From Victivallis vadensis (lineage in GTDB: Bacteria; Verrucomicrobiota; Lentisphaeria; Victivallales; Victivallaceae), in the NCBI RefSeq assembly GCF_003096415.1, contig NZ_QEKH01000016.1:1-64000 (forward strand): a stretch of DNA of 64,000 bases, read 5' to 3'. This document shows positions 1 to 64,000 of the stretch, in pieces. How positions within the stretch are numbered: the stretch's first letter is position 1; every line of letters starts with the position of its first letter. The position numbers were made by a program, and so were the translations under genes. Under the pieces are notes generated by a model. It was not told the origin of the DNA and searched no databases. It saw only the letters and a program-made list of their open reading frames with translations.

Positions 1-207
1 GGCTTCGTCACTATCGTTCCTCGTTACTTGCTGCCGCAAGTAATTCCCTCACATTCGTTCGCGGCGCTGACCGCGCTTATTGTGCGCCGCGTAAATGGTC
101 TTGGAGACCAACCAAGGCCTGCCAGTGTCAGCAGCCGCACGCCCCCCGAAGGGGCATTGGCGTGCGCACCCGGCGGCGGCACCTTGCCGCTTAACATACT
201 TGGCATT
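1..207. repeat. GC-rich repeat-like leader upstream of a prepilin gene
   Basis: This stretch holds short palindromic GC-rich blocks (for example the ggcggcggcaccttgccgc block ending near 190) of the kind that recur at 6849-7206, 10550-10735, 36784-37390 and 53270-53360. It ends with GCCGCTTAA about 13 bp before the presumed prepilin start, and the same nine bases occur just upstream of the prepilin core at 53350-53370. A reading frame runs through it from position 28 into the prepilin, but that extension looks like translated repeat rather than protein. Confidence 0.4.
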
Positions 208-978
208 ATGCGTCGGAATTTTACCCTTATTGAGCTGCTCGTTGTGATAGCGATTATCGCGATTCTGGCGGCGATGCTGCTGCCGGCGCTGAATCAGGCG
301 CGGGAGAAGGCGAGATCGATTTCGTGCGTCAGCAATCTGAAGCAGTGGGGACTGGCGGTGCACAACTATTATGCCGCATTCGACGACTTCATCTTCCCGT
401 ATGGCGGGATGGGATCGGGGGATGGAACGAATAAGACGGACGGCTTCAACTGGAATCAGGCGGGGAGCTGGCTGGTCTGCTCGATCGATCAGGGGGCAAT
501 TTCAACTTGGAGCCCCGGACGGGAGAAGTGGGAGTCCGGCAAGGGAATAAACGGCTGTCCGTCGGTGGGAGACGGGGATGTAACTCAGGGGCAATGGGGC
601 GGTTCGCCGCTGCGGCGGGATAGTTATGCCGCCAATTACTGCGTGACTTGGACGCAAAAAGCGATGGATGGATTTGACGGTTCCGATCCCCGGATTCGGA
701 AATTTACGAAAATCCGCAACCCTTCCCAGGTGATCCTGATCAGCGATGGGATTTATATAGGCGGATTCCATGCCAATGACGATTCTCACTTAAATCCTGC
801 TACTTATCCGGGAAATTTGACCACCAAACAGGAGAATCCGTGCCGGATCGGATATCGCCACGGCGGGCGGGCCAATCTGCTGATGCTGGGCGGGAATGTC
901 GCGAGTTCTTCGCACATCCGTAAATGTAAAGCGACCAACGGCAAATGGGAAGCAGACAAACTGGTCTGTGAATATTGA
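208..978 (+). CDS. Prepilin-like protein with N-terminal methylation motif (H-X9-DG/DUF1559-like class)
   Basis: The protein (256 aa from ATG 208) opens with MRRN followed by F-T-L-I-E-L-L-V-V and a long hydrophobic helix. This is a type IV pilin-like class III signal in which the Glu at +5 of the mature protein guides methylation and assembly. The rest looks like the globular domain of the large H-X9-DG prepilin families of Lentisphaerota and Planctomycetota. The C-terminal hallmark is altered: His is followed nine residues later by GG instead of DG. The stop lies 13 bp before the lyase gene, so the two probably form an operon. No convincing ribosome-binding site precedes 208. An upstream in-frame start at 28 would add about 60 residues of repeat-derived sequence and is less likely. 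The function of these prepilins is unknown; surface display or a secretion pseudopilus are guesses. Confidence 0.85.
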
Positions 979-991
979 GAGGAGGATAACG

Positions 992-3900
992 ATGAAAAAA
1001 TGGATGGGAGTGGCGTCGCTTGCGGCGATCGCCGGAATCGGGGCCGCCGCTGCGCCGGTCGAACAGCGGTTCGAGGCGGAAAAAGTGCTGGCGAACCCGG
1101 AAGCGGTAGTGCGGAACAGTCAGCAGAAGGGCCGCTGGAATCTGTGGAGCACCGATGTCGATGCGATGAAAAAGTGGTCCGGCGGCGTGGTGCTGCAGGG
1201 GAATGTGATTTCGGAGGACGCCGCGCCGGGGACGAATGTGCCGGTGCTGAAGTTTCGGATTCCGGTCGCACAGGATGGGAATTATGATTTGAAAGCGCAG
1301 GTCACCCGTACCGTCGGGATTTCTCAGGACGGCGGGAAGAACTGGACAAAGAGAACCGGCCCCGGCACGGTTTTCTCGAACCGCGCCCTGAAAGCCGGGG
1401 AGGTGATCGAGCTGCTGATCGCCGGGGATTACCGGGACCCGAACGGGGCCGGGGCTCCCTATATCGATTATTTCACACTGATACCCGCCGCCGTGCAGAG
1501 TGCGGAACTGAAAAACGCCGGTTTCGAGGCTTCGCCGGTCGGCAGGGCCCCGGAGGGCTGGACGCTCTGGACGCGTGAAAAGGGCGGCGCCGAAGCGACG
1601 GTCACGGAAGACGCCCGTTCCGGCAGGCAGGCGGGGCGGATCGTCTCCTCCGGCGTGAAGGATTGGGCGTTCAACAACACCCTTTCGCTGCCGGTGAAAG
1701 CCGGGGATGCCTTTGAACTGGCCGCATGGGTCAAAAACAACGGCGCTGCGGCGCCGGACGCCCATTTGCAGGTCGTTTCCTACAAAAACGGCAAGGTGGC
1801 CGACTTCTCGATGGTGTCGGTTCCGCTGGGAAGCGCCGGGAAGGAGTGGCGCGAGTTCAAGCGCGAATTCGTGATTCCCGTCGGAGTGGACCGGATCAGC
1901 ATCCGGGTGATCGGGGACGGCGTGTGCGATCTCGCTCTGGATGATTTCAAGCTGGCTTCAAAGGGCAACCGCGCCGGGAAGCCGGAAGCGGTGAAGCTCC
2001 CCGGCGCCGACTTTGAGGAGGATGCAGTCGGGCAGGCTCCGAAAAACTGGAACCGCTGGGCGCGCGAGGGCGTGACTTTCTCGGCGGAAGTGACCGGTGA
2101 CGCGGCGCAGGGCAACCGGACCGCGCGGCTGCGTTCCGCCGGAGAGCGGGACTGGGCGTTCACACTGCGCGGCACCGTTCCGGTGACTCCGGGACAGGCG
2201 GTCCGCATCTCCTGCAAGGCCCGGAAGACCGGCGACGGCACCGGCGGTGCGACGGTCCAGCTGATGGGCTTCACCAAAGGGAAGCTGGTCGATTACGGCT
2301 TTGCCGGGATGGGGCTGAACGGGCTTTCCGAAAAGTGGAAAGAATTTTCGACCGTGGCGACCGTTCCCGCCGGCCGGGACGGGATCGGCATCCGGGTGAT
2401 CGGGGACGGAAACTGCGATCTGGCCGTCGATGATTTCCGGCTGGAAAAACTTCCTGCGCCGCCTGCGCCGCCGAAGCGGGAACACCGCCCGGTGCAGGGC
2501 TTTGCGAAAGAACGGGTGGCGGAAAAGCCGGATCGCGGTCTGGTGGCGCTTCCGGTGGAAGAGGGGGTCTATCTGTCGTGGCGGCTGCTCGCCTCCGACA
2601 ACCCGAAAATCGGCTTCGACGTGTTCTGCGCAGCGGATGGCAAAGAGCAGAAGCTCAATGCGGCTCCGGTGATGCAGACCACCGATTTTCTGGTGAAGAA
2701 TCCGGTTCCGGGGGCGAAGTATCTGGTGCGTCCCGCCGCCGGTTTCTCCGGGACTGCGGGAGAGGCGGAGGTGTACGCCGGAAAGTTCGAGCGCAACCCC
2801 TATATTTCCTACAAGCTCAGTGATCCGAAAGCGCGGGTCAACAAAATCGGCATCGGCGATCTTGACGGCGACGGCAAATATGACTTCGTGGTGCGCTACG
2901 GCAATGCGAATGTCGATCCGTGGTATCTCTTCTGGAAGCCTTCGAAGCATCCGTTCGTGCTGGAGGCGATCAAAAGTGACGGCACGATCCTGTGGACCAG
3001 AAATCTCGGCTGGAATATCGAAAGCGGCATCTGGTACAGCCCTTACATCGTCTACGACGTGAACGGCGACGGCAAAGCCGAAGTGGTCCTGAAAGCGTTC
3101 GACCCCGAAGCCGGCGACCTGCGGGAGAAGGAGGGCAAGGACAAAGGCAAGGTGATGACCGGCGAGGAGTACGTGATGGTGCTCGACGGCATGACCGGCA
3201 GGGAGATCGCCCGTGCGCCGTGGCCTTCGCGGGAGCTGTTCAACGGGATGAACATGGCCTATAACTATTATTCGCGCAACCAGCTCGCGATCGGCTATCT
3301 GGACGGCAGGACCCCCTGCATCATCGCGCTTCGCGGCACCTACAGCCTGATGCTGGCCGAAGCGTGGCAGCTGAAGGACGGCAGGCTCGAACCGCTGTGG
3401 AAGTACAACAGCGGCGACTACGGCCGGGAATTTCACGGGCAGGGGGCGCACTCCACCCGGACCGTCGACCTTGACGGCGACGGCCGCGACGAGATCGTCC
3501 TCGGCGGCGCGGTGCTGGACGACGACGGCCAGCCGCTGTGGAGCACCGGCCACGGCCATCCCGACTACGTCTATGTGACCAATATCACCAATCGCAATCC
3601 GGGCATGGAGGTGGTCACGATCTATGAAACCGCCTGCAAGGTGAAGGGCGGCTTCACCTGCGCCGATGCGAAGACCGGCAAGGTGATCTGGGAGCTGGAC
3701 AAGCCGAGCACCCATATCCACTACGGTTACGCGGGCGATATCGATCCGCGTTACCGGGGGTGGGAGGTCGGCGGCTCGGATACCTCCGGCGGCGAGAAGA
3801 AAACTTCGGCGATCAGCCGCCATTACTCTCCCGACGGCGAGCTGCTGCGCTCCGGCGACGATGCGCCGTACAAGGGGACCGAACACTTCATCTACTGGGA

Positions 3901-4915
3901 CGCCGACCTGCAGCGCGAACATGTTTCGCCGGTGATCACCGACTTCAGCGGCGGCGCTTCCGGCGGCGGTTACGAGGGGAGTTTCATCATGCAGGCCGAC
4001 GTGCTCGGCGACTGGCGCGAGGAGGCGCTGACGGTCACGAACGGGGAACTGCGGATCTATTCGACCACGATTCCGGCGATGGACCGGCGGGTCTGCCTGA
4101 TGCAGGACCCCAACTACCGGCAGACGGTCGCCGCCAATTCGATGGGCTACATCTACGATCCGGCCCTGACCTATCTGCCGACCGACGTGTCGCCGAACCT
4201 CAATTTGAACTTCAAGGACAAATTGAATGCGCCGGAGCTGGAGGTCGTGGTCAGCGCGCCGCTGGAGCAGCCGCTGAAAGGAACCCTGAAACTTTTCGGT
4301 TCCAACGGAATCCGGCTGACGCCGTCGGAGTGGGCGGTCGACCTGAAGCCCGGCGCGCTGGAGGTGGCGCAGGTGAAGGTGACGAAGCCGTTCGAGACCG
4401 TCGCCCCGATCCGGGCGGAACTGACGCTGGAGGACGGCGCCGTATTGCGCGGTCAGGTTCCGACCGGCGTGAAGCTGCCGCCGCAGCCCAAAGTCGAGGG
4501 GATCATCACCGAAGCCGAGGATTTCACCGCTCAGGCCGGCGGCAAGGTCGTGATCCGCTCCGACAAGATCGGCGTGCATAAGAAGTGCTTTTCGCACTGG
4601 GACAAGGAGGGGCATGAACTGGCGTGGAAGCTGGATGTTCCGAAGGACGGCAAGTATCAGCTGCTGGTCCGCTATGCGGCCAACGACGATGCGAAGCGCG
4701 GCTTCACGCTGAACGGCGAATCGCTCGGCGTCTTCGAGCTGCCCTCCACCGGCGGTTTCGGCGAAAGCGCCGCGGACTGGCAGAGTTATACGCTCGAACG
4801 CAACAAGGGCAACCTGATATTGCCGCTGAAAGCGGGCAAATCCGATTTGAAGATCGGCAATGCCGACGGTTCCCCGCTGAACCTCGACTATATTCAGCTG
4901 GTGCCGGTTCCCTGA
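992..4915 (+). CDS. Secreted rhamnogalacturonan lyase, PL11-like, with carbohydrate-binding modules
   Basis: A 1307-aa exported enzyme expected to cleave the rhamnogalacturonan I backbone of pectin by beta-elimination. The start at 992 follows a strong AGGAGG site and gives a clear signal peptide (MKKWMGVASLAAIAGIGAAA). Rough domains: CBM6/35-like module 22-165; two similar jelly-roll modules 170-320 and 330-490, each with N/D-x-G/D-F-E near the start and a shared I-R-V-I-G-D-G segment; FN3-like linker 515-600; eight-bladed-propeller-type PL11 catalytic region about 610-1090 with D-x-D-G-D-G calcium loops (GDLDGDGKYD, YDVNGDGKAE, VDLDGDGRDE); a C-terminal CBM35-like module beginning EAEDF near 1165. 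PL11 enzymes such as Bacillus YesW/YesX share the propeller; the extra modules make this one unusually large. It directly follows the prepilin gene and probably shares its transcript. Confidence 0.88.
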   Translation: MKKWMGVASLAAIAGIGAAAAPVEQRFEAEKVLANPEAVVRNSQQKGRWNLWSTDVDAMKKWSGGVVLQGNVISEDAAPGTNVPVLKFRIPVAQDGNYDLKAQVTRTVGISQDGGKNWTKRTGPGTVFSNRALKAGEVIELLIAGDYRDPNGAGAPYIDYFTLIPAAVQSAELKNAGFEASPVGRAPEGWTLWTREKGGAEATVTEDARSGRQAGRIVSSGVKDWAFNNTLSLPVKAGDAFELAAWVKNNGAAAPDAHLQVVSYKNGKVADFSMVSVPLGSAGKEWREFKREFVIPVGVDRISIRVIGDGVCDLALDDFKLASKGNRAGKPEAVKLPGADFEEDAVGQAPKNWNRWAREGVTFSAEVTGDAAQGNRTARLRSAGERDWAFTLRGTVPVTPGQAVRISCKARKTGDGTGGATVQLMGFTKGKLVDYGFAGMGLNGLSEKWKEFSTVATVPAGRDGIGIRVIGDGNCDLAVDDFRLEKLPAPPAPPKREHRPVQGFAKERVAEKPDRGLVALPVEEGVYLSWRLLASDNPKIGFDVFCAADGKEQKLNAAPVMQTTDFLVKNPVPGAKYLVRPAAGFSGTAGEAEVYAGKFERNPYISYKLSDPKARVNKIGIGDLDGDGKYDFVVRYGNANVDPWYLFWKPSKHPFVLEAIKSDGTILWTRNLGWNIESGIWYSPYIVYDVNGDGKAEVVLKAFDPEAGDLREKEGKDKGKVMTGEEYVMVLDGMTGREIARAPWPSRELFNGMNMAYNYYSRNQLAIGYLDGRTPCIIALRGTYSLMLAEAWQLKDGRLEPLWKYNSGDYGREFHGQGAHSTRTVDLDGDGRDEIVLGGAVLDDDGQPLWSTGHGHPDYVYVTNITNRNPGMEVVTIYETACKVKGGFTCADAKTGKVIWELDKPSTHIHYGYAGDIDPRYRGWEVGGSDTSGGEKKTSAISRHYSPDGELLRSGDDAPYKGTEHFIYWDADLQREHVSPVITDFSGGASGGGYEGSFIMQADVLGDWREEALTVTNGELRIYSTTIPAMDRRVCLMQDPNYRQTVAANSMGYIYDPALTYLPTDVSPNLNLNFKDKLNAPELEVVVSAPLEQPLKGTLKLFGSNGIRLTPSEWAVDLKPGALEVAQVKVTKPFETVAPIRAELTLEDGAVLRGQVPTGVKLPPQPKVEGIITEAEDFTAQAGGKVVIRSDKIGVHKKCFSHWDKEGHELAWKLDVPKDGKYQLLVRYAANDDAKRGFTLNGESLGVFELPSTGGFGESAADWQSYTLERNKGNLILPLKAGKSDLKIGNADGSPLNLDYIQLVPVP

Positions 4916-4975
4916 CCGGGGAGCGGTCCCGCTTTTTTCGTCCGGCGGCGGAAGTAACTTCTTCCGTTGCCGGAC
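4914..4975 (+). terminator. Two stacked hairpins after the PL11 gene
   Basis: GACCG/CGGTC (4914-4928) is followed shortly by six T at 4933-4938. A longer inverted repeat follows: GTCCGGC 4940-4946 and CGGAAG 4949-4954 pair with CTTCCG 4961-4966 and GCCGGAC 4969-4975. Together they plausibly end the prepilin-lyase transcript. Confidence 0.6.
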
Positions 4976-5007
4976 GATCTGTTTTACGTGCTTTTTGATT
5001 TTCGGGG

Positions 5008-5035
5008 TTGATTTTTGAAGGAAAGATGTTATTTT
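5008..5035 (+). promoter_or_regulatory. Candidate promoter of the leader preceding the synthase gene
   Basis: TTGATT (5008-5013) and TATTTT (5030-5035) are separated by 16 bp, upstream of the small leader frame at 5073. The match is moderate. Confidence 0.4.
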
Positions 5036-5072
5036 AAGAAAAGTTATCAATCAATAAGGACGGTTTGAACAA

Positions 5073-5174
5073 ATGCGAGTAGCCCGGTACGTTCCGAAAA
5101 AGCGAGTCATGCTCGTCACCATCGGCATTAGTAAGGGTCATGTCGGCAGCTTTGCCGGGATGGCCCGTAATTGA
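5073..5174 (+). CDS. Putative 33-aa leader peptide
   Basis: A short frame beginning ATG at 5073, with AAGGACGG about 10 bp upstream as a possible ribosome-binding site, ends at TGA 5172-5174. It encodes 33 residues with a branched-chain-rich run V-M-L-V-T-I-G-I (codons 5106-5129). It ends seven bases before a segment that can pair with the 5' arm of a downstream terminator, which is the geometry of a transcription-attenuation leader for a branched-chain amino acid gene. It could be chance: the frame is short and the Val/Leu/Ile codons are not a long unbroken run. Confidence 0.35.
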   Translation: MRVARYVPKKRVMLVTIGISKGHVGSFAGMARN

Positions 5175-5180
5175 ACGTAT

Positions 5181-5270
5181 CCGGAAGGCTTGTTTCCTTG
5201 AAATAAAAGCGTTTTTTTCGACGCGCCATGCAGCTTCCGGACACGCCCGGATGGTACGCATGGCTTTTTT
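5181..5270 (+). terminator. Intrinsic terminator with competing antiterminator pairing
   Basis: GCCATGC (5225-5231) pairs with GCATGGC (5258-5264), with an inner TCCGG/CCGGA stem (5236-5240/5247-5251) and six T at 5265-5270. The 5' arm contains AGCTTCCGG (5232-5240), which can instead pair with CCGGAAGGCT at 5181-5190 just after the leader frame. The two structures exclude each other, so read-through into the synthase gene could be controlled. The terminator ends 32 bp before the next start codon. Confidence 0.65.
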
Positions 5271-5302
5271 GTTGGACAAATTCTGATGCTGGATGAAACA
5301 AA

Positions 5303-6835
5303 ATGAAATCGAAAAAGACCGATCAATTCGTTGAAGTGATGGATACCACGTTGCGCGACGGCGAACAGACTCCCGGCGTGGCGTTCACTCCCGCCGAAAA
5401 GCTGGAAATCGCCCGGCTGCTGCTGACCCGCGTGAAGGTGGACCGGCTGGAGATCGCCTCCGCCCGGGTTTCGGAGGGGGAAAAGGAGGCGGTCCGAGCG
5501 ATCCTCGCGTGGGCGGAGCATCGCGGCTGTCTGGAGCAGATGGAGATTCTCGGCTTTGTGGACAACCACGCTTCGGTCGACTGGATCAAAAGCGTCGGCG
5601 GCAAAGTGATCAACATGCTGGCCAAAGGTTCGGAGGAGCACTGCCGGGTCCAGTTGAAGAAAACGCCCGCCCGCCACTTCGACGATGTCGCCGCCGAAAT
5701 CGAATACGCCCACAGTCAGGGCCTGATGGTCAACCTCTATCTGGAGGACTGGTCGAACGGGATGCGCAACAGTTTCGGCTACGTCTATGAATTCCTGAAC
5801 CGGATCAAGGATCTGCCGGTCGAGCGGGTGATGCTGCCCGACACGCTCGGCGTGCTGGAGCCGACCGAGGTGACCACCTATATCGAATGGCTTTACCGCG
5901 GCTTCCCGCACCTGCGGCTCGACTTCCACGGCCACAACGACTACGGCGTGGTCACCGCGAACAGTCTGGCGGCGGTCCGCGCCGGCGTGAACGGCATCCA
6001 CACCACGATCAACGGCCTCGGCGAACGCACCGGCAACCAGCCGCTCGCCCAGCTTGCGGTCTGCGTGAACGATATGACCGGGCGCAGGATCCGGGTGGTG
6101 GAAAAGGAGTTGCAGCACGCTTCCGAAATGGTGCAGAGCATCTCCGGCAAACGCTGCGCGTGGAACATGCCCGTGGTCGGAGCCGACGTGTTCACCCAGA
6201 CCTGCGGCGTTCATGCCGACGGCGACAAGAAGGGCAACCTTTACGCGAATCTGCTGCTGCCGGAGCGGTTCGGCCGTCACCGCAACTACGCCCTCGGCAA
6301 GCTCAGCGGCAAGGCTTCGATCGACCAGAACCTCGAAACCCTCGGCCTCGATCTCGATCCCGAAGTCCGCAAGAAGGTGCTTCAGGAGGTGATCCGGCTC
6401 GGGGATAAAAAGAAGAGCGTCTCGCCGAGCGACCTGCCGTTTATCATAGCCGGTGTGCTGCACACGCCGCTGGAATCCAGACTGAAAGTGACGGATTTCG
6501 AGGTTTCCACCCGTTACAATGCGCTGCCGAAAGCGCGCGTTACAGTGGAAATGGACGGTCGGCAGGTCGAATCCACCGCCACCGGAGACGGCGGCTACGA
6601 CGCCTTTGTGAAGGCGCTGCGCAAATGCCTGAAGCAGTTTGAACTGACGATGCCGCGGCTGCTGGATTATGAAGTCCGCATCCCGCCGGGCGGCAAGACC
6701 GACGCCCTCGTGGAGGCCACTATTACCTGGGATACCAAAGGAAAATCGCTGGTCACGACCGGCATCGACTCCGACCAGCTGGTCGCCGCCGTGCTGGCGA
6801 CGGAAAAGATGCTGAATCTGGTCGTCCCGCGATAA
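5303..6835 (+). CDS. 2-isopropylmalate / citramalate synthase-family protein (LeuA-like)
   Basis: A 510-aa acyltransferase of the DRE-TIM metallolyase family, which condenses acetyl-CoA with a 2-oxoacid. The N-terminal TIM barrel shows the metal/catalytic motif D-T-T-L-R-D-G-E-Q near residue 14, the H-G-H-N-D metal site and the I-N-G-L-G-E-R-T-G-N-Q segment. The C-terminal part (about 380-510) is the LeuA regulatory domain (S-x-G-D-G-x-Y-D-A-F, I-P-P-G-G-x-T-D-A). Sequence style matches the second LeuA-like enzyme of Bacteroidota, for which substrate assignments vary between leucine (isopropylmalate) and isoleucine (citramalate) synthesis, so I give no symbol. No other leu or ilv gene is adjacent. 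The upstream leader and terminator suggest attenuation. The stop is followed within 14 bp by a GC-rich repeat. Confidence 0.88.
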   Translation: MKSKKTDQFVEVMDTTLRDGEQTPGVAFTPAEKLEIARLLLTRVKVDRLEIASARVSEGEKEAVRAILAWAEHRGCLEQMEILGFVDNHASVDWIKSVGGKVINMLAKGSEEHCRVQLKKTPARHFDDVAAEIEYAHSQGLMVNLYLEDWSNGMRNSFGYVYEFLNRIKDLPVERVMLPDTLGVLEPTEVTTYIEWLYRGFPHLRLDFHGHNDYGVVTANSLAAVRAGVNGIHTTINGLGERTGNQPLAQLAVCVNDMTGRRIRVVEKELQHASEMVQSISGKRCAWNMPVVGADVFTQTCGVHADGDKKGNLYANLLLPERFGRHRNYALGKLSGKASIDQNLETLGLDLDPEVRKKVLQEVIRLGDKKKSVSPSDLPFIIAGVLHTPLESRLKVTDFEVSTRYNALPKARVTVEMDGRQVESTATGDGGYDAFVKALRKCLKQFELTMPRLLDYEVRIPPGGKTDALVEATITWDTKGKSLVTTGIDSDQLVAAVLATEKMLNLVVPR

Positions 6836-6848
6836 GCCGTGGGAGATG

Positions 6849-7206
6849 CCTCCGGCGGCCGGGGGCGCTTCGCCCCCCGGACCCCCCGACCGGGTAGCAC
6901 CCGGTGGCGGGTACGGTTTTGAATTTTTACTGCGTAAAAATTACAAAACCGGGGGTATTAATAATGGGGTGGATTGGCTCTATGTGCGTTTTACCGCACC
7001 GGCACGTTGCCGGTTGGGGCAAGGGACGAAGTGCCCTTGTCGTCGAAGACAGTCACGGCAGCGGCACCTTGCCGCCGCGTAGCGCCCAGCTACCGGAGAT
7101 GCGATTGAAAATCAGGCCGCGTAGCGCACAAGGTCTGCCATCCGACAGGGCGGGCAGACCCGCCTGCCTTCAAAACGGCAGGCTTCCCCCTGCGCTTTGC
7201 TTCTGA
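6849..7206 (+). repeat. Family A GC-rich palindromic repeat, long copy
   Basis: No convincing gene lies between 6836 and 7328. The block begins 14 bp after the synthase stop and is a mosaic of hairpins: ccggcggccgggggcgcttc/gccccccgg, a CCGGCANNNTGCCGG-type stem, a TTTTTAC-TGCG-TAAAAA stem near 6927-6945 and a GGTATTAATAATGG segment. In reverse orientation the same order of parts appears at 37050-37384. A 34-bp stretch at 7104-7137 is identical to the reverse complement of 37109-37142. Short frames inside (around 6904-7206) look like translated repeat, not genes. Confidence 0.75.
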
Positions 7207-7271
7207 TTACTCAGCCGCATGTGACGGTATCCGGTAAAAGACAACAGCTGCCCTTTTCCTCCTTTTCGCGG

Positions 7272-7300
7272 TTGAAAGCAGCCGTTTCCCGTGGTACGTT
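7272..7300 (+). promoter_or_regulatory. Candidate promoter for the cupin gene
   Basis: TTGAAA (7272-7277) and TACGTT (7295-7300) are 17 bp apart, with a TG just before the -10 element, 29 bp upstream of the ATG at 7329. Confidence 0.4.
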
Positions 7301-7328
7301 AAGAAAATCACCATAGGAGAAAAACATC

Positions 7329-7733
7329 ATGAAAACAGTCGATAACGCCAAAATCGCCGAATTGCTCAAGGAAGCCGCCGCCAGCCCGCGCCGCCGGACC
7401 CACTTCAACCTGCACGAATCCACGGATGACCCGACGAACCGGCTGCTGGTGGTCTGCCAGCCGGATACCGTGATTGCTCCGCACCGCCACATGGCGAAAT
7501 GGGAGCTTTTCACGATTCTGGAGGGAAAGATTGCCGCCTATACCTACGATGACGACGGCAATGTGCTGGAAAAGGTCATACTGGGCGAAGACACGAAAAT
7601 CGTCGAAATCCCCGCCGCCGTCTGGCACAATTTCGTAGCTCTGACTCCCGCCTGCGCAATGGAGGTCAAATACGGCCCCTACGCCCCGCTCACCGCCGAG
7701 GAAAAGGCACCGTTTACCGGTGTATTGCCGTAA
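7329..7733 (+). CDS. WbuC-type cupin-fold protein
   Basis: A 134-aa cytoplasmic single-domain cupin. Visible features are the N-terminal R-R-R-T-H-F-N-L-H segment, the metal-site-like P-H-R-H-M-x-K-W-E-L-F motif around residues 56-66, the strand pair I-L-E-G-K-I-A-A-Y and a second histidine in V-W-H-N-F. These fit the WbuC family of small cupins, some of which lie in O-antigen clusters; their reaction is not established. The start at 7329 has AGGAGAAAAAC upstream. The gene stands alone between a repeat block and the AT-rich pseudopilin pocket, so context gives no substrate. Confidence 0.78.
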   Translation: MKTVDNAKIAELLKEAAASPRRRTHFNLHESTDDPTNRLLVVCQPDTVIAPHRHMAKWELFTILEGKIAAYTYDDDGNVLEKVILGEDTKIVEIPAAVWHNFVALTPACAMEVKYGPYAPLTAEEKAPFTGVLP

Positions 7734-7782
7734 ATTTAAAATATCAATGAAAGATTTTTACTTCTTTAAACACTGATCGGAA

Positions 7783-8475
7783 TTAAAATTTACTGGTATT
7801 AGTAATGAAATCCGCTCCACCTTTTGCTGTGGAAGTAACAGTGCTTAAAGGATAATATTTCTTTTTCATCACTTCCTGGTTGAGTGTCTCCACGTGTCCA
7901 TCCAAAAAGAAGAAATTAGCTTGTTTTTGATGAATACCGATGGGGGCACCACCAGTGGTATCACCGGATTTAAAACTCATGATTGCTGTTGCATTATCCT
8001 GCGCCTTACCAGAGCAGCCGCCAAGAATCAACATATTGGGGGAAATGGAATCTCCGTCTTGGTTGGTAAGATATTTTGTGCCGCGAAAATCAAACCCATC
8101 TGTATTGGTTGTATAACCTACACCGTAAACATGAGCAAGTTCATTTTTGATTTCAGCTTGGGTAGTTCCGTTAGCAGATGAGTAAATCAAAGAGGGGCAA
8201 CGGAGTACTTTGGAATCCTTGATGATATTTTTATCAAACAAAATTCGAGACCAAGTTGAATCTTCTGCAGTACCGGATTTTAAAAAGTCATCATTGGCTG
8301 CCATATAATCCTTGATAAATTTAACTGTCTGTGTTTGATTACTCAAGCAAGCTGCAGTTTTGGCTTTTTCACGTGCTCCTTGAATCGCTGGCATCAGCAA
8401 TCCTGCCAGAATCGCAATAATTGCGATTACCGTGAGCAGCTCAATAATCGTGAAATTGGAACGCTTGATTTTCAT
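7783..8475 (-). CDS. Prepilin-like H-X9-DG protein, AT-rich gene
   Basis: A 230-aa protein starting [16 protein letters not shown], a class III (prepilin peptidase) signal with Glu at +5, followed by a hydrophobic helix and a conserved A-x-x-K-A-x-x-x-x-C-x-x-N segment. Near the C-terminus, [12 protein letters not shown] is an intact H-X9-DG motif. A run of A/T-ending codons makes the gene much poorer in GC than its neighbours. It is divergent from the GspG-like gene at 8690, with 214 AT-rich bases between them. Function unknown. Unlike the other prepilins in the window it has no carbohydrate enzyme next to it. Confidence 0.85.
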
Positions 8476-8689
8476 AAAATCACCCTTTCAGTGAAAATTA
8501 TCGGTACGGACCTTACATTGATAAACTAGTGGATTGATGGGGATTTTTCAAGTCCAAATGAGGAGAATCATGTATTTTTCACAAAAAAAGCCGTTTAAAA
8601 TTTGAAAAACGCCTCCGAAACATTTACTATATCAATTAGGAACGGAAACACTCACCGGATGCGGTGGAAAATAGTTGAGAAGGTAAACT

Positions 8690-9400
8690 ATGAAGAAATG
8701 TGAAAATTTTACGCTTATTGAGCTGCTCGTTGTAATCGGCATTATTGTGTTGTTGGCCGGCCTGATTCTGCCGGCGGTGATGAGTGCTCAACAGAAAGGA
8801 CGAATTACTCAGGCCAAAGCCGATATGGCAAGTATTCTGACTGCGTTGAAAAATGTTGAAAATACTTATAACCGGATGGTGAGCGGCAGTGGCACTTCTT
8901 ATCGTTTTGGAGGAAGTAGTGACACTGTTTCGGAATCGAGTAAAACGGCAGGAGGAACTGAGTACAAATATATTCAATTGGGAGACAGCAAAGATCAGGA
9001 TAAGAACAAGAAGACGAATGTTGTTTATGACAATTTTATCTTGGAATTAACGGCTCCCCAAGTTGTGACCAATTCCGATAACCTGAATATCAACAAGCGT
9101 AGAGTGAAATTTTTAGATCCACGTCCTAAATATGATCCTTCCAAAGGATTGGATGATACGATTGATGGAGTTGAGGAAGCTAACCGCAAACAGATGTGGC
9201 GGGATCCCTGGGGAAATCGCTATGTCATTCTGATCAATACGAATTTTTCTGATGGGATTCCCAAGCCAAGCGATGATAACAAAATTATTTCCAGCAAGGC
9301 TATCGTCTATTCCTGGGGACCCAATGGAACCGGAAATGATGGGAAAAATGTTCTTACGGGCGGAGATAAGACGGATGACGATGTTACCAGTTGGGATTGA
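8690..9400 (+). CDS. GspG-like type II secretion pseudopilin
   Basis: A 236-aa pseudopilin. It begins MKKCEN then F-T-L-I-E-L-L-V-V with Glu at +5 and a long hydrophobic N-terminal helix, followed by K-A-D-M-A-S-I-L-T-A-L as in major pseudopilins. The C-terminal half carries W-R-D-P-W-G-N-R-Y and S-W-G-P-N-G-T-G-N-D-G, matching the 'DPWGNPY ... SxGxDG' pattern of GspG, where acidic residues bind calcium. It lacks the H-X9-DG motif. A GAGAAGG site precedes the ATG, and a strong terminator follows. It could be the structural subunit of a secretion pseudopilus used by this organism's exported enzymes, but no other gsp gene is in the window. Confidence 0.8.
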   Translation: MKKCENFTLIELLVVIGIIVLLAGLILPAVMSAQQKGRITQAKADMASILTALKNVENTYNRMVSGSGTSYRFGGSSDTVSESSKTAGGTEYKYIQLGDSKDQDKNKKTNVVYDNFILELTAPQVVTNSDNLNINKRRVKFLDPRPKYDPSKGLDDTIDGVEEANRKQMWRDPWGNRYVILINTNFSDGIPKPSDDNKIISSKAIVYSWGPNGTGNDGKNVLTGGDKTDDDVTSWD

Positions 9401-9418
9401 TAGCTGATCTGACTTCAC

Positions 9419-9442
9419 GGGGCGGCGGTTGCCGCCCCTTTT
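9419..9442 (+). terminator. Intrinsic terminator after the GspG-like gene
   Basis: GGGGCGGC (9419-9426), loop GGTT, GCCGCCCC (9431-9438), then TTTTGTTTTG. This is a perfect 8-bp stem with a U-rich tail. Confidence 0.85.
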
Positions 9443-9480
9443 GTTTTGTTTGAAATCTCTGGTTTCCGGAGGGGCGGCGC

Positions 9481-9509
9481 TGGACAAATCGGGGTTTCCG
9501 GTGTAAATT
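9481..9509 (+). promoter_or_regulatory. Promoter of the acyltransferase gene
   Basis: TGGACA (9481-9486) and TAAATT (9504-9509), 17-bp spacer, 37 bp before the ATG at 9546. Confidence 0.55.
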
Positions 9510-9545
9510 CCTTTTCATGCGATTTTGTAATGAAAGGAAACGGAT

Positions 9546-10541
9546 ATGAAGGTTTGGCGCGATATCAGGTATCGGATCGAGTATGCGGGGATTCTGATTC
9601 CCTACCGGCTGATCCGGATATTGCCTTATCCCGTTGTCCGCGGCCTGGGGCTTCTGATCGGCAATGTGATGAATCTTGTACCGATGATCCGCAAGGTCGT
9701 GCGGGCCAATATCCATGCCGCCATGCCGGAACTTTCCGCCGGAAAGGTGGCGGAAATCGGTCGGGAATCGCTGCGCAATCTCGCTTTCAACATGCTTGAA
9801 TTCATCTGGCTCGACGGCAAGCCGGAACGGATCCGGCGCTGCTACGTGCTGCCTCCGGACGTCACCGAGCGGCTCAAAGGCCATGTCGAACGCAATGAGC
9901 GCATCATCTTCGTAAACCCGCATCTCGGCAGCTGGGAAGCCTCCGGTGTGATGGCTCCGTTTTACGCCGGCGTGAAAATGGTCGCGATCGCCCGCCCCAT
10001 CCGCAACTACTACATCAACCGCCTGTTCAATCAGGGCAACCGGGAAAAGGTGCCGGGACTCGAAATCATCTTTTCCGAAGGCGCTGTCCGCGCCGCGATC
10101 AAAGCCCTGAAATCCGGGCGCGGCGTCGGCACCCTGATCGACCAGAACACCAAAGGCCGCTACGGCGGCACCTTCGTGAACTTTTTCAATATTCCCGTCG
10201 CCAGCAGCACCGCTCCCGCCAATCTCAAAAGCTACTGCGACGCCCATGACATTCCCGCCGTGATCATCTATGGAACCAGTGTCCGCCACGCCGACGGCAA
10301 AGTCTACGCGCATTCCGCCTATCTCCCCAAGCCGTTCCATGAATACAAGGACGAAGTCGAAGTGCTGCAGGCGCTGATGGATATGTCCGAAGAGTTCATC
10401 CGTAAATATCCCGACCAGTATCTCTGGTTTTACCGCCGCTTCCAGTATATTCCGCAGGGAGCGACCGACGAACTCAAGGCCAAATACCCGTTTTACGCAA
10501 AAATGGCCAGCAATCACTTCATGCGCGCCAATCAGGAATGA
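9546..10541 (+). CDS. LpxL/HtrB-family lysophospholipid/lipid A acyltransferase
   Basis: A 331-aa membrane-associated acyltransferase of the lipid A late-acylation family, which transfers a fatty acyl chain from acyl-ACP to a lipid A precursor at the inner membrane. The catalytic H-X4-E motif is N-P-H-L-G-S-W-E, with His126 and Glu131. A hydrophobic N-terminal segment (residues 13-45) probably anchors it. D-Q-N-T-K-G and F-F-N-I-P-V-A-S-S-T-A-P fit the substrate-binding region of LpxL-type enzymes. The start has GAAAGGAAACGG upstream and its own promoter. It indicates an LPS-bearing outer membrane. The exact acylation position cannot be read from sequence. The stop is followed at once by family A repeat sequence. 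Confidence 0.85.
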   Translation: MKVWRDIRYRIEYAGILIPYRLIRILPYPVVRGLGLLIGNVMNLVPMIRKVVRANIHAAMPELSAGKVAEIGRESLRNLAFNMLEFIWLDGKPERIRRCYVLPPDVTERLKGHVERNERIIFVNPHLGSWEASGVMAPFYAGVKMVAIARPIRNYYINRLFNQGNREKVPGLEIIFSEGAVRAAIKALKSGRGVGTLIDQNTKGRYGGTFVNFFNIPVASSTAPANLKSYCDAHDIPAVIIYGTSVRHADGKVYAHSAYLPKPFHEYKDEVEVLQALMDMSEEFIRKYPDQYLWFYRRFQYIPQGATDELKAKYPFYAKMASNHFMRANQE

Positions 10542-10549
10542 CCTCCGAG

Positions 10550-10735
10550 GGGGGGATGCCTCCGGCGGCTCGGGGCGTTTCGCCCGGTTACCGAAGCCGA
10601 CGTTCGGCTCCGACCGGCAAGGTGCCGGGTACGGTTTTATCTGGTCTGTCGGCGGAACTTGCCACCGGGTGCTGCCCGGCCGGATTCCAAAGGCGCTTTG
10701 GGCGCCAAAGGAGAAATCCCGGCGTGGCTGTGCGG
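10550..10735 (+). repeat. Family A GC-rich repeat, partial copy
   Basis: Immediately after the acyltransferase stop lie the same parts as at 6849: the CCTCCGGCGG start, a GGGGCGTTTCGCCC hairpin, GACCGGCAAGGTGCCGGGTACGG and GCCACCGGGTGCTGC. It fills the space between the converging acyltransferase and yceD genes and could help end transcription from both sides. No L32 ribosomal protein gene, the frequent partner of yceD, is present here. Confidence 0.6.
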
Positions 10736-11200
10736 TTACAGCTGGAGATTGTCGAGTGCGTCCCAGCAGCTCGGGCCGGAAGGCGGTTCGGCGCAGTTGC
10801 AGGAGGTTTTGTTGAGGTTGCAGCCGCAGACCGGGCAGAGGCCGGCGCAGTCGTCCGAGCAGAGCAGCGTCATCGGGAGTTCCAGCAGCATTTCGGCGCG
10901 GATCTCCTCGGAGATGTCCATTTCATCCTGATCGCCGAGCTCCAGAAAAAGACAGATGCCGTCGTTTTTGACGTGCCGGGTGACCGGTTCCAGACAGCGG
11001 CCGCAGATGCCGGAGAGTTCCGTGCTGACTTGGCCTTCGACCAGTGCGCCGCCGGAGACGGCTTTCAGATTCAGGTCGTATTCCACCGGTGCGGAGACGG
11101 CGAGCAGTTCGCCGGGCTCGATTTCGAGAAACTCCGCCGGTTCGGAGCCGGTCAATTCGATCGGTTCCTTTTCCAGCCGGGCGACGGAAAACTTAATCAT
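10736..11200 (-). CDS. yceD: YceD family (DUF177) protein, 23S rRNA accumulation factor
   Basis: A 154-aa protein starting MIKFSVARLEKE. YceD proteins promote accumulation of 23S rRNA / large-subunit assembly and usually sit next to rpmF. Two metal-type cysteine groups are visible: G-I-C-G-R-C near residue 85 and C-P-V-C-G-C-N-L-N...C-N-C near the C-terminus. The ATG at 11200 overlaps the coaD stop by 8 nt, so it is translationally coupled to coaD. A TTG seven codons upstream is possible but less likely. rpmF is not downstream; a repeat occupies the place. Confidence 0.8.
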   Translation of the reverse strand: MIKFSVARLEKEPIELTGSEPAEFLEIEPGELLAVSAPVEYDLNLKAVSGGALVEGQVSTELSGICGRCLEPVTRHVKNDGICLFLELGDQDEMDISEEIRAEMLLELPMTLLCSDDCAGLCPVCGCNLNKTSCNCAEPPSGPSCWDALDNLQL

Positions 11201-11690
11201 TGCCGCCGCGCCTTTCCGCAAGTTTGGCTTCGATCGCCTCGGCCACCACCTCCGGCACGTACTGCCGGTAGTTGCCTTTCAGCGCGGCGACCTCCTTGAC
11301 CAGCCGGGAGGCGACGTAGGAGTTTTCCAGCGTCGGCATCATGAAGATGGTTTCGCATTCGCGCCGCAGGCTGCGGTTCATCAATGCCATCTGCAGCTCG
11401 TATTCAAAATCGGAAAAGGCGCGCAGTCCGCGCAACACCGCCTGGGCGTTGTATTTCTCGATCGCATCGACCACCAGTCCGCGGAACGCGACCACCTTGA
11501 CGTGGGGAAGGTCCGCGCAGCTTTTTTCGATCAGCTCCTTGCGTTCTTCCAATGTGAACATCGGGGATTTCTCGGAATTGACCGCGACGGCGACGATCAC
11601 CTGGTCGAACAACAGTCCGGCGCGGGCCACCAGATCGCGGTGTCCATTGGTAAACGGATCGAACGATCCGGGATAGAGTACGGTTTTCAT
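11193..11690 (-). CDS. coaD: Phosphopantetheine adenylyltransferase
   Basis: A 165-aa enzyme that transfers AMP from ATP to 4'-phosphopantetheine, the penultimate step of coenzyme A synthesis. It has the nucleotidyltransferase signature G-S-F-D-P-F-T-N-G-H at residues 8-17, R-G-L-R-A-F-S-D-F-E-Y-E in the middle and the N-S-Y-V-A-S-R-L-V-K segment equivalent to the ISSR loop. Length is normal for CoaD. The start chosen at 11690 gives MKTVLYPGSFD with AGGAAATGCG upstream. A longer frame to 11759 would begin inside the promoter. It is first in a coaD-yceD operon divergent from ribF. CoaA-derived phosphopantetheine links it to acpS, encoded 2.2 kb away. Confidence 0.95.
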   Translation of the reverse strand: MKTVLYPGSFDPFTNGHRDLVARAGLLFDQVIVAVAVNSEKSPMFTLEERKELIEKSCADLPHVKVVAFRGLVVDAIEKYNAQAVLRGLRAFSDFEYELQMALMNRSLRRECETIFMMPTLENSYVASRLVKEVAALKGNYRQYVPEVVAEAIEAKLAERRGGND

Positions 11691-11701
11691 CGCATTTCCT
11701 G

Positions 11702-11730
11702 TTGACGTGACGTTGATGACAGTGTATTTT
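11702..11730 (+). promoter_or_regulatory. Promoter of the ribF operon
   Basis: TTGACG (11702-11707) and TATTTT (11725-11730), 17-bp spacer, 46 bp before the GTG start of ribF. Confidence 0.65.
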
Positions 11731-11759
11731 AATATACGACAGATATGACGGAAATTCAA
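11731..11759 (-). promoter_or_regulatory. Promoter of the coaD-yceD operon
   Basis: On the minus strand, TTGAAT (11759-11754) and TATATT (11736-11731) with a 17-bp spacer. It abuts the ribF promoter back to back without overlap. Confidence 0.65.
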
Positions 11760-11776
11760 TACCGGGACGGTTTGAG

Positions 11777-12754
11777 GTGAACGATATCCTGAAATTCAGC
11801 ATCGCCGGAAACGGCTTCGACACGGCCTGCGCGCCCCGGCTGGCGCTCGGGATCGGGGTCTTCGACGGCGTGCACCTCGGCCACCGGCGGATCATCAGCG
11901 AACTGGTCAGGCAGGCGAAGCGTAACGGAGCGGTTCCGGCGGCGATGACTTTCGATCCGCATCCGCGCGCGGTGCTGCATCCGACTGAAGCTCCGACGCT
12001 GCTGGTGCCGCTCTCCGAACGGATCCGGCTGCTGCGCGAGGCGGGGGCGGAACTGGTGCTGGTGGTTCGTTTTACCGCCGAATTCGCGCGGCTGGAGCCG
12101 GAGGAGTTTCTGCGCCGGCTGCTGGAGTGCCCGGAATTCCGGCTGGCCGGAATCTGCGTCGGAGAACGGTGGCGGTTCGGCCGCGGCGGCTGCGGCGACT
12201 CCGCGCTGCTGCGTGAATACGCCCGGAGCCGCGGACTCGATTTCACTGCCTGCCCCGAACTGGAGATCGGCGGCGAAACCGTCAGCTCCAGCGTCATCCG
12301 CCGGGCGATCGCGGCGGGGCGGCTCGACACGGCCGCCGAAATGCTCGGCCGCCCCTATCGGCTGACCGGCGTGGTCGAATACGGATACGGGGCGGCGACC
12401 AGCCGGCTCTCCTGCCCGACCGCCAATCTGGATTTCAAGGCGGGGGTGCTGCCGCCCGACGGCGTTTACGCCGGGTGTGCGGTACGTGACGGCAGGCTCT
12501 ATCCGGCTGCAATCAATGTGGGGCTTTGTCCGACTTTCGGATGGGAACAGGCACGGCGGCGCGTGGAAATTCATCTGCTCGACTACACCGGCAACCTGTA
12601 CGGTTCGGAATTGGGCGTGGAATTTCTGCATCATCTGCGCGAGGAGCGCACCTTTACCGGCCCGGAGGAGCTGAAGCTCCAGATCGACCGCGATCTTGTC
12701 CGCATCCGGGAATTTTTCGCACAACGACAGGCACAGGAAGGAAAACAGGCATGA
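11777..12754 (+). CDS. ribF: Bifunctional riboflavin kinase / FAD synthetase
   Basis: A 325-aa enzyme converting riboflavin to FMN and then FAD. The N-terminal FAD synthetase domain has G-V-F-D-G-V-H-L-G-H (nucleotidyltransferase HxGH site) near residue 27 and F-D-P-H-P. The linker V-S-S-S-V-I-R-R-A-I leads into the riboflavin kinase domain with P-T-A-N-L and the Y-A-G/I-N-V-G sequence, ending E-x-x-F-L-H-H-L-R-x-E. The start is GTG at 11777. Its stop codon overlaps the next start (ATGA at 12751), so the HTH/coiled-coil gene is translationally coupled. Confidence 0.93.
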   Translation: MNDILKFSIAGNGFDTACAPRLALGIGVFDGVHLGHRRIISELVRQAKRNGAVPAAMTFDPHPRAVLHPTEAPTLLVPLSERIRLLREAGAELVLVVRFTAEFARLEPEEFLRRLLECPEFRLAGICVGERWRFGRGGCGDSALLREYARSRGLDFTACPELEIGGETVSSSVIRRAIAAGRLDTAAEMLGRPYRLTGVVEYGYGAATSRLSCPTANLDFKAGVLPPDGVYAGCAVRDGRLYPAAINVGLCPTFGWEQARRRVEIHLLDYTGNLYGSELGVEFLHHLREERTFTGPEELKLQIDRDLVRIREFFAQRQAQEGKQA

Positions 12755-13866
12755 CCGGCGAAACGAAACGTTATCTTGCCAGCGATCTCTCGGTCGAGCT
12801 CGCCCTGCCGCGCAGCACGATCAACGACTGGCTCGCCCGCTATAACGACTATCTCGAAGCCGAAATCCGCGGCAAGCGCAAATATTATTCGGAAAAATCG
12901 CTGAACATCTTGAAGGAAATTTCCGGGATGCGCAATTCCGGCATGAGCTCCTTTGAAATCGAGCAGCAGCTGGCTGCCCGTTACGGCATCCGCCCCGAAG
13001 TCGCCGCTTCCGGCGAAAGCGCCGGGCAGGGGACGGAGCCCGCCGCAGCCGCGGAAACTCCGGCGGAGAGCCAGGTCCCGGCGGTGACGGGCGGGAATGC
13101 CCCATTCAATCCGGGAGAGGCGCTGCCGATCCTGCGCCCGGCGTTCGATGAGATGAGTGCGAAGTTTTCGCAGGAGTTCAGTGAGCTGGCCAGGCGTTTT
13201 GAAGCGGTGGAGCGGGAACGCGAGCGGCTGACCCGCCGGATGTGGACGCTGACCGTCGTTGCATTGGTCGGCGGCCTGGCGCTGCTTTTGCTGCTGGCCG
13301 CCGCCGTGTGGGGCTTCTACGGCAAGATGCGCGAAAACGACCGGAAAGCCGCCGTCGCCGCCGCGGAATTGAACCGCAAAAACGGCGAACTGGCCGGGCA
13401 GATCGACCGGCTCGGGGAAGAACGGCGCCAACGTGACGCGGAGGCGAAAAAACAGGCGGCGGAGCTGGCGGTGCTGCTGGATAAATCCCGGGCGGATTTC
13501 AAGGAGTCGGTCAGCAGGCTCAATCAGGAGCTTTCGGAGCAGCGCCGGGTTTTTGAAACCCAGCTGAAAAAGCTGGAAGCGGACGCAGCCTCCCGGGCCG
13601 AGGCCGACGCGATCCGTCTCAGGGAGGAGTTCGCCCGCAAGCAGCAGCAGGAGCTGCGCCGGATCGCCGCCGAGCATGAAAAAGAGTTGAAAGCCGCTGT
13701 CGAAAAGGCCGGCTCGGCCAAACAGGATGAGGCGGAGAAGGCCCGGCTTGAGCTGGAGCGGCGCCGGGGAGAGCTGGAGCAGCTGCGCGCGCGGATTGCC
13801 GAGCTGGAACGGCTCCGCAACGGAGAAAGCGCTTCGGAAAAAACGGCGGAAACTCCTGTGCCATGA
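12751..13866 (+). CDS. Membrane-spanning protein with N-terminal MerR-like HTH and C-terminal coiled coil
   Basis: A 371-aa protein of unknown function. Residues 8-80 (L-A-S-D-L-S-V-E-L-A-L-P-R-S-T-I-N-D-W-L ... K-R-K-Y-Y-S-E-K-S-L) look like a winged MerR-type DNA-binding fold. Residues 85-130 are a Pro/Ala/Glu-rich linker. A strongly hydrophobic segment W-T-L-T-V-V-A-L-V-G-G-L-A-L-L-L-L-L (about 165-190) is a single membrane span. The remaining ~175 residues are charged heptad-rich coiled coil (E, K, Q, R, A, L). The N-terminus would be cytoplasmic with positive residues before the span; the coiled coil would then be periplasmic. It overlaps ribF by ATGA and acpS by ATGA, so all three are co-translated. 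A membrane-tethered DNA-binding or chromosome-anchoring role is conceivable but unproven. Confidence 0.75.
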   Translation: MTGETKRYLASDLSVELALPRSTINDWLARYNDYLEAEIRGKRKYYSEKSLNILKEISGMRNSGMSSFEIEQQLAARYGIRPEVAASGESAGQGTEPAAAAETPAESQVPAVTGGNAPFNPGEALPILRPAFDEMSAKFSQEFSELARRFEAVERERERLTRRMWTLTVVALVGGLALLLLLAAAVWGFYGKMRENDRKAAVAAAELNRKNGELAGQIDRLGEERRQRDAEAKKQAAELAVLLDKSRADFKESVSRLNQELSEQRRVFETQLKKLEADAASRAEADAIRLREEFARKQQQELRRIAAEHEKELKAAVEKAGSAKQDEAEKARLELERRRGELEQLRARIAELERLRNGESASEKTAETPVP

Positions 13867-14240
13867 TTGCCGGACTCGGAACCGACATCGTCGAGATCGC
13901 CCGGATTGCGCGGATGCTGGAGAAGTATCCCGACGCATTCCGTGAACACACCTGTACGCCGGCCGAGATTGCGGAAGGAAAGCGCCGTCGGGATGATGTG
14001 ACGTTTTATGCCGGACGCTGGGCCGCCAAGGAGGCCGCCGCCAAAGCGCTGGGGTGCGGCATCGGCAAACACTGTTCGCTAACCGATCTTGAGGTGGTCA
14101 ACGGGGAAAATGGAGCGCCGGAACTGCGGCTTTCCGGGGCGGCGGCCGCGTTCGCCGCATCCCGGGGCGGCGGCCGTTTCCTGGTGTCGATCAGCCACGA
14201 AACGGGCTATGCGGTGGCCGTGGTAATTTTTGAACAGTAA
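13863..14240 (+). CDS. acpS: Holo-[acyl-carrier-protein] synthase
   Basis: A 125-aa enzyme that moves 4'-phosphopantetheine from CoA onto the serine of acyl carrier protein, activating fatty-acid synthesis. Metal ligands are visible: Asp8 in G-L-G-T-D-I-V-E and Glu in R-W-A-A-K-E-A-A-A-K-A-L-G. S-I-S-H-E-x-x-Y-A-V-A near the C-terminus is also typical. The ATG overlaps the upstream stop by 4 nt (ATGA), making it the last gene of the ribF operon. A short inverted repeat AATCACT/AGTGATT (14239-14245/14266-14272) spans the stop region. Confidence 0.93.
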   Translation: MIAGLGTDIVEIARIARMLEKYPDAFREHTCTPAEIAEGKRRRDDVTFYAGRWAAKEAAAKALGCGIGKHCSLTDLEVVNGENGAPELRLSGAAAAFAASRGGGRFLVSISHETGYAVAVVIFEQ

Positions 14241-14280
14241 TCACTATTAAAAATTAATCGATAAAAGTGATTCGGAGAGC

Positions 14281-14309
14281 TTGACAAACTCCGGTTTCTG
14301 CGACATAAT
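14281..14309 (+). promoter_or_regulatory. Promoter of the first GH78-like gene
   Basis: TTGACA (14281-14286) and CATAAT (14304-14309) with a 17-bp spacer, 64 bp before the chosen ATG. Confidence 0.7.
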
Positions 14310-14372
14310 TATATTAAGATTACGAATTGGCAATCCGGATCCGTTTTGCGGGCAACGCAGGGAGGTGGCTTT

Positions 14373-17171
14373 ATGGGAATGGTGAAACTGCCGAGTCAAA
14401 TTTACGGGGAATGGATCTGGAAGCAGTCGCTGGCCGACCGGCCGGACAGTTATCTTCTGATGCGCAAGGAGTTCGTGTGCTCCAGCGTCGGGCTTGAAAC
14501 CAATCTCTGGATCAGTGCGAACTGCAATTATCTGCTGTTCGTGAACGGGCGTTTCGCCGGCTTCGGTCCGCGCGCCCACCAGAATTGCGGAACCAGCTAT
14601 ATCGACCAGCACGACATTACCTATTACCTGGAATCCGGCATCAACGTGATCGCGGTGCAGGTCTATTACACGAGTGATCCGGAGAGCCGGAACCGCCGGG
14701 TGCCGGGCCTGTGGTGTCAGGTGGAAAGTTCCGGGCAGGAAATCCTCCGCAGCGACCGCAGCTGGTTCATTCACGACGGCGGAAGCTGCTGCGGCAACCG
14801 TCCGCGCATCTCGCCGGGACTCGGCATGACCCAGTACCTGAACGCCGAGCTGATGCCGAAAAACTGGATCAATCAGATGTTTCTGCCGGATTCGACCTGG
14901 ACGCATCCGGATTGGTCGAAGCCGGTCGGAGAATTCGGAGCGCGGCTGGAACTGCATCCGCTGCCGCCGCCCTCGATCAACGATGAGCACCCCGCCTTCA
15001 CAGTCGAGGAGCATGGCAAGGTGGGCGGCGAACCGAATTGGACGCAGGTGCTGTTCAAGCGTGCCGCCGGGGAGAGCGGAGAAACCTATGCTGCCGCGAC
15101 CTATCTCTTCTGTGAAGAGGCGCAGGAGCTGCCGGTCAAGCTGTTTACCGACGACCCGTTCAAGCTGTTCTGCAACAACCGGCTGGCGGCGGACGCGGCG
15201 TGCCGGTGCGGAGAGGATGATCTCCTGCTGCTGGAGCCGGGCTGGAACCGGCTGCTGCTGATCCAGAATCCGAGCCGTCACTCCATGGGGTTCCTGATTA
15301 TTTTCCCGGATACGGAATTCGGGCGCGAGCTGCGTATTTATCAGGATATGGTAGACACCACGGCTCCGGCATGGAGCACGGTCGGCCCTTTGAAGCTCAC
15401 GCTCGCCGAGGCTACCCCGTCGTTGAATTTTACCCGCCTTCAGGTGACCAGCTATCTGCCGCATCTCGGCGATCTGACCGATCCGGCCAGCGTATTGAAC
15501 AGCTGCCGCTTTGAGAGCGATCCGTCGCCGGCCAAATCGCTTGGAAGCTGCGATTATGTACTGTTCAGGCTTGATACGCTGCGCTACGGCTTTGCGCGGC
15601 TGACCATTGATGCTTCCGCCGGCGATATCGTCGATATTACTTTGGGAATGCGGCGCAACAGCCGCGGATTCATCAGCAGCGGAGAGCAGGTGAAAGGAAC
15701 CGGCACGCTGATCTGCCGGGCCGGACGGAATGACTATCTGACCTGCATTCCCGGTGATTGTTTTTATGTGATGGTGAGTGTGCGCAAGGCGTCGCGCCGG
15801 ATCACTGTGGACAATATCATCTTCGAGGAACTGTACCGGCTGGAACGGCGCGAGTGCACCTTCAGCTCCTCCGATGCGCTGTTGAACCGTTTCTGGGAGG
15901 TGGGGCGGCAGACGCTGCGGCGTTCGGCCGCTTTCGTGCCGTTGTCGGAATCCCGCCCCGATCACGACTGCTATATGCTGGACGCCTATATCGATGCGGT
16001 CAACATGGCGGCCGTGTTCGGCGACTTCGACTATATGACCGCCCGGTTGCGGCAGTTCATCGATGCGCAGCTGGAGAACGGCGATATTCCGGCGTTGACC
16101 TACGGAGTGCGCCACGCTTCCCAGATTCACCATCTGTTTTTCCTGCCGATCTGGATCTTCTACAACTACCGGTTCAGCGCGAACCGCGTGGAGTTGGAGC
16201 GGTCGGTTTCCGCGCTCGACCTGACCCGGGAGTATTTCGAGGCGATGCTGGATGAGGAGACCGGCCTGCTGGTCGACGTCGAAACCCGGTTCGGGCTGCA
16301 CAGCCGCCTGAGTTACGGAGAGTTTCAGGAAGGGGATATTCCGACCTATCTGAATGCGATGTTCTGCCGGTTCCTGCTCTCCGCCGCCGATGTATACCGG
16401 GTGGTGGAGCTGCCTGATTCCGCTTACCACTGTATCCGGCTTGCCCAGAAAATTGCGCAGCAGTTGACGGCGTACAACTACGATCCGGAAGTGGAGCTGT
16501 TCAGCCGCTGGCCGCTTTCGCAAAAGCGCGAACCGGATCACAATCTCTTCGCGAATTTCTGCGCGATGTTCGGCGGAGTGCTTTCGCTGGAATCGTTTGA
16601 ACACTTTTTCTACTCTTTCTTCAACTACGATCCGCCCTTCGACCGCAGTTCGGAGTCGCAGCACCCCTACTTCCATTTCCTGTTCATGGAGATGCTGTTT
16701 GCGATCGGCCAGCGGGACTGGGCGTTCCGGTATTTCCGCGATTACTGGGAGCGGCGGCTCTGCGACGAATCCGGCGCATGGCGCATTTCTCTGGACAGCA
16801 AGGACCCCGCTCCGACCAAGTTTTCGGACGGCTCCTGCGTGTCGCCGAATATCTTCCTGCTGCGCGAGGTGCTGGGTATCCGGATCGCCGAAGCCGGTCA
16901 CTCCGTGATCTACTTCAATCCCGCCCTCAATCTGGTGGATTGGGCGGAGGGGACGCTGACCATGGCCCGCGGCAGGCTGAAAGTGAAGTGGGAAAAGCTG
17001 GACGACGGTTCGCTCGACGTGACGCTCGACTCCAACGTGCCGGTCAAAATCCTGCCGGAAATGAGCCATCGCCTGATCAGCAACACCACCTTCCGCCTCG
17101 GCGAGCAGGTCACGCTGCTGAATCCTCCGGCCGAATTGGTTGAGGATGACGAGGTCGAGGCGGAAGAATAG
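14373..17171 (+). CDS. GH78-like six-hairpin glycosidase, divergent catalytic site
   Basis: A 932-aa protein resembling alpha-L-rhamnosidases: N-terminal beta-sandwich lectin-like domains (Y-L-L-F-V-N-G-R-F-A-G-F-G-P about residue 50), a central jelly-roll (about 330-500) and an (alpha/alpha)6 barrel from about 510, with a C-terminal beta domain. The start is ATG 14373 after GGGAGGTGG. No signal peptide, so it is probably cytoplasmic and acts on imported oligosaccharides. Where classical GH78 enzymes have D-C-P-x-R/Y-E-x-x-x-W-x-G-D, this protein reads S-E-S-R-P-D-H-D-C-Y-M-L-D-A-Y, so the catalytic acid is not where expected. It may have a different specificity or belong to a related six-hairpin family. 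It has its own promoter. Confidence 0.75.
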   Translation: MGMVKLPSQIYGEWIWKQSLADRPDSYLLMRKEFVCSSVGLETNLWISANCNYLLFVNGRFAGFGPRAHQNCGTSYIDQHDITYYLESGINVIAVQVYYTSDPESRNRRVPGLWCQVESSGQEILRSDRSWFIHDGGSCCGNRPRISPGLGMTQYLNAELMPKNWINQMFLPDSTWTHPDWSKPVGEFGARLELHPLPPPSINDEHPAFTVEEHGKVGGEPNWTQVLFKRAAGESGETYAAATYLFCEEAQELPVKLFTDDPFKLFCNNRLAADAACRCGEDDLLLLEPGWNRLLLIQNPSRHSMGFLIIFPDTEFGRELRIYQDMVDTTAPAWSTVGPLKLTLAEATPSLNFTRLQVTSYLPHLGDLTDPASVLNSCRFESDPSPAKSLGSCDYVLFRLDTLRYGFARLTIDASAGDIVDITLGMRRNSRGFISSGEQVKGTGTLICRAGRNDYLTCIPGDCFYVMVSVRKASRRITVDNIIFEELYRLERRECTFSSSDALLNRFWEVGRQTLRRSAAFVPLSESRPDHDCYMLDAYIDAVNMAAVFGDFDYMTARLRQFIDAQLENGDIPALTYGVRHASQIHHLFFLPIWIFYNYRFSANRVELERSVSALDLTREYFEAMLDEETGLLVDVETRFGLHSRLSYGEFQEGDIPTYLNAMFCRFLLSAADVYRVVELPDSAYHCIRLAQKIAQQLTAYNYDPEVELFSRWPLSQKREPDHNLFANFCAMFGGVLSLESFEHFFYSFFNYDPPFDRSSESQHPYFHFLFMEMLFAIGQRDWAFRYFRDYWERRLCDESGAWRISLDSKDPAPTKFSDGSCVSPNIFLLREVLGIRIAEAGHSVIYFNPALNLVDWAEGTLTMARGRLKVKWEKLDDGSLDVTLDSNVPVKILPEMSHRLISNTTFRLGEQVTLLNPPAELVEDDEVEAEE

Positions 17172-17209
17172 CCTTTCTGCCGGGAGTTCATGAACCGGCC
17201 TGACGTTTT

Positions 17210-18109
17210 TCAGCCGCGCGGATGGAATTTGTGATGGATTGCGGCGAGGCGGTTGGAGTCGATGTGGGTGTAGATTTCGGTGGTGCTGATGTCGGCATGG
17301 CCCAGCATTTCCTGAATGACGCGCAGGTCGGCGCCGTGGGCGAGCAGGTGGCTGGCGAAGGAGTGGCGCAGCGTGTGCGGGTGGATATTCTTATGGATGC
17401 CGGCGCGGGCGGCGGCGACTTTCACCACATTCCAGATCCATTCCCGGTTCAGCGGACGGCCGCTTTTGGAGAGAAACACATAGGGAGAACGCGGATTTTT
17501 CTCCGCCAGCAGCGGCCGCACGTCGGCCAGATAGCGCCGCAGCGTGCGCAGCGCGACTTTGCCGATCGGCACGATCCGGGTTTTGCTGCCTTTGCCGACC
17601 ACCCGCAGCAATTCGTTGTCGAAATCCACGGCGGTCAGCGGCAGCCGGGCCAGTTCGCTGACCCGCAGCCCGGAGGAGTACAGCACCTCCAGAATGGCGC
17701 GGTTGCGCATCTCGAACGGCTCCTTCACAGAGGCGGGGAAGGCTTTCAGGAAGGCGTCCACCTCCGCTTCCGACAGGAAGTCCGGCAGGATGCGCCACAG
17801 TTTCGGCGAATCCATCACGGCGGTCACATCCTTTTTCAGGATGCCCTCTTCCGTCAGGAAGCGGCTCAGCATTTTGACCGCGACCAGCCGCCGGGCCAGT
17901 GTGGCGGTTTCCCGCCCCAGATCGCGTTCGGCGTCGAGATAATCGAGGATCGCTTCGCGGTCGACCTGGCTCCACTCTTTGAAACCGCGCTCCGTCAGCC
18001 AGTCGCGAAATTCCTCCAGGTCACTGCGGTAAGCCGCGGTGGTATTGGAACTGAGTCCCCGCTCGGTTACGAGGTAATCGATAAAAAGATTCAAATCCCG
18101 GTCGAACAT
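17210..18109 (-). CDS. xerD: Tyrosine recombinase XerD
   Basis: A 299-aa site-specific recombinase that, with XerC, resolves chromosome dimers at dif. The N-terminal SAM-like core-binding domain covers residues 1-85. The catalytic domain shows the full set Arg149 (G-L-R-V-S-E-L), Lys173 (G-K-G-S-K-T-R), His245 and Arg248 (H-T-L-R-H-S-F-A-S-H-L-L), His271 (L-G-H-A-D-I-S-T-T) and nucleophile Tyr280 (E-I-Y-T-H). Length and C-terminus fit XerD rather than a phage integrase, and no attachment site or phage genes are nearby. It is divergent from the DJ-1-like gene with a promoter of its own. Confidence 0.92.
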   Translation of the reverse strand: MFDRDLNLFIDYLVTERGLSSNTTAAYRSDLEEFRDWLTERGFKEWSQVDREAILDYLDAERDLGRETATLARRLVAVKMLSRFLTEEGILKKDVTAVMDSPKLWRILPDFLSEAEVDAFLKAFPASVKEPFEMRNRAILEVLYSSGLRVSELARLPLTAVDFDNELLRVVGKGSKTRIVPIGKVALRTLRRYLADVRPLLAEKNPRSPYVFLSKSGRPLNREWIWNVVKVAAARAGIHKNIHPHTLRHSFASHLLAHGADLRVIQEMLGHADISTTEIYTHIDSNRLAAIHHKFHPRG

Positions 18110-18110
18110 A

Positions 18111-18139
18111 TTGCCAGAGTCGCGTTATGGTTATATAGT
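18111..18139 (+). promoter_or_regulatory. Promoter of the DJ-1-like gene
   Basis: TTGCCA (18111-18116) and TATAGT (18134-18139), 17-bp spacer, just outside the xerD start. Confidence 0.5.
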
Positions 18140-18166
18140 ATACAACGTAAAAATATGAATTCACAA
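18137..18166 (-). promoter_or_regulatory. Promoter of xerD
   Basis: On the minus strand TTGTGA (18166-18161) and TATACT (18142-18137), 18-bp spacer. Its -10 overlaps that of the divergent promoter, so the two may compete. Confidence 0.5.
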
Positions 18167-18214
18167 AATAATCCGTATTGCCGGGAAATGCAAATTTTTC
18201 CGGGGGGAGGAATG

Positions 18215-19887
<1,673 letters not shown>

Positions 19888-19888
19888 G

Positions 19889-22879
19889 TCAGTGCAGCAG
19901 ACGCACGGCGAGGAAGCGCCCGGCCGGGATTTCCGGCAGCCTGACGCCGTTGCGGAGCTGTTCGGCCGTATATTCGCCGAGGCAGGTTTCGGAGATCAGG
20001 GTGATTCCGGCCAGCGTGGCCGGACGGGCGGCAGCGGGAAGCGTCAGGACCGGTCGTTCAGCCTGTTCCCCCGGGTTGAAGATGCAGAGCAGCCGTTCGT
20101 TCGGGCCGCTCCGCATCGCGGAGTAGCACGAACCGGAAAGCCGGTACTCCGGCGCGATGCCGCTCCAGCGGGTGAGGTCGCGCAGCAGCGGGGCGAACTC
20201 TTTGACCAGCTTCGGCTCCGCCTGCTGCCAGATCGTATTCGTGTGCGCTTTGCCGTCGGGTGAAACGCTCTCTTTCAGCGCGATTTCGTCGTTCGGCCCC
20301 GGATTGCCGGCCAGCAGCAGCACTTCGCCTCTGCCGCACGGCCACAGCACCGCGCCGGGCCGTCCGTCCGGCAGTGTCGCGACGGCCCGCCCGCCCTCCG
20401 GCACCGTCAGCGGCGTGTAGTTGTTGACGGTCAACTGCCGGGTTTCGGAGAATATCCGGCGGTCGGCAAAAGTCAGCGCGGCATTGCCCGGATCGCGTTC
20501 CGTCAGCGTTCCGGCGTAGCCGAGACGGCGGAGCAGCGCGTGAGAAGGCGCGTTTTCGTCTTCGAGGTATTCGCCGCTGCGGGCGGTCAGCACCGCCCTG
20601 CCGCCGTTGCGGACGAATCGTTCCAGCTCCGCCGCGAAAGCCGGGGCGACCACCGGGGAGCCGTCGTCGATCAGCAGCTTCATCTTCGTCAGCGCCCCGA
20701 TTCCCGCCGCGTCGGAGAATGGCTCGAAAAGTTCGCCGTTTTGCAGCATCGCGGTGTACAGCGCATTCATCAGCCACCAGCGGTAGACGCTGATCGAGCG
20801 GTAACGGTAGTTGCCGACCGCCGCGTCGCTGAGGAAGGAGTGGTGCAGCCCCGCCGGTATGAAATCGCCCTCCAGCCGGGCGGCGTCCCTGATCAGCTGC
20901 CTGATCCGGCCGTTGGCGAATACGGTACGGTAGAATTCGTTGTCGGTCCAGCAGCTGAATACGAAATTGAAGTGGCGCAAGCCCAGCATCGCCGCCTGGA
21001 ACACATCCCAGTTGCACCGCTCGGTCATCGTCGCGGCGGTGACGCCGCGCCCGACCTTGATCGGCGCGATATCCTCGTGGCGCAGCGGCAGGCCGTAGCG
21101 GCGCTGCGCGAGGAAGCGGCGGAAGTAGTGGGTGATGTTTAGCCCCTGATCGCCGTAGAAGCCGCCGGTTTCGGCGAGGCTCCGTAACTGGCCGTGCGCG
21201 TCGCCGACGCCGCCGGAGGCGTTGATGCCGGAGAGGGCGCGCTTCGGGTCGTGGCGGCGGACGATCCGGGCGATCCGGTCGCGGAACCAGACGGTCCGGG
21301 CGTGGTAGAAGTCGAGCCAGTCCCGCCACCGCGCGGAACGGTCGACGACCGTGACCGCGCGGGCGGCGCGTCCCTCCCGGAGCAGCCGGTCGGAGCGCGA
21401 TTCCGGCACCGGCACCTCGTCGAATGAGGCGTAGGCGCTGCCGTAGGCCCGGTTCAGTGCGGTGACGGAGCCGTATTTCTGCGCCAGCATCCGGTGGAAC
21501 GCGGCGAGCGCCTCCGGGTTGGTGTCGTAGATGTCGGTGGTGTCGTGGTCGACTACGCCGTAGGGGTGGAGGCTCCACAGCTGGATTTCGGGGCAGTCGC
21601 GGTAGCGCTGCACCAGCACTTCCGCCGCGCGCTGGGCGTGACGGGTGAATTTCTCCGAAAACAGGCTCGGGATTCCCAGCCAGCCGCTGGAAGTACCGCC
21701 GTCCAGCCCGCGCCGCAGCTCGGATTTCAGCCAGAACTGCGACGGGCCGTCGAAGTCCCAGTGCCACAGGCCGAATTCCAGCCCCATCCGGTTCCGGCCC
21801 GCCATCGCGACCATCCGGTCGGCCCATTCGAAGTTGTACACGCCGGGCAGCGGCTCGAAATCGTGGTAGGAGGTGATCGCCATCGCCAGCTCCGCGCCGT
21901 CGGCGGCGACTTTGGCGAAATAGTGTTCGTCCGGCGTGCGCCTGCCGCCGATGCAGTGCGAGATGTCGCTCGCCCACAGGGCGCCGCGCCGCTCCAGCAG
22001 TTCGGGCCACGCCGGGACCGTTTCGCCGCGGCGGGCGGCGGGAGAGCGGAACGGCTCCGGCGCGCGGTTTCCGGCGGCGATCTCCGGATCGCGCAATCCG
22101 ACGATCAGCGCCTGCCGGGCGCGCGGCCCGGTCGCATCCGAAACCGTGACCACCCCGATATAGGGGCCGGGTTGTTTTCCCCGCATCGCCAGCCGGTAAT
22201 GGCCGGTTTCGCCGGGGCCGAGCCGCAGGAGGGCCGGTTCGGCGGTTTCGGCGACGCCGCCCGCGTAATGGCGGAACTCCCCGCGCACCGTGAAAGTGCG
22301 CGGTTCGGCGTCGGGATTGGTGACGGCGGCGGCGATCTCCGGCAGCCGGTCGGGCCGGTACCACGGCGACAGGTCGAATACGCTGTCGGGGGCGTCGCAG
22401 GAGAGGGCCAGCAGGCCGTTGTTTTCCTGCTTCGGACCGAGGCCGCGCCCTTCCACTTTGAACTGGTGGAACTGTAAGGTGTCGTGGTCGCGGTTGGTGA
22501 TCTCTGAAAAGAGCACCCGCAGCGCCCGGGTGCGGACCGGCAGCGCAAAGCGGAACCGGAATTGATCGGCGGTCGCGAGGTCGCGCCATTCTCCCTGTTC
22601 GCCGAGCTGCTGAATCCGGACGATTCCGGCGGATTCGTAGAGTGCCTCCGCCGAGATCGCGGTCAGCTCCGCGCCGTCCCGGTAGGGGAAGCGGATCAAC
22701 AGCTCCTGTCCGGCGGCGAACGGAACGCGGCAGGCGAAAGGCTGCCGGTCGGCGGGCAGCAGCAGGTCATACGGTTTGCCGCCGTTGATTTTGGCGAAGT
22801 CGTGTTCGAGCAGCATCTCGGGAGCGGCGACCGCGGCGAGCGCCAACAAAGAGAGAGCGAGCGAAAAAAATGGTTTCAT
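19889..22879 (-). CDS. Secreted GH42-like (clan GH-A) glycosidase
   Basis: A 996-aa exported protein with signal peptide MKPFFSLALSLLALAAVAA. Residues ~20-150 look like a beta-sandwich binding domain, ~150-275 another sandwich, then a TIM barrel (~285-690) that recalls beta-galactosidase family 42: F-E-P-L-P-G-V-Y-N-F-E-W-A-D, A-L-A-A-F-H-R-M-L-A-Q-K-Y-G-S-V-T-A-L-N-R-A-Y-G. A trimerisation/glutamine-amidotransferase-like domain (L-L-I-D-D-G-S-P-V-V ... F-V-R-N-G-G) and a C-terminal sandwich follow. The usual N-E of the acid/base site is not found at the expected place (Q-L-W-S-L-H-P-Y-G), so the activity is uncertain. It is the last gene of an operon with the LacI regulator, prepilin and beta-helix protein (8-bp gap upstream). 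Confidence 0.75.
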   Translation of the reverse strand: MKPFFSLALSLLALAAVAAPEMLLEHDFAKINGGKPYDLLLPADRQPFACRVPFAAGQELLIRFPYRDGAELTAISAEALYESAGIVRIQQLGEQGEWRDLATADQFRFRFALPVRTRALRVLFSEITNRDHDTLQFHQFKVEGRGLGPKQENNGLLALSCDAPDSVFDLSPWYRPDRLPEIAAAVTNPDAEPRTFTVRGEFRHYAGGVAETAEPALLRLGPGETGHYRLAMRGKQPGPYIGVVTVSDATGPRARQALIVGLRDPEIAAGNRAPEPFRSPAARRGETVPAWPELLERRGALWASDISHCIGGRRTPDEHYFAKVAADGAELAMAITSYHDFEPLPGVYNFEWADRMVAMAGRNRMGLEFGLWHWDFDGPSQFWLKSELRRGLDGGTSSGWLGIPSLFSEKFTRHAQRAAEVLVQRYRDCPEIQLWSLHPYGVVDHDTTDIYDTNPEALAAFHRMLAQKYGSVTALNRAYGSAYASFDEVPVPESRSDRLLREGRAARAVTVVDRSARWRDWLDFYHARTVWFRDRIARIVRRHDPKRALSGINASGGVGDAHGQLRSLAETGGFYGDQGLNITHYFRRFLAQRRYGLPLRHEDIAPIKVGRGVTAATMTERCNWDVFQAAMLGLRHFNFVFSCWTDNEFYRTVFANGRIRQLIRDAARLEGDFIPAGLHHSFLSDAAVGNYRYRSISVYRWWLMNALYTAMLQNGELFEPFSDAAGIGALTKMKLLIDDGSPVVAPAFAAELERFVRNGGRAVLTARSGEYLEDENAPSHALLRRLGYAGTLTERDPGNAALTFADRRIFSETRQLTVNNYTPLTVPEGGRAVATLPDGRPGAVLWPCGRGEVLLLAGNPGPNDEIALKESVSPDGKAHTNTIWQQAEPKLVKEFAPLLRDLTRWSGIAPEYRLSGSCYSAMRSGPNERLLCIFNPGEQAERPVLTLPAAARPATLAGITLISETCLGEYTAEQLRNGVRLPEIPAGRFLAVRLLH

Positions 22880-22887
22880 ACCTCCTC

Positions 22888-24618
22888 CTACGGGGTGATC
22901 CGGTTGCCGTTTTCCGTCACGTCGGCGGAATCCTCCACCACGATCGCCGCTTTGGCGGGGGCGCGGCCGGGGACGGCGACCCGGTTGATGCCGTCGATCC
23001 GGTTGTCTTTCAACTGAACGTCACGGGCGGTGCGCACCAGGATGGCCGGGCCGCCGGAGCGCAGGATTTTATTGTTTTCAAACCGGATATGTTCGACGCA
23101 CTCGGCGGCGGCAAGCTCGCCGGGCGCGGTGATTTCGATGGCCGCCCCGGTTTTGCCCTGACCGTCCATGCCGCCCTCGATAAAGGTGTTGTTGCGGATC
23201 ACGAGGTTCGCGGAGGTGATCGATTCTCCCCAGAAGCCGGGCTGCCCGGCGGTGGTCAGGTGGGGACTCTGCGCCCGGTCGAGCAGGTTGTTTTCGATCA
23301 CCGCGTCGCGGCTCTGGAAGCGGATGCCCCGCGCCAGCGAATTGCGGAACGTGCAGTTGCGGATTTCCGCTCCGGCGGCGATCGCGCTCAGGCTGGCGAA
23401 GATCGGCGGCGCGGCCGTCTCCAGCGGTTTGTCGAGGGTGATGCGGCGCGCCTGCACCTTCTGCCCCGGCTTGAAGTTGCCGGCGGCGGCCCAGACGCGG
23501 CCGACCGCGCTGTTTTTCTCGGGGACCGTATAGGTGAAGGGCGCGCCGACGGTCGCGGAACGCACGCCGAGCGCCTTCCAGCTCTTGCTTTCGAGGAAGC
23601 TCAGTTGCGCGGGGCCGTCGCCGTAGAAGTGGAAGCTCTGCACGACCAGTTCCGTCGGGGAGAGCTGCTCGAACACCCGGTAGTAGACGCCGTGGAAGTT
23701 CACGAAGTCGTCGCCGATGGTGTCGATTTCGCAGTTCAGCAGCTTCGGCCCGCGCAGCACGCTGGCCGAATTGAAGCCGTCCGCGTTGCCGGACATCAGC
23801 CGGTCGGTGCCGGGGCGTTTCACGATCCGGCAGTTGGTGTAGGTGTGGCCCCCTTGGCCGACGTTTTCGACGAAGCAGACGAACGGGGAGCTGTAGAGGG
23901 TCACATTCTCGAACGCGCATCCCGCGGAAACCTCGGTTTTGACCGCGCGGGCGGTGCGGCCGAGGATGGTGATCAGGTCGCCCGGTTCAAAGCCGCACAC
24001 TTGGGCTGGGCGGTTGTAGAAACCGCGCACCTGCACCAGATAGTCGCCGTTGTCGAGCTTCCGTTTCATCGCGAGTCCGAAGCCGGTCTGGCCGAGCTTC
24101 ATGCGGCGGTCGGCGCGGTCGAACAGGATGCCGCGCAGCGACAGTTTGAACATCGGCTCGCAGAATGCCCCGTAACCCGGATCGGGGCGGAATACGAAGG
24201 TGTTGTTCGAGTAGTCCACTGACACCACCTCCCCCTGCGTGAAGGGCAGCGGGTCGTAATCGATCGAGAGGTTTCTGATGGTGACGTTTTCGCTCTTGTA
24301 GACGGAAACTGCGGTTTCAAGTTTCTCCAGATAGAATTCCGAACCGCCCCCGTCAAAGGTGAAATCCTTTACCTCCAGAAAACGGAAGAATGCGGCGGCC
24401 TTCGGATCGGTTTCGGCGAAGCGGTAGACTCCTTTCGGCACGCGGAACTCCTTTTTGCCTGTTTTCAGGGCCTGTCGGAGTTCACGCTGCAACCCGGCTC
24501 CGGCGGCGCGCTGCGCGTCGAGGTCGGCGGCGGTCCAGCGGGAGTTCTCCGCCGGAAACGGGGCGGCTTCCAGCAGGAGGCCGCAGGTCAGCAGAAGAAG
24601 GAAAAATATGGATTTCAT
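22888..24618 (-). CDS. Secreted right-handed beta-helix protein, GH110-like
   Basis: A 576-aa exported parallel beta-helix protein. The signal peptide is MKSIFFLLLLTCGLLLEA. The helix shows repeated N-x-x-I/F-x-N-N coils (V-I-R-N-N-T-F, I-E-N-N-L-L, F-E-N-N-K-I). The central I-D-T-I-G-D-D-F-V-N-F-H-G-V-Y resembles the G-D-D-x-x-N-x-H-G motif of GH110 alpha-1,3-galactosidases. A terminal-galactose-cleaving role is therefore plausible and would suit the adjacent GH42-like protein, but the family assignment is by motif only. Start 24618 has AAGGAG eight bases upstream; a TTG just before it is not needed. Gaps are 18 bp to the prepilin and 8 bp to the next gene. Confidence 0.78.
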   Translation of the reverse strand: MKSIFFLLLLTCGLLLEAAPFPAENSRWTAADLDAQRAAGAGLQRELRQALKTGKKEFRVPKGVYRFAETDPKAAAFFRFLEVKDFTFDGGGSEFYLEKLETAVSVYKSENVTIRNLSIDYDPLPFTQGEVVSVDYSNNTFVFRPDPGYGAFCEPMFKLSLRGILFDRADRRMKLGQTGFGLAMKRKLDNGDYLVQVRGFYNRPAQVCGFEPGDLITILGRTARAVKTEVSAGCAFENVTLYSSPFVCFVENVGQGGHTYTNCRIVKRPGTDRLMSGNADGFNSASVLRGPKLLNCEIDTIGDDFVNFHGVYYRVFEQLSPTELVVQSFHFYGDGPAQLSFLESKSWKALGVRSATVGAPFTYTVPEKNSAVGRVWAAAGNFKPGQKVQARRITLDKPLETAAPPIFASLSAIAAGAEIRNCTFRNSLARGIRFQSRDAVIENNLLDRAQSPHLTTAGQPGFWGESITSANLVIRNNTFIEGGMDGQGKTGAAIEITAPGELAAAECVEHIRFENNKILRSGGPAILVRTARDVQLKDNRIDGINRVAVPGRAPAKAAIVVEDSADVTENGNRITP

Positions 24619-24636
24619 CAAAGTGTCTCCTTGCGG

Positions 24637-25359
24637 TCAGCGTTGCGTGTTGGGGGCCGGGAAGTGGATGTAGACGTTGCGGTCCGGGACATTCGTGCAC
24701 CACGCCTTGAATTCCCGGTACTCCACCCGCGCGGCGTGTCCGTCGGCGAAATTCAGGTTGATGCCGCCGGAGTGGCGCATGTAATAGGAACTCTCATGGA
24801 TGCCCTCGTAAGGCGCAATTTTCACATTGTGTTTCAGCGCGGCGGCGGGGTTGTTGTTCACGGTTGCACCGGCGGCTTCCGCCTCCTTGCCGGTACGGGC
24901 ATCTCCGGCATACACCGCCTGCGAAGGACGGATCAGCCGTTCCAGCTTCATGATCTGAAGCTCATTGCTGACGGAACGGCCCACAAACGTCTGGTTGTTG
25001 ATGCCGATGCCGGCGTACCATTTGAAGTTCGCCTCCGCCGAGCTGTTGTCGCGGTCGACGCTGAGCTTCTCTTTCCACGGCTGGGTCGGGCAGTTCCAGA
25101 CCCGGTAGGTATTGCCGACGTAGGGTGCCAGATTGTAATACCAGCTTTTATGCCCCGGCGGAATCGCACAGGCGGCAAAGCCGGTGTTGTCCTGCGCGTA
25201 CTGCATGTTCGCCATTCCGAGTTGCCGCATCTGGGTCATGCAGGAGATCGCCTGCCCCTTGTCGCGGGCTTTGTTCAGGGCAGGCAGCAGCATCGCGGCA
25301 AGAATCGCGATGATGGCGATCACAACCAGCAACTCGATTAAAGTGAAAATTCTTTTCAT
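24637..25359 (-). CDS. Prepilin-like H-X9-DG protein
   Basis: A 240-aa prepilin: MKRI then F-T-L-I-E-L-L-V-V and a 20-residue hydrophobic helix, A-R-D-K-G-Q-A-I-S-C, and an intact C-terminal H-S-G-G-I-N-L-N-F-A-D-G (H-X9-DG). It lies 12 bp after the LacI regulator gene and 18 bp before the GH110-like gene, all on one strand, so it is part of the regulated carbohydrate operon. Expected to be processed by prepilin peptidase and held in, or polymerised from, the inner membrane. What it does for polysaccharide use is unknown. Confidence 0.87.
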   Translation of the reverse strand: MKRIFTLIELLVVIAIIAILAAMLLPALNKARDKGQAISCMTQMRQLGMANMQYAQDNTGFAACAIPPGHKSWYYNLAPYVGNTYRVWNCPTQPWKEKLSVDRDNSSAEANFKWYAGIGINNQTFVGRSVSNELQIMKLERLIRPSQAVYAGDARTGKEAEAAGATVNNNPAAALKHNVKIAPYEGIHESSYYMRHSGGINLNFADGHAARVEYREFKAWCTNVPDRNVYIHFPAPNTQR

Positions 25360-25371
25360 CGTCCTTCTCCT

Positions 25372-26385
25372 TTATTGGAAACGTGAAACCACGGTATCGC
25401 GAACCACCAGATCGGCCGGAATCAGTTGATTCGGGTTTTCCGGCGCAATTCCGCGCGTCAGCTGCCGGAGCATCTTCATCGCATTGGCGACCAGCAGTTC
25501 GATGTTGCGTTCGATGCTGGTCAACTGTGGATAGACGCGTTCGGCCTCCCAGCCGGAGCAGGCTCCGATCAGGCTGACATCCTCCGGGACGCGGACGCCC
25601 AGGCGCGGCAGCTCGTAAAGGGCGACGGTGCAGAAGCCCTGGCCGGGTGCGATGATCGCGTCAGGTTTCACCGGGCCGGAAAAGAACTCACGCACATGCT
25701 GCGCACATTCGAGGAAGTGGTCCCGGCCGACCGCGAGCGAATGGCGGCGGATCAGCTCCGGCCGGATCTCGCGCCCGAATTCCTTGCAGCCCTCCCGGAA
25801 GCCCGCCTCCATCTGCTTGCTCAGATCGAACTGGGCCGGCCCGCAGAACAGGCCGATCCGGTGGTGGCCGGTAGCCGCCAGATACTGCACGGCCTTGCGT
25901 ACGCCGGTTTCAAAATCGGTGCGGACGCAGTATTTCCACGGCTCTTCAAAGGAGACGAAGGGATAGGCCGGATTGCGTTCGAGCCAGTCGCGCAGCGGTT
26001 CGGAGATGACCCCGGCGTGGATCACTCCCTTGGCGATGCCGTCGGAGAAGGTGGCGGGAACGCCGCCGGTGCGGTCCAGCTCGAACTGGGTGCGGATTTT
26101 GCCCGCGCGGCACTCGTTCAGGAACTTCTCCTGAAGCTCGGAATAGACGCCGTGCCCGGTCAGCCGGGTCAGCCGGTCCGAGATGATCAGCCCGAAGATA
26201 TCGACTTCGTGGTTCTTGAGCAGCTGGGCGGCCAGATTGGGCTTGAAACCGAGCTTTTCGGCGGCTTCGCGGATCTGTTTCGCCTTGTCTGGGCTGACCC
26301 GCCCGGTGCCGTTCAGCGCGGCGGAAACGGTGGAGATGGCGGTGCCGGTATAATCGGCGATATCCCGCAGCTTGACTCTGCTCAT
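25372..26385 (-). CDS. LacI-family transcriptional regulator
   Basis: A 337-aa regulator. The N-terminal LacI helix-turn-helix (V-K-L-R-D-I-A-D-Y-T-G-T-A-I-S-T-V-S-A-A-L-N-G, residues 4-26) and hinge (L-G-F-K-P-N-L-A-A-Q-L-L) precede a periplasmic-binding-protein-like sensor domain. It is the first gene of a minus-strand operon with the prepilin, GH110-like and GH42-like genes. A CGAAACGTTTCG palindrome lies 32 bp upstream of its start, just downstream of a near-consensus promoter, so it very probably represses its own operon until a sugar released by the enzymes binds. The ligand, perhaps a galactoside, is inferred from the neighbours only. Confidence 0.9.
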   Translation of the reverse strand: MSRVKLRDIADYTGTAISTVSAALNGTGRVSPDKAKQIREAAEKLGFKPNLAAQLLKNHEVDIFGLIISDRLTRLTGHGVYSELQEKFLNECRAGKIRTQFELDRTGGVPATFSDGIAKGVIHAGVISEPLRDWLERNPAYPFVSFEEPWKYCVRTDFETGVRKAVQYLAATGHHRIGLFCGPAQFDLSKQMEAGFREGCKEFGREIRPELIRRHSLAVGRDHFLECAQHVREFFSGPVKPDAIIAPGQGFCTVALYELPRLGVRVPEDVSLIGACSGWEAERVYPQLTSIERNIELLVANAMKMLRQLTRGIAPENPNQLIPADLVVRDTVVSRFQ

Positions 26386-26416
26386 ACTGGTCGGCTCCCT
26401 GTTTTTGAAAATTTGC

Positions 26417-26428
26417 CGAAACGTTTCG
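26417..26428. promoter_or_regulatory. LacI-type operator
   Basis: A perfect 12-bp palindrome, CGAAACGTTTCG, with the central CG typical of LacI-family operators. It sits about 7 to 18 bases after the expected transcription start of the LacI gene, which suits repression. Confidence 0.8.
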
Positions 26429-26441
26429 TCAACATATTTAT

Positions 26442-26470
26442 ATTATGACCGATTTCCGTCGCTTTGTCAA
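26442..26470 (-). promoter_or_regulatory. Promoter of the LacI-prepilin-GH110-GH42 operon
   Basis: On the minus strand TTGACA (26470-26465) and CATAAT (26447-26442), 17-bp spacer. Confidence 0.8.
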
Positions 26471-26654
26471 GATCGGATCGAAAAAAATTGAAAAAAAAGA
26501 ATGGAAAAGCGGGAAGTATTTGGGAAAAACGGAGATTCGCCTTGTGAAATTGATATGCTTATTTTTATTTTTATATGAAAAATTTTGTGATGATGTAATC
26601 TACTTATATGAAGTATATTATGTTAATTGGAAATTGACGGTTTTGAAAGGGGCA

Positions 26655-26683
26655 TTGACAATCGGCGCGAATTTCTGTATAAT
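26655..26683 (+). promoter_or_regulatory. Perfect-consensus promoter of the GntR operon
   Basis: TTGACA (26655-26660) and TATAAT (26678-26683) with exactly 17 bp between. It lies downstream of the first possible start of the long frame (26627), which therefore cannot be the real start. Confidence 0.85.
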
Positions 26684-26740
26684 TATATGCAGAGCAATCG
26701 GAATAGATCGTATCTTTGCCGGATGAGTTGCGGAATGATC

Positions 26741-27829
26741 ATGAAAATAAACGATACAACAGCGGCGGCGACGCCGAAATACCGGCAGGTGTTCGACTAC
26801 CTCGCCGAAGCGATTGAAGCGGGCGTTTTCGTGCCGGACCGCCGGATGCCGTCGGAACGCAGACTGGCGGAGGAGCTGGCGGTGAATGTGGCGACCGTCC
26901 GCCGCGCGTTCCGCGACCTGATCGCGGGCGGCATCGTGGAGAAGCGCGTGGGAGACGGCACTTACGTGCTGCCGCGCCCGGTCACGGAGAATGAGAACCG
27001 GATCAACCTGATCCTGTCGAATTACGAAGGCGATACCCAGCGCGAACTGGCCGGACTTGCGATGCGGGAAGGGGAACGGCTGAAAGTTGCGTGCCGGATC
27101 TGCTATGCGGGAAAAACGGATCTGGCGATGCAGTTGCGCTCCTTTGTCCGGTTCCGGCAGCCGACCGTGATTCTCGGCGATACTTCGGTCGGACCGGAGG
27201 CGATCCGGGAGATGGAAAAAGCGCCGGAACTTTTTGTGGTGATCGCGAACCGGCTGGACCATCTCGGCATCCCGTCGGTAATCGGCAACGACTATGCGGG
27301 CATCAACATTCTGATGGATTTCCTGCAAAGGCAGGGGCATTCGAGGATCGGCCTTCTGCACAACAATTCGGGGCATCCGATTGAAAATATCCAGATCGCG
27401 GTCTGGCGTTCCCGCTGTCCGGCCGCGCTGGAGCCGGAATTGGAATTCCGCGCCAATGTTCCGGGGGGGGAACACCCTTCCGAATACGCTTATTACTGTG
27501 TATTGCGCCATTTGCAGCCAGGCGGCGTGACCGCGCTGATCGCGTTGAACGACGAGTTGGCGGTCGGGGCCCTGACCGCCGCCGCCGAGCTGGGGCTTCC
27601 GGTGCCGGAAAAACTGGCGCTGGTTTCAGTCGGCGACACTGTGGTGGGGCGTTTCGCAAATCCGCCGCTGACCGGCCTCAATCCGAATCTGCCGGAACAT
27701 CTGCACCAGGCGTTCGACCTGCTGCGCCGCAATCAGGAACGCCGGTTCGGCCCGGAGTTGCTGCGGATTGTGGAGCCGACGCTGGTGGAGCGCCGCAGCA
27801 CCATGAAATTTCTGGAACTTGTTCATTAA
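26741..27829 (+). CDS. GntR-family regulator with sugar-binding (LacI-like) sensor domain
   Basis: A 362-aa regulator. The winged-helix GntR domain is at residues ~10-75 (Y-R-Q-V-F-D-Y-L-A-E-A-I-E-A-G-V, R-M-P-S-E-R-R-L-A-E-E-L-A-V-N-V-A-T-V-R-R-A). A periplasmic-binding-protein-like sensor follows (H-S-R-I-G-L-L-H-N-N, A-L-I-A-L-N-D-E-L-A-V-G), as in the AraR-type subgroup. Starts at 26735 or 26741 are both possible, each just downstream of the consensus promoter. It is the first gene of an operon with a binding protein, a prepilin and a GH39-like glycosidase (gaps 17, 10 and 15 bp). No obvious operator palindrome was recognised next to the promoter. Confidence 0.88.
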   Translation: MKINDTTAAATPKYRQVFDYLAEAIEAGVFVPDRRMPSERRLAEELAVNVATVRRAFRDLIAGGIVEKRVGDGTYVLPRPVTENENRINLILSNYEGDTQRELAGLAMREGERLKVACRICYAGKTDLAMQLRSFVRFRQPTVILGDTSVGPEAIREMEKAPELFVVIANRLDHLGIPSVIGNDYAGINILMDFLQRQGHSRIGLLHNNSGHPIENIQIAVWRSRCPAALEPELEFRANVPGGEHPSEYAYYCVLRHLQPGGVTALIALNDELAVGALTAAAELGLPVPEKLALVSVGDTVVGRFANPPLTGLNPNLPEHLHQAFDLLRRNQERRFGPELLRIVEPTLVERRSTMKFLELVH

Positions 27830-27846
27830 CCATCAGGAGGAACAGA

Positions 27847-28362
27847 ATGGGACGAATCTTGGCAGTATTATTTTTTTGCGGAGGCACTCTGCTCGCGGCG
27901 GTACCAACGTTGACCAATGGGGATTTTTTTCAGCGTAACGACCGCAATGAACCGACCGGCTGGCAGATCCGCTATACCGATCCGGCGATGAAGGGAAGCG
28001 GACTGGTTGTGGCCTCCGGCAGCGGTGTACTGACGCTCGGCGGCACCGGATTGCGTGGCGAAGTTCTGGTGTTTCAGCCGAACATCCGTCTGGAAGGGGG
28101 AAAGAAATACCGTTTTTCCTTTGAAGCGAGAACAGCCGGCGAAGACGCCAATCTGCGTGTCTATATTCAATATCAGAATCTGAAAGAGGGAAAAGCAGAA
28201 CCGATTACGGTGAACGGCGATTGGAAAAAACTTTCCGCCGGCTGGCAAACCTTCTCCTTTGAATTGAATTATCCGGTCACGGGCCGCAGTCCGTGGCTGG
28301 TGATCAACAGTTCAGGCCGCAATTCCGCTGAATTGAAAAATCTGACTGTAACGGAAGAATAA
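27847..28362 (+). CDS. Secreted carbohydrate-binding-like protein
   Basis: A 171-aa exported protein with signal peptide [19 protein letters not shown]. The mature part begins [11 protein letters not shown] and has Y-R-F-S-F-E-A-R-T and W-Q-T-F-S-F-E-L-N, typical of a CBM4/9-type beta jelly roll that binds polysaccharide. It has no catalytic domain. An AGGAGG site precedes the ATG. Situated between the GntR regulator and the prepilin in one operon, it may help hold substrate at the cell surface. The family call is by fold-like motifs only. Confidence 0.72.
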
Positions 28363-28372
28363 GGAGAAAGTC

Positions 28373-29056
28373 ATGAAATCCCATTTTACTCTTATTGAGC
28401 TGCTCATTGTAATCGCAATCATAGCGATTCTCGCGGCGATGCTGTTGCCGGCGCTGAACAAGGCGCGGGAGAAGGCGTTCGCGACCCAATGCTTCTCCAA
28501 TCTGAAACAGATCGGCAACGGGCATATGCTCTATATGGGAACTTACGGCGATTATCTGACGCCGGCTCATATTCCGCATTACGGTTCGTGGGCGCACATT
28601 CTGGCCGGGCCGATGGGAATGGGGGGAAGCCGGGTGTTCACCTGTCCCGCGGTGGACCGGGCGATCTATCCGGTGTTCGACCTCAAGGATACGCTGACGA
28701 TCACGGACAATCCGTTCAAGGAGCCGCTTAAACTCGGGTTCAAGCAGAATTTCCGCAGTTCCTATCACTCCGGATATCCGACTAGCACCGCTTATACGAA
28801 AGTGACCCAGTGGCGGCGGCCGTCGGTCAGTGTGCTCAACTGCGACAACGGCAATGGAAACAACAACAACGTAGTTGTCAACGACTACGATATTTCCACC
28901 TGCAGCGGCGGAGGGGCCGGCGTGGAAAAAGCGGCCAGTTTCCGGCAGCACAGCAACCTGATCCATCTGCTGCTGCTTGACGGCCACACGGCTCCGGCAA
29001 ACGACGGGGAATTGTTCAACTCAAAATATTGGTGGCGGACCGATCGGGTTCGCTGA
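28373..29056 (+). CDS. Prepilin-like H-X9-DG protein
   Basis: A 227-aa prepilin starting MKSH then F-T-L-I-E-L-L-I-V, the hydrophobic helix and [18 protein letters not shown]. The C-terminal [12 protein letters not shown] is an intact H-X9-DG motif. AAGGAGAAAGTC is upstream of the ATG. It is the third gene of the GntR operon, between the binding protein and the GH39-like enzyme, and mirrors the prepilin in the divergent LacI operon. Confidence 0.87.
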
Positions 29057-29071
29057 CGGGAGGAAAATCCG

Positions 29072-31276
29072 GTGAAACATCATTCGATTCTGATCATATT
29101 CGGGGCGTTTCTGGCGCTTATGCCTTCTCTGCTGGCGGTCCGGGCTGTTCCGGATCGGGAGTCGGCGGTCTATGCGCCGGACGAAACGGTACGGTTCCGG
29201 TTGTATGAGCTTCCGGACGAGGCGGTGAAAATCGATTTCCGGGCATTGAACCTCGAACGGGAACCGCTGCTGGCAGGCAGCGCGGAGCCCGGAGGCTCCA
29301 TTCGGCTGGAGAAACTGCCGCTCGGTTATTATGAATTCGATTTCACGGTGCGGGATGTTTCCGGCAGAGCGTTGACGACAGGGCGGTGGCCGTTCGCGGT
29401 GATCCCGCGGATCAATCGGGACAAGGTTCAATGGGAGAAAAACCAGTTCGGGGCAATGGTGATGCCGCACACCGCCTACCCGATGGCGGACCGGCGGCGC
29501 GACGCGGAGATGATGAACCGGGTCGGGATGCGTTTCGTGCGCGGCCAGCGTCTGAATTGGGTACAGGTCCAGCCTGATGAAAAACGGGCTCCCGACTGGA
29601 AAACTGCCGACGAGGAGGTGGCGATCTATCGGGAAAACGGTCTGGAGATCGTCGCAAATACCGCGTGGCCGCTGCCGCGTTGGGCCTCGGCGGGATTCGG
29701 CAGGTCGAAGCGGGCGGTGGATAAAATGTATCCCGCCGATGATCGGCTCGACGACATCCGGGCTTTCTACTCCGAACTCGGCCGTCGATACCGGGGCAAA
29801 GTCGCCTATTGGGAGGTCGGCAATGAAGTGGATGCCGCTCTGTTCTGGCTGGGACGGCCGGAACATGTCGAATCCGGCGACAAGGATGCAATCATAAAGG
29901 ATTTCTGTGATTATTTCGTACTGATCGCGCAAGCGTTGAAAGCGGGCGATCCCGCTGCACAGGTCGGGCCGAATACCACCGGTCGCGCGCCGGACGGACA
30001 TACCTACCGGGACTGGCTGCGGAAATTCCTGGCGGACCCGGCGGCGAAACGGGAGATGAATTTCTTTTCGACCCACTACCGCGCCGATTTTGACGGTATC
30101 CGGCAGGTGTTCCGGGAAAAGGGCGTGCCGGCGGAAACCGATGTGATCGTGACCGAGATCGGCGGCATGGGGTCCAAGGTGGATCGGACGCGGACGGAGT
30201 GGGAGCAACTCAAAGGGAACATTCGCGTCACCTATATCCAGTGTGCGGCAGGCTTGACGGCAGGCGCGAAGGCGCTCTGCAAATTCCTGTTGCGGGAGAT
30301 CCCGAATGTGCACCTGAACGAAATCTGCGGTATGCTGGAGAAGGATTTCCGGCTGCGTCCCGAATTCGTGGCCTACGCGACGATGATCCGCATGATCGGC
30401 TTTGCCGACCCGGCCGGCGAACGGAATGTGGTCCGCCGGGCGGACCGGGGATGGCTGAATTGCTGGACGTTCAAGGAGGCGGACAGACAGATCAATCTGC
30501 TCGTGCTGAATGATGCCGGCCAGGCGGAGGTGGTGCTGGATACTCCCGATTCGGAACTGTTGCTGACCGATCCGATGGGGCGCGAGCGGACGGTGAAAAG
30601 TGTCGGCGGCAAGGTGAAATTCCGTCTGGAACGGGAGACGCCTCTCTTTGTGACCGGCCGGATCACGCCGGAGCCTGGTCCTGTGAAGTATCCGGAGCCG
30701 GAGGTGGTGGCAACCGTGAATCTGTCGGTCAACTCCGGTTTTGAAGAAGCGGCTGAACCGAATCGGATTCCCGGCTGGAAGGTAATTACCGACGAACTCG
30801 GCGGCAAAAGCGGTTCGCAGGGCGGTTTCAAGGTCGAACCGGATGCGACAGTGAAATTCGCCGGTGATCGGTCGCTGCGCATGAGTGCGGCGGAAAAGAC
30901 GAAGTGGTACGGGGTGATGCTGGATATCCCGGCCGAAAAGCTGCCGAAAATCGGTTTCGGCCAATACCTCGAATTAACCGTGCGTTACCGGATCAAAACC
31001 GATCGGGTACAGGGAACCGGAACCGCGGTCACGTTCTCATTGCGTGAGAAAAGCGGACGCCGGATCAGTTGGAAAGATTCGGCATTCGAGTGGGGAACTT
31101 TCGGTTGGGAGGAAAGAACGCGCACGTTCACGGTGGACCGGATGGGGCCTGAACTGGGGAGCATCTCGGTGGAGTTCTATCTCGGTCAGGCGACCGGCAC
31201 GGTCTGGCTTGACGAAGTGGAGGTAACCGGGAAACTGTGGCAGAAATCCGGCGCCGACGCAATGCGGGTGAATTGA
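29072..31276 (+). CDS. Secreted clan GH-A glycosidase, GH39-like, with C-terminal binding module
   Basis: A 734-aa exported enzyme with signal peptide MKHHSILIIFGAFLALMPSLLA. A beta-sandwich (about 25-115) precedes a TIM barrel (about 120-480). Likely acid/base Glu252 is in Y-W-E-V-G-N-E-V-D and likely nucleophile Glu362 in V-I-V-T-E-I-G-G, the spacing of clan GH-A retaining enzymes such as GH39 or GH5. Residues ~545-730 form a CBM4/9-like module (S-V-N-S-G-F-E-E ... V-W-L-D-E-V-E-V). Substrate cannot be read from sequence. It is the last intact gene of the GntR operon; a prepilin remnant follows. Confidence 0.75.
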   Translation: MKHHSILIIFGAFLALMPSLLAVRAVPDRESAVYAPDETVRFRLYELPDEAVKIDFRALNLEREPLLAGSAEPGGSIRLEKLPLGYYEFDFTVRDVSGRALTTGRWPFAVIPRINRDKVQWEKNQFGAMVMPHTAYPMADRRRDAEMMNRVGMRFVRGQRLNWVQVQPDEKRAPDWKTADEEVAIYRENGLEIVANTAWPLPRWASAGFGRSKRAVDKMYPADDRLDDIRAFYSELGRRYRGKVAYWEVGNEVDAALFWLGRPEHVESGDKDAIIKDFCDYFVLIAQALKAGDPAAQVGPNTTGRAPDGHTYRDWLRKFLADPAAKREMNFFSTHYRADFDGIRQVFREKGVPAETDVIVTEIGGMGSKVDRTRTEWEQLKGNIRVTYIQCAAGLTAGAKALCKFLLREIPNVHLNEICGMLEKDFRLRPEFVAYATMIRMIGFADPAGERNVVRRADRGWLNCWTFKEADRQINLLVLNDAGQAEVVLDTPDSELLLTDPMGRERTVKSVGGKVKFRLERETPLFVTGRITPEPGPVKYPEPEVVATVNLSVNSGFEEAAEPNRIPGWKVITDELGGKSGSQGGFKVEPDATVKFAGDRSLRMSAAEKTKWYGVMLDIPAEKLPKIGFGQYLELTVRYRIKTDRVQGTGTAVTFSLREKSGRRISWKDSAFEWGTFGWEERTRTFTVDRMGPELGSISVEFYLGQATGTVWLDEVEVTGKLWQKSGADAMRVN

Positions 31277-31339
31277 GAATGCGAGGACGGAATGGTTGCC
31301 ACATTTCGGCGTGAAAGAAGATGGCCATGGATAATGTTG

Positions 31340-31542
31340 TCGTAATTCGGCTACAGTTTACTTGCGCTATGAGTCCCCGCACTTCCTGTTCCCCCGTTGA
31401 TCCCCGCCACAAGGGCAACAGCAATATGCTCTTCCCGGACGGACACGCCGTGGCGGCGAGGCTTCACGAGCTTTACCCGGTTTACTTCATCCGCCCGTGC
31501 TACGATGAGGGAAGCGGCAAAACCGTCCCGACCCCGCGCTGA
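31340..31542 (+). pseudogene. Prepilin C-terminal remnant (H-X9-DG)
   Basis: The frame ending at 31542 encodes R-H-K-G-N-S-N-M-L-F-P-D-G-H-A-V-A-A-R-L, a clear H-X9-DG tail. No prepilin N-terminus is upstream, and sequence similar in style (Y-L-R-Y-E-S-P-H-F-L-F-P) lies in another frame at about 31352-31391 followed by a stop. This looks like a truncated and frameshifted copy. The rest of 31277-31562 holds no gene. Confidence 0.6.
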
Positions 31543-31562
31543 AAACGACGGGGCGGCCGGGG

Positions 31563-34421
31563 TCATTTTTTCAGGTACTTTTTCAGATAGCGCCCGGTGT
31601 GGGAACCCTTGACCTTCGCGACCTCTTCGGGAGTGCCGCTGGCGATCAGCTTGCCGCCGCGGTCACCACCCTCCGGGCCGAGGTCGAGCAGATAGTCGGC
31701 GGTCTTGATCACGTCGAGGTTGTGTTCAATCACGATCACGGTGTTGCCCATGTCGCGCAGCTTGAACAGCACCTTGAGCAACTGGTCGATGTCCGCGAGG
31801 TGCAGCCCGGTGGTCGGCTCGTCAAGGATATAGACGGTGTGGCCGCGCGGCACCCGGGCGAGTTCGGCGGCGAGCTTGACCCGCTGCGCTTCGCCGCCCG
31901 ACAGCGTGGTGGCGGGCTGTCCGAGCGTCACATAGCCGAGGCCGACCTCCTGCAGGGTCTTGAATTTGCGGGTCAGCGACGGAATCGCGCTGAAGAACTC
32001 CACCGCCTGATTCACGGTCATGTCGAGCACGTCGGCGATGTTCTTTTTCTTGTAGTGGACTCCGAGCGTCTCCTTGTTGAACCGCCTGCCGTTGCAGGCG
32101 GAACATTCCACATATACGTCGGAGAGGAACTGCATTTCGATCTTCTTGATGCCGTCGCCCTTGCACTCCTCGCAGCGGCCGCCTTTCACGTTGAAGCTGA
32201 ACCGGCCCGGCCCGAAGCCGCGCACCTTCGACTCCGGCAGTTCGGAAAAGAGCTTGCGGATGCCTCCGAACGCATCGGTGTAGGTCGCCGGGTTCGAGCG
32301 CGGCGTGCGCCCGATCGGACTCTGGTCGATCACGATCGCCTTGTCCACGAACTCCAGCCCCTCGACCGCTTTGCACTTGCCCGGCGGCAGGTCCTGAATC
32401 CCCTGATGCGCATTCAGTGCCCGCACCAGAATGCCGTTGATCAGTGAGCTTTTGCCGGAGCCGGAGACGCCGGTGACGCAGGTGAAGGTGCCGAGCGGGA
32501 TTTCGGCGGTGAGCTTGCGCAGGTTGTGGAACTCCGCGCCCCGGATCACCAGCTTGTGTCCGTTGCCCTTCCGGCGCTCATCCGGAACCGCGATTTCGCG
32601 CCGCCCCGCCAGAAAGTCGGCGGTCAGCGAGCGCGGAAAGTTCACCAGCTCCTTCGGCGTGCCATAGGCGACCAGTTCGCCGCCGTGCACGCCCGCGCCG
32701 GGGCCGAGGTCGAGCACATAGTCGGCCCGTTCGATGGTGTCGAGGTCGTGTTCGACCACCAGCACGGTGTTGCCGATGTCGCGCAGCTTTTCCAGCGTGT
32801 CGAGCAGCCGGTCGTTGTCGCGCTGGTGCAGCCCGATCGAAGGCTCGTCGAGAATGTAGAGCACGCCGACCAGCCCGCAGCCGAGCTGGGTGGCCAGCCG
32901 GATGCGCTGCGCCTCGCCGCCGGAAAGGGTGCTGGAAACCCGGTCCAGCGTCAGGTAGTTCAGCCCGACGTCGCACAGGAAAGTCAGGCGGCTGCGGATC
33001 TCCTTGAGCACATCCCCGGCGATCGCGGCCTGCTCCTTATCCAGCTCCAGCTCCGAAACGAACTTCAGCGCCGCTTCGACGCTCTGGGCGTTGAATTTGT
33101 CGATGCCCAGTCCGCCGACGGTGACCGCGAGGCTGACCGGTTTCAGCCGCGCGCCGTGGCAGGCGGGGCATTCGCGCGGACTCAGGTATTCGCCGAGCCG
33201 TTCGCGGACGGAGTCGGATTCGGTTTCGGTCATGCGGCGGCGCAGGTTCTCAAGCACCCCCTCGAAAGGTTTGCTCCAGCGGTATTTCTTGCCGTGCATG
33301 CGGTAATCGAATTCCAGCGGCGTGTCGCCGGTGCCGTACAGCACGATATTGCGCACCCGTTCCGGCAGTTTGTTGAAGGGAGTCGTGAGCATATCCGGCT
33401 CCTCCAGCCACTCCGAAAGTTTGCGCAGCAACAGATTGTAGTAGATGATCAGATGGCGCGGGCCGCGCCGCCACCCCGGAATCGCACCGTTTTTGATCGA
33501 CAGCGACGGGTCGGGCACCACCTTCAGCGGGTCCATCACCTGCTGCACGCCGAGGCCGTTGCACTCCGGGCAGGCGCCATAGGGGGAGTTGAAGGAAAAA
33601 TTGCGCGGCAGCAGCTCCCCGTAGGAAACGCCGCAATCCGGGCAGGCGAGGTTTTCGCTGAATTTCTCCTCCTCGAAGTCGGGCTTTTCCCCCGCCGGAG
33701 CTTCGAGCAGCACATGGATGGTGCCGCCGCCGTGGCGCAACGCGGTTTCGACCGAATCGGTCAGGCGGGAACGGTCCAGCTTGCCGGTGATCAGGCGGTC
33801 CACCACCGCTTCGATGGTGTGGCGCCTGGTCTTTTCCAGCCGCGGCAGCTCCTCTTCGTCGAATTGCACGATATCGCCGTCGATCCGGGCGCGCACAAAT
33901 CCCTCCGAGCGGATCGAGTCGAGGACATCGCGGTGTTCGCCCTTGCGCCCGTTGACGAACGGGGCGAGGATCATCATCTTCTGGCCGGGCTTCAGCGCGA
34001 GCAGCTGTTCGGCGATCGCCTGCGCCGACTGGGATTGCAGCTTGCGTCCGCAGTGGGGACAGTGCGGCACGCCGACATGGGCGTAGAGCAAACGCAGATA
34101 GTCGTAGATTTCGGTTACGGTCGCAACGGTGGAGCGCGGCGTGCCGCCGGCGGTGCGCTGTTCAATCGCGATCGCGGGCGAAAGCCCTTCGATGTGTTCG
34201 ACCTTCGGCTTCTGCATCCGGTCGAGGAACTGCCGCGCATAGGCTGAAAGGCTCTCCACATAGCGCCGCTGTCCCTCCGCGTAAAGGGTGTCGAACGCCA
34301 GAGAACTTTTGCCGGAGCCGGACAAACCGGTGATCACCACGAGTTTATTGCGGGGAATCGTCACGTCGATTCCCTTCAGGTTATGCTGGGTCGCGCCGCG
34401 TATTTGTATCTTTTCAAACAT
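31563..34421 (-). CDS. uvrA: Excinuclease ABC subunit A
   Basis: A 952-aa DNA-damage recognition ATPase of nucleotide excision repair that acts with UvrB. It has two ABC ATPase modules: Walker A G-L-S-G-S-G-K-S-S near residue 32 and G-V-S-G-S-G-K-S-S near 640, and two signatures L-S-G-G-E-A-Q-R. Zinc-finger cysteine pairs are visible (C-P-D-C ... C-P-E-C and C-E-E-C ... C-S-A-C). Length is normal and no key motif is missing. AAGGAGAAAAACAACC precedes the ATG. An extended -10 promoter lies upstream. Confidence 0.96.
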   Translation of the reverse strand: MFEKIQIRGATQHNLKGIDVTIPRNKLVVITGLSGSGKSSLAFDTLYAEGQRRYVESLSAYARQFLDRMQKPKVEHIEGLSPAIAIEQRTAGGTPRSTVATVTEIYDYLRLLYAHVGVPHCPHCGRKLQSQSAQAIAEQLLALKPGQKMMILAPFVNGRKGEHRDVLDSIRSEGFVRARIDGDIVQFDEEELPRLEKTRRHTIEAVVDRLITGKLDRSRLTDSVETALRHGGGTIHVLLEAPAGEKPDFEEEKFSENLACPDCGVSYGELLPRNFSFNSPYGACPECNGLGVQQVMDPLKVVPDPSLSIKNGAIPGWRRGPRHLIIYYNLLLRKLSEWLEEPDMLTTPFNKLPERVRNIVLYGTGDTPLEFDYRMHGKKYRWSKPFEGVLENLRRRMTETESDSVRERLGEYLSPRECPACHGARLKPVSLAVTVGGLGIDKFNAQSVEAALKFVSELELDKEQAAIAGDVLKEIRSRLTFLCDVGLNYLTLDRVSSTLSGGEAQRIRLATQLGCGLVGVLYILDEPSIGLHQRDNDRLLDTLEKLRDIGNTVLVVEHDLDTIERADYVLDLGPGAGVHGGELVAYGTPKELVNFPRSLTADFLAGRREIAVPDERRKGNGHKLVIRGAEFHNLRKLTAEIPLGTFTCVTGVSGSGKSSLINGILVRALNAHQGIQDLPPGKCKAVEGLEFVDKAIVIDQSPIGRTPRSNPATYTDAFGGIRKLFSELPESKVRGFGPGRFSFNVKGGRCEECKGDGIKKIEMQFLSDVYVECSACNGRRFNKETLGVHYKKKNIADVLDMTVNQAVEFFSAIPSLTRKFKTLQEVGLGYVTLGQPATTLSGGEAQRVKLAAELARVPRGHTVYILDEPTTGLHLADIDQLLKVLFKLRDMGNTVIVIEHNLDVIKTADYLLDLGPEGGDRGGKLIASGTPEEVAKVKGSHTGRYLKKYLKK

Positions 34422-34452
34422 GGTTGTTTTTCTCCTTTTTCATCATTCGGAT

Positions 34453-34480
34453 AATATATCACCGAATTGCCGTTTTTCAC
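34453..34480 (-). promoter_or_regulatory. Extended -10 promoter of uvrA
   Basis: On the minus strand TGATATATT (-10 TATATT at 34458-34453) with no good -35. The upstream block GTGAAAAACGG...AATTCGGTGATATA closely resembles that in front of the lactonase gene at 35713-35740. Confidence 0.5.
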
Positions 34481-34600
34481 GGTTGAAAAAGTCGGAAATG
34501 AGAGCTGTTCTCGAAAAGATGCGCCATGAAACTGACCGGTATCGTGAGCTGCGGCCCGTATGTGCTGCGGATGAGGGGAGAAAGCTGCTGCTGTCCCCGA

Positions 34601-34630
34601 CCGGCAAGGCGGCTGGGGCCGCCTTGCCGG
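34601..34630 (-). terminator. 13-bp GC-rich hairpin downstream of the lactonase gene
   Basis: CCGGCAAGGCGGC (34601-34613), loop TGGG, GCCGCCTTGCCGG (34618-34630): a perfect stem directly after the lactonase stop. It has no U-run on either strand, so it may act only as a stabilising or weak terminating structure. The 34422-34635 gap otherwise contains no gene. Confidence 0.5.
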
Positions 34631-34635
34631 GACGA

Positions 34636-35673
34636 TCAGTTTTGAGGCCACATTATACAGAGCGGCTGGGGCAGTTTGAGCTGGAAGCCGTTGGGAGTGA
34701 GTTTGCCTTTGCCGTCATAATCGTAGAATGTGACCAGGTCGGAGAATTCGTTGGCCGCCGCGAACATCGTTCCGCCGGGGAGCATGTTGATGTCGCGCGG
34801 ACTGCTGCCGCCGGTGAGGACGAGGTCGATGAACTTCATGCCGCCTTTGCCGTCGAGCTCGTAGACCGCGACCGAATCGTAACCGCGGTTGGAGGCGAAC
34901 AGATAGTTTTCATCGGGAGAGAGGCGGATGGCCGCCGCCTTGGTCGCGCAGTCGACGAAACGCGGCAGCGTGGTGCAGCTCTGGATCGCCTCGAATTTGC
35001 CGTCATCATAGCGCATGGAGATCACGGTGTTGCCGAGTTCATTGAGCAGATAGGCGATTTTGCCCGATCTGTCATAGACCAGATGGCGCGGGCCGGAACC
35101 GGCCGGTTCGATTTGGCTGGTCACGGGATGGGCGGCGTCAAGCCCCTTTTCCGGGTCGAGCGGATAACACTTGATCGCGTCGATGCCGAGGTCGATCACC
35201 GCAAGGTATCTGCCGTCGCTGGTGATGCCGGTGAAGTGCGGATGGGCCGCTTCCTGACGGGCAGGGTTGGGGCCGCTCCCTTCGTGGCGGATCAACTGGG
35301 TGCGTTCGACGATCCGTCCCTCCTTCAGCCGGAATTCGACGAAAGAGCTGCTGCTGTAATTGGCGGCGTACAGGAAGTTGCCGCTCGGGTCGACGATCAC
35401 GTAGCAGGTGCTTTTGCCCTCCGCCGACATCGAATTGATCGGCGTCAGGGAGCCGTCCGGATTGAGCCGGAATGAGGCGACGCCGCCGATTCCGTCGATG
35501 GTGCAGGTGCTGAAAAAGTATTTGCGGTCCGGCGAAAACGCGAAATAGTTCGCGTTTTCGAGCCGGTTGAAGCCGACCTGCTTCGGGGCGGCGGATTCGC
35601 GCATTTCATAGCGGTAGATTCCGCCGTCAGGCTCCGGCGACTTGGCGGCGACGTAAAAGAGTGTTCCCGGCAT
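34636..35673 (-). CDS. Lactonase family beta-propeller protein (6-phosphogluconolactonase-like)
   Basis: A 345-aa seven-bladed propeller without signal peptide. Repeated blade motifs are visible: F-S-P-D-R-K-Y-F-F, V-D-P-S-G-N-F-L-Y-A-A-N-Y, S-P-D-E-N-Y-L-F-A-S-N-R, and the family hallmark H-P-H-F-T-G-I-T-S-D-G and G-P-R-H-L. This is the YbhE/Pgl type lactonase that hydrolyses 6-phosphogluconolactone, the product of glucose-6-phosphate dehydrogenase. zwf is encoded 10 kb away and no SOL-type lactonase is seen, so a pentose-phosphate role is likely but not proven. Its own extended -10 promoter lies upstream. Confidence 0.85.
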   Translation of the reverse strand: MPGTLFYVAAKSPEPDGGIYRYEMRESAAPKQVGFNRLENANYFAFSPDRKYFFSTCTIDGIGGVASFRLNPDGSLTPINSMSAEGKSTCYVIVDPSGNFLYAANYSSSSFVEFRLKEGRIVERTQLIRHEGSGPNPARQEAAHPHFTGITSDGRYLAVIDLGIDAIKCYPLDPEKGLDAAHPVTSQIEPAGSGPRHLVYDRSGKIAYLLNELGNTVISMRYDDGKFEAIQSCTTLPRFVDCATKAAAIRLSPDENYLFASNRGYDSVAVYELDGKGGMKFIDLVLTGGSSPRDINMLPGGTMFAAANEFSDLVTFYDYDGKGKLTPNGFQLKLPQPLCIMWPQN

Positions 35674-35712
35674 GATGGATAATTCCTCCGATTATTGCTG
35701 ATGGTTTCCCAT

Positions 35713-35721
35713 ATTATATCA
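35713..35721 (-). promoter_or_regulatory. Extended -10 promoter of the lactonase gene
   Basis: On the minus strand TGATATAAT (-10 TATAAT at 35718-35713), preceded by GGCGAAAAACGGAATCCCG, which resembles the uvrA upstream block. Confidence 0.55.
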
Positions 35722-35790
35722 CGGGATTCCGTTTTTCGCCTCCCATGCAGGCGGGAAAAACGGAAAAAAACGGCCCCCTGTTCACATGAT

Positions 35791-35824
35791 GAAGAAAAGG
35801 CCGGAAGAAACGTTTCTCCCGGCC
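35791..35824 (-). terminator. Intrinsic terminator of the mutarotase gene
   Basis: Read on the minus strand, GGCCGGGAGAAAC pairs with GTTTCTTCCGGCC (35824-35812/35811-35799) with one mismatch, followed by TTTTCTTC. It begins 16 bp after the stop. Confidence 0.75.
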
Positions 35825-35839
35825 GGCGGCGGAAACTCT

Positions 35840-36742
35840 TTAAAGAATCGTGATCTTCTGGGCAAGCACGTGGGTGCCGCCGGGTTCGATCGTGCGCGCG
35901 TCGATGCTGGCGTTCACCGCCTCGATGCAGACCATGCCGTGAAACTCGTCGTCGCCGAAGTCCGGCATCGCATGGGATTTGCGCACCCACGGATTCCAGA
36001 CCACAGTGGAGGCGGAACCCTCCTTTTCGATCCGGATCGTGCGCTTGAAGCCGGGGTCGACGATTTCGACGGCGGACATCGTGTCGAGGTAGATGCGGTC
36101 CACTTCGGCGCTGATTTTGATGTCGCCCGCCTGCACGTTGCCGTAGACCACCGGCGCACCGACCACGCGGTCCTCATAGCCGACCAGGTCGAGGCCGCGG
36201 ATCGCGATTTTCTCCGCATCGGAGACCGAGAAATAGGTGTGCAGCGCGTCGGTGACCACCTGCGGCTGGTCCGACAGATTGCGCATCGTGAGCTTCAGTT
36301 GGAGGCGGCTGCCGACGGTGAATTCCATTTGGAGTTCAAAGGGGAATTTCACTAGCGCCTGATTGGTCACATCCCGGCCGGAGAGCGTCAGCGTCACATG
36401 GGTGGCTCCGCATTCGAGCGCCTCGACTCCGGCGACCTGCCACTGGGAAAGGCGGGCGAAGCCGTGGGCGGGCAGTTCCGGCGAAGCTCCCGCTCCGAAC
36501 CACGGCCAGCAGAGCGGCACGCCGCCGCGGATCGGCTTGCCCGCTTCAAACCAGGAACTTTTGCTCATCCACAGCAGCGGCAGCTGTCCGGCGGGCGTGA
36601 ACTCCATGATGTGTGCACCATAGGTGCAGATTTTCGCCTTCGCTTTGGCGTTGGCGATTTCGATGCTGACGAATTCCCCCGGTCCCTTCACGAACTTCAC
36701 CGTGTCGGAACCGAACTGCTGTTGAAGCGAATCAATATCCAT
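35840..36742 (-). CDS. D-hexose-6-phosphate mutarotase (YeaD-like)
   Basis: A 300-aa aldose-1-epimerase-fold protein (start at 36742; two further ATG codons lie just upstream at 36751 and 36748). The family traits are G-G-V-P-L-C-W-P-W-F-G, A-H-G-F-A-R, the catalytic-type His in D-A-L-H-T-Y-F and Glu in V-C-I-E-A-V-N. YeaD-type enzymes interconvert the anomers of hexose 6-phosphates in the cytoplasm, feeding glycolysis or the oxidative pentose-phosphate branch. It precedes the lactonase gene on the same strand, but a terminator and a promoter separate them. Confidence 0.87.
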   Translation of the reverse strand: MDIDSLQQQFGSDTVKFVKGPGEFVSIEIANAKAKAKICTYGAHIMEFTPAGQLPLLWMSKSSWFEAGKPIRGGVPLCWPWFGAGASPELPAHGFARLSQWQVAGVEALECGATHVTLTLSGRDVTNQALVKFPFELQMEFTVGSRLQLKLTMRNLSDQPQVVTDALHTYFSVSDAEKIAIRGLDLVGYEDRVVGAPVVYGNVQAGDIKISAEVDRIYLDTMSAVEIVDPGFKRTIRIEKEGSASTVVWNPWVRKSHAMPDFGDDEFHGMVCIEAVNASIDARTIEPGGTHVLAQKITIL

Positions 36743-36783
36743 AACCATCATCCCTTATGTTTGGTGTGTGTTGTACTCATATA

Positions 36784-37390
36784 CGGGGGAAGCCGCGCCG
36801 ACGACGGGGACGGCGAGGCTGCTCGCCCCTGCGGGCAACAGACCTTGTGCGCTACTTGCAATCAGGCATCGGTAGCTGGTCGCTGCAGCACCCGGTGGCG
36901 AATACCGCCGACAGACTTCCCGCAATCCATTATTAATACCTCCGGTTTTGAGATTTTTGCTGCGCAAAAAACTCGAAACCGTACCCGGCGCCGGCACCTT
37001 GCCGGTCTGGGGGACCGGGGGGCGAAGCGCCCCCGGCCGCCGGAGGCAAAGTCCCGGAGAAGCCATGCCGCTTTTGCGGCAGGCGGGTCTGCTTGCCCTT
37101 TCGGGCAGCAGACCTTGTGCGCTACGCGGCCTGATTTTCAATCAGGCTCCGGTAGCTGGGCGCATAGCGCACAACTGTCTCCGACGGGCAAGGCGCTTCG
37201 CCCTTGCAACCCGACCGGCAACGTGCCGGTGCGGTAAATCGCCGCTAGACCGTATTCAACCCATATTAATCCCCCCGGTTTTGAGATTTTTGCTGCGCAA
37301 AAAACTCGAAACCGTACCCGGCGCCGGCACCTTGCCGGTCTGGGGGACCGGGGGGCGAAGCGCCCCCGGCCGCCGGAGGCTCTCGCCCCC
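36784..37390 (-). repeat. Family A GC-rich repeat, two adjacent units
   Basis: Between the mutarotase start and the stop of the next gene lie two units in reverse orientation (about 36784-37049 and 37050-37384), each carrying hairpins, the GCAAAAATCTCAAAACCGG block and the GTAGCGCACAAGGTCTG block. A roughly 105-bp segment (36943-37049 and 37279-37384) is nearly identical in both. Small frames such as 36755-37141 repeat the same translated motif as the copy at 6849 and are not credible genes. Confidence 0.8.
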
Positions 37391-37397
37391 TCCCGCG

Positions 37398-38504
37398 TTA
37401 TTCGCTGTCCGGCAGCGGGCGGGGGCGGCGGGCGAGGTTCGCGGCGCTGACCGAGTCGGCGAATTGGCCGCAGTCGCAGTGCATCGTCAGCCAGTGGCCG
37501 TTCTTCAATAACTGTCGGTTGCCCCAGACATAAAACGCGATCCAGTCTTCGAGGTCGAGATGTTCAAGCTCTTTTTTGTTGGGCCGTTCCAGATGGGCGG
37601 CGGACATGCAAAGCCCGAAATTCGCGTGCTCGAAGCGGAGCGGAGACGACGCCTGACGCACCTGCGTGCGGAAGAATTTCCGGGCGGGTGCGCTGGCGAG
37701 GCAGAGTTCGGGCAGAACCTTGCCGCCGCAGCCGATCCGGCGGCCGGATTCGGCGATGGAAGCGGACGCAAGGTTGATGCTCCGCACCCCGGCTTCGGAA
37801 TCGGCTTCCCGGCCCGGAACGCTCCACGCGAACACGGTCTGGAAACGCCACGGGCGCTTTTCGATCTCCGCTTCCGCTTCATAGGTCAGGATCTGCCGCC
37901 GGAACACGATTTTGTCGCGGCTGCCCGACAGCACGAATTCGCCGGAGGCTCCCGGAGTGCGGAAGCCGGAGCGGTGCCGCCACAGGTCGCTGCCGGTCGC
38001 GAATTCCACCCTGACGCCGTCGTCGGCGGTCAGGCGGATCATCACCAGCGTTTCGGGGGAATGGTGAAACTCCTGCTCATCAGCGGCGGGTTCGACGGTA
38101 CGGAACTGTTCTTCGCCCCAGACCAGAAACTCCAGCTTGTTCCACGGGCCGTCGAATTCGAGATCCTCCAGCGCGAGGTTGCCGACTTTGCCGTGGTTCA
38201 CGGCACGGATATCGACGGTCGCGGTCGCGAAGCCGTCCACAGCTTCCAGATCGCGTTCGACCTCGTATTCGCAGCCGAAGGGAATCACCGACAGCGTCTC
38301 GAAGGAGGCGGTCAGGTTGTCGATCGAACCGTGGAGGCGGAATTTCCGGGAGAGCGCGCCGAGTTCGCTGAACTCCGCACAGCGGACCCGGCCGCAATGC
38401 AGCCGGGGGCGTCCGGCGACTTCGAGGATCAATGAATCCTTGCCGTTCGGAAGCGAGCGGAACGTGAAGTCCGCTCCGTGGATCAGATGTTCTTCTGTGG
38501 GCAT
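37398..38504 (-). CDS. Conserved-looking hypothetical protein
   Basis: A 368-aa soluble protein without signal peptide or membrane span that I do not recognise. It is rich in beta-strand-like stretches (F-E-T-L-S-V-I-P-F-G-C-E-Y-E-V-E-R-D, A-T-A-T-V-D-I-R-A-V-N-H-G-K-V) and ends with H-L-D-L-E-D-W-I-A-F-Y-V-W-G-N-R-Q-L. The pattern loosely resembles sugar-processing beta-sandwich proteins, but no catalytic motif stands out. Codon use matches its neighbours. Its ATG lies 3 bp after the nitroreductase stop without a clear ribosome-binding site, so it is translated by coupling. The stop is 8-14 bp from the family A repeat. Confidence 0.7.
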   Translation of the reverse strand: MPTEEHLIHGADFTFRSLPNGKDSLILEVAGRPRLHCGRVRCAEFSELGALSRKFRLHGSIDNLTASFETLSVIPFGCEYEVERDLEAVDGFATATVDIRAVNHGKVGNLALEDLEFDGPWNKLEFLVWGEEQFRTVEPAADEQEFHHSPETLVMIRLTADDGVRVEFATGSDLWRHRSGFRTPGASGEFVLSGSRDKIVFRRQILTYEAEAEIEKRPWRFQTVFAWSVPGREADSEAGVRSINLASASIAESGRRIGCGGKVLPELCLASAPARKFFRTQVRQASSPLRFEHANFGLCMSAAHLERPNKKELEHLDLEDWIAFYVWGNRQLLKNGHWLTMHCDCGQFADSVSAANLARRPRPLPDSE

Positions 38505-38507
38505 GGC

Positions 38508-39014
38508 TTAAATGATTTCAAAGGTTTCCGCGAGCGGCTTGCGGTTGAAGGGGAGCGGATCGGCGTTCGCGTAACCGAGCGGACTCAGCGCCAGCACGGT
38601 CCACGGCGCCGGAATCTCCAGCGCGGCGTCAACGTTGGCGCGAGTGTAGGCGCAGACCCAGCAGGTCGCCAGCCCTTCGGCTTCCGCGGCAAGGATCACG
38701 TGCTCGAACATGATGCCGAGATCCACTTCGACAATCGAATGGTCATCGCCGGGGCGCTGCCACGCCTGTTTCGGATTGCCGAGCGCCAGCAGCACCATCG
38801 GGGCTTCGGCGATGAACTTCATAGGGCAGGCCTGATAGAGTCTGGCGAGCTTGTCGGGGCTTTTGACCGCAACCAGTTTGACCGGCTGGCGGTTGCAGGC
38901 GGAGGGGGCGGCGGAAGCGGCTTTGGCAATGCGTTCGAGCGCGTCGTCCGGCACCGGATCTTTTTTGTAGCTGCGGATGCTGCGGCGATAGTTTACAACA
39001 TCATAGAAATCCAT
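38508..39014 (-). CDS. Nitroreductase family protein
   Basis: A 168-aa FMN-dependent oxidoreductase-like protein. The N-terminal R-R-S-I-R-S-Y motif binds the FMN phosphate. A-P-S-A-C-N-R-Q-P is the second flavin loop, and [22 protein letters not shown] near residue 100-120 is the dimer helix. Substrates of this broad family include nitro compounds, quinones and flavins; none can be chosen here. A TTGCTT-N17-TAAGTT promoter lies upstream (39082-39054, minus strand). It forms a two-gene operon with the hypothetical gene. Confidence 0.88.
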
Positions 39015-39053
39015 AATTACCTCTCTCGTTGAAATTCAGTATGCGTCGGATAG

Positions 39054-39082
39054 AACTTACCGTGAAAACCGGGAAAAAGCAA
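39054..39082 (-). promoter_or_regulatory. Promoter of the nitroreductase gene
   Basis: On the minus strand TTGCTT (39082-39077) and TAAGTT (39059-39054), 17-bp spacer. Confidence 0.45.
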
Positions 39083-39114
39083 GTTTTTCCCGTCGATTTT
39101 CCCCGGTTTTTGCC

Positions 39115-39143
39115 GTGCAAAATCATGAATCCGGTGGTATATT
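39115..39143 (+). promoter_or_regulatory. Promoter of hisF
   Basis: GTGCAA (39115-39120) and TATATT (39138-39143), 17-bp spacer, with TG before the -10. It rules out the earlier ATG at 39115 as the hisF start. Confidence 0.55.
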
Positions 39144-39186
39144 ACAGAAAATATCCGAAAGCAATCTGCATAAAGAGGTATCAGCG

Positions 39187-39954
39187 GTGCTGGCAAAAAG
39201 AATCATACCCTGTCTGGACGTGACCGGCGGCCGCGTGGTCAAGGGGATCAATTTCGTCGATCTGGTCGATGCGGGCGATCCGGTCGCAATCGCCCGGAAC
39301 TACGACGCGCAGGGCGCCGATGAACTGGTGTTCCTCGATATCACCGCGAGCAGCGACGCCCGCGGAACGATGGTGGAGGTGGTACGGCGGACCGCGGAAC
39401 AGGTCTTTATCCCGCTGACGGTCGGCGGCGGCATCCGCACCGCCGACGACATCCGCCGGATGCTGCTGGCCGGGGCGGACAAGACTTCGGTGAATACCGC
39501 CGCGATCCTGCGCCCCGACCTGATCCGGGAAGGGGCCGAGCGGTTCGGCAGCCAGTGCATCGTGCTGGCGATCGACGCGCGGCGGGTTCCCGGCGAAAAC
39601 CGCTGGAAGGTTTTCACCCACGGCGGGCGCAACGAAACGGAACTCGACGCGGTCGAGTGGGCGGTGCGCGGCGTGGAGCTGGGGGCGGGCGAAATCCTGC
39701 TGACCAGCATGGACGCCGACGGCACCTGCGCCGGCTACGACTGCGGGCTGACCCGCGCGGTTTCCGACGCGGTCGGCGTGCCGGTGATCGCCTCCGGCGG
39801 CGCGGGAACCCTCGAACATCTGGCCGAGGTGCTGGACAGGGGGCGCGCCGACGCGGTGCTGGCGGCGAGCATCTTTCACTTCGGCACCTTCACGGTTCCG
39901 CAGGCGAAGGAGTTTTTGAAAGCGAAAGGGATTCCGGTGCGCCCGGTCCTGTAA
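39187..39954 (+). CDS. hisF: Imidazole glycerol phosphate synthase subunit HisF
   Basis: A 255-aa TIM-barrel cyclase that uses ammonia from HisH to turn PRFAR into imidazole glycerol phosphate and AICAR in histidine synthesis. The start is GTG 39187 ([11 protein letters not shown]) after AGAGGT. Catalytic Asp11 is in I-P-C-L-D-V, and the second Asp lies in V-L-A-I-D-A. Phosphate-binding loops G-G-G-I-R-T and S-G-G-A-G-T are present. No other his gene is nearby, so the pathway genes are scattered. The malic enzyme gene follows after 41 bp. Confidence 0.95.
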
Positions 39955-39995
39955 CGATTTTACCGTTTGACACTTTATATCAGGAGACACAGATT

Positions 39996-41327
39996 ATGAC
40001 CCCCGAAGAACTCAGGAAAGCCGCCCTCGCTTACCATCATGACGGCGCTCCCGGCAAGATTTCCGTCGTCGCGACCAAGCCGTGCAACACCGCGCAGGAC
40101 CTTTCGCTCGCCTACACGCCCGGCGTCGCGCAGCCCTGCCTCGCGATCAAGGAGACTCCCGCCGATGTCTGGAACTATACCTCGCGCGGCAATCTCGTCG
40201 CGGTGGTCAGCGACGGCACCGCCGTACTGGGCCTCGGCAATATCGGCCCGGAGGCCGGTCTGCCGGTGATGGAGGGCAAAGCGGTGCTTTTCAAGCACTT
40301 CGCGGATATCGACGCGGTTCCGGTCTGCCTCGGCAAGGTGTTCAATGAGAAAGGGCGCACCGACGCGGCCAAAGTGATCGAGACCGTCGAGCGACTCGAA
40401 CCGACCTTCGGCGGAATCAACCTTGAAGACATCGGCGCGCCCGCCTGTTTCGAGGTCGAACAGACTTTGAAAAAGCGGATGAACATTCCGGTTTTCCACG
40501 ACGACCAGCACGGCACGGCGATCATTTCTCTGGCCGCGATCATCAATGCGCTGAAGATGGTCGGCAAGAAGATCGAAGATTGCAGATTCGTGGTCAACGG
40601 CGCGGGAGCGGCGGGAATCGCGTGCAGCCGCTTCTACATCACCGCCGGGGCGAAACGTTCCAACTTCATCATGTGCGATTCGAAGGGCGTGATTTACAAG
40701 GGGCGCACCGACCTGAATCCGGAAAAGCAGGAGTTTGCCGCCGAAACCGATGCGCGCACACTGGCCGACGCGATGAAGGGAGCGGATATCTTCCTCGGCT
40801 TCTCGGCACCGAACTGCGTGACGGCCGAGATGGTCAAGTCGATGAACAAGGGGGCGGTGATCTTCGCGATGGCGAATCCGGTGCCGGAGATTTTCCCGGA
40901 TGTGGCGCTGGCGGCGGGAGCGGCGGTGGTCGGAACGGGCCGCAGCGACTTCCCGAACCAGATCAACAACGTGCTGGGATTCCCGGGGATTTTCCGCGGG
41001 GCGCTGGATGTGCGCGCGAGGGACATCAATGAGGCGATGAAGCTGGCGGCGGCGAATGCGCTGGCGGAGCTGGCGGCGGAGTCGATTCCGGCGGATGTGA
41101 AGGAGCAGCTGACGGCGGCGTATCCGGCGGATGCGGCGGCGGGGATGTTTGAGGGGGAATCGCAGCTGAAGGCGACGTATGTGATTCCGAAGCCGTTTGA
41201 CCCGCGGGTGGTGCCGCGCGTGGCGATGCGCGTGGCGGAGGCGGCGATGAAGACGGGTGTGGCGCAGCTGAAGATCGAGGACTTGAAAGAGTACGAAAAG
41301 AGCGTAGCAAAGCGCATTAAAAAATAA
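39996..41327 (+). CDS. Malic enzyme (malate dehydrogenase, oxaloacetate-decarboxylating)
   Basis: A 443-aa enzyme that converts malate to pyruvate and CO2 with reduction of NAD(P). Y-T-P-G-V-A and the [22 protein letters not shown] segment are typical. [10 protein letters not shown] holds metal ligands, and N-G-A-G-A-A-G-I-A is the nucleotide-binding loop. The protein is the short bacterial form without the phosphotransacetylase domain of MaeB. The start at 39996 follows CAGGAGACAC. Cofactor choice is not evident. The stop is immediately followed by a family B repeat. Confidence 0.93.
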
Positions 41328-42105
41328 AAAAATATAAAGAACAGGCGGCGGAGCCGCCGTCGCCGCCGGCAGCTTGCCGGTCGCAGTCCAGCGCGCGAAC
41401 TGCGCTGGTCGAAGGCGGAGGGAGCGCGCTGGCGCGGCTCCCGGAGCCTTCGAAATGTAAGGTCGGCGAATGCCGACCGCAATGCAGCAGTACTGCCCGG
41501 CGGAGCGCGCGATCACTCAAAGAAGCAAAGCGCCTTTGAGTGATCGGTTCAGAGCGCGGAGCCGCCGCGAGGGGCGGCGACAGCGGATGGTAATTGCAGA
41601 CGCAACCACGCGGACGCGAGAGCGTCCCCCGCGCCGCGAAGCGTCTGAGGTGCGGTGCGATTGTTTGCGGTGATGTGTCAGAGAGACAGGCAAGGCTGAT
41701 TGAGCTTTGCTGCGGTTTTCGGTGGCCGTAAAGGTGATGGCGGCGGCAACGCGCTTACCGCCGGAAACAAAAATTCGCGTTGCTTATTTTTGATTCCGGC
41801 AAGCGCTTTTGCGCGGGTGGTACTGTTGCGGTTGCGGTCCGCATTCGCGGACCTTACATTTCGCTCCGCTTCGGACCCGCGCCTGCGCGCTCCTGCGCGA
41901 AGCGACCAGCGCTTCTCCGCTGGACCGAGCCCGGCAAGCTGCCGGTGGCGACGCCGCTGCGCGGCTTTACTTTTTATTTATTTTTATTTGGGAAAGTTTT
42001 CAGCCGACCAGCGCTTCTCCGCCGGACCGAGCCCGGCAAGCTGCCGGTGGCGACGCCGCTGCGCGGCTTTACTTTTTTATTTATTTTTATTTTGGGAGAG
42101 CTTTC
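41328..42105. repeat. Family B structured GC-rich repeats (two copies, one internally duplicated)
   Basis: No gene lies in this 778-bp stretch. Copy B1 (about 41330-41650) is in reverse orientation and matches the copy at 45716-46036. It contains a 12-bp stem GATCACTCAAAG/CTTTGAGTGATC (41511-41522/41534-41545). Copy B2 (about 41810-42105) is forward and lacks that stem. Its 3' part is duplicated in tandem with a 102-bp period (41904-42005 and 42006-42105), each ending CGCGGC then a T-rich tail. The second tail ends at the ribosome-binding site of the GH78 gene. Confidence 0.8.
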
Positions 42106-44916
42106 ATGGATATCATCGCCAACTGGATCTGGTCCGACGACTCCGACGGCCGCGGCTACAACCTCTGCTCCATCTTCCGCCGCGATTTCCGCCTGGCCGC
42201 GCTGCCTGTTACCGCCCGCCTCGCCGTCACCGCCGACAGTTTCTACCGGCTCAAAGTCAACGGCCAATGGCTCAACGACGGCCCCTGCCGCAGCTGGCCC
42301 GGCCACTGTCAGTACGATGTTTACGATCTTGACGGCATCCTTCGTGCCGGAGCCAACCACATCGAAGCGGTCGTCCGCTATTTCGGCTGCGGCGATTTCC
42401 ACCGCCTGCCGCAGCGCGCCGGTTTTCTCGCCCAGCTTGAAGCCGCCGACTCCGACGGCAACGTCACCGTAATCGGCACTGATACCGAGTGGGTCGCCGC
42501 CGAAATGCCCCAGCTGCGGCGCAACGTTCCCAAGATTTCGATCCAGCAGCCGCCTTTTGAGTGTTTCGACAACTCCGAGCCGGAAGCGCCGGTGTGGCGC
42601 AAGGCCGTGCTGGTCGCCCCGGCGGAGGGCGGCCCGTGGAAGGAGCTGAAGGAACGCGACTGCCGGCTGCTTTCCCGCCGCGAATTCCTGTTCCGGGATT
42701 TCGTATCGGCTCACCGGGTGATGCCGGCGTATTCCACGGTGGCGGTTGCGCCTCACGCGCTGCTGTTTCCCGGCGATACGACCGTCAATACCAGTGACGT
42801 GCTGCCGCTGCTGATCGCCTTTGAGATCGATTCGCCGCGCTGTCAGGAGGTGGTGATCGCGCGGGAAGGCGTGAATGTCTCCGTGAACGGACGCAGTGCG
42901 GACGGCGGAGCGTGGCACTTCAACGAAGGCGGCAATTTTGTGGTGCTCGCCCCGGAGAACCTGAACGGGCACTGCGCCCTTTACGGCATCGGCTTTCCGC
43001 CGGAATCCGGCCTGACCGCGGAAGCGGTCCGCGACGCGGTGCTGGTGCGTTTCCCGAAACTTGCCCGGCTCGCCCCCGACCGGCCGTTCTGTACGCTGAA
43101 TGCGCAGTTTCAGCAGAGCGTCCGGGAGTTTCAGCCATTGGCCGCCGGGGCGCTGAAGTTGCCGGAGCGGGAAGCGTTCCTGAAGGAGTTCCCGCAGGCG
43201 GAGCCGCTGGCCGCCGGGGCGCTGGTCGACGACGACGCCCACCTCTCTTTCGTGCTGCGCCGGGCGGAACCGGTGCAGCCGGGGGATGTGACCGATCCGG
43301 AATTCATTCTCTACCCGGACGACTGCTGCGCGGTGATCCGGCCGGTCGAAGGGCGCGACATTGAGTTGTGTTTCGACCTCGGCGAGCAGAACATCGGCTG
43401 CTGGAACTTTTCGCTGTTCGCCGCCGCCGGAACTGTCGTCGACGTGGCGGCGATCGAATACAAAACGCCGAACGGAGCATTGCAGCACACCGGGCCGGGC
43501 TGCCGCAATTCGATGCGCTATATCTGCCGCGAGGGGATCAACCGCTATACCGCGATGCAGCGGCGCAGCGGGCGCTACGTGTATGTGACGCTGCGGAACA
43601 TGACCGCGCCGGTGCGCTTCCAGTCGTTCCGGCTGGTGGAGTCGACCTATCCGGTGGTTCCGGCCGGTTCCTTCCATTGCAGCGATCCCGCGATGAACCG
43701 GATCTATGAGATTTCGCAGCGGACTTTGAAGCTCTGCATGGAGGATACCTTCACCGACTGCCCGCTCTACGAACAGACGCTCTGGGTCGGGGACGCCCGC
43801 AGCGAATCGCTGTTCGCGATGTCCTCTTTCGGCGCATACGACCTGGTGCGCCGCTGCATCCGGCTGGCGGGGCAGTCGCTGGACGATATGCCGATGGTGC
43901 TCTCGCAGGTGCCGACCGGCTGGAGCTGCATTATCCCGGCATGGAGTTTCATGTGGAGCTATTCCGTCTACGACTACTGGTTCGAGACCGGAGACGAGGA
44001 GTTCCTGCGGGAAGTGTGGCCGATGGTGAAGAAGAATCTGGAGGGAGCCGCCGCCTGCGTCGATCCGGAGACGGGGCTTTTCTCCGCTCCCGACTGGAAC
44101 TTCTTCGACTGGAACCGGACCGATTGCGGCCACCGCATCATGCTGTACAACTCCTTCTTCCACGCCGAGGCGCTGCGCACGGCGGCGGAACTCGCCCCGG
44201 TCGCCGGGGAGCCGGAGCTGGCCGAGGGCTGGCTGGCGCAGCGCCGCAACCTGATCGACGCGCTGAACCGGGTGTGGGACGCGCGGCGGCTGGCGTGGCC
44301 GGATTCCATTCACGAGGACGGCACGCTCTCCGGAGACGTGAGCATCCATACCAGCATGCTGGCCGCGCTGTTCGATGCGGCGTGGCCAGAGCATCAGGCG
44401 GCGGTGCGCGCCAACACTGTGACGCCGCGCTCAGAACTGTTCAAGGTGGTTTCGCCCTTTGCGCTGTTCTACCTCTATGCGGCGTTGGAAAAGCTCGGCT
44501 TGCCGGGCGAGATTCTCGACGCGATCGGGCGCGACTACCGCCCGATGCTGGAAGTGGGCGCGACGACGGTGTGGGAAAACATTTCGCTGCACTTCAATCC
44601 CGACAGTGATTTCCCGACCCGGAGCCATTGTCACGCCTGGTCGGCGGCGCCGCTGTACTTCCTGCCGCGGCTGGCGCTGGGGATCATCCCCGCCGGGCCG
44701 GGCTGCCGCAAGATTCTGATTTCTCCGGTGGTGAACCGTTTCGAGTACGCCTCCGGCACCCGTCCCACGATCCACGGCCGGGTCGGGGTGCGCTGGAAAA
44801 AGCAGGGGCGCGAGCTTCATATTCAGGTGACGGCTCCGGCGGAGATCGAAGTCGAGTTTCTGCCCAACGACACGACCTTCGATTTTGAAGTGATCCTGAG
44901 CCGTTCGGCGGAGTGA
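42106..44916 (+). CDS. GH78 alpha-L-rhamnosidase
   Basis: A 936-aa enzyme expected to release terminal alpha-L-rhamnose from pectic or glycosidic substrates. It has N-terminal lectin-like beta domains (F-Y-R-L-K-V-N-G-Q-W near residue 50), a jelly-roll (about 390-540), the (alpha/alpha)6 catalytic barrel from about 550 and a C-terminal beta sandwich. The GH78 active-site block is intact: F-T-D-C-P-L-Y-E-Q-T-L-W-V-G-D-A-R, with its acidic residues. No signal peptide is present, so it acts in the cytoplasm on imported oligosaccharides. ATG 42106 follows GGGAGAG. It starts directly after a family B repeat whose T-rich tail may limit read-through. Together with the PL11 lyase it points to rhamnogalacturonan use. 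Confidence 0.9.
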   Translation: MDIIANWIWSDDSDGRGYNLCSIFRRDFRLAALPVTARLAVTADSFYRLKVNGQWLNDGPCRSWPGHCQYDVYDLDGILRAGANHIEAVVRYFGCGDFHRLPQRAGFLAQLEAADSDGNVTVIGTDTEWVAAEMPQLRRNVPKISIQQPPFECFDNSEPEAPVWRKAVLVAPAEGGPWKELKERDCRLLSRREFLFRDFVSAHRVMPAYSTVAVAPHALLFPGDTTVNTSDVLPLLIAFEIDSPRCQEVVIAREGVNVSVNGRSADGGAWHFNEGGNFVVLAPENLNGHCALYGIGFPPESGLTAEAVRDAVLVRFPKLARLAPDRPFCTLNAQFQQSVREFQPLAAGALKLPEREAFLKEFPQAEPLAAGALVDDDAHLSFVLRRAEPVQPGDVTDPEFILYPDDCCAVIRPVEGRDIELCFDLGEQNIGCWNFSLFAAAGTVVDVAAIEYKTPNGALQHTGPGCRNSMRYICREGINRYTAMQRRSGRYVYVTLRNMTAPVRFQSFRLVESTYPVVPAGSFHCSDPAMNRIYEISQRTLKLCMEDTFTDCPLYEQTLWVGDARSESLFAMSSFGAYDLVRRCIRLAGQSLDDMPMVLSQVPTGWSCIIPAWSFMWSYSVYDYWFETGDEEFLREVWPMVKKNLEGAAACVDPETGLFSAPDWNFFDWNRTDCGHRIMLYNSFFHAEALRTAAELAPVAGEPELAEGWLAQRRNLIDALNRVWDARRLAWPDSIHEDGTLSGDVSIHTSMLAALFDAAWPEHQAAVRANTVTPRSELFKVVSPFALFYLYAALEKLGLPGEILDAIGRDYRPMLEVGATTVWENISLHFNPDSDFPTRSHCHAWSAAPLYFLPRLALGIIPAGPGCRKILISPVVNRFEYASGTRPTIHGRVGVRWKKQGRELHIQVTAPAEIEVEFLPNDTTFDFEVILSRSAE

Positions 44917-44918
44917 GC

Positions 44919-45680
44919 CTACAGCCGTCCCGAATAGCAGCGGGTCGCGTTGTTCCAGCGGAGCTGTCCGTTTTCGGCGTACCGGTCGAACAGGGCGCCG
45001 AGTTCTTCCACGAAAGGCCGGTACTGCGGGGCATCGGGGCGCGGAGCGTAGGAGCTGGACAGATTGCGCCCGAGAAAGGTTTCCCGATCCATCCACAACG
45101 GATTCGGGAACTCCCGGCTTTCGAATTTTCCGGCGAAAAACTCCGAAACCGCCTCTTTCCCGGAACGGCTGGAGTGGCCGGAGAAACCGGTGAAATCCGG
45201 GCAGTGCTTCCGGCAGATTTCCCGGCATTCCGCCATGAGCGGGTCTGTCTCGATCCGGCTGTTCCAGATCAGGATCACCGGACCGCCGCTCCGCAGGATG
45301 CGGCGGCACTCCTCCCGGAACTGCACCGGGTCGAACCAGTGGAACGCCTGTACCGCAAAGACCGCGTCGACGCTTCCCGCCGCCAGCGTGGTGCGTTCGG
45401 CGGCGCCGACGACGGAGACGAAGCCGGGCATTCCGCCCAGCTCGCGTTCCGCCTGCTTGCGCATATCGGCGTTGGGTTCGACTGCGTAAAGGCGGCGTAT
45501 TCCCTGTTCCAGCAGCAGCCGCGCGAAAATGCCGGTGCCGGAACCGATTTCGGCGGCGACGGTGTCGGGTCCGACGCCGGGAAAGGTTTTCAGGCAGTCG
45601 AAAAGCGCCGCCGGGTAGCCGGGGCGGTAACGGCGGTAGACCTCGCCGAGGCCGGTGAATTTTTCAGTGTTGTCCTGCAT
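44919..45680 (-). CDS. Class I SAM-dependent methyltransferase
   Basis: A 253-aa methyltransferase. Motif I is A-A-E-I-G-S-G-T-G-I-F-A near residue 42, V-E-P-N-A-D-M forms motif II, F-A-V-Q-A-F-H-W-F-D corresponds to motif IV and L-R-S-G-G-P-V-I-L-I-W-N to the following strand. This is the Methyltransf_11/UbiE-like layout with the H-W-F-D variant common in proteins annotated only as methyltransferases. Substrate unknown. It converges on the GH78 gene with 2 bp between the stops. Confidence 0.85.
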   Translation of the reverse strand: MQDNTEKFTGLGEVYRRYRPGYPAALFDCLKTFPGVGPDTVAAEIGSGTGIFARLLLEQGIRRLYAVEPNADMRKQAERELGGMPGFVSVVGAAERTTLAAGSVDAVFAVQAFHWFDPVQFREECRRILRSGGPVILIWNSRIETDPLMAECREICRKHCPDFTGFSGHSSRSGKEAVSEFFAGKFESREFPNPLWMDRETFLGRNLSSSYAPRPDAPQYRPFVEELGALFDRYAENGQLRWNNATRCYSGRL

Positions 45681-45715
45681 GTGTATCGTCCTGTTCTGTT
45701 GTTTTTTTCAAAAAA

Positions 45716-46036
45716 AACACTTTACGCCGTGAGGGACGCTCTCGCGCCCGCGTGGCGGCGTCTGCAATTAGGATGTGCTGTTGACGCCCCTCGCGGCGGC
45801 TCCGCGCGCTGAACCGATCACTCAAAGGCGCTTTGCTTCTTTGAATGATCGCGCGCTCCGCCGGGTGGTACTGTTTCGGTTGCGGTCGGCATTCGCCGGC
45901 CTTACATTTCGAAGGTTCCGGGAGCCGCGCCTGCGCGCTCCCTCCGCCTTCGACCAGCGCTTCTCCGCCGGACCAAGCCCGGCAAGCTGCCGGTGGCGAC
46001 GCCGCTGCGCGGCTGTTCTTTTTAAGTTTTATTTTT
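45716..46036 (+). repeat. Family B structured GC-rich repeat
   Basis: A forward copy of the element also present in reverse at 41330-41650. Hairpins in order: GATCACTCAAAG/CTTTGAATGATC (one mismatch), GGTCGGC-ATTC-GCCGGCC, CGAAGG...CCTTCG enclosing GGGAGC/GCTCCC, CCGGCA-AGC-TGCCGG, and GCCGC-TGC-GCGGC followed by a T-rich tail that ends at the zwf stop codon. No gene is present in 45681-46036. Confidence 0.8.
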
Positions 46037-47521
46037 TCAGAGTTCGCGCCATTCGCGGTTGTCCAGAAACAGCATCCGGTTCGCTTCCGTCGGCCCGTCG
46101 CTGCCGGGCGCATAGGTGACCAGCGGGCAGTCATGCTGCCAGTTTTCCAGCACCGGCGTAAACAGCTTCCAGCTCTCCGCGATTACGTCGCTGCGGATGA
46201 ACAACGTCTGGTCGCCGAGCATCGCGTCCAGCAGCAGCCGCTCGTATGCTTCGAAGCTCTCCCCGCCCGGAAGTTCGGAGTAGCGGAAGTTCAGGCTCAA
46301 GCCCCCCATGCAGAGCTTCGGGCCGGGCTGTTTGGCCTGGATCGTCAGCTCCATCCCCTCGTCCGGCTGCACTTTCAATACCAGCGTGTCCGGCTGCATG
46401 TCGCTCGCCTTGATCGGCGCGAAAATCGAGTGCGGAATCGTCTTGAACACGATCGCGATCTCGCTCTTACGCTTCGCCAGCTTCTTCCCGGAACGCAGGT
46501 AGAACGGCACCCCGCTCCACCGCCAGTTGTCGATCATCAGCTTGGCCGCCACATAGGTTTCCGTGGTCGAGTCCGGCTTGACTCCGGGTTCGTCAAGATA
46601 TCCCTGATACTGGGCGCGTACCACCGAATCGTGCAGATGTTTGAGGTCGAAGGGACGGATCGACTGGATCAGCTTCACCTTTTCATCGCGCACCGCGTCC
46701 GCCGAAAACGAGCTGGGCATCTCCATCGCCGCCATCGCCAGCATTTCGAGCATGTGGTTCTGGAACATGTCGCGCAGCAGGCCGGACTGGTCGTAGTAGC
46801 CGGCCCGGTGCTCCACCCCGAGGGTTTCGGCGACGGTGAGCTGGATGTGGTCGATGTAATGGCTGTTCCAGACCGGCTCGAAGATCAGGTTCGCGAAGCG
46901 GAGCATCATGATGTTCTGCACCGTGTCCTTGCCCAGATAGTGGTCGATCCGGTAGATCTGGTCCTCTTTGAGATAGCGGTGCAGCTGGATATCCAGTTCT
47001 TCGGCGGAGGCGGTGTCGCGGCCGAAAGGCTTTTCCAGCACCACGTGCCGCCACGAACTGCCGTCCTCCGGTTCGGTGAGCTGGCCGGTCGCGTAAAGCT
47101 GTTCGATGATGGCGGGATAGAGCGCCGCGGGCATCGCCAGATAGATGGTGCGGTTGGCGGGAAGTTCGCTGCCTTTTTCCAGCTCGTCGAGCCGTTGTCC
47201 GAGGGCGTGGTAGTTTTCGGCCCTGTTGTAGTCGAGTCCATGGTAGTGGATGCGCCGCAGGAATTCGTTCAGCTCCGCATCGGTGCCGCCGGTGAGTTCG
47301 GGGCGGATGTGGTCGCGGAAGCCGTCGTCGCTGTAGGCGGTGCGGGCGCAGCCGACGATCCGGGACTCCTCATGGAGCAGCCCGCGCCGGAACAGGTGGT
47401 ACAGCGCCGGATAGAGTTTGCGCCTGGCGAGGTCGCCGGAAGCGCCGAAGATGACCAAAGTTCCGGGGGCCGGGCTGACTTCGATGCAGAAATTGCCGCG
47501 CCAGTAGTTGCTTTCCAGCAT
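46037..47521 (-). CDS. zwf: Glucose-6-phosphate 1-dehydrogenase
   Basis: A 494-aa enzyme that oxidises glucose 6-phosphate to 6-phosphogluconolactone with NAD(P), opening the oxidative pentose-phosphate pathway. The N-terminal dinucleotide fold begins G-A-S-G-D-L-A-R-R-K-L-Y-P-A-L near residue 28. The substrate and catalytic motif R-I-D-H-Y-L-G-K-D-T-V-Q-N is near residue 180, and E-K-P-F-G-R-D is also present. Full length. Upstream on the minus strand TTGAAA-N16-TATTTT (about 47570-47605) may be its promoter. A family B repeat abuts its stop. Confidence 0.95.
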   Translation of the reverse strand: MLESNYWRGNFCIEVSPAPGTLVIFGASGDLARRKLYPALYHLFRRGLLHEESRIVGCARTAYSDDGFRDHIRPELTGGTDAELNEFLRRIHYHGLDYNRAENYHALGQRLDELEKGSELPANRTIYLAMPAALYPAIIEQLYATGQLTEPEDGSSWRHVVLEKPFGRDTASAEELDIQLHRYLKEDQIYRIDHYLGKDTVQNIMMLRFANLIFEPVWNSHYIDHIQLTVAETLGVEHRAGYYDQSGLLRDMFQNHMLEMLAMAAMEMPSSFSADAVRDEKVKLIQSIRPFDLKHLHDSVVRAQYQGYLDEPGVKPDSTTETYVAAKLMIDNWRWSGVPFYLRSGKKLAKRKSEIAIVFKTIPHSIFAPIKASDMQPDTLVLKVQPDEGMELTIQAKQPGPKLCMGGLSLNFRYSELPGGESFEAYERLLLDAMLGDQTLFIRSDVIAESWKLFTPVLENWQHDCPLVTYAPGSDGPTEANRMLFLDNREWREL

Positions 47522-47643
47522 AATTGATTCTCCTCAGAGGTTATCGACTGTCAATCATAGTTCTCCATATGTTTTAAAATAGCCGGATCGGCGTTTTTTT
47601 CAATGGTTTTACGGAATTATTTGCTCCCGGAACGGTTTGAATC

Positions 47644-47672
47644 TTGAAAACCTTCCCGGCCGGTGGTATTTT
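47644..47672 (+). promoter_or_regulatory. Promoter of the lipoprotein gene
   Basis: TTGAAA (47644-47649) and TATTTT (47667-47672), 17-bp spacer, 30 bp before the chosen start. Confidence 0.5.
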
Positions 47673-47702
47673 TCAGTCTGTATGTTTACGATGAGGAACG
47701 GT

Positions 47703-48932
47703 ATGCTGAAACGGTTGTTGACGGGAATCTCGCTTCTGCTGCTGGCCGGCTGCGGCCCGCTTCCCGCCTGGCGTCTGCCCGCGTCCGCTCCTGCGGAAGA
47801 GCAAATGCCGGAGGCGGAGGCGACTCCCGCCCCCGGCCCCTCGGCGGCGGTGGAGGAAATACCGTTGCCCGTGACTCCGGCGGCTGTTCCGGTACCGGAG
47901 CCGGAGGTGGAGGTGGAGCCGCCTCCGCTGCGCGCGGTGTTCCCGCTGGCGCAGGCGCTTCGGGAGGCGCGCTACAACCTGCTGGAGATCCTGACGGTCG
48001 AATCGCTGCAGGAGCTGGCCGGCGAACACGTCGAAAACCGCAAACTGCTGCTGCTGCCCGATATCATCTCTTCCTTGCGGAGCACTCCGGCGCAGTACTG
48101 GCCGGACGGCGACCCGCGTCTGCGTTATCTCGACGATGCGATCGCCTATAATTATTTGTTGAGCCTCCCCGACAACGCGGATATGGCGCGGGCGAGGAAC
48201 AGCCGGGCGGGGCAGTTGCTGGATTATTCCCAACTGGCGCTCTGGTCGCGGCTGGCGGCGGTGCGCGAAGCGATCGGACTGGAGGACGAGGCGCGGCTTC
48301 CCGACCTGCGCCGGGAGGAAAACTCGCTGCTGATGGAGTTGCGCCTCGCAACCGGTTTGCCGACGGCGGAGTTGGAAAAGATCGATTTTTCCACGCTGGC
48401 CGAGGTCCGGCCCGTGGCGGCGGAGCCGGCGGCGCTCCAGCGGTACGCGGCGATGAACCGGTCGGAATCGGCGGGAACATCGTTTTCGGCGTCGTTCCCG
48501 GAACTGGTCCGGAAGCTCTACCGGTTCGACCGGGCCGCCGAACTGCTGCTGGCGGAGTCGCTGTTCCGGCTGCCGCGCAAGCTCGACGGCCTGCGGCTGA
48601 ACGATCCGGCGGCGGACCTGCGCGGGATTGCGGCGCTGGCCTGTGCTGTCGGAGCCGCGTTCGAGGTGGAACTGGACTGGCGGAGCTTGAACCGCGCCTA
48701 CGACGAATACCGGCTGCACTCGCTTGCCGTGGAAGTCGATCCCGCCAACCGCACTGCCCGGATCAAGGCGAACGAGGCGCGGCTTGCCTGGCGGCTGGCA
48801 TGGTACCGGCTGCTGACCGACCTGGGCGTACCGGATGTTACCGGCGCATTGCCGGAACACTTCCCCGCACCCGGCGGCGAGGCGAAACGCGAATCGCGCC
48901 TGCTGGAACTGCTCGACCGGCAGCAGCCGTAG
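47703..48932 (+). CDS. Predicted lipoprotein, helical, possibly TolC-like
   Basis: A 409-aa exported lipoprotein. The signal MLKRLLTGISLLLLAGC ends in a lipobox L-L-A-G-C. A Pro/Glu/Ala-rich linker (about 25-75) follows, then long amphipathic helices. The repeated R-R-E-E-N-S-L-L-M-E-L-R-L-A-T-G-L-P and an A-x-A-Y-N-Y-L-L segment vaguely recall the coiled-coil half of TolC-type outer-membrane factors, but no beta-barrel strands are obvious and it could equally be a periplasmic structural protein. Start 47703 has GAGGAACGG upstream. It stands alone with its own promoter. Confidence 0.72.
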   Translation: MLKRLLTGISLLLLAGCGPLPAWRLPASAPAEEQMPEAEATPAPGPSAAVEEIPLPVTPAAVPVPEPEVEVEPPPLRAVFPLAQALREARYNLLEILTVESLQELAGEHVENRKLLLLPDIISSLRSTPAQYWPDGDPRLRYLDDAIAYNYLLSLPDNADMARARNSRAGQLLDYSQLALWSRLAAVREAIGLEDEARLPDLRREENSLLMELRLATGLPTAELEKIDFSTLAEVRPVAAEPAALQRYAAMNRSESAGTSFSASFPELVRKLYRFDRAAELLLAESLFRLPRKLDGLRLNDPAADLRGIAALACAVGAAFEVELDWRSLNRAYDEYRLHSLAVEVDPANRTARIKANEARLAWRLAWYRLLTDLGVPDVTGALPEHFPAPGGEAKRESRLLELLDRQQP

Positions 48933-49044
48933 GCTTTTACAACATTCTTTCGAGAAATTCTGTGATTTATTCGAGTTTGGATCAATCTGGATCATTTTTT
49001 GTTGCACTTTTCCTCATTTCCTTTCCTCCGCTCTTTCCTTTCGC

Positions 49045-49073
49045 TTGCAAGAATCTTCAAACGGAAGTATAAT
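49045..49073 (+). promoter_or_regulatory. Promoter of the MFS transporter gene
   Basis: TTGCAA (49045-49050) and TATAAT (49068-49073), 17-bp spacer. GGGAGG lies between it and the ATG at 49097. Confidence 0.7.
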
Positions 49074-49096
49074 GATGATATTTCGGGAGGGATTTC

Positions 49097-50491
49097 ATGG
49101 CAGAAGCAAAAGAACAGAAAATCTGGCGGGCGGGAACGCTTACTTACACGACAACCGGCATCATCTTGCTCTTCATCTGGTTGCTCTGGGGCGATTTCGC
49201 GTGGGGTCTGAAAGAGCGGTCGGTCGGGTATGTCGCGGGGCTGATGGTGAAGTCCTTCGGGATATCCGACTTCGTTTACACGGTGATGATGGTCTCGTTT
49301 CCGTGTTTTACGAATATCTTCCTGATGCCGATCATCAGCTACCGGTCCGACCGGCACCGCGGCAAGTGGGGGCGGCGCATCCCGTTCCTGATGAAGACCA
49401 CGCCGTTTGTGGTGGTCGGCCTGATCGGGCTCGGCTTCACGCCGATGCTGGGCAACTGGCTTTCCGCCCATATCGGGGCCGACCGGCTTTCCGTGAATAT
49501 GGCTTCGCTGCTGGTGTTCGGCTTCTTCTGGATTCTGCTCGACTTCGGAACCACGCTGACCAATGCGATCTTCGTCGCGCTGGCCAACGATGTGGTGCCG
49601 ACCGCGCTGATCGGCCGCTTTCTCGCGCTGTTCCGGGCGGTCAGTCTGATCTGCGCGATGCTCTTTAACGCATTCCTGCTCGGCCACGCCGAAACCCATT
49701 CGATGTGGATTTTCATCTCACTGGGCATTTTCTACTGCATCGGACTTTACTCCATCTGCCTCAAGGTCAAAGAGGGGAAGTATCCGCCGCCGGTCGATGA
49801 CGGCAGCGACGACCACCGCCGCAGTTTTTTCAGCGCGGTCCGGGTCTATTTCCGGGAATGTTTCTCCATGCCCTACTACCGCTGGGTGATCCTGGCGCAG
49901 GTGTGCTGCTCGCACTCGGTGCTGCCGCTCAACACTTTCGTGATCTTCTACGCCAAAGACCTCGGGCTCAGCATGGGGACGTTCGGCAAGATCACCGCGG
50001 GCATCTTCCTGACGGCGGTGATCATGAGCTTCGCGCTCGGTTTCCTGTCGGATAAATTCCACCCGATCCGCACCGGCATCGCCAGCATGTCGCTGCTGCT
50101 GGTGGTGCAGGTCGTCGCATGGCTGGTGATCCGCGACATCACCACGTTCGTGATCTTCTTCGTGGCCCACGAGCTGACCATCATGGCTTTCAATACCCTG
50201 ATGGCCTCCTATACGCAGCGATTGTTCCCGAAGGCGCTTTACGCCCAGTTCAACTCCGCGCTCCAGATGCTGCTGGCGATCGCCGCGGTGCTGATCGCGC
50301 CGGTGGTCGGCGTGATTCTGGACGGGCTCGACCACAACTACGTGTATGTGTTCATCCTCGGCGCGGCAATCGGCGTGGTCGGGCTGTTCTCGCTGTTCAA
50401 GGTCTACCGCTATTACCTGAAGTACGGCGGCGATGAAAATTATCAGGCTCCGCTGCCGGAAGCGCACGCCTCAAAGGAGGAGGCGGCCTGA
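49097..50491 (+). CDS. MFS / GPH-type sugar transporter
   Basis: A 464-aa inner-membrane protein with about twelve hydrophobic spans. The cytoplasmic loop between spans 2 and 3 reads Y-R-S-D-R-H-R-G-K-W-G-R-R-I-P-F, matching the D-R-x-x-x-x-G-R-R-x-P motif of glycoside-pentoside-hexuronide:cation symporters. Opposite it and facing the other way are a LacI regulator and a DapA-family lyase, so it may bring in the sugar acid or glycoside that this group degrades. Substrate not determinable. Stops of this gene and the LacI gene converge within 15 bp. Confidence 0.82.
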   Translation: MAEAKEQKIWRAGTLTYTTTGIILLFIWLLWGDFAWGLKERSVGYVAGLMVKSFGISDFVYTVMMVSFPCFTNIFLMPIISYRSDRHRGKWGRRIPFLMKTTPFVVVGLIGLGFTPMLGNWLSAHIGADRLSVNMASLLVFGFFWILLDFGTTLTNAIFVALANDVVPTALIGRFLALFRAVSLICAMLFNAFLLGHAETHSMWIFISLGIFYCIGLYSICLKVKEGKYPPPVDDGSDDHRRSFFSAVRVYFRECFSMPYYRWVILAQVCCSHSVLPLNTFVIFYAKDLGLSMGTFGKITAGIFLTAVIMSFALGFLSDKFHPIRTGIASMSLLLVVQVVAWLVIRDITTFVIFFVAHELTIMAFNTLMASYTQRLFPKALYAQFNSALQMLLAIAAVLIAPVVGVILDGLDHNYVYVFILGAAIGVVGLFSLFKVYRYYLKYGGDENYQAPLPEAHASKEEAA

Positions 50492-50506
50492 CGCCGCCGC
50501 GCCGGT

Positions 50507-51562
50507 TCAGGAGCGGAAAACGCCGGCCGGAGCGTCGCCTTCGATCAGGCGCGGCTCGATCACGATGTCGATCCGGTGCGGAGTATGCTCCTGCCCGGTC
50601 AGGCGCTGCAGCAGCTGTTCCACCGCCTGGCGGCCGATCGCGTCGCCGGGAATTTCGATGGTGGCGGGACGCGGCGACAGCCCTGCCAGCGCGGCGAGTT
50701 CGCCGTCGCAGCCGATGATCTCGAGGTCGCGGCCCGGCAGGAAGCCCAGCCGGGGCAGGATGCGGTAGAGCAGCGCGACCTGAAAATCCATCGGCACGAA
50801 AAATCCGGAGGGGCGGTCCGGCGCATTCAGGCAGGGGGCGATCAGCTCCTCAAGCGAGCGTTCCAGCGCGGCGAGGTCCGGTTCGGAGGAGGAAAGGTCG
50901 ATCGCGGCGCGGCGGGCGACGCAGAATTCAGTGCGGATTCCGGCTTTTTCCGCGAAAAACTGGAAATATTCGCCGCGGGTACGGATCGCGGTGATCTCCG
51001 GCAGCGCATTCACGTAAGCCAGGCGGCGGTGGCCCCGCCTGACCAGATAATCCAGCGCCAGCCGGGCGATGCGGTCGTTTCCGGCCAGCGCGGAGTCGCC
51101 GTTTTCGCTGTGCGAGGTGATCCAGCAGGCCGGGAAATCGGCGAGCGCCTCCACCAGCGCGCGGTCGGGAGTCTGTCCCGCGAGGATCAGCCCGTCCACC
51201 TTGTGCTGCCGCACCGCCGGGGGGAGTTCGCCGCCGGAGCGGACGATCCCGTGGATGCAGGAGAGATGGTTCTCGCGCGCGGCGCAGATCACCCCGTGAA
51301 AACTCTTCTGCGCGACCGACGAGTAGGTTAAAAAACAGTCCTCCGCCAACAGCAGCAGCGCGATCGCGCCGTGCCGGAGCCTGCGGCCGCCGGAGGCGGA
51401 ACGGCACTGTTCAGCGGGGTCTCCGCCGTGTTTGCGGATGGCCGTCTGCACTGCTTTTTCCAGCTCCGGCGAGACGCCGGGGCGGCGGTTCAATACGCGC
51501 GAAACCGTTGCGAGCGATACGCCCGCTTCGGCTGCGATCCTGCTGATGGGAATCTTTTTCAC
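50507..51562 (-). CDS. LacI-family transcriptional regulator
   Basis: A 351-aa regulator with the LacI helix-turn-helix I-P-I-S-R-I-A-A-E-A-G-V-S-L-A-T-V-S-R-V-L-N-R-R at the start and a sugar-binding sensor domain. The hinge is atypical: instead of the usual Y-x-P-N-x-x-A-R it has R-K-H-G-G-D-P-A-E-Q, with extra Ser/Gly/Arg residues. GTG 51562 with GGAG upstream is preferred to a TTG at 51598. It lies 60 bp downstream of the DapA-family gene on the same strand and probably shares the promoter at 52692-52720, whose spacer contains a palindrome that could be its operator. Confidence 0.87.
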   Translation of the reverse strand: MKKIPISRIAAEAGVSLATVSRVLNRRPGVSPELEKAVQTAIRKHGGDPAEQCRSASGGRRLRHGAIALLLLAEDCFLTYSSVAQKSFHGVICAARENHLSCIHGIVRSGGELPPAVRQHKVDGLILAGQTPDRALVEALADFPACWITSHSENGDSALAGNDRIARLALDYLVRRGHRRLAYVNALPEITAIRTRGEYFQFFAEKAGIRTEFCVARRAAIDLSSSEPDLAALERSLEELIAPCLNAPDRPSGFFVPMDFQVALLYRILPRLGFLPGRDLEIIGCDGELAALAGLSPRPATIEIPGDAIGRQAVEQLLQRLTGQEHTPHRIDIVIEPRLIEGDAPAGVFRS

Positions 51563-51622
51563 GAGGCTCCGTCGGGTTGTGAATCTTTGCTTTATCAAAA
51601 AATACTTGCGGTTTGCCGTTTT

Positions 51623-52573
51623 TCAAGCGGTTTCCATCACCGCGTTCGCGGAAAAACGACGGATCAGCCGTTCTGCGTCGGCGCCGAGCTGCCGCAGTGT
51701 TTGCCGGTCGCCGTCGCCGATGGTGCGTTCGGTGATCCGGCAGCGGAGCGACAGCGGGAGGCGGTGCAGCTGCGCCATGTATTTGGCGGAAACCGGATAG
51801 GCGCGGCCGAGGTCGGCCATCGCGTCGTTGGTCGCGATGAACTGCTGAAGCTTCTTGGCCTGTTCCGAATCGCGGTGCGCCCACAGCAGCCGGAAAAGTT
51901 CCGGGTAGTAGTTTGCGCCGACGCCGCAGTAGCCGCCGGCTCCGGCCCGGAACGAATCAAGCAGCGTCGCAGCGTTGGCGTTGAAGAGCCGCAGCGGCGT
52001 GCCGCGCACCAGCCGGATGCGCTCGCGGATGCGCCCGATGTCGCAGCAGGTGTCTTTGAAGAACACGAACCGGCCGGTCGCGGCCAGCTCCGCCAGAGTC
52101 TTTTCCCGCAGGAGCCGATGGTAGGGCTTCGGGCACTCGTACAGCCCGAGCGGCAGGTCGCCGGTCAGCTTCAGCAGCCGGTCGGCGTTGGCCAGCAGCC
52201 GGTCGTCGTCCTCCTCCGGCGCGGCCAGTTGCGAGACCAGCACGACCGAAGCGGCGACGCCGGTTTCAGCGAGGCGCAGCACATCCGCGGCAATCGTTTC
52301 CGGCGTGGGAGCCGCCGGCATCACGCCGCCGACCACCGGGAAACGCCCGGCGGCGGTTTCGACCGCGAGGCGGTTCAGTTGCAGGATCTCATCGATGGAC
52401 AGGCAGTTCAGCTCCCCGGTCAGGCACGACACGAAAAGGCCGTCGACGCCGGCGGAAGCGTACCACTCGAACAACGCGCGGTTGCCGGGCAGATCCAGTT
52501 CGCCGGAGGGAGTGAAGGCGGTCAGCGCCGGAGGCCAGACGCCGGACGGCAGAGGGGAAAAATTCTGTTTCAT
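51623..52573 (-). CDS. Dihydrodipicolinate synthase-family (DapA/NanA-like) lyase
   Basis: A 316-aa Schiff-base aldolase-type TIM barrel. The likely catalytic lysine is in F-V-F-F-K-D-T-C-C-D (around residue 173) and the partner tyrosine in L-G-L-Y-E-C-P. The early G-V-D-G-L-F-V-S-C-L-T-G-E corresponds to the family's G-T-T-G-E loop but reads C-L-T-G-E. Members include dapA, N-acetylneuraminate lyase and sugar-acid aldolases. Linkage to a LacI regulator and a sugar transporter favours catabolism of a sialic or hexonic acid over lysine synthesis, but this is inference. First gene of the operon with the LacI regulator. Confidence 0.82.
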   Translation of the reverse strand: MKQNFSPLPSGVWPPALTAFTPSGELDLPGNRALFEWYASAGVDGLFVSCLTGELNCLSIDEILQLNRLAVETAAGRFPVVGGVMPAAPTPETIAADVLRLAETGVAASVVLVSQLAAPEEDDDRLLANADRLLKLTGDLPLGLYECPKPYHRLLREKTLAELAATGRFVFFKDTCCDIGRIRERIRLVRGTPLRLFNANAATLLDSFRAGAGGYCGVGANYYPELFRLLWAHRDSEQAKKLQQFIATNDAMADLGRAYPVSAKYMAQLHRLPLSLRCRITERTIGDGDRQTLRQLGADAERLIRRFSANAVMETA

Positions 52574-52691
52574 GAATGACTTTCCGAAACCGGCATGATT
52601 GCGCGGTTTCTGCGTTGAAGGTTGTTTGCGGACAATGAAAAACAGATGCGCCGGATTGCGGTGGCGGCCGAATCATCTGCATCTGCCTATC

Positions 52692-52720
52692 ATTATACCA
52701 AAGTTTCTTGAAAATGTCAA
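52692..52720 (-). promoter_or_regulatory. Perfect-consensus promoter of the DapA-LacI operon with internal operator
   Basis: On the minus strand TTGACA (52720-52715) and TATAAT (52697-52692), exactly 17 bp apart. The palindrome TTTCTTGAAAA (52704-52714) lies wholly in the spacer, and another copy (52725-52735) lies just upstream of the -35. Confidence 0.85.
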
Positions 52721-52877
52721 TATATTTTCTGAAAATTTTTAATATTTTTTATTTTCAAAGAGCCGGGACCCGGTTTTTGCAACTACGATCATTGCAGGAA
52801 TATGGCAATATAATAATATTTTCTGAAAATTTTCTTGAAAATATAAAATAATTTTCCAATAATTTTTAGAAAAAGAC

Positions 52878-52906
52878 TTGTCATGCCGCACTTTTTTTGC
52901 TATAAT
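52878..52906 (+). promoter_or_regulatory. Promoter of the prepilin / LamG operon
   Basis: TTGTCA (52878-52883) and TATAAT (52901-52906), 17-bp spacer. Two adjacent palindromes (52819-52841) lie 37-59 bp upstream of the -35. Confidence 0.8.
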
Positions 52907-52947
52907 TAAAATGGCGGACCGAATCGAATTGAAGAAATGGTGAACCA

Positions 52948-53040
52948 ATGACAGAAAGGCTTCCGTCTTATGAACATTCTCAACAGCTTACACCGCCGGG
53001 GCACATTATTTCCCCGGCCCCTCGTTCCCGCTCTGCGTAA
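52948..53040 (+). CDS. Small upstream reading frame (30 aa) in the prepilin leader
   Basis: The first ATG after the promoter (52948) opens a 30-codon frame starting [10 protein letters not shown] and ending at TAA 53038-53040. It overlaps, out of frame, the ATG at 52970 from which the prepilin frame can be read. It may be a decoy, a coupled leader, or the broken 5' end of the original gene. Evidence is position only. Confidence 0.25.
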
Positions 53041-54052
53041 AAGAGAGGGGGGCGGGGGCGAGAAAGCGGCGACTTGCGCCGCGTCTCTCCCCGTACCAAA
53101 TTTCCTCAACATCTCCCTCACTCTCGGCAAGCTCTCACGCCTCCGCCAATGCTCTGCAAGCGGCAAGTCGGAGCAAAAACGTGAAGTTGTTTTTCCGCAG
53201 AAAAGCGGGAAGACAACTTCACGTTATTGCGGATCTTCTTCCCTCCGCCGACCGACCGCGTCTTTGCACTGCACCGCCCTGTACGCGGCACCGGCACCTT
53301 GCCGGACGCAGGGGGTGCGGGGGGCGGCGGACACGCCCCCCGCATATCGCCGCTTAAGGCCGATCATCACAAAATTCACCCTCATTGAGCTGCTCATTGT
53401 AATAGCGATCATCGCGATTCTGGCGGCGATGATGCTGCCGGCGCTGAACAAGGCGCGCGAGAGCGCACGCACATCGAACTGCATCAACAACCTGCGGCAG
53501 CTGGGACAGGCGGAGCTGTTGTACGTGGATGCGTATGACGGACTGCCGACGGCGGTTCAGGATATGGCGCGCACGAGCCTGACGTGGCACCAGATGCTGC
53601 TGGTTTCGGGATTGCTGCCGAATAAGTCGGAACTGTTCGCGTGCCCGTCGGCGCCGGAAAAGACGCTGACTCCGGCGACGCTGGAAATGAACGGCGTGAC
53701 CTATGTTTACTACACCTGCTATGGAATCAATGCGGATCTGGTCGGGGACATCAGTAAAACCACGCGGGCCAGGAATTTCTATTCCGGCACGATTCCCTTC
53801 AAGCGGCTGGCCACGCCGAGCCGGACGATCCTGATCAGCGACCTGACGGACGGGCTGACCTATGCCGGTTTTTCGCAGTCGAGCTGGCACGAGCTGGGAA
53901 ATCCGCTTTCGACCAACGACCGGCACGGGGAGCGGCACTACAACGGGCGCGGCTGCAACATCCTGTTCGCCGACTTCCACGTGGCGGGGGCGCCGCACCC
54001 GGAAATTTACGACAACATCAGCGACCGTGCCGTCTACTTCGGGCGGAAGTGA
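52970..54052 (+). CDS. Prepilin-like protein with uncertain, repeat-filled N-terminus
   Basis: The conserved core starts at about 53376 with [11 protein letters not shown] and the hydrophobic helix, then [10 protein letters not shown]. The only in-frame ATG is at 52970, which adds some 130 residues translated from hairpins and GC-rich repeat; a GTG near 53307 would give a leader of about 22 residues. No ribosome-binding site sits close to the core. The C-terminal motif is degenerate: the last histidine is followed eleven residues later by D-F instead of H-X9-DG. It lies 12 bp upstream of the LamG/FG-GAP gene, so it is probably co-transcribed. The start shown is the longest possible and may be wrong. 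Confidence 0.65.
53178..53225 (+). other. Continuous 21-bp hairpin in the prepilin leader
   Basis: AACGTGAAGTTGT (53178-53190) pairs perfectly with ACAACTTCACGTT (53213-53225), and the stem continues inward through TTTTCCGC/GCGGGAAG with two G-U pairs to a six-base loop AGAAAA. There is no U-tail, so it is not an ordinary terminator. Confidence 0.7.
53270..53360 (+). repeat. Family A-like GC-rich repeat fragment
   Basis: The GGCACCGGCACCTTGCCGG hairpin followed by a GGGGGTGCGGGGGGCGG...CCGCCCC-rich block resembles the family A parts elsewhere and ends near GCCGCTTAA, as at the first prepilin gene. Confidence 0.5.
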
Positions 54053-54064
54053 GGAAAGAGACAG

Positions 54065-56701
54065 ATGATGAGACGATATCGAACCATGCTGGGAGCCGGT
54101 ATATGCTGGCTGCTGGGAATTGCGGCGGCGGGCGGAGTGATGCTGGAAAAGGAGGCGCTGACGTTCGACGGCAGGAACACGCTTCCGGCGTTCGCGCTGG
54201 AACAGCCGCTCGCGGGGACATTCACGGTACAACTGAAACTCCGGTTGCGGGCGTGGCCGGCGGGCGGCAAGGAGGAATTTTCGCGGACTTCGCCCGCCGG
54301 AGTGGTGCTGCTGCAGGGGCGGCCGGAGGCGGGGGAGTGCCTGATCCGGGTTCTGGGAAAACGTCTGCAGCTTCACCTGCGGGGGAGCGCCGCGAAGGGA
54401 CAGGGGGCGATGGCCCGGGGCGAACTGCCGCTCGGCGAATGGGTCCGGCTGGCGCTGGTGCATACCGGAGCGGAAACCGTACTGTACGCGGACGGCGCGG
54501 CGGTCGCCGCGTTGCCGGTCCCGCCGGGCGCGGGGCCGTGGAACCGGATCGCCGTCGGGCAGGAGCTGGGCGGCATCCGGCTGCTGCAGGGGGAGATCAG
54601 GGAGCTTCGGGTGATCGACCGGGCGCTGTCGGCGGCTGAAGTGAAGCAAGCGTTCCGGGAGTCCGGCGCCGAATCGCACCTGTCTGAGGCCCGGGAACTG
54701 CCGCCGCTGCAATTGCCCCATCCGGCGCTGAAGGTGGCCGCCGATGTGATCCATCCGATCGCGGGGACGATCGCGCGAACCGCCGAAATCGTGCCGTGGA
54801 GCGGGCCGGGCGCGCGCGATCTGCTGGTCAGCGGGGCGGGCCGTTTTCACGGCCACCGGGTGATGCTGTACCGGAATTTGAATCGCGACCGCGACGGAGT
54901 GCCGGTGTTCGACAGCGGCGAGAGCATCGGGCTGACTGGGCGGGACTTCCAGACGCTGCGCCGCCCGGACGGCGGCTTCGACCTGATCGCCTCCGGGGAG
55001 GGTACGCCGTTTCCCGGACAACTGGTCTTTTACCGGAACACCGGCAAGCCGGGCGCGCCGAAGTTCGGTTCCCCCCTGCCGATATCGGTCGGGAACCGCC
55101 CTTACTGTCAGGCGTTCGGGGAGCTGGCGCCGCGCGGCTGGGTGATCGGCGACCTCGACGGGGACGGCGTGCCCGATCTGGTCGCCGCCGCTGCCGACCC
55201 GGAGGAGTGGAACCGCAATGCGCCGGACGGGGTGTCGTTCTTCAACGGCCGGGAAGCCGAAAACAGCGGGCCGGGGCGCGGCTACGACATCGCCGGGAAG
55301 TGGCTGGGCGAGGAGTGCCGCTACCGCTTTTTCTGGGCGAAGGGCGAGCCGGACGGAGAGGCGTTCCGGTTCGGTGAACCGAAACCGATCCTGGCCCGCG
55401 ATACCGTGATGCCGCTGCAGTGGAAAACCTATCCGCCCGCCCCCGCACCGGCGCTGCTGCGGCTGGACGGCGTCCCGCACCTGATCGTCGCGGGCGACGT
55501 CGACCGGCTGCTGGCGATGCCGATCTTCCCTGACGGTGCTGCGATGCGCTGCGGTCCGGCCGCCGATTTGCTGCGGGAAAGGAGCATGACGGAAAATTAC
55601 TGGATCGAATCACTGCGCGCCGCCGATCTCGACGGCGACGGCCATCAGGAACTGATCGCCGCCGGAAATCCGGGAAGGATCACCGTTTACCGCGGCCGCT
55701 GTCCCGGCGACTTCACCGAAGCCGGTTCCGCATTGCAGCGCGGCGGGCTGGTCGAAACCGATACGCTGGTGACTCCGGCGCGCGGCGACTGGGACGGCGA
55801 CGGCGTGCCGGACCTGATCACCGGCGACGCCTCCGGCTATCTGATCTTCTGGCCGGGGACCGCCGATCCGCTGGTGTACGGCGCTCCGGTCCACCTGCGG
55901 GAAAACGGCCGTATCGTCCACCATCAGGCGGGGCCTTCCGGTTCGATTCAGGGATATCACGAAAAACGGTGGGGCTACCTGCAGCCGACAATCGGCGACT
56001 GGGACGGTGATGGACGCAACGAGATCGTGACCAATGACATCCGGGGTGCGGTGAAGCTGTACCGCCCGGTGGCGGGCAGACCGGGAGAGGTGCGCTCCGA
56101 ACCGTTCCTGTTCCGGGGCAAACCGCTGCCGGCGGCGTGGCGGGTGCGTCCGGCAATCCTCCCCGCCCGGTACGGCTTCGGCGGCGAAAACCGCGCGGTG
56201 CTGCTCTTTCTCGACTGGGACGGCGACCTGGCCGCCGCCGTTCCGGCTCGAAGCGGTTCGACCGAAATCGCGCGGATCGTAAAGCTGCCGGACGCATCCG
56301 GGAAACCGATCCGGCTCTGCGGCGTGCGGGGACACTGGGGACGGGCCAAGCTGGCGGTTTCCGACTGGGACGGCGACGGCGTGTGGGATCTGCTCTGGGG
56401 ACACAACCTCGGCGTCTACCGGGAAATCTGGCCGAAACATCTGTCGCGCCCGAAAGGGGCGGTCCCCTGTCTGTTCCGCAATGTCGGGAGCAACGCGGCC
56501 CCCCGGTTCGGCGGATTGCAGGAGCTGGAACAGGCGGACGGCGAACGCTTCCACTTCCACACCCACAACAGCTCGGTATTCCCGACCGATCTTGACGGCG
56601 ACGGCCGCGAGGATCTGATCGTCGGGGCCGAGGACGGTAAAATCTACTGGTTCGGGCGGGACGGCCTGCGCATCCGCCGGGAACCGGCACAGGAAAGGTG
56701 A
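54065..56701 (+). CDS. Secreted LamG-like plus FG-GAP/VCBS propeller protein
   Basis: An 878-aa exported protein. The signal peptide is MMRRYRTMLGAGICWLLGIAAAG. Residues ~30-205 are a concanavalin/LamG-like sandwich (F-T-V-Q-L-K-L-R-L, G-E-W-V-R-L-A-L-V-H-T, I-R-E-L-R-V-I-D-R-A-L-S). The rest is a beta-propeller with at least six calcium loops of D-x-D-G-D type (D-L-D-G-D-G-V-P-D, D-L-D-G-D-G-H-Q-E, D-W-D-G-D-G-V-P-D, D-W-D-G-D-G-R-N-E, D-W-D-G-D-G-V-W-D, D-L-D-G-D-G-R-E-D). Such proteins bind or cleave polysaccharides; PL11 lyases use a related propeller, but no family-specific motif is clear. It is followed by a sodium symporter gene after 6 bp. Confidence 0.78.
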   Translation: MMRRYRTMLGAGICWLLGIAAAGGVMLEKEALTFDGRNTLPAFALEQPLAGTFTVQLKLRLRAWPAGGKEEFSRTSPAGVVLLQGRPEAGECLIRVLGKRLQLHLRGSAAKGQGAMARGELPLGEWVRLALVHTGAETVLYADGAAVAALPVPPGAGPWNRIAVGQELGGIRLLQGEIRELRVIDRALSAAEVKQAFRESGAESHLSEARELPPLQLPHPALKVAADVIHPIAGTIARTAEIVPWSGPGARDLLVSGAGRFHGHRVMLYRNLNRDRDGVPVFDSGESIGLTGRDFQTLRRPDGGFDLIASGEGTPFPGQLVFYRNTGKPGAPKFGSPLPISVGNRPYCQAFGELAPRGWVIGDLDGDGVPDLVAAAADPEEWNRNAPDGVSFFNGREAENSGPGRGYDIAGKWLGEECRYRFFWAKGEPDGEAFRFGEPKPILARDTVMPLQWKTYPPAPAPALLRLDGVPHLIVAGDVDRLLAMPIFPDGAAMRCGPAADLLRERSMTENYWIESLRAADLDGDGHQELIAAGNPGRITVYRGRCPGDFTEAGSALQRGGLVETDTLVTPARGDWDGDGVPDLITGDASGYLIFWPGTADPLVYGAPVHLRENGRIVHHQAGPSGSIQGYHEKRWGYLQPTIGDWDGDGRNEIVTNDIRGAVKLYRPVAGRPGEVRSEPFLFRGKPLPAAWRVRPAILPARYGFGGENRAVLLFLDWDGDLAAAVPARSGSTEIARIVKLPDASGKPIRLCGVRGHWGRAKLAVSDWDGDGVWDLLWGHNLGVYREIWPKHLSRPKGAVPCLFRNVGSNAAPRFGGLQELEQADGERFHFHTHNSSVFPTDLDGDGREDLIVGAEDGKIYWFGRDGLRIRREPAQER

Positions 56702-56707
56702 CGCATC

Positions 56708-58258
56708 ATGTTCAGACTCTGGGACCTTGTCGCAATCATCCTGTTTCTGGCGGGAATGGCCGGAATGGGGCTGTGGTTCGCCCGCAGGAATACCAGCACG
56801 GAGGCGTACTTCCTCGGCAACCGCTCCTTTCCAGGTTGGGCGGTCGGGATTTCGATGCTGGGCACTTCGATCAGTTCGGTGACCTTCCTGGCGATTCCGG
56901 CGGCGGCTTACGTACTGGACTACCGGCAGGCGGTCACGAATCTGGCGCTGCCTTTTGTGGCGGTGATCGCGCTGATCTTCTTTATCCCGCTCTTCCGGCA
57001 GGGGGCGTTGACCAGCGCGTATGAGTATCTGGAAAAAAGGTTCGGCGTACTGGTCCGTTCCTATGCGGCGTTGAGCTTTCTGGTGCTGCAGGTGGTGCGC
57101 CTCGCGATGATCCTCTATCTGGTGTCGATCCCGATCGAGGGGATGCTGGGCATTCCGATTTTATGGATCATCATCGTCGGCGGGGTGGTGGTCAGCGTCT
57201 ACACCGTATTCGGCGGCATCGAGGCGGTGATCTGGACCGATGTGGTGCAGACCTTCATCCTGCTCGGCGGCGGGCTGCTCTGCCTCGGACTGATGGTCTG
57301 GGACCTGCCCGGAGGCTTCGGGCAGGTGATCGAAATCGGCACGGAATTCAATAAGTTCAGCCTCGGCCCGCTGGAGGGAGGCTTCGGCGAACGCACCTTC
57401 TTTGTGGTCTTGCTGCTGGGACTGGTCAATTTCACCAACGAATACGCGGGCAACCAGAATGTGGTGCAGCGTTACATCGCGTCGAAGTCGCTGCGCGAGG
57501 CGCGCAAGGCGACGCTGATCTGCATGTTCATGAGCGTGCCGACATGGATGAGCTTCTTCTTTCTCGGCAGCTGCATGTTCGCGTTTTACCATGTGTTCCC
57601 GGAACCGGCGGTCGCGGCGATGGCGGCGGACGAGGTGCTGCCCCACTTCATCCTGACCCGCACTCCGCCGTTTGTCGGCGGAACCATCATCGCGGCCTGC
57701 CTTGCGGCGGCAATGTCGTCGCAGTCCAGCTCGATCAACGCGATTTCGACGATCTGCACGGTGGACTTCGTGAAGCGGTTCGGCCGGGTGCGTTCCGACC
57801 GCGATTGTCTGGTGATCGCCAAACTGATCGCCGGAGCGGCAAGCGTGCTGATGATCGGCGGGGCGATCGCGATCTGTTATATCCCCAAGGAGAGCATGAA
57901 TGACTTCGGGCTGATCATCGGCTCGCTGTTCGGTGGCGGCGTGCTGAGCATCTTCCTGCTCGGCTTCTTCACCACCCGCGTCGGAAACTGCGCCGTGATC
58001 ACCGGGACCGCTGTCGCGCTCGCATGCAACTTCTATCTGATGCTGAACACGTTCGGCTGGCTGCCGCCGGTTCTGGCGCTGCCGGTGCACTCCTACTGGA
58101 CCACGATCATCGTGAACGCGGTATCGTTTCCGGTCGCCTATGGCGTCGCCCTTTTCCGGCCGAACCGCCGGAATCTGGAACGGCTGACGGTGTGGACGCT
58201 GCCGCCCGGCAGCTTCGGCGGCAACCCGAAGCCCGGCCTTCCGGCAATGACGGAATAG
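56708..58258 (+). CDS. Sodium:solute symporter (SSS family)
   Basis: A 516-aa inner-membrane transporter with about thirteen hydrophobic spans. The SSS signature region near the N-terminus is Y-F-L-G-N-R-S-F-P-G-W-A-V-G-I-S-M-L-G-T-S-I-S-S-V-T-F-L, and A-A-M-S-S-Q-S-S-S-I-N-A-I-S-T matches the sodium-site segment of span 8. Members carry sugars, sialic acid or organic acids with Na+. The gene sits in the prepilin/LamG operon, so it probably imports a product released by these secreted proteins. AGGAAAGG precedes the ATG. The esterase gene follows after a short gap with its own promoter. Confidence 0.88.
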   Translation: MFRLWDLVAIILFLAGMAGMGLWFARRNTSTEAYFLGNRSFPGWAVGISMLGTSISSVTFLAIPAAAYVLDYRQAVTNLALPFVAVIALIFFIPLFRQGALTSAYEYLEKRFGVLVRSYAALSFLVLQVVRLAMILYLVSIPIEGMLGIPILWIIIVGGVVVSVYTVFGGIEAVIWTDVVQTFILLGGGLLCLGLMVWDLPGGFGQVIEIGTEFNKFSLGPLEGGFGERTFFVVLLLGLVNFTNEYAGNQNVVQRYIASKSLREARKATLICMFMSVPTWMSFFFLGSCMFAFYHVFPEPAVAAMAADEVLPHFILTRTPPFVGGTIIAACLAAAMSSQSSSINAISTICTVDFVKRFGRVRSDRDCLVIAKLIAGAASVLMIGGAIAICYIPKESMNDFGLIIGSLFGGGVLSIFLLGFFTTRVGNCAVITGTAVALACNFYLMLNTFGWLPPVLALPVHSYWTTIIVNAVSFPVAYGVALFRPNRRNLERLTVWTLPPGSFGGNPKPGLPAMTE

Positions 58259-58290
58259 AGGAAAATCGGGGAAAACGCTCCCGGGGCGCC

Positions 58291-58318
58291 TTGAAAATGG
58301 CGGTACGGCGGATATATT
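58291..58318 (+). promoter_or_regulatory. Internal promoter before the esterase gene
   Basis: TTGAAA (58291-58296) and TATATT (58313-58318), 16-bp spacer, 44 bp upstream of the ATG. Confidence 0.5.
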
Positions 58319-58361
58319 GCAGAAGTTCCTTGATTCATTCAACTTAAAACAGGGAGAAGCG

Positions 58362-60305
58362 ATGAAGGTGTTTCGATGGATGATGACGGCGGCGCTTCTG
58401 GGAGGCGTCGCGGCGCAGGCGGAGGTTCCCGAACTTACGGCGCTGGTGCCGGAGGCGAAGGAGTATGAGTTGATCGGCAAACTCAATCCGAAGGAATGGG
58501 GAGCGAGGGGATATGCCGTCGACCGTTCCGAAGCACTCTCCGGCGACCTGAAGCGGATCGGCTATCTGCTTAAATTGACCGACAAGGCCGACAAGGTGAG
58601 CTGGGTGTTCACTTCGATGGACGCTTTCACGCAGGTTCCCGGGCTGGCCGGAGTTCCCTCTCCTGAATCCGAGGTTTTCCAGACCTATGTGAGCAACCTT
58701 GAGGTGTTCAGCAACGTCGACGGCGTCAAAACCGGCAAATTCGAGAAGGGCAATATTGAAATCTGGGGCCGCAACTACGGCGGTAAAAATATAAAGGGCA
58801 TTCCCGGCGCGACCGACAAGTTCGATTTCGGCGACCAGGTGATGCCCGGCGGCAACTACGGCTCCTTCCAGGTCCATAACTATCTGGAAAAACAGACCGT
58901 GTTTGCCTTCAACAAATTCACCGCCAACGACTCCTGCGACCTCGGCATCGGCAACAGTCCCGCCGGAAACCCGGACTGGACCTTCACCAGTTCTGCCCGG
59001 AATTACAAAAACGCCGAGCTTTTCATCGTCGGGAAGTTCGACAACCTGAAGGTCAGCGAAGTGGTCGCGCTGAACCCGGCCAATGTGCTGCTGACCGGCG
59101 TGACCGACAAGGACCCGCTCGCCTACAGGCTCGGCGAAACCATGACCTTCACGCTGACGGCCGATCTCAAGGGGCAAAAGCCGACCGGAGACTACTTCAT
59201 CAAGTGGACCCGGACCGGCGACGACGGCAGGAAAGAGAGCGGGCAGGGGAAGGTTTCCGATCAGCCCGTGGTGGTCAGGACCAGCCTCGACCGTCCCGGT
59301 TTCGTGCGCATCTACGCGACGCTGGCGGATAAGTCCGGGCGCACCGTCCGCAAGCTGAATGCGCGCAAGCAGATGGAGCCGGTCTTTTTCGACGGCGGCG
59401 CGGCGGTCGAGCCGGAAAAGCTGACCGGAACCCCGGAGCCGGAGGATTTCGACGCCTTCTGGGACAAGCAGAAGGTGAAGCTCGCCGCGATGCCGCTCAA
59501 ATTCACGATGGACAAAAAGTCCGCTCCCGATGCGAAGGTCGAAGTCTATGCGGTCACGATCGACTGCCCCGGACCGCGCCCGGTGACCGGCTATCTGACC
59601 ATTCCGGCCGGAGCCGGGGATAAATCGCTGCCGGCGACGGTCCGTTTCGACGGCTACGGAATGCGCAGCGGCAGAGATTTCGCGCCGAAGGGCGGGCCGG
59701 GCAACCGGATCGATTTCCATATCAACGCCCATGGCTATGAACTCGGCCGGGATGCCGACTATTACAGGGAATTCGGCGAGTCCATCAAATCCAACGGGCA
59801 GGGCTATGCGTTCGATCCCAAGCAGAACGCCGACCCGGAAACCGCCTACTTCAACGGCATGGCGCTGCGCGTGATGCGGGCCTTGCAGTTCGTGAAGCAG
59901 CTGCCGCAGTGGAACGGCAAAGAGCTGGTGGCCGCCGGCGGCAGCCAGGGCGGGCTCCAGACCATCTGGGCGGCGGGACTCGACCCGGACGTCACCCGCG
60001 CGTTGCCGGGCATTCCGTGGTGCTGCGACCTCGGCGGCGCGAAGAACTTCCAGCGGCTCTCCGCCGGCTGGCGGATCGGCTATCAGAAGTCGATGGATTA
60101 TTACGACCCGATCAACTTCGCGAAGCGGATCAGGTGCATGGTTGAAGTGCCGCGTGCCGGTCTGGGCGACTACACCTGCCCGCCCTCCGGCGTGGCCGTC
60201 TTCTACAACAACCTGAAGTGTCCGAAAAAGATCACCTGGTATCAGGGTTCCACCCACGGCTACGTGCCGCCGAACCCGCAGAAGATCGTGCGCGAGAGCA
60301 AGTAG
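58362..60305 (+). CDS. Secreted acetylxylan esterase / AXE1-family alpha/beta hydrolase
   Basis: A 647-aa exported hydrolase with signal peptide MKVFRWMMTAALLGGVAAQA. The N-terminal ~270 residues are a beta-sandwich of unknown type with D-N-L-K-V-S-E-V-V-A. The C-terminal ~300 residues are the AXE1/cephalosporin C deacetylase fold. The probable triad is Ser528 in G-G-S-Q-G-G, Asp603 in G-L-G-D-Y-T-C and His632 in T-H-G-Y. These enzymes remove acetyl groups from decorated polysaccharides, which suits pectin or hemicellulose use. Start 58362 follows AGGGAGAAGCG. A GC-rich hairpin at 60337-60365 follows. Confidence 0.86.
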   Translation: MKVFRWMMTAALLGGVAAQAEVPELTALVPEAKEYELIGKLNPKEWGARGYAVDRSEALSGDLKRIGYLLKLTDKADKVSWVFTSMDAFTQVPGLAGVPSPESEVFQTYVSNLEVFSNVDGVKTGKFEKGNIEIWGRNYGGKNIKGIPGATDKFDFGDQVMPGGNYGSFQVHNYLEKQTVFAFNKFTANDSCDLGIGNSPAGNPDWTFTSSARNYKNAELFIVGKFDNLKVSEVVALNPANVLLTGVTDKDPLAYRLGETMTFTLTADLKGQKPTGDYFIKWTRTGDDGRKESGQGKVSDQPVVVRTSLDRPGFVRIYATLADKSGRTVRKLNARKQMEPVFFDGGAAVEPEKLTGTPEPEDFDAFWDKQKVKLAAMPLKFTMDKKSAPDAKVEVYAVTIDCPGPRPVTGYLTIPAGAGDKSLPATVRFDGYGMRSGRDFAPKGGPGNRIDFHINAHGYELGRDADYYREFGESIKSNGQGYAFDPKQNADPETAYFNGMALRVMRALQFVKQLPQWNGKELVAAGGSQGGLQTIWAAGLDPDVTRALPGIPWCCDLGGAKNFQRLSAGWRIGYQKSMDYYDPINFAKRIRCMVEVPRAGLGDYTCPPSGVAVFYNNLKCPKKITWYQGSTHGYVPPNPQKIVRESK

Positions 60306-60336
60306 CCGCAAAAGGATCTTTGTAATAAGCGCGCAG

Positions 60337-60365
60337 GGCCGCCGGAGACTTTACCTTCGGCGGCC
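60337..60365 (+). terminator. Hairpin after the esterase gene
   Basis: GGCCGCCG (60337-60344) and CGGCGGCC (60358-60365) form a perfect 8-bp stem, flanked by CGCA/TGCG, with only a weak T-rich tail. Confidence 0.55.
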
Positions 60366-60524
60366 TTGTGCGTTTCATTTCAAGTCCGGTGCGGAAATTT
60401 TCATCAATGCTCCAACTCGCACCATTCCCTGAAGAAGCGGAAAGGAGCGGCATAATTGGCGAAGCGCCCCGCTTGCCGCGATCAGCAGCGAAATCCCCGT
60501 TATGACCGGTTTTATACCCTCAAA

Positions 60525-60605
60525 ATTTATTTTTTTACGAAAATAAATAAAAACAGACTTGCTTTTTGATGCCGTTTGTGTCATAATTAATTTACGAAAA
60601 TAAAT
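60525..60605. promoter_or_regulatory. Promoter and twin operator-like repeats of a LacI gene
   Basis: TTGCTT (60559-60564) and CATAAT (60582-60587) are 17 bp apart. The identical 15-mer TTTACGAAAATAAAT occurs at 60534-60548 and 60591-60605, flanking the promoter. The first is part of a 9-bp inverted repeat ATTTATTTT/AAAATAAAT (60525-60533/60540-60548). The remaining sequence from 60366 to 60524 shows no gene. Confidence 0.7.
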
Positions 60606-60620
60606 CAAAGGGCATTGGGA

Positions 60621-61643
60621 ATGGCACGACATAAAAAAGACATCAATATCCGGCTGGTGGCGGAACAGGCGGGTGTTTCGGTTGCGACGGTTTCGCGGGT
60701 GGTGAACAACCGCACCGACGTCAGCGAAACGGTGCGGCGCAAGGTTTCGGAGGTGATCGAGCGGTTCAACTTCGCTCCGACCAAGAGCGTCGAACGGCGG
60801 GTGAACATCGGCATCGTGGTCGCGCTGGACGGGCCTTTGATCAACGACTACATCACCCAGATCCTCGACGGGGTCGCCGGCTACAGCGACGGCGGCAACC
60901 TCGATGTGACCGTGGTGCTGTACCGGGTCTGCCCGGAAGCCAAGACACTGCTGCAGACCATCCGGGAGCGCCGCTGCGATGCGGTGGTGATCGTGCCGGC
61001 CGAACCGGTCGCGGACCAGCTGGACGACCTGCGCGACGCCGAAATCCCGACCATGCTGATCAACAGCGACCTGACCGGCCCGAAGATGGGCTATATCGGC
61101 AACGAATCCTATTCCGGTGCGGTCAAGGCGATGGAATACCTGATCGCCTGCGGCCACCGCCGGATCGGCTTCCTGTGCAACTCGCTTGTCAACAGCAACA
61201 ATCACACCCAGCGGCTTCAAGCCTACAAGGACGTACTCGCCCGGAACGGCATCGCCGGCGATCCGGCGTGGATCGTGCCGCACCATCCGACCGAACAGAC
61301 GGCGGACGCGGGGTTCGATCAGTGCCGTTCGCTGCTGAAACACGCGCCCGGCGTGACCGCGGTTTTCTGCACCAACGACGAGATGGCGATGGGGGCGATC
61401 AAGGCGTGCTGGGAGGCGGGGCTGCGGGTGCCGGACGATATTTCGGTGATCGGCTTCGACGGCCTGCCCTACGGCAAGTACCTGCATCCGGCTCTGACCA
61501 CGGTGCGCCAGCCGCTGACCGAACTCGGGGCCGGAGCGGTCCGCTATCTCGATGAGTTCCTGAAGGGGCAGCGTACCGTGCTGCCGGAAGAGACGCTCGG
61601 GACCGAGCTGGTGATCCGCGACTCTGTAACCACCGTCAAATAG
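60621..61643 (+). CDS. LacI-family transcriptional regulator
   Basis: A 340-aa regulator: helix-turn-helix I-R-L-V-A-E-Q-A-G-V-S-V-A-T-V-S-R-V-V-N-N-R at the N-terminus, then a sugar-binding sensor domain with A-V-F-C-T-N-D-E-M-A-M-G and the closing S-V-I-G-F-D-G. The hinge (F-N-F-A-P-T-K-S-V-E-R-R) lacks the usual A-R. Start ATG 60621 is supported by AAAGGG; a TTG two codons upstream is less likely. Twin repeats around its promoter suggest autoregulation. A secreted glycosidase gene follows after 11 bp, so the two form an operon. Confidence 0.9.
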   Translation: MARHKKDINIRLVAEQAGVSVATVSRVVNNRTDVSETVRRKVSEVIERFNFAPTKSVERRVNIGIVVALDGPLINDYITQILDGVAGYSDGGNLDVTVVLYRVCPEAKTLLQTIRERRCDAVVIVPAEPVADQLDDLRDAEIPTMLINSDLTGPKMGYIGNESYSGAVKAMEYLIACGHRRIGFLCNSLVNSNNHTQRLQAYKDVLARNGIAGDPAWIVPHHPTEQTADAGFDQCRSLLKHAPGVTAVFCTNDEMAMGAIKACWEAGLRVPDDISVIGFDGLPYGKYLHPALTTVRQPLTELGAGAVRYLDEFLKGQRTVLPEETLGTELVIRDSVTTVK

Positions 61644-61654
61644 GGGGAATCTTC

Positions 61655-64000
61655 ATGTCGAACATTTATGGTTGTATCGCCGCGGTGCTGCTGACCGCAA
61701 CCGTTGCCGGAGCTGACGATCTTCTGCTCTCGGACAATCCGGCCGGAAACGCATTCGATTCCGGCGTGAAACGGATCGCGACCGGCGCGGCGCTGACGTG
61801 GATCACCGACGGCGAATTCGCGACCGGATCCGCCGAACTGCTGAAAACCGGCAGCCGCCCGGACGGAACGAACCGGGTGCTGCTCGACGGGCGGCGCGGT
61901 TCCGACGGCAACTGTCAGGCGTTCGGCAACTGGGGCGGCCAGTATTACGGCACATTCGTGATCGACCTCAAGGCCGACTACCTGGTCACCCGCGCCTCGG
62001 TCTGGTCGCAGCAGACCAGAACGCAGGGAATCGAATCGCTGGAACTCCTGCTCAGCTCCGACGGCAAGAAATTCGTCGCGGTCGGCAGCGTGAAACCGGC
62101 GGACGACCTGCTGAACCGGACCGAGAAGCTGGGCGAGCGGATCGATCTCGTGCTGGAGAAACCGGCAATGGCCCGTTATGTGCAGTTCCGGGTCAAAAAG
62201 CATCCGGCCCGGATGCAGATGATTCTGGCCGAAGCGGCGGTCTGGGGCGCCCGGCTGCCGCAGGGGGCCGACCGGACCGTCTGGCTGCCGGAAAACCAGC
62301 GTCCCGAAGTCGCCGTGACCGGGCGCGGCATCGGCTCCGGCGCGCTGGCGCTCGACTGGAGCGGTTTCGGTTCGGCTTCACAGGTGAAAAACTACCGGCT
62401 CTACCGTTCGGCCAAGCCGTTTTCAAATGCGGCTTCCGGCCAAGCCGAGCGGATCGGTGAGTTTCCGGCCCGCATCACGAAAACGACCGTCTATCCGCTG
62501 ACGCCCGGCGACACCCTCCACTACGGCGTCACGGCGGTTTACGAGGACGGCGAATCCCCGGCGGTGAAGCCTTTCACCTACACCGTGCCGCAACCGCTGG
62601 AGTTGAAGACCTTCGGCGATATGCTTGCGATCAACCATTTCTGGGGCGGCGGAGGAGCGCGCCATACGCCGCGTACCCGTGAATGGGAGACCGTCGCGCT
62701 GGACCTGCTGGCCGAATCGCCGTTCAGGACGATCCGCTGGTGGGAGAGCTATCCCGAAATCGTCGGGAAATTCTACGACCGGGGCATCGCCGTGACGACC
62801 TTTTCCGGGGAGCGCAACTACAGAAACGGCAAACAGCTCGGCATCCACCTTTTCGGCTCCGGCAACGAACCGCACCTGCACGGCATCCGGGGCGGCGAAC
62901 ACGCCAAACGGGTGGCGCAAATCAACCGCGACCTGAAAAAGGAGATTCCGCAGGCGCTGCTTTATGCTCCGACCGTCTGCCTCGACGGCCGCTCGCTGGA
63001 GTTTCTCGAAGCGTTCTACGCTGCCGGAGCGAAAGAACACTTTGACGTACTGGATGTTCACAACTACCTCGGCAATACCGCCGACTTCAGCTATCCGCCG
63101 GGCTATCCCTCCGGCAGCCCGGAGGGACTGTTCGAGCGGATCGCGAAGGTCAAGGCGATCATGGCGAAATACGGCGATGCGGACAAGCCGATGATCACCA
63201 CCGAATTCGGCTACACCGACTGCAACGTCGCCAATCCGGTCGGGGAGATGACGCCGGAGCGCAAGGCCGCGTTTCTGGTGCGCGGGCTGGTGATCCAGCA
63301 CGTGCTCGGCTTTCGGCGGGTGTTCGTGTACAGCTTCTGGGACGAGGGGGAGGACCCCAATTATACCGAGCACGCATTCGGCCTCGTCGATTACAAACTC
63401 CAGAAAAAGCCCGTTTATTTCGCCAGCCAGGTGCTGGGCCGCGAACTTGGCGACTGCGTGTACGATTCCAAAATGAAGGGAGCCGACGAAGTGAACTACG
63501 GCTACGTCTACCGCAAAGCGGCGGGAAAACGGTACGTGACCGTCGTCTGGAACGGCGCTTCCGGGATGGCCGGAACTTTCCGCACCCAACCGGGAACCGT
63601 CATCGTCACCGCGATGACAGGCGGTAAAAAGGAGGTCAAAACCGCTCCGGACGGCAGCTTCCGGGCCCTCTACGGCCCCGCCCCGGTCTATCTTGAAAGC
63701 GCCGCCCCGGCCGAGCTGGTCAAAACCGCCAAGGTGGAGAAACAGCTTGCCGCCGACCGGGTCATCCTGAAGCCGGACGCTTCAGTCGTGGTCACCGGAG
63801 CCGGGCATCGTGCCGGGATCGGCGCAACGCTCTCCAATCCGACCTCCGAAACACTCGACGTGCAATTGTCGCTCGAATCGCCGGAAGGCAAAACGCTTGC
63901 GGCGCGGACGGTCAGGCTCGCGCCGGGCAAGAGCGAACACGCAGTTCTCGCGGCGCCGTCCGGAACCGGGCTGATCCTCGACCGGTACGAGCTGGCGATC
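61655..64000 (+). CDS. Secreted clan GH-A glycosidase, 3' end outside the window
   Basis: The open frame runs from ATG 61655 to the window edge (782 codons) without a stop. MSNIYGCIAAVLLTATVAGA is a signal peptide. Residues ~25-195 resemble a discoidin/F5-8C-type binding domain (Y-Y-G-T-F-V-I-D-L-K-A-D, V-Q-F-R-V-K-K), and ~215-305 an FN3-like domain. The TIM barrel from ~310 has a likely acid/base Glu405 in G-S-G-N-E-P-H and a likely nucleophile Glu517 in M-I-T-T-E-F-G-Y. A beta domain with possible binding function follows ~620. GGGGGAATCTTC precedes the start. The family (GH39, GH5 or a related one) and substrate cannot be fixed. Confidence 0.8.
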   Translation, partial: MSNIYGCIAAVLLTATVAGADDLLLSDNPAGNAFDSGVKRIATGAALTWITDGEFATGSAELLKTGSRPDGTNRVLLDGRRGSDGNCQAFGNWGGQYYGTFVIDLKADYLVTRASVWSQQTRTQGIESLELLLSSDGKKFVAVGSVKPADDLLNRTEKLGERIDLVLEKPAMARYVQFRVKKHPARMQMILAEAAVWGARLPQGADRTVWLPENQRPEVAVTGRGIGSGALALDWSGFGSASQVKNYRLYRSAKPFSNAASGQAERIGEFPARITKTTVYPLTPGDTLHYGVTAVYEDGESPAVKPFTYTVPQPLELKTFGDMLAINHFWGGGGARHTPRTREWETVALDLLAESPFRTIRWWESYPEIVGKFYDRGIAVTTFSGERNYRNGKQLGIHLFGSGNEPHLHGIRGGEHAKRVAQINRDLKKEIPQALLYAPTVCLDGRSLEFLEAFYAAGAKEHFDVLDVHNYLGNTADFSYPPGYPSGSPEGLFERIAKVKAIMAKYGDADKPMITTEFGYTDCNVANPVGEMTPERKAAFLVRGLVIQHVLGFRRVFVYSFWDEGEDPNYTEHAFGLVDYKLQKKPVYFASQVLGRELGDCVYDSKMKGADEVNYGYVYRKAAGKRYVTVVWNGASGMAGTFRTQPGTVIVTAMTGGKKEVKTAPDGSFRALYGPAPVYLESAAPAELVKTAKVEKQLAADRVILKPDASVVVTGAGHRAGIGATLSNPTSETLDVQLSLESPEGKTLAARTVRLAPGKSEHAVLAAPSGTGLILDRYELAI

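Follow-up and report, generated by a model that had tools for sequence, protein, structure and literature searches.

The window, the whole analyzed stretch of 64,000 nucleotides from a Victivallis-like gut bacterium, contains three copies (A, B, and C) of a repeat with hairpin stems (table 1). The A-rich end of copy A directly follows the stop codon of a malic-enzyme-like gene (39996-41327), and copies A and B, an inverted pair, fill the space separating two codirectional genes. Copy B is accompanied by a 102-bp partial tandem copy of its A-rich end, which adjoins GGGAG and the ATG of the gene at 42106, and the A-rich end of copy C is located immediately after the stop codon of a G6PD-like gene (46037-47521, minus strand). 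All copies and stems were re-found as an earlier note on this DNA had described them. The note placed the T-rich end within approximately 10 bp of a gene boundary. On re-measurement it abuts (0 bp) the stop codon of the plus-strand gene ending at 41327 in copy A, is separated from the ATG at 42106 by approximately 11 bp that include GGGAG in copy B, and abuts (0 bp) the stop codon of the minus-strand gene 46037-47521 in copy C.

Table 1. Copies of the repeat in the window and the hairpin architecture of copy A.
Feature	Position	Strand	Basis or remark
Copy A, type T1	41328..41657	+	nhmmer model positions 3-333; R1 covariance-model match 41406-41551, 158 bits
A-rich terminus of copy A	41328..41343	+	Sequence; T-rich tail on the minus strand
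P1 hairpin GGCGGC-GGA-GCCGCC	41344..41358	+	With the T-run terminator-like on the minus strand
P2 hairpin CCGGCAGCTTGCCGG	41366..41380	+	
P3 hairpin CCAGCG...CGCTGG	41388..41408	+	
P4 hairpin, internal loop GGA/GGA	41409..41453	+	
Conserved linker AAATGTAA	41453..41460	+	Identity in own copies; kept across species
P5 hairpin, TGT/GCA foot and AA bulge	41456..41481	+	Contains the stem of the earlier note
P7 long-range pairing GGCGG (41499-41503)/CCGCC (41562-41566), closes P6	41499..41566	+	By eye
P6 hairpin GATCACTCAAAG..CTTTGAGTGATC, loop AAGCAAAGCGC	41511..41545	+	
Copy B, type T2	41740..41998	-	nhmmer model; A-rich end leading on the minus strand
Partial tandem copy of the copy B A-rich end (P1-P3)	42002..42094	-	
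Copy C, type T1	45712..46036	-	nhmmer model, covariance model

The element is 180-330 nt in size and contains 6-7 hairpins; a 273-nt stretch of copy A gives a folding z of -5.4 as RNA and -6.1 as DNA, beyond what chance would produce. In the orientation of the earlier note the P5 stem reads GGTCGGC/GCCGACC in copy A (41461-41478, minus strand), GGTCCGC/GCGGACC in copy B (41836-41853) and GGTCGGC/GCCGGCC in copy C (45884-45901), and the final stem ahead of the T-rich tail is GGCGGC/GCCGCC in copy A and GCCGC/GCGGC in copies B and C. The P2 stem pattern has 21 matches genome-wide, nearly all of them at elements. Counterparts of P7 in other species, identified by eye and unscored, are CCTCCCGC/GCGGGAGG or CTGCC/GGCAG.

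The distribution of the repeat was analyzed with a covariance model built from the host's own copies only (R1) and a second model built on the R1 matches (R2). Approximately 22 model matches were identified in the host genome (G000), where the analysis covered approximately 615 kb biased towards matches. Across both models, relatives are present in eight other genomes of the same family that belong to three genera, with 1 to 36 copies each. Model R1 identified 36 copies in G002, 14 in G019, 32 in G021, and 16 in G022 (best E-value per genome 5e-8 to 6e-11), and R2 added the genomes G065, G041, G051, and G040. The loci in these genomes share the same order of a stop codon, the A-rich end, and P1-P6. 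BLAST detects full copies in one species and the covariance models in nine; nucleotide searches miss families of this kind. The element has no match in Rfam at either gathering or permissive thresholds, exact-pattern scans for its motifs in genome contigs and viral contigs and BLAST searches of plasmids and phages returned none, and literature searches found no published description. The repeats belong to a family of mobile, non-coding, multi-hairpin elements of the Victivallaceae that had not been listed before.

Covariation was scored among 18 genomic copies of the host in an alignment that was not fitted to the structure, with shuffled and slid pairings as controls. The score was 0.462 compared with 0.149 (sd 0.015) for shuffled pairings (reached in 0 of 500 shuffles), and slid pairings did not exceed 0.136. 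Over 93 copies it was 0.487 compared with 0.121 (0 of 500). The strongest covariation is found in P6, the arms of which are 94% Watson-Crick within a copy but 36% after exchanging arms among copies. In P3, which lies outside the covariance models, 237 out of 240 arm positions across species are Watson-Crick in ten different arm pairs, and diverged copies retain 95% of their pairs. The linked changes of stem arms noted earlier were therefore borne out, and the unpaired linkers are conserved where the stems vary: in the host's own copies the fixed linkers display a mean pairwise identity of 0.96 compared with 0.69 in paired columns, linkers such as CGAAATGTAAG stay constant beside rewritten stems, and the unpaired motif CGAAA..TAAG is present in other species. 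The suggestion of selection on an RNA or single-stranded DNA structure gained support in that additional copies revealed very strong covariation and stems that are not broken.

A part of this signal has a different origin. The P4 hairpin of copy c11a is a perfect palindrome that includes the usually mismatched internal loop, which points to templated rewriting of at least one stem, and copy c13b carries an inverted apex, CCT instead of AGG. The use of covariation as a structure signal, as proposed in the earlier note, consequently stands with the restriction that some double changes arose by hairpin-templated rewriting and are not evidence of selection on their own. If quasi-palindrome correction or template switching, which copies one arm onto the other, were the main source of the double changes, no selection on structure would be needed, and the rarity of non-Watson-Crick cells (512 out of 580 are Watson-Crick) agrees with such a process. 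However, templating would erase asymmetric features, whereas the 3x3 internal loop of P4 persists in most copies, and in P5 the AA bulge and the TGT/GCA foot, like the fixed linkers, persist beside fully rewritten stems. Furthermore, G.T intermediates are common to several copies and the mismatches are G.T-biased on one strand. A mainly mutational origin is therefore considered doubtful. Since stems have changed on both sides while the fold remained constant in three genera, the folded shape itself probably matters.

The copies are dispersed and inserted in short intercistronic gaps. All 14 element gaps analyzed in the host lie between codirectional genes (14/14, base rate 0.57, P = 4e-4). The upstream gene's stop codon is the usual site of the A-rich end, or, if the element is reversed, this end lies ahead of a Shine-Dalgarno sequence. 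Within the host genome, A-rich runs that follow a stop codon are almost exclusive to elements. The ykgJ-gmk gap measures 740 bp in the host and approximately 16-20 bp in two same-genus genomes that were read directly, and the purF-speE gap 121 bp in the host and approximately 25-45 bp in six same-genus genomes. As these two gaps are empty (16-45 bp) in the relatives, the elements within them represent insertions. The mobility that the earlier note had proposed is supported by empty sites and, in two related species, by terminal inverted repeats and 8-bp target duplications. In G021, which belongs to a second genus, the core is found within classical miniature inverted-repeat transposable elements (MITEs) with perfect 8-bp target duplications in 9 out of 14 copies (101 out of 112 letters identical; mean 41 and maximum 73 in 2000 shuffles), and in G002 terminal inverted repeats and a target duplication are present in 3 out of 8 copies. 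In the window species neither terminal repeats of the G021 or G002 kind nor a target duplication were found.

These ends suggest that the elements might be ordinary degenerate MITE relics, in which the hairpins are just the inverted repeats, terminal and internal, that belong to a DNA transposon and the fold has no function, and the short length and lack of coding capacity fit this explanation. However, the ends are wholly different between species and conservation resides in the internal core, no such ends were found in the window species, and relics should lose pairs whereas diverged copies have kept nearly all of theirs. The relic explanation is accordingly judged to be improbable.

Candidate helper enzymes were also considered. 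A linked RAYT-like transposase, as suggested in the earlier note, was not supported: the Y1_Tnp domain (PF01797) has no match in the host genome, and the TnpB domain (PF07282) is absent from all 14 genomes searched. IS256-type transposases were rejected, with none in G021 and only remnants without matching ends in G002; no full-length insertion sequence sharing the MITE ends was found among the IS256-type elements of these two genomes. Reverse transcriptases were rejected as well, as they are of two unrelated kinds and none adjoins a copy. The elements could in principle be helper-dependent retroelements, with a reverse transcriptase that copies the folded RNA ahead of insertion at A-rich stop-codon sites, and the A-rich end is kept in most partial copies inspected and reverse transcriptase genes are present in 5 out of 9 element-bearing but in 0 out of 5 element-free same-genus genomes. 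However, these enzymes are of the retron type in G000 and G002 and group II-intron-like in G021 and G022, G065 carries many copies without any reverse transcriptase, and in G021 movement takes place as DNA, with 8-bp duplications, which makes a retroelement very unlikely.

Fold energy does not differ between the two strands, and the choice of strand was therefore based on mismatches. On the strand that starts with the A-rich end, 19 G.T and 6 A.C events were counted (p = 0.015), a modest bias among related copies. On the other strand P1 is immediately followed by a T-run and resembles an intrinsic terminator in all three window copies (3/3). The terminator-carrying hairpin of the earlier note does exist in the sense that both P1 and the T-run are present, but in most copies the T-run lies on the strand antisense to the gene upstream, so that a terminator role is no more than putative, and a terminator leaves the five further conserved hairpins unexplained. 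The same features would fit a small RNA gene in the orientation of the earlier note that ends in P1 and the T-run, and A-rich tails beside P1 recur in other species. Against this explanation, the element contains no promoter-like site, the wobble bias favors the opposite strand, most copies are antisense to the gene they follow, and 22-36 diverged copies per genome would be unusual for a small RNA gene; it is regarded as unlikely.

Among known systems, the REP/BIME repeats associated with RAYT are likewise intercistronic, palindromic, mosaic, present in many copies and inverted pairs, and located between codirectional genes, but the Victivallaceae element is far larger than the 20-40 nt palindromes with a GTAG-type foot that characterize REP sequences, its host genome lacks a Y1_Tnp gene, and its fold is conserved across genera with rewritten stems. 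HEARO and OMEGA RNAs of IscB-TnpB elements are also mobile and multi-hairpin, with dispersed copies mostly without a gene, but the present element has no Rfam match and the 14 genomes have no TnpB domain (IscB lay outside the search). In mitochondria, mobile GC clusters and double-hairpin elements are small mobile hairpin DNAs between genes, as is the present element. The yeast family is the subject of PMC4478555. The mitochondrial elements occur in different genomes and are not known to share sequence with the Victivallaceae element, the fold of which has been maintained across three genera through compensatory changes. Prokaryotic MITEs such as QMITE2 of Coxiella are similar in being short and non-coding, in AT-rich sites and in stable transcript folds (PMC10969869), and the terminal repeats and 8-bp duplications are shared by the copies in G021 and partly in G002; the differences are the ends and duplications not found in the window species, the conservation of an internal core rather than of the ends, and strong cross-genus covariation.

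Overall, the best explanation, held with moderate confidence, is a mobile structured intercistronic element that probably folds as RNA. Points against it are the negative results for helper enzymes, the terminal repeats and target duplication that were not found in the window species, the modest wobble bias among related copies, and the palindromic P4 of c11a. The folding strand would be the one that starts with the A-rich end, and the fold would most likely form in RNA co-transcribed with the upstream gene, where it and the fixed linkers would probably be read by a protein. By analogy with intercistronic REP/BIME, the fold and linkers would probably protect or delimit the upstream mRNA at its 3' end; alternatively or in addition, they may be needed for copying of the element. 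Copies would turn over through exchange with one another, tandem duplication and, occasionally, repair templated by a hairpin. More tentatively, the family could consist of structured RNAs of a new class, selfish or used by the host, in which the RNA fold and not the DNA ends is conserved and recognized. Such an element would borrow different DNA carriers (MITE ends in some species, A-rich stop-codon/Shine-Dalgarno ends in others) and reshape operons through insertions between cistrons that leave the cistrons intact.

Sequence is the usual basis for defining dispersed repeats in bacteria, which tend to be regarded as decaying relics, whereas the Victivallaceae repeats keep a fold of 6-7 hairpins and fixed linkers over three genera despite the rewriting of their stems, and they are located inside operons, exactly between a stop codon and a ribosome-binding site. 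The respective shares of selection and templated repair in the compensatory change of palindromes are now testable, as is the question of whether intercistronic repeats are kept for the effect of the folded RNA on operon expression.

The three window copies of the element, their stems and their closeness to gene boundaries were re-read in the sequence and all match the description in the earlier note. The element is read here with the A-rich end first, the reverse of the orientation used there. In this direction the parts are a stop codon, an A-rich stretch, hairpins P1 to P4, a fixed AAATGTAA, P5, ..CAGTACC.., P6 closed by the long-range stem P7, and a less conserved head. The copies are large, with type T1 measuring ~330 nt; T1 and T2 have the first ~245 nt in common and diverge thereafter. 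Copies A and B form an inverted pair that occupies the entire 779-bp gap between two codirectional genes, and copy C is a lone T1. A nucleotide search of the host genome identified 50 places (~20 substantial), a profile search over 615 kb of fetched host sequence 47 stretches, and a covariance model 22 matches. A further hairpin-chain repeat family in the window ("family A") carries P1–P2-like modules, and a ~287-bp repeat family in the relative G001 resembles it and is partly tandem (L031). Several window genes repeat a prepilin-like N-terminus, and the host G6PD is 75% identical to that of an uncultured Victivallis MAG, from which the host is probably a Victivallis-like bacterium.

Coordinates of the features discussed
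Feature	Location	Strand
Copy A	window 41328..41657	+
Copy B	window 41740..41998	-
Copy C	window 45712..46036	-
"Family A" repeats	window 6848-7203, 36786-37380, 53281-53342	
Tandem-type duplication	window 42002-42094	
Prepilin-like N-terminus (24 protein letters)	window 217-292, 8705-8780, 28382-28457, 53372-53447	
P4 of host copy c11a	L066:12869-12979 (host contig C11)	
Host retron-type reverse transcriptase	L288:1366-2331 (C20:94502-95083)	
Short P2-P3 fragment	C20:97728	

The proposal that the structure is under selection was strongly upheld when covariation was checked with more copies. In a MAFFT alignment of 18 host copies, 94.7% of cells are paired and the covariation score is 0.462, compared with 0.149 (SD 0.015) in shuffled alignments (0/500) and at most 0.136 with slid partners. 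Almost all P6 positions show three or four pair types, and swapping arms between copies lowers arm pairing from 94% to 36% in P6 and from 91% to 52% in P4. Identity is 0.96 in the linker and 0.69 in paired columns, which together with the covariation indicates that stems are rewritten while linkers stay fixed. A 93-copy alignment scores 0.487 versus 0.121 (SD 0.006), although it was fitted to the model, a bias in favour. P3 lies outside both the model built from host copies alone (R1) and the second model built on its matches (R2), and its pairing is therefore an independent check: across species, ten arm pairs are Watson–Crick at 237 of 240 arm positions.

Matching arms could also arise by templated repair. 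In c11a, P4 reads as a perfect palindrome over ~20 bp, internal loop included, apparently one event of hairpin-templated rewriting, and the apex is inverted in copy c13b; judged from these two sequences, templated repair is a real process in the family. However, templating alone would erase internal loops, bulges and linkers, all of which persist beside rewritten stems. Fold energies compared between strands did not discriminate. The mismatches distinguish the strands modestly and indicate the A-first strand, with 19 G.T versus 6 A.C column-states (p = 0.015, uncorrected for the copies' relatedness); a G.T pair in the P5 foot TGT/GCA occurs in 15 of 18 host copies.

Position counts are approximate because a simple gene caller was used, and by these all 14 element-bearing host gaps separate codirectional genes, whereas the base rate among gaps no shorter than 100 bp is 0.57 (P = 4e-4). 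Among 442 predicted host genes, an A-rich run 3' of the stop codon is nearly confined to elements, and the upstream protein ends in KK in 7 of the 14 gaps, a consequence of the A-rich end commonly providing or adjoining the stop codon. Reversed copies present the T-rich end, then GGGAG or GAGG, then a start codon. Over all species, the A-rich end coincides with a same-strand stop codon in 51 and with an opposite-strand start in 11 of 92 scorable copies.

Mobility, also suggested in the earlier note, is borne out by two host element gaps that are empty in relatives. The ykgJ-gmk gap measures 740 bp in the host and ~16-20 bp in G001 and G006 (both read directly); the purF-speE gap measures 121 bp, a minimal element (A-rich, P1, P2, inverted P1, T-rich), versus ~25-45 bp in six relatives. 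The empty sites have no A- and T-rich ends, so both came in with the element. Tandem duplication is seen 3' of the element in L276 (genome G041), where the repeated stretch comprises ~20 nt from the 3' end of the gene upstream together with the element start, and similar duplications accompany host copies on contigs C13 and C16 and occur in the window.

Nucleotide searches of eight same-genus genomes returned short P1–P2 matches in G001 and nothing else, and these matches belong to the ~287-bp repeat family of that genome. R1 identified 36 copies in G002, of the same genus, and 14, 32 and 16 in G019, G021 and G022 of another genus of the family, with no matches in 73 further family genomes. 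R2, searched against 388 phylum genomes, added G065, G041, G051 and G040, all of a third genus, and no match outside the family, a weak negative as nine candidates were scored per genome. Copies from other species, as read, keep the part order, with the motif CCAGCGGCGGAACGCTGGTCG and a CGAAA..TAAG linker among the parts. Fourteen G021 copies have GGTAGTGTCAAAAAT..TTTTTGACAGAACC ends with 8-bp duplications, nine of them perfect (101 of 112 letters identical versus 41 expected; maximum 73 among 2000 shuffles), and perfect duplications flank three of eight G002 copies having both ends. The ends differ between G021 and G002, and the core is common to both and to the window species, in which ends of either type were not found. 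The loci where 8-bp duplications accompany the MITE ends, GGTAGTGTCAAAAAT or GGCTCTGTACGAAAGGTTGACTGAT, are L211, L241 and L247-L263 (G021) and L214, L223 and L245 (G002); the parent insertion sequences were not found.

The earlier note proposed a check for a linked RAYT-like transposase; a Y1_Tnp search of the host genome found none. TnpB is absent from 14 genomes searched, and no fitting IS256 element was found as a helper. Reverse transcriptases occur in 5 of 9 element-bearing genomes versus 0 of 5 element-free same-genus genomes. Those of the host and G002 are retron type III-A-like (host: best PADLOC profile RT_III-A, E 8.5e-95; ~2.6 kb from a short P2–P3 fragment), and we read those of G021 and G022, from their sequence, as group II-intron-like. 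No element copies lie beside the reverse transcriptase genes, and the association is a lead rather than a result.

The family has no Rfam entry, and no description was found in the literature searched. It falls outside the REP/BIME–RAYT system for want of the transposase in the host; the features of a MITE are present in G021 and in part in G002, whereas no such ends were found on the window copies. The family is a mobile, structured, intercistronic element and, by analogy, would work like intercistronic REP/BIME or MITE sequences.
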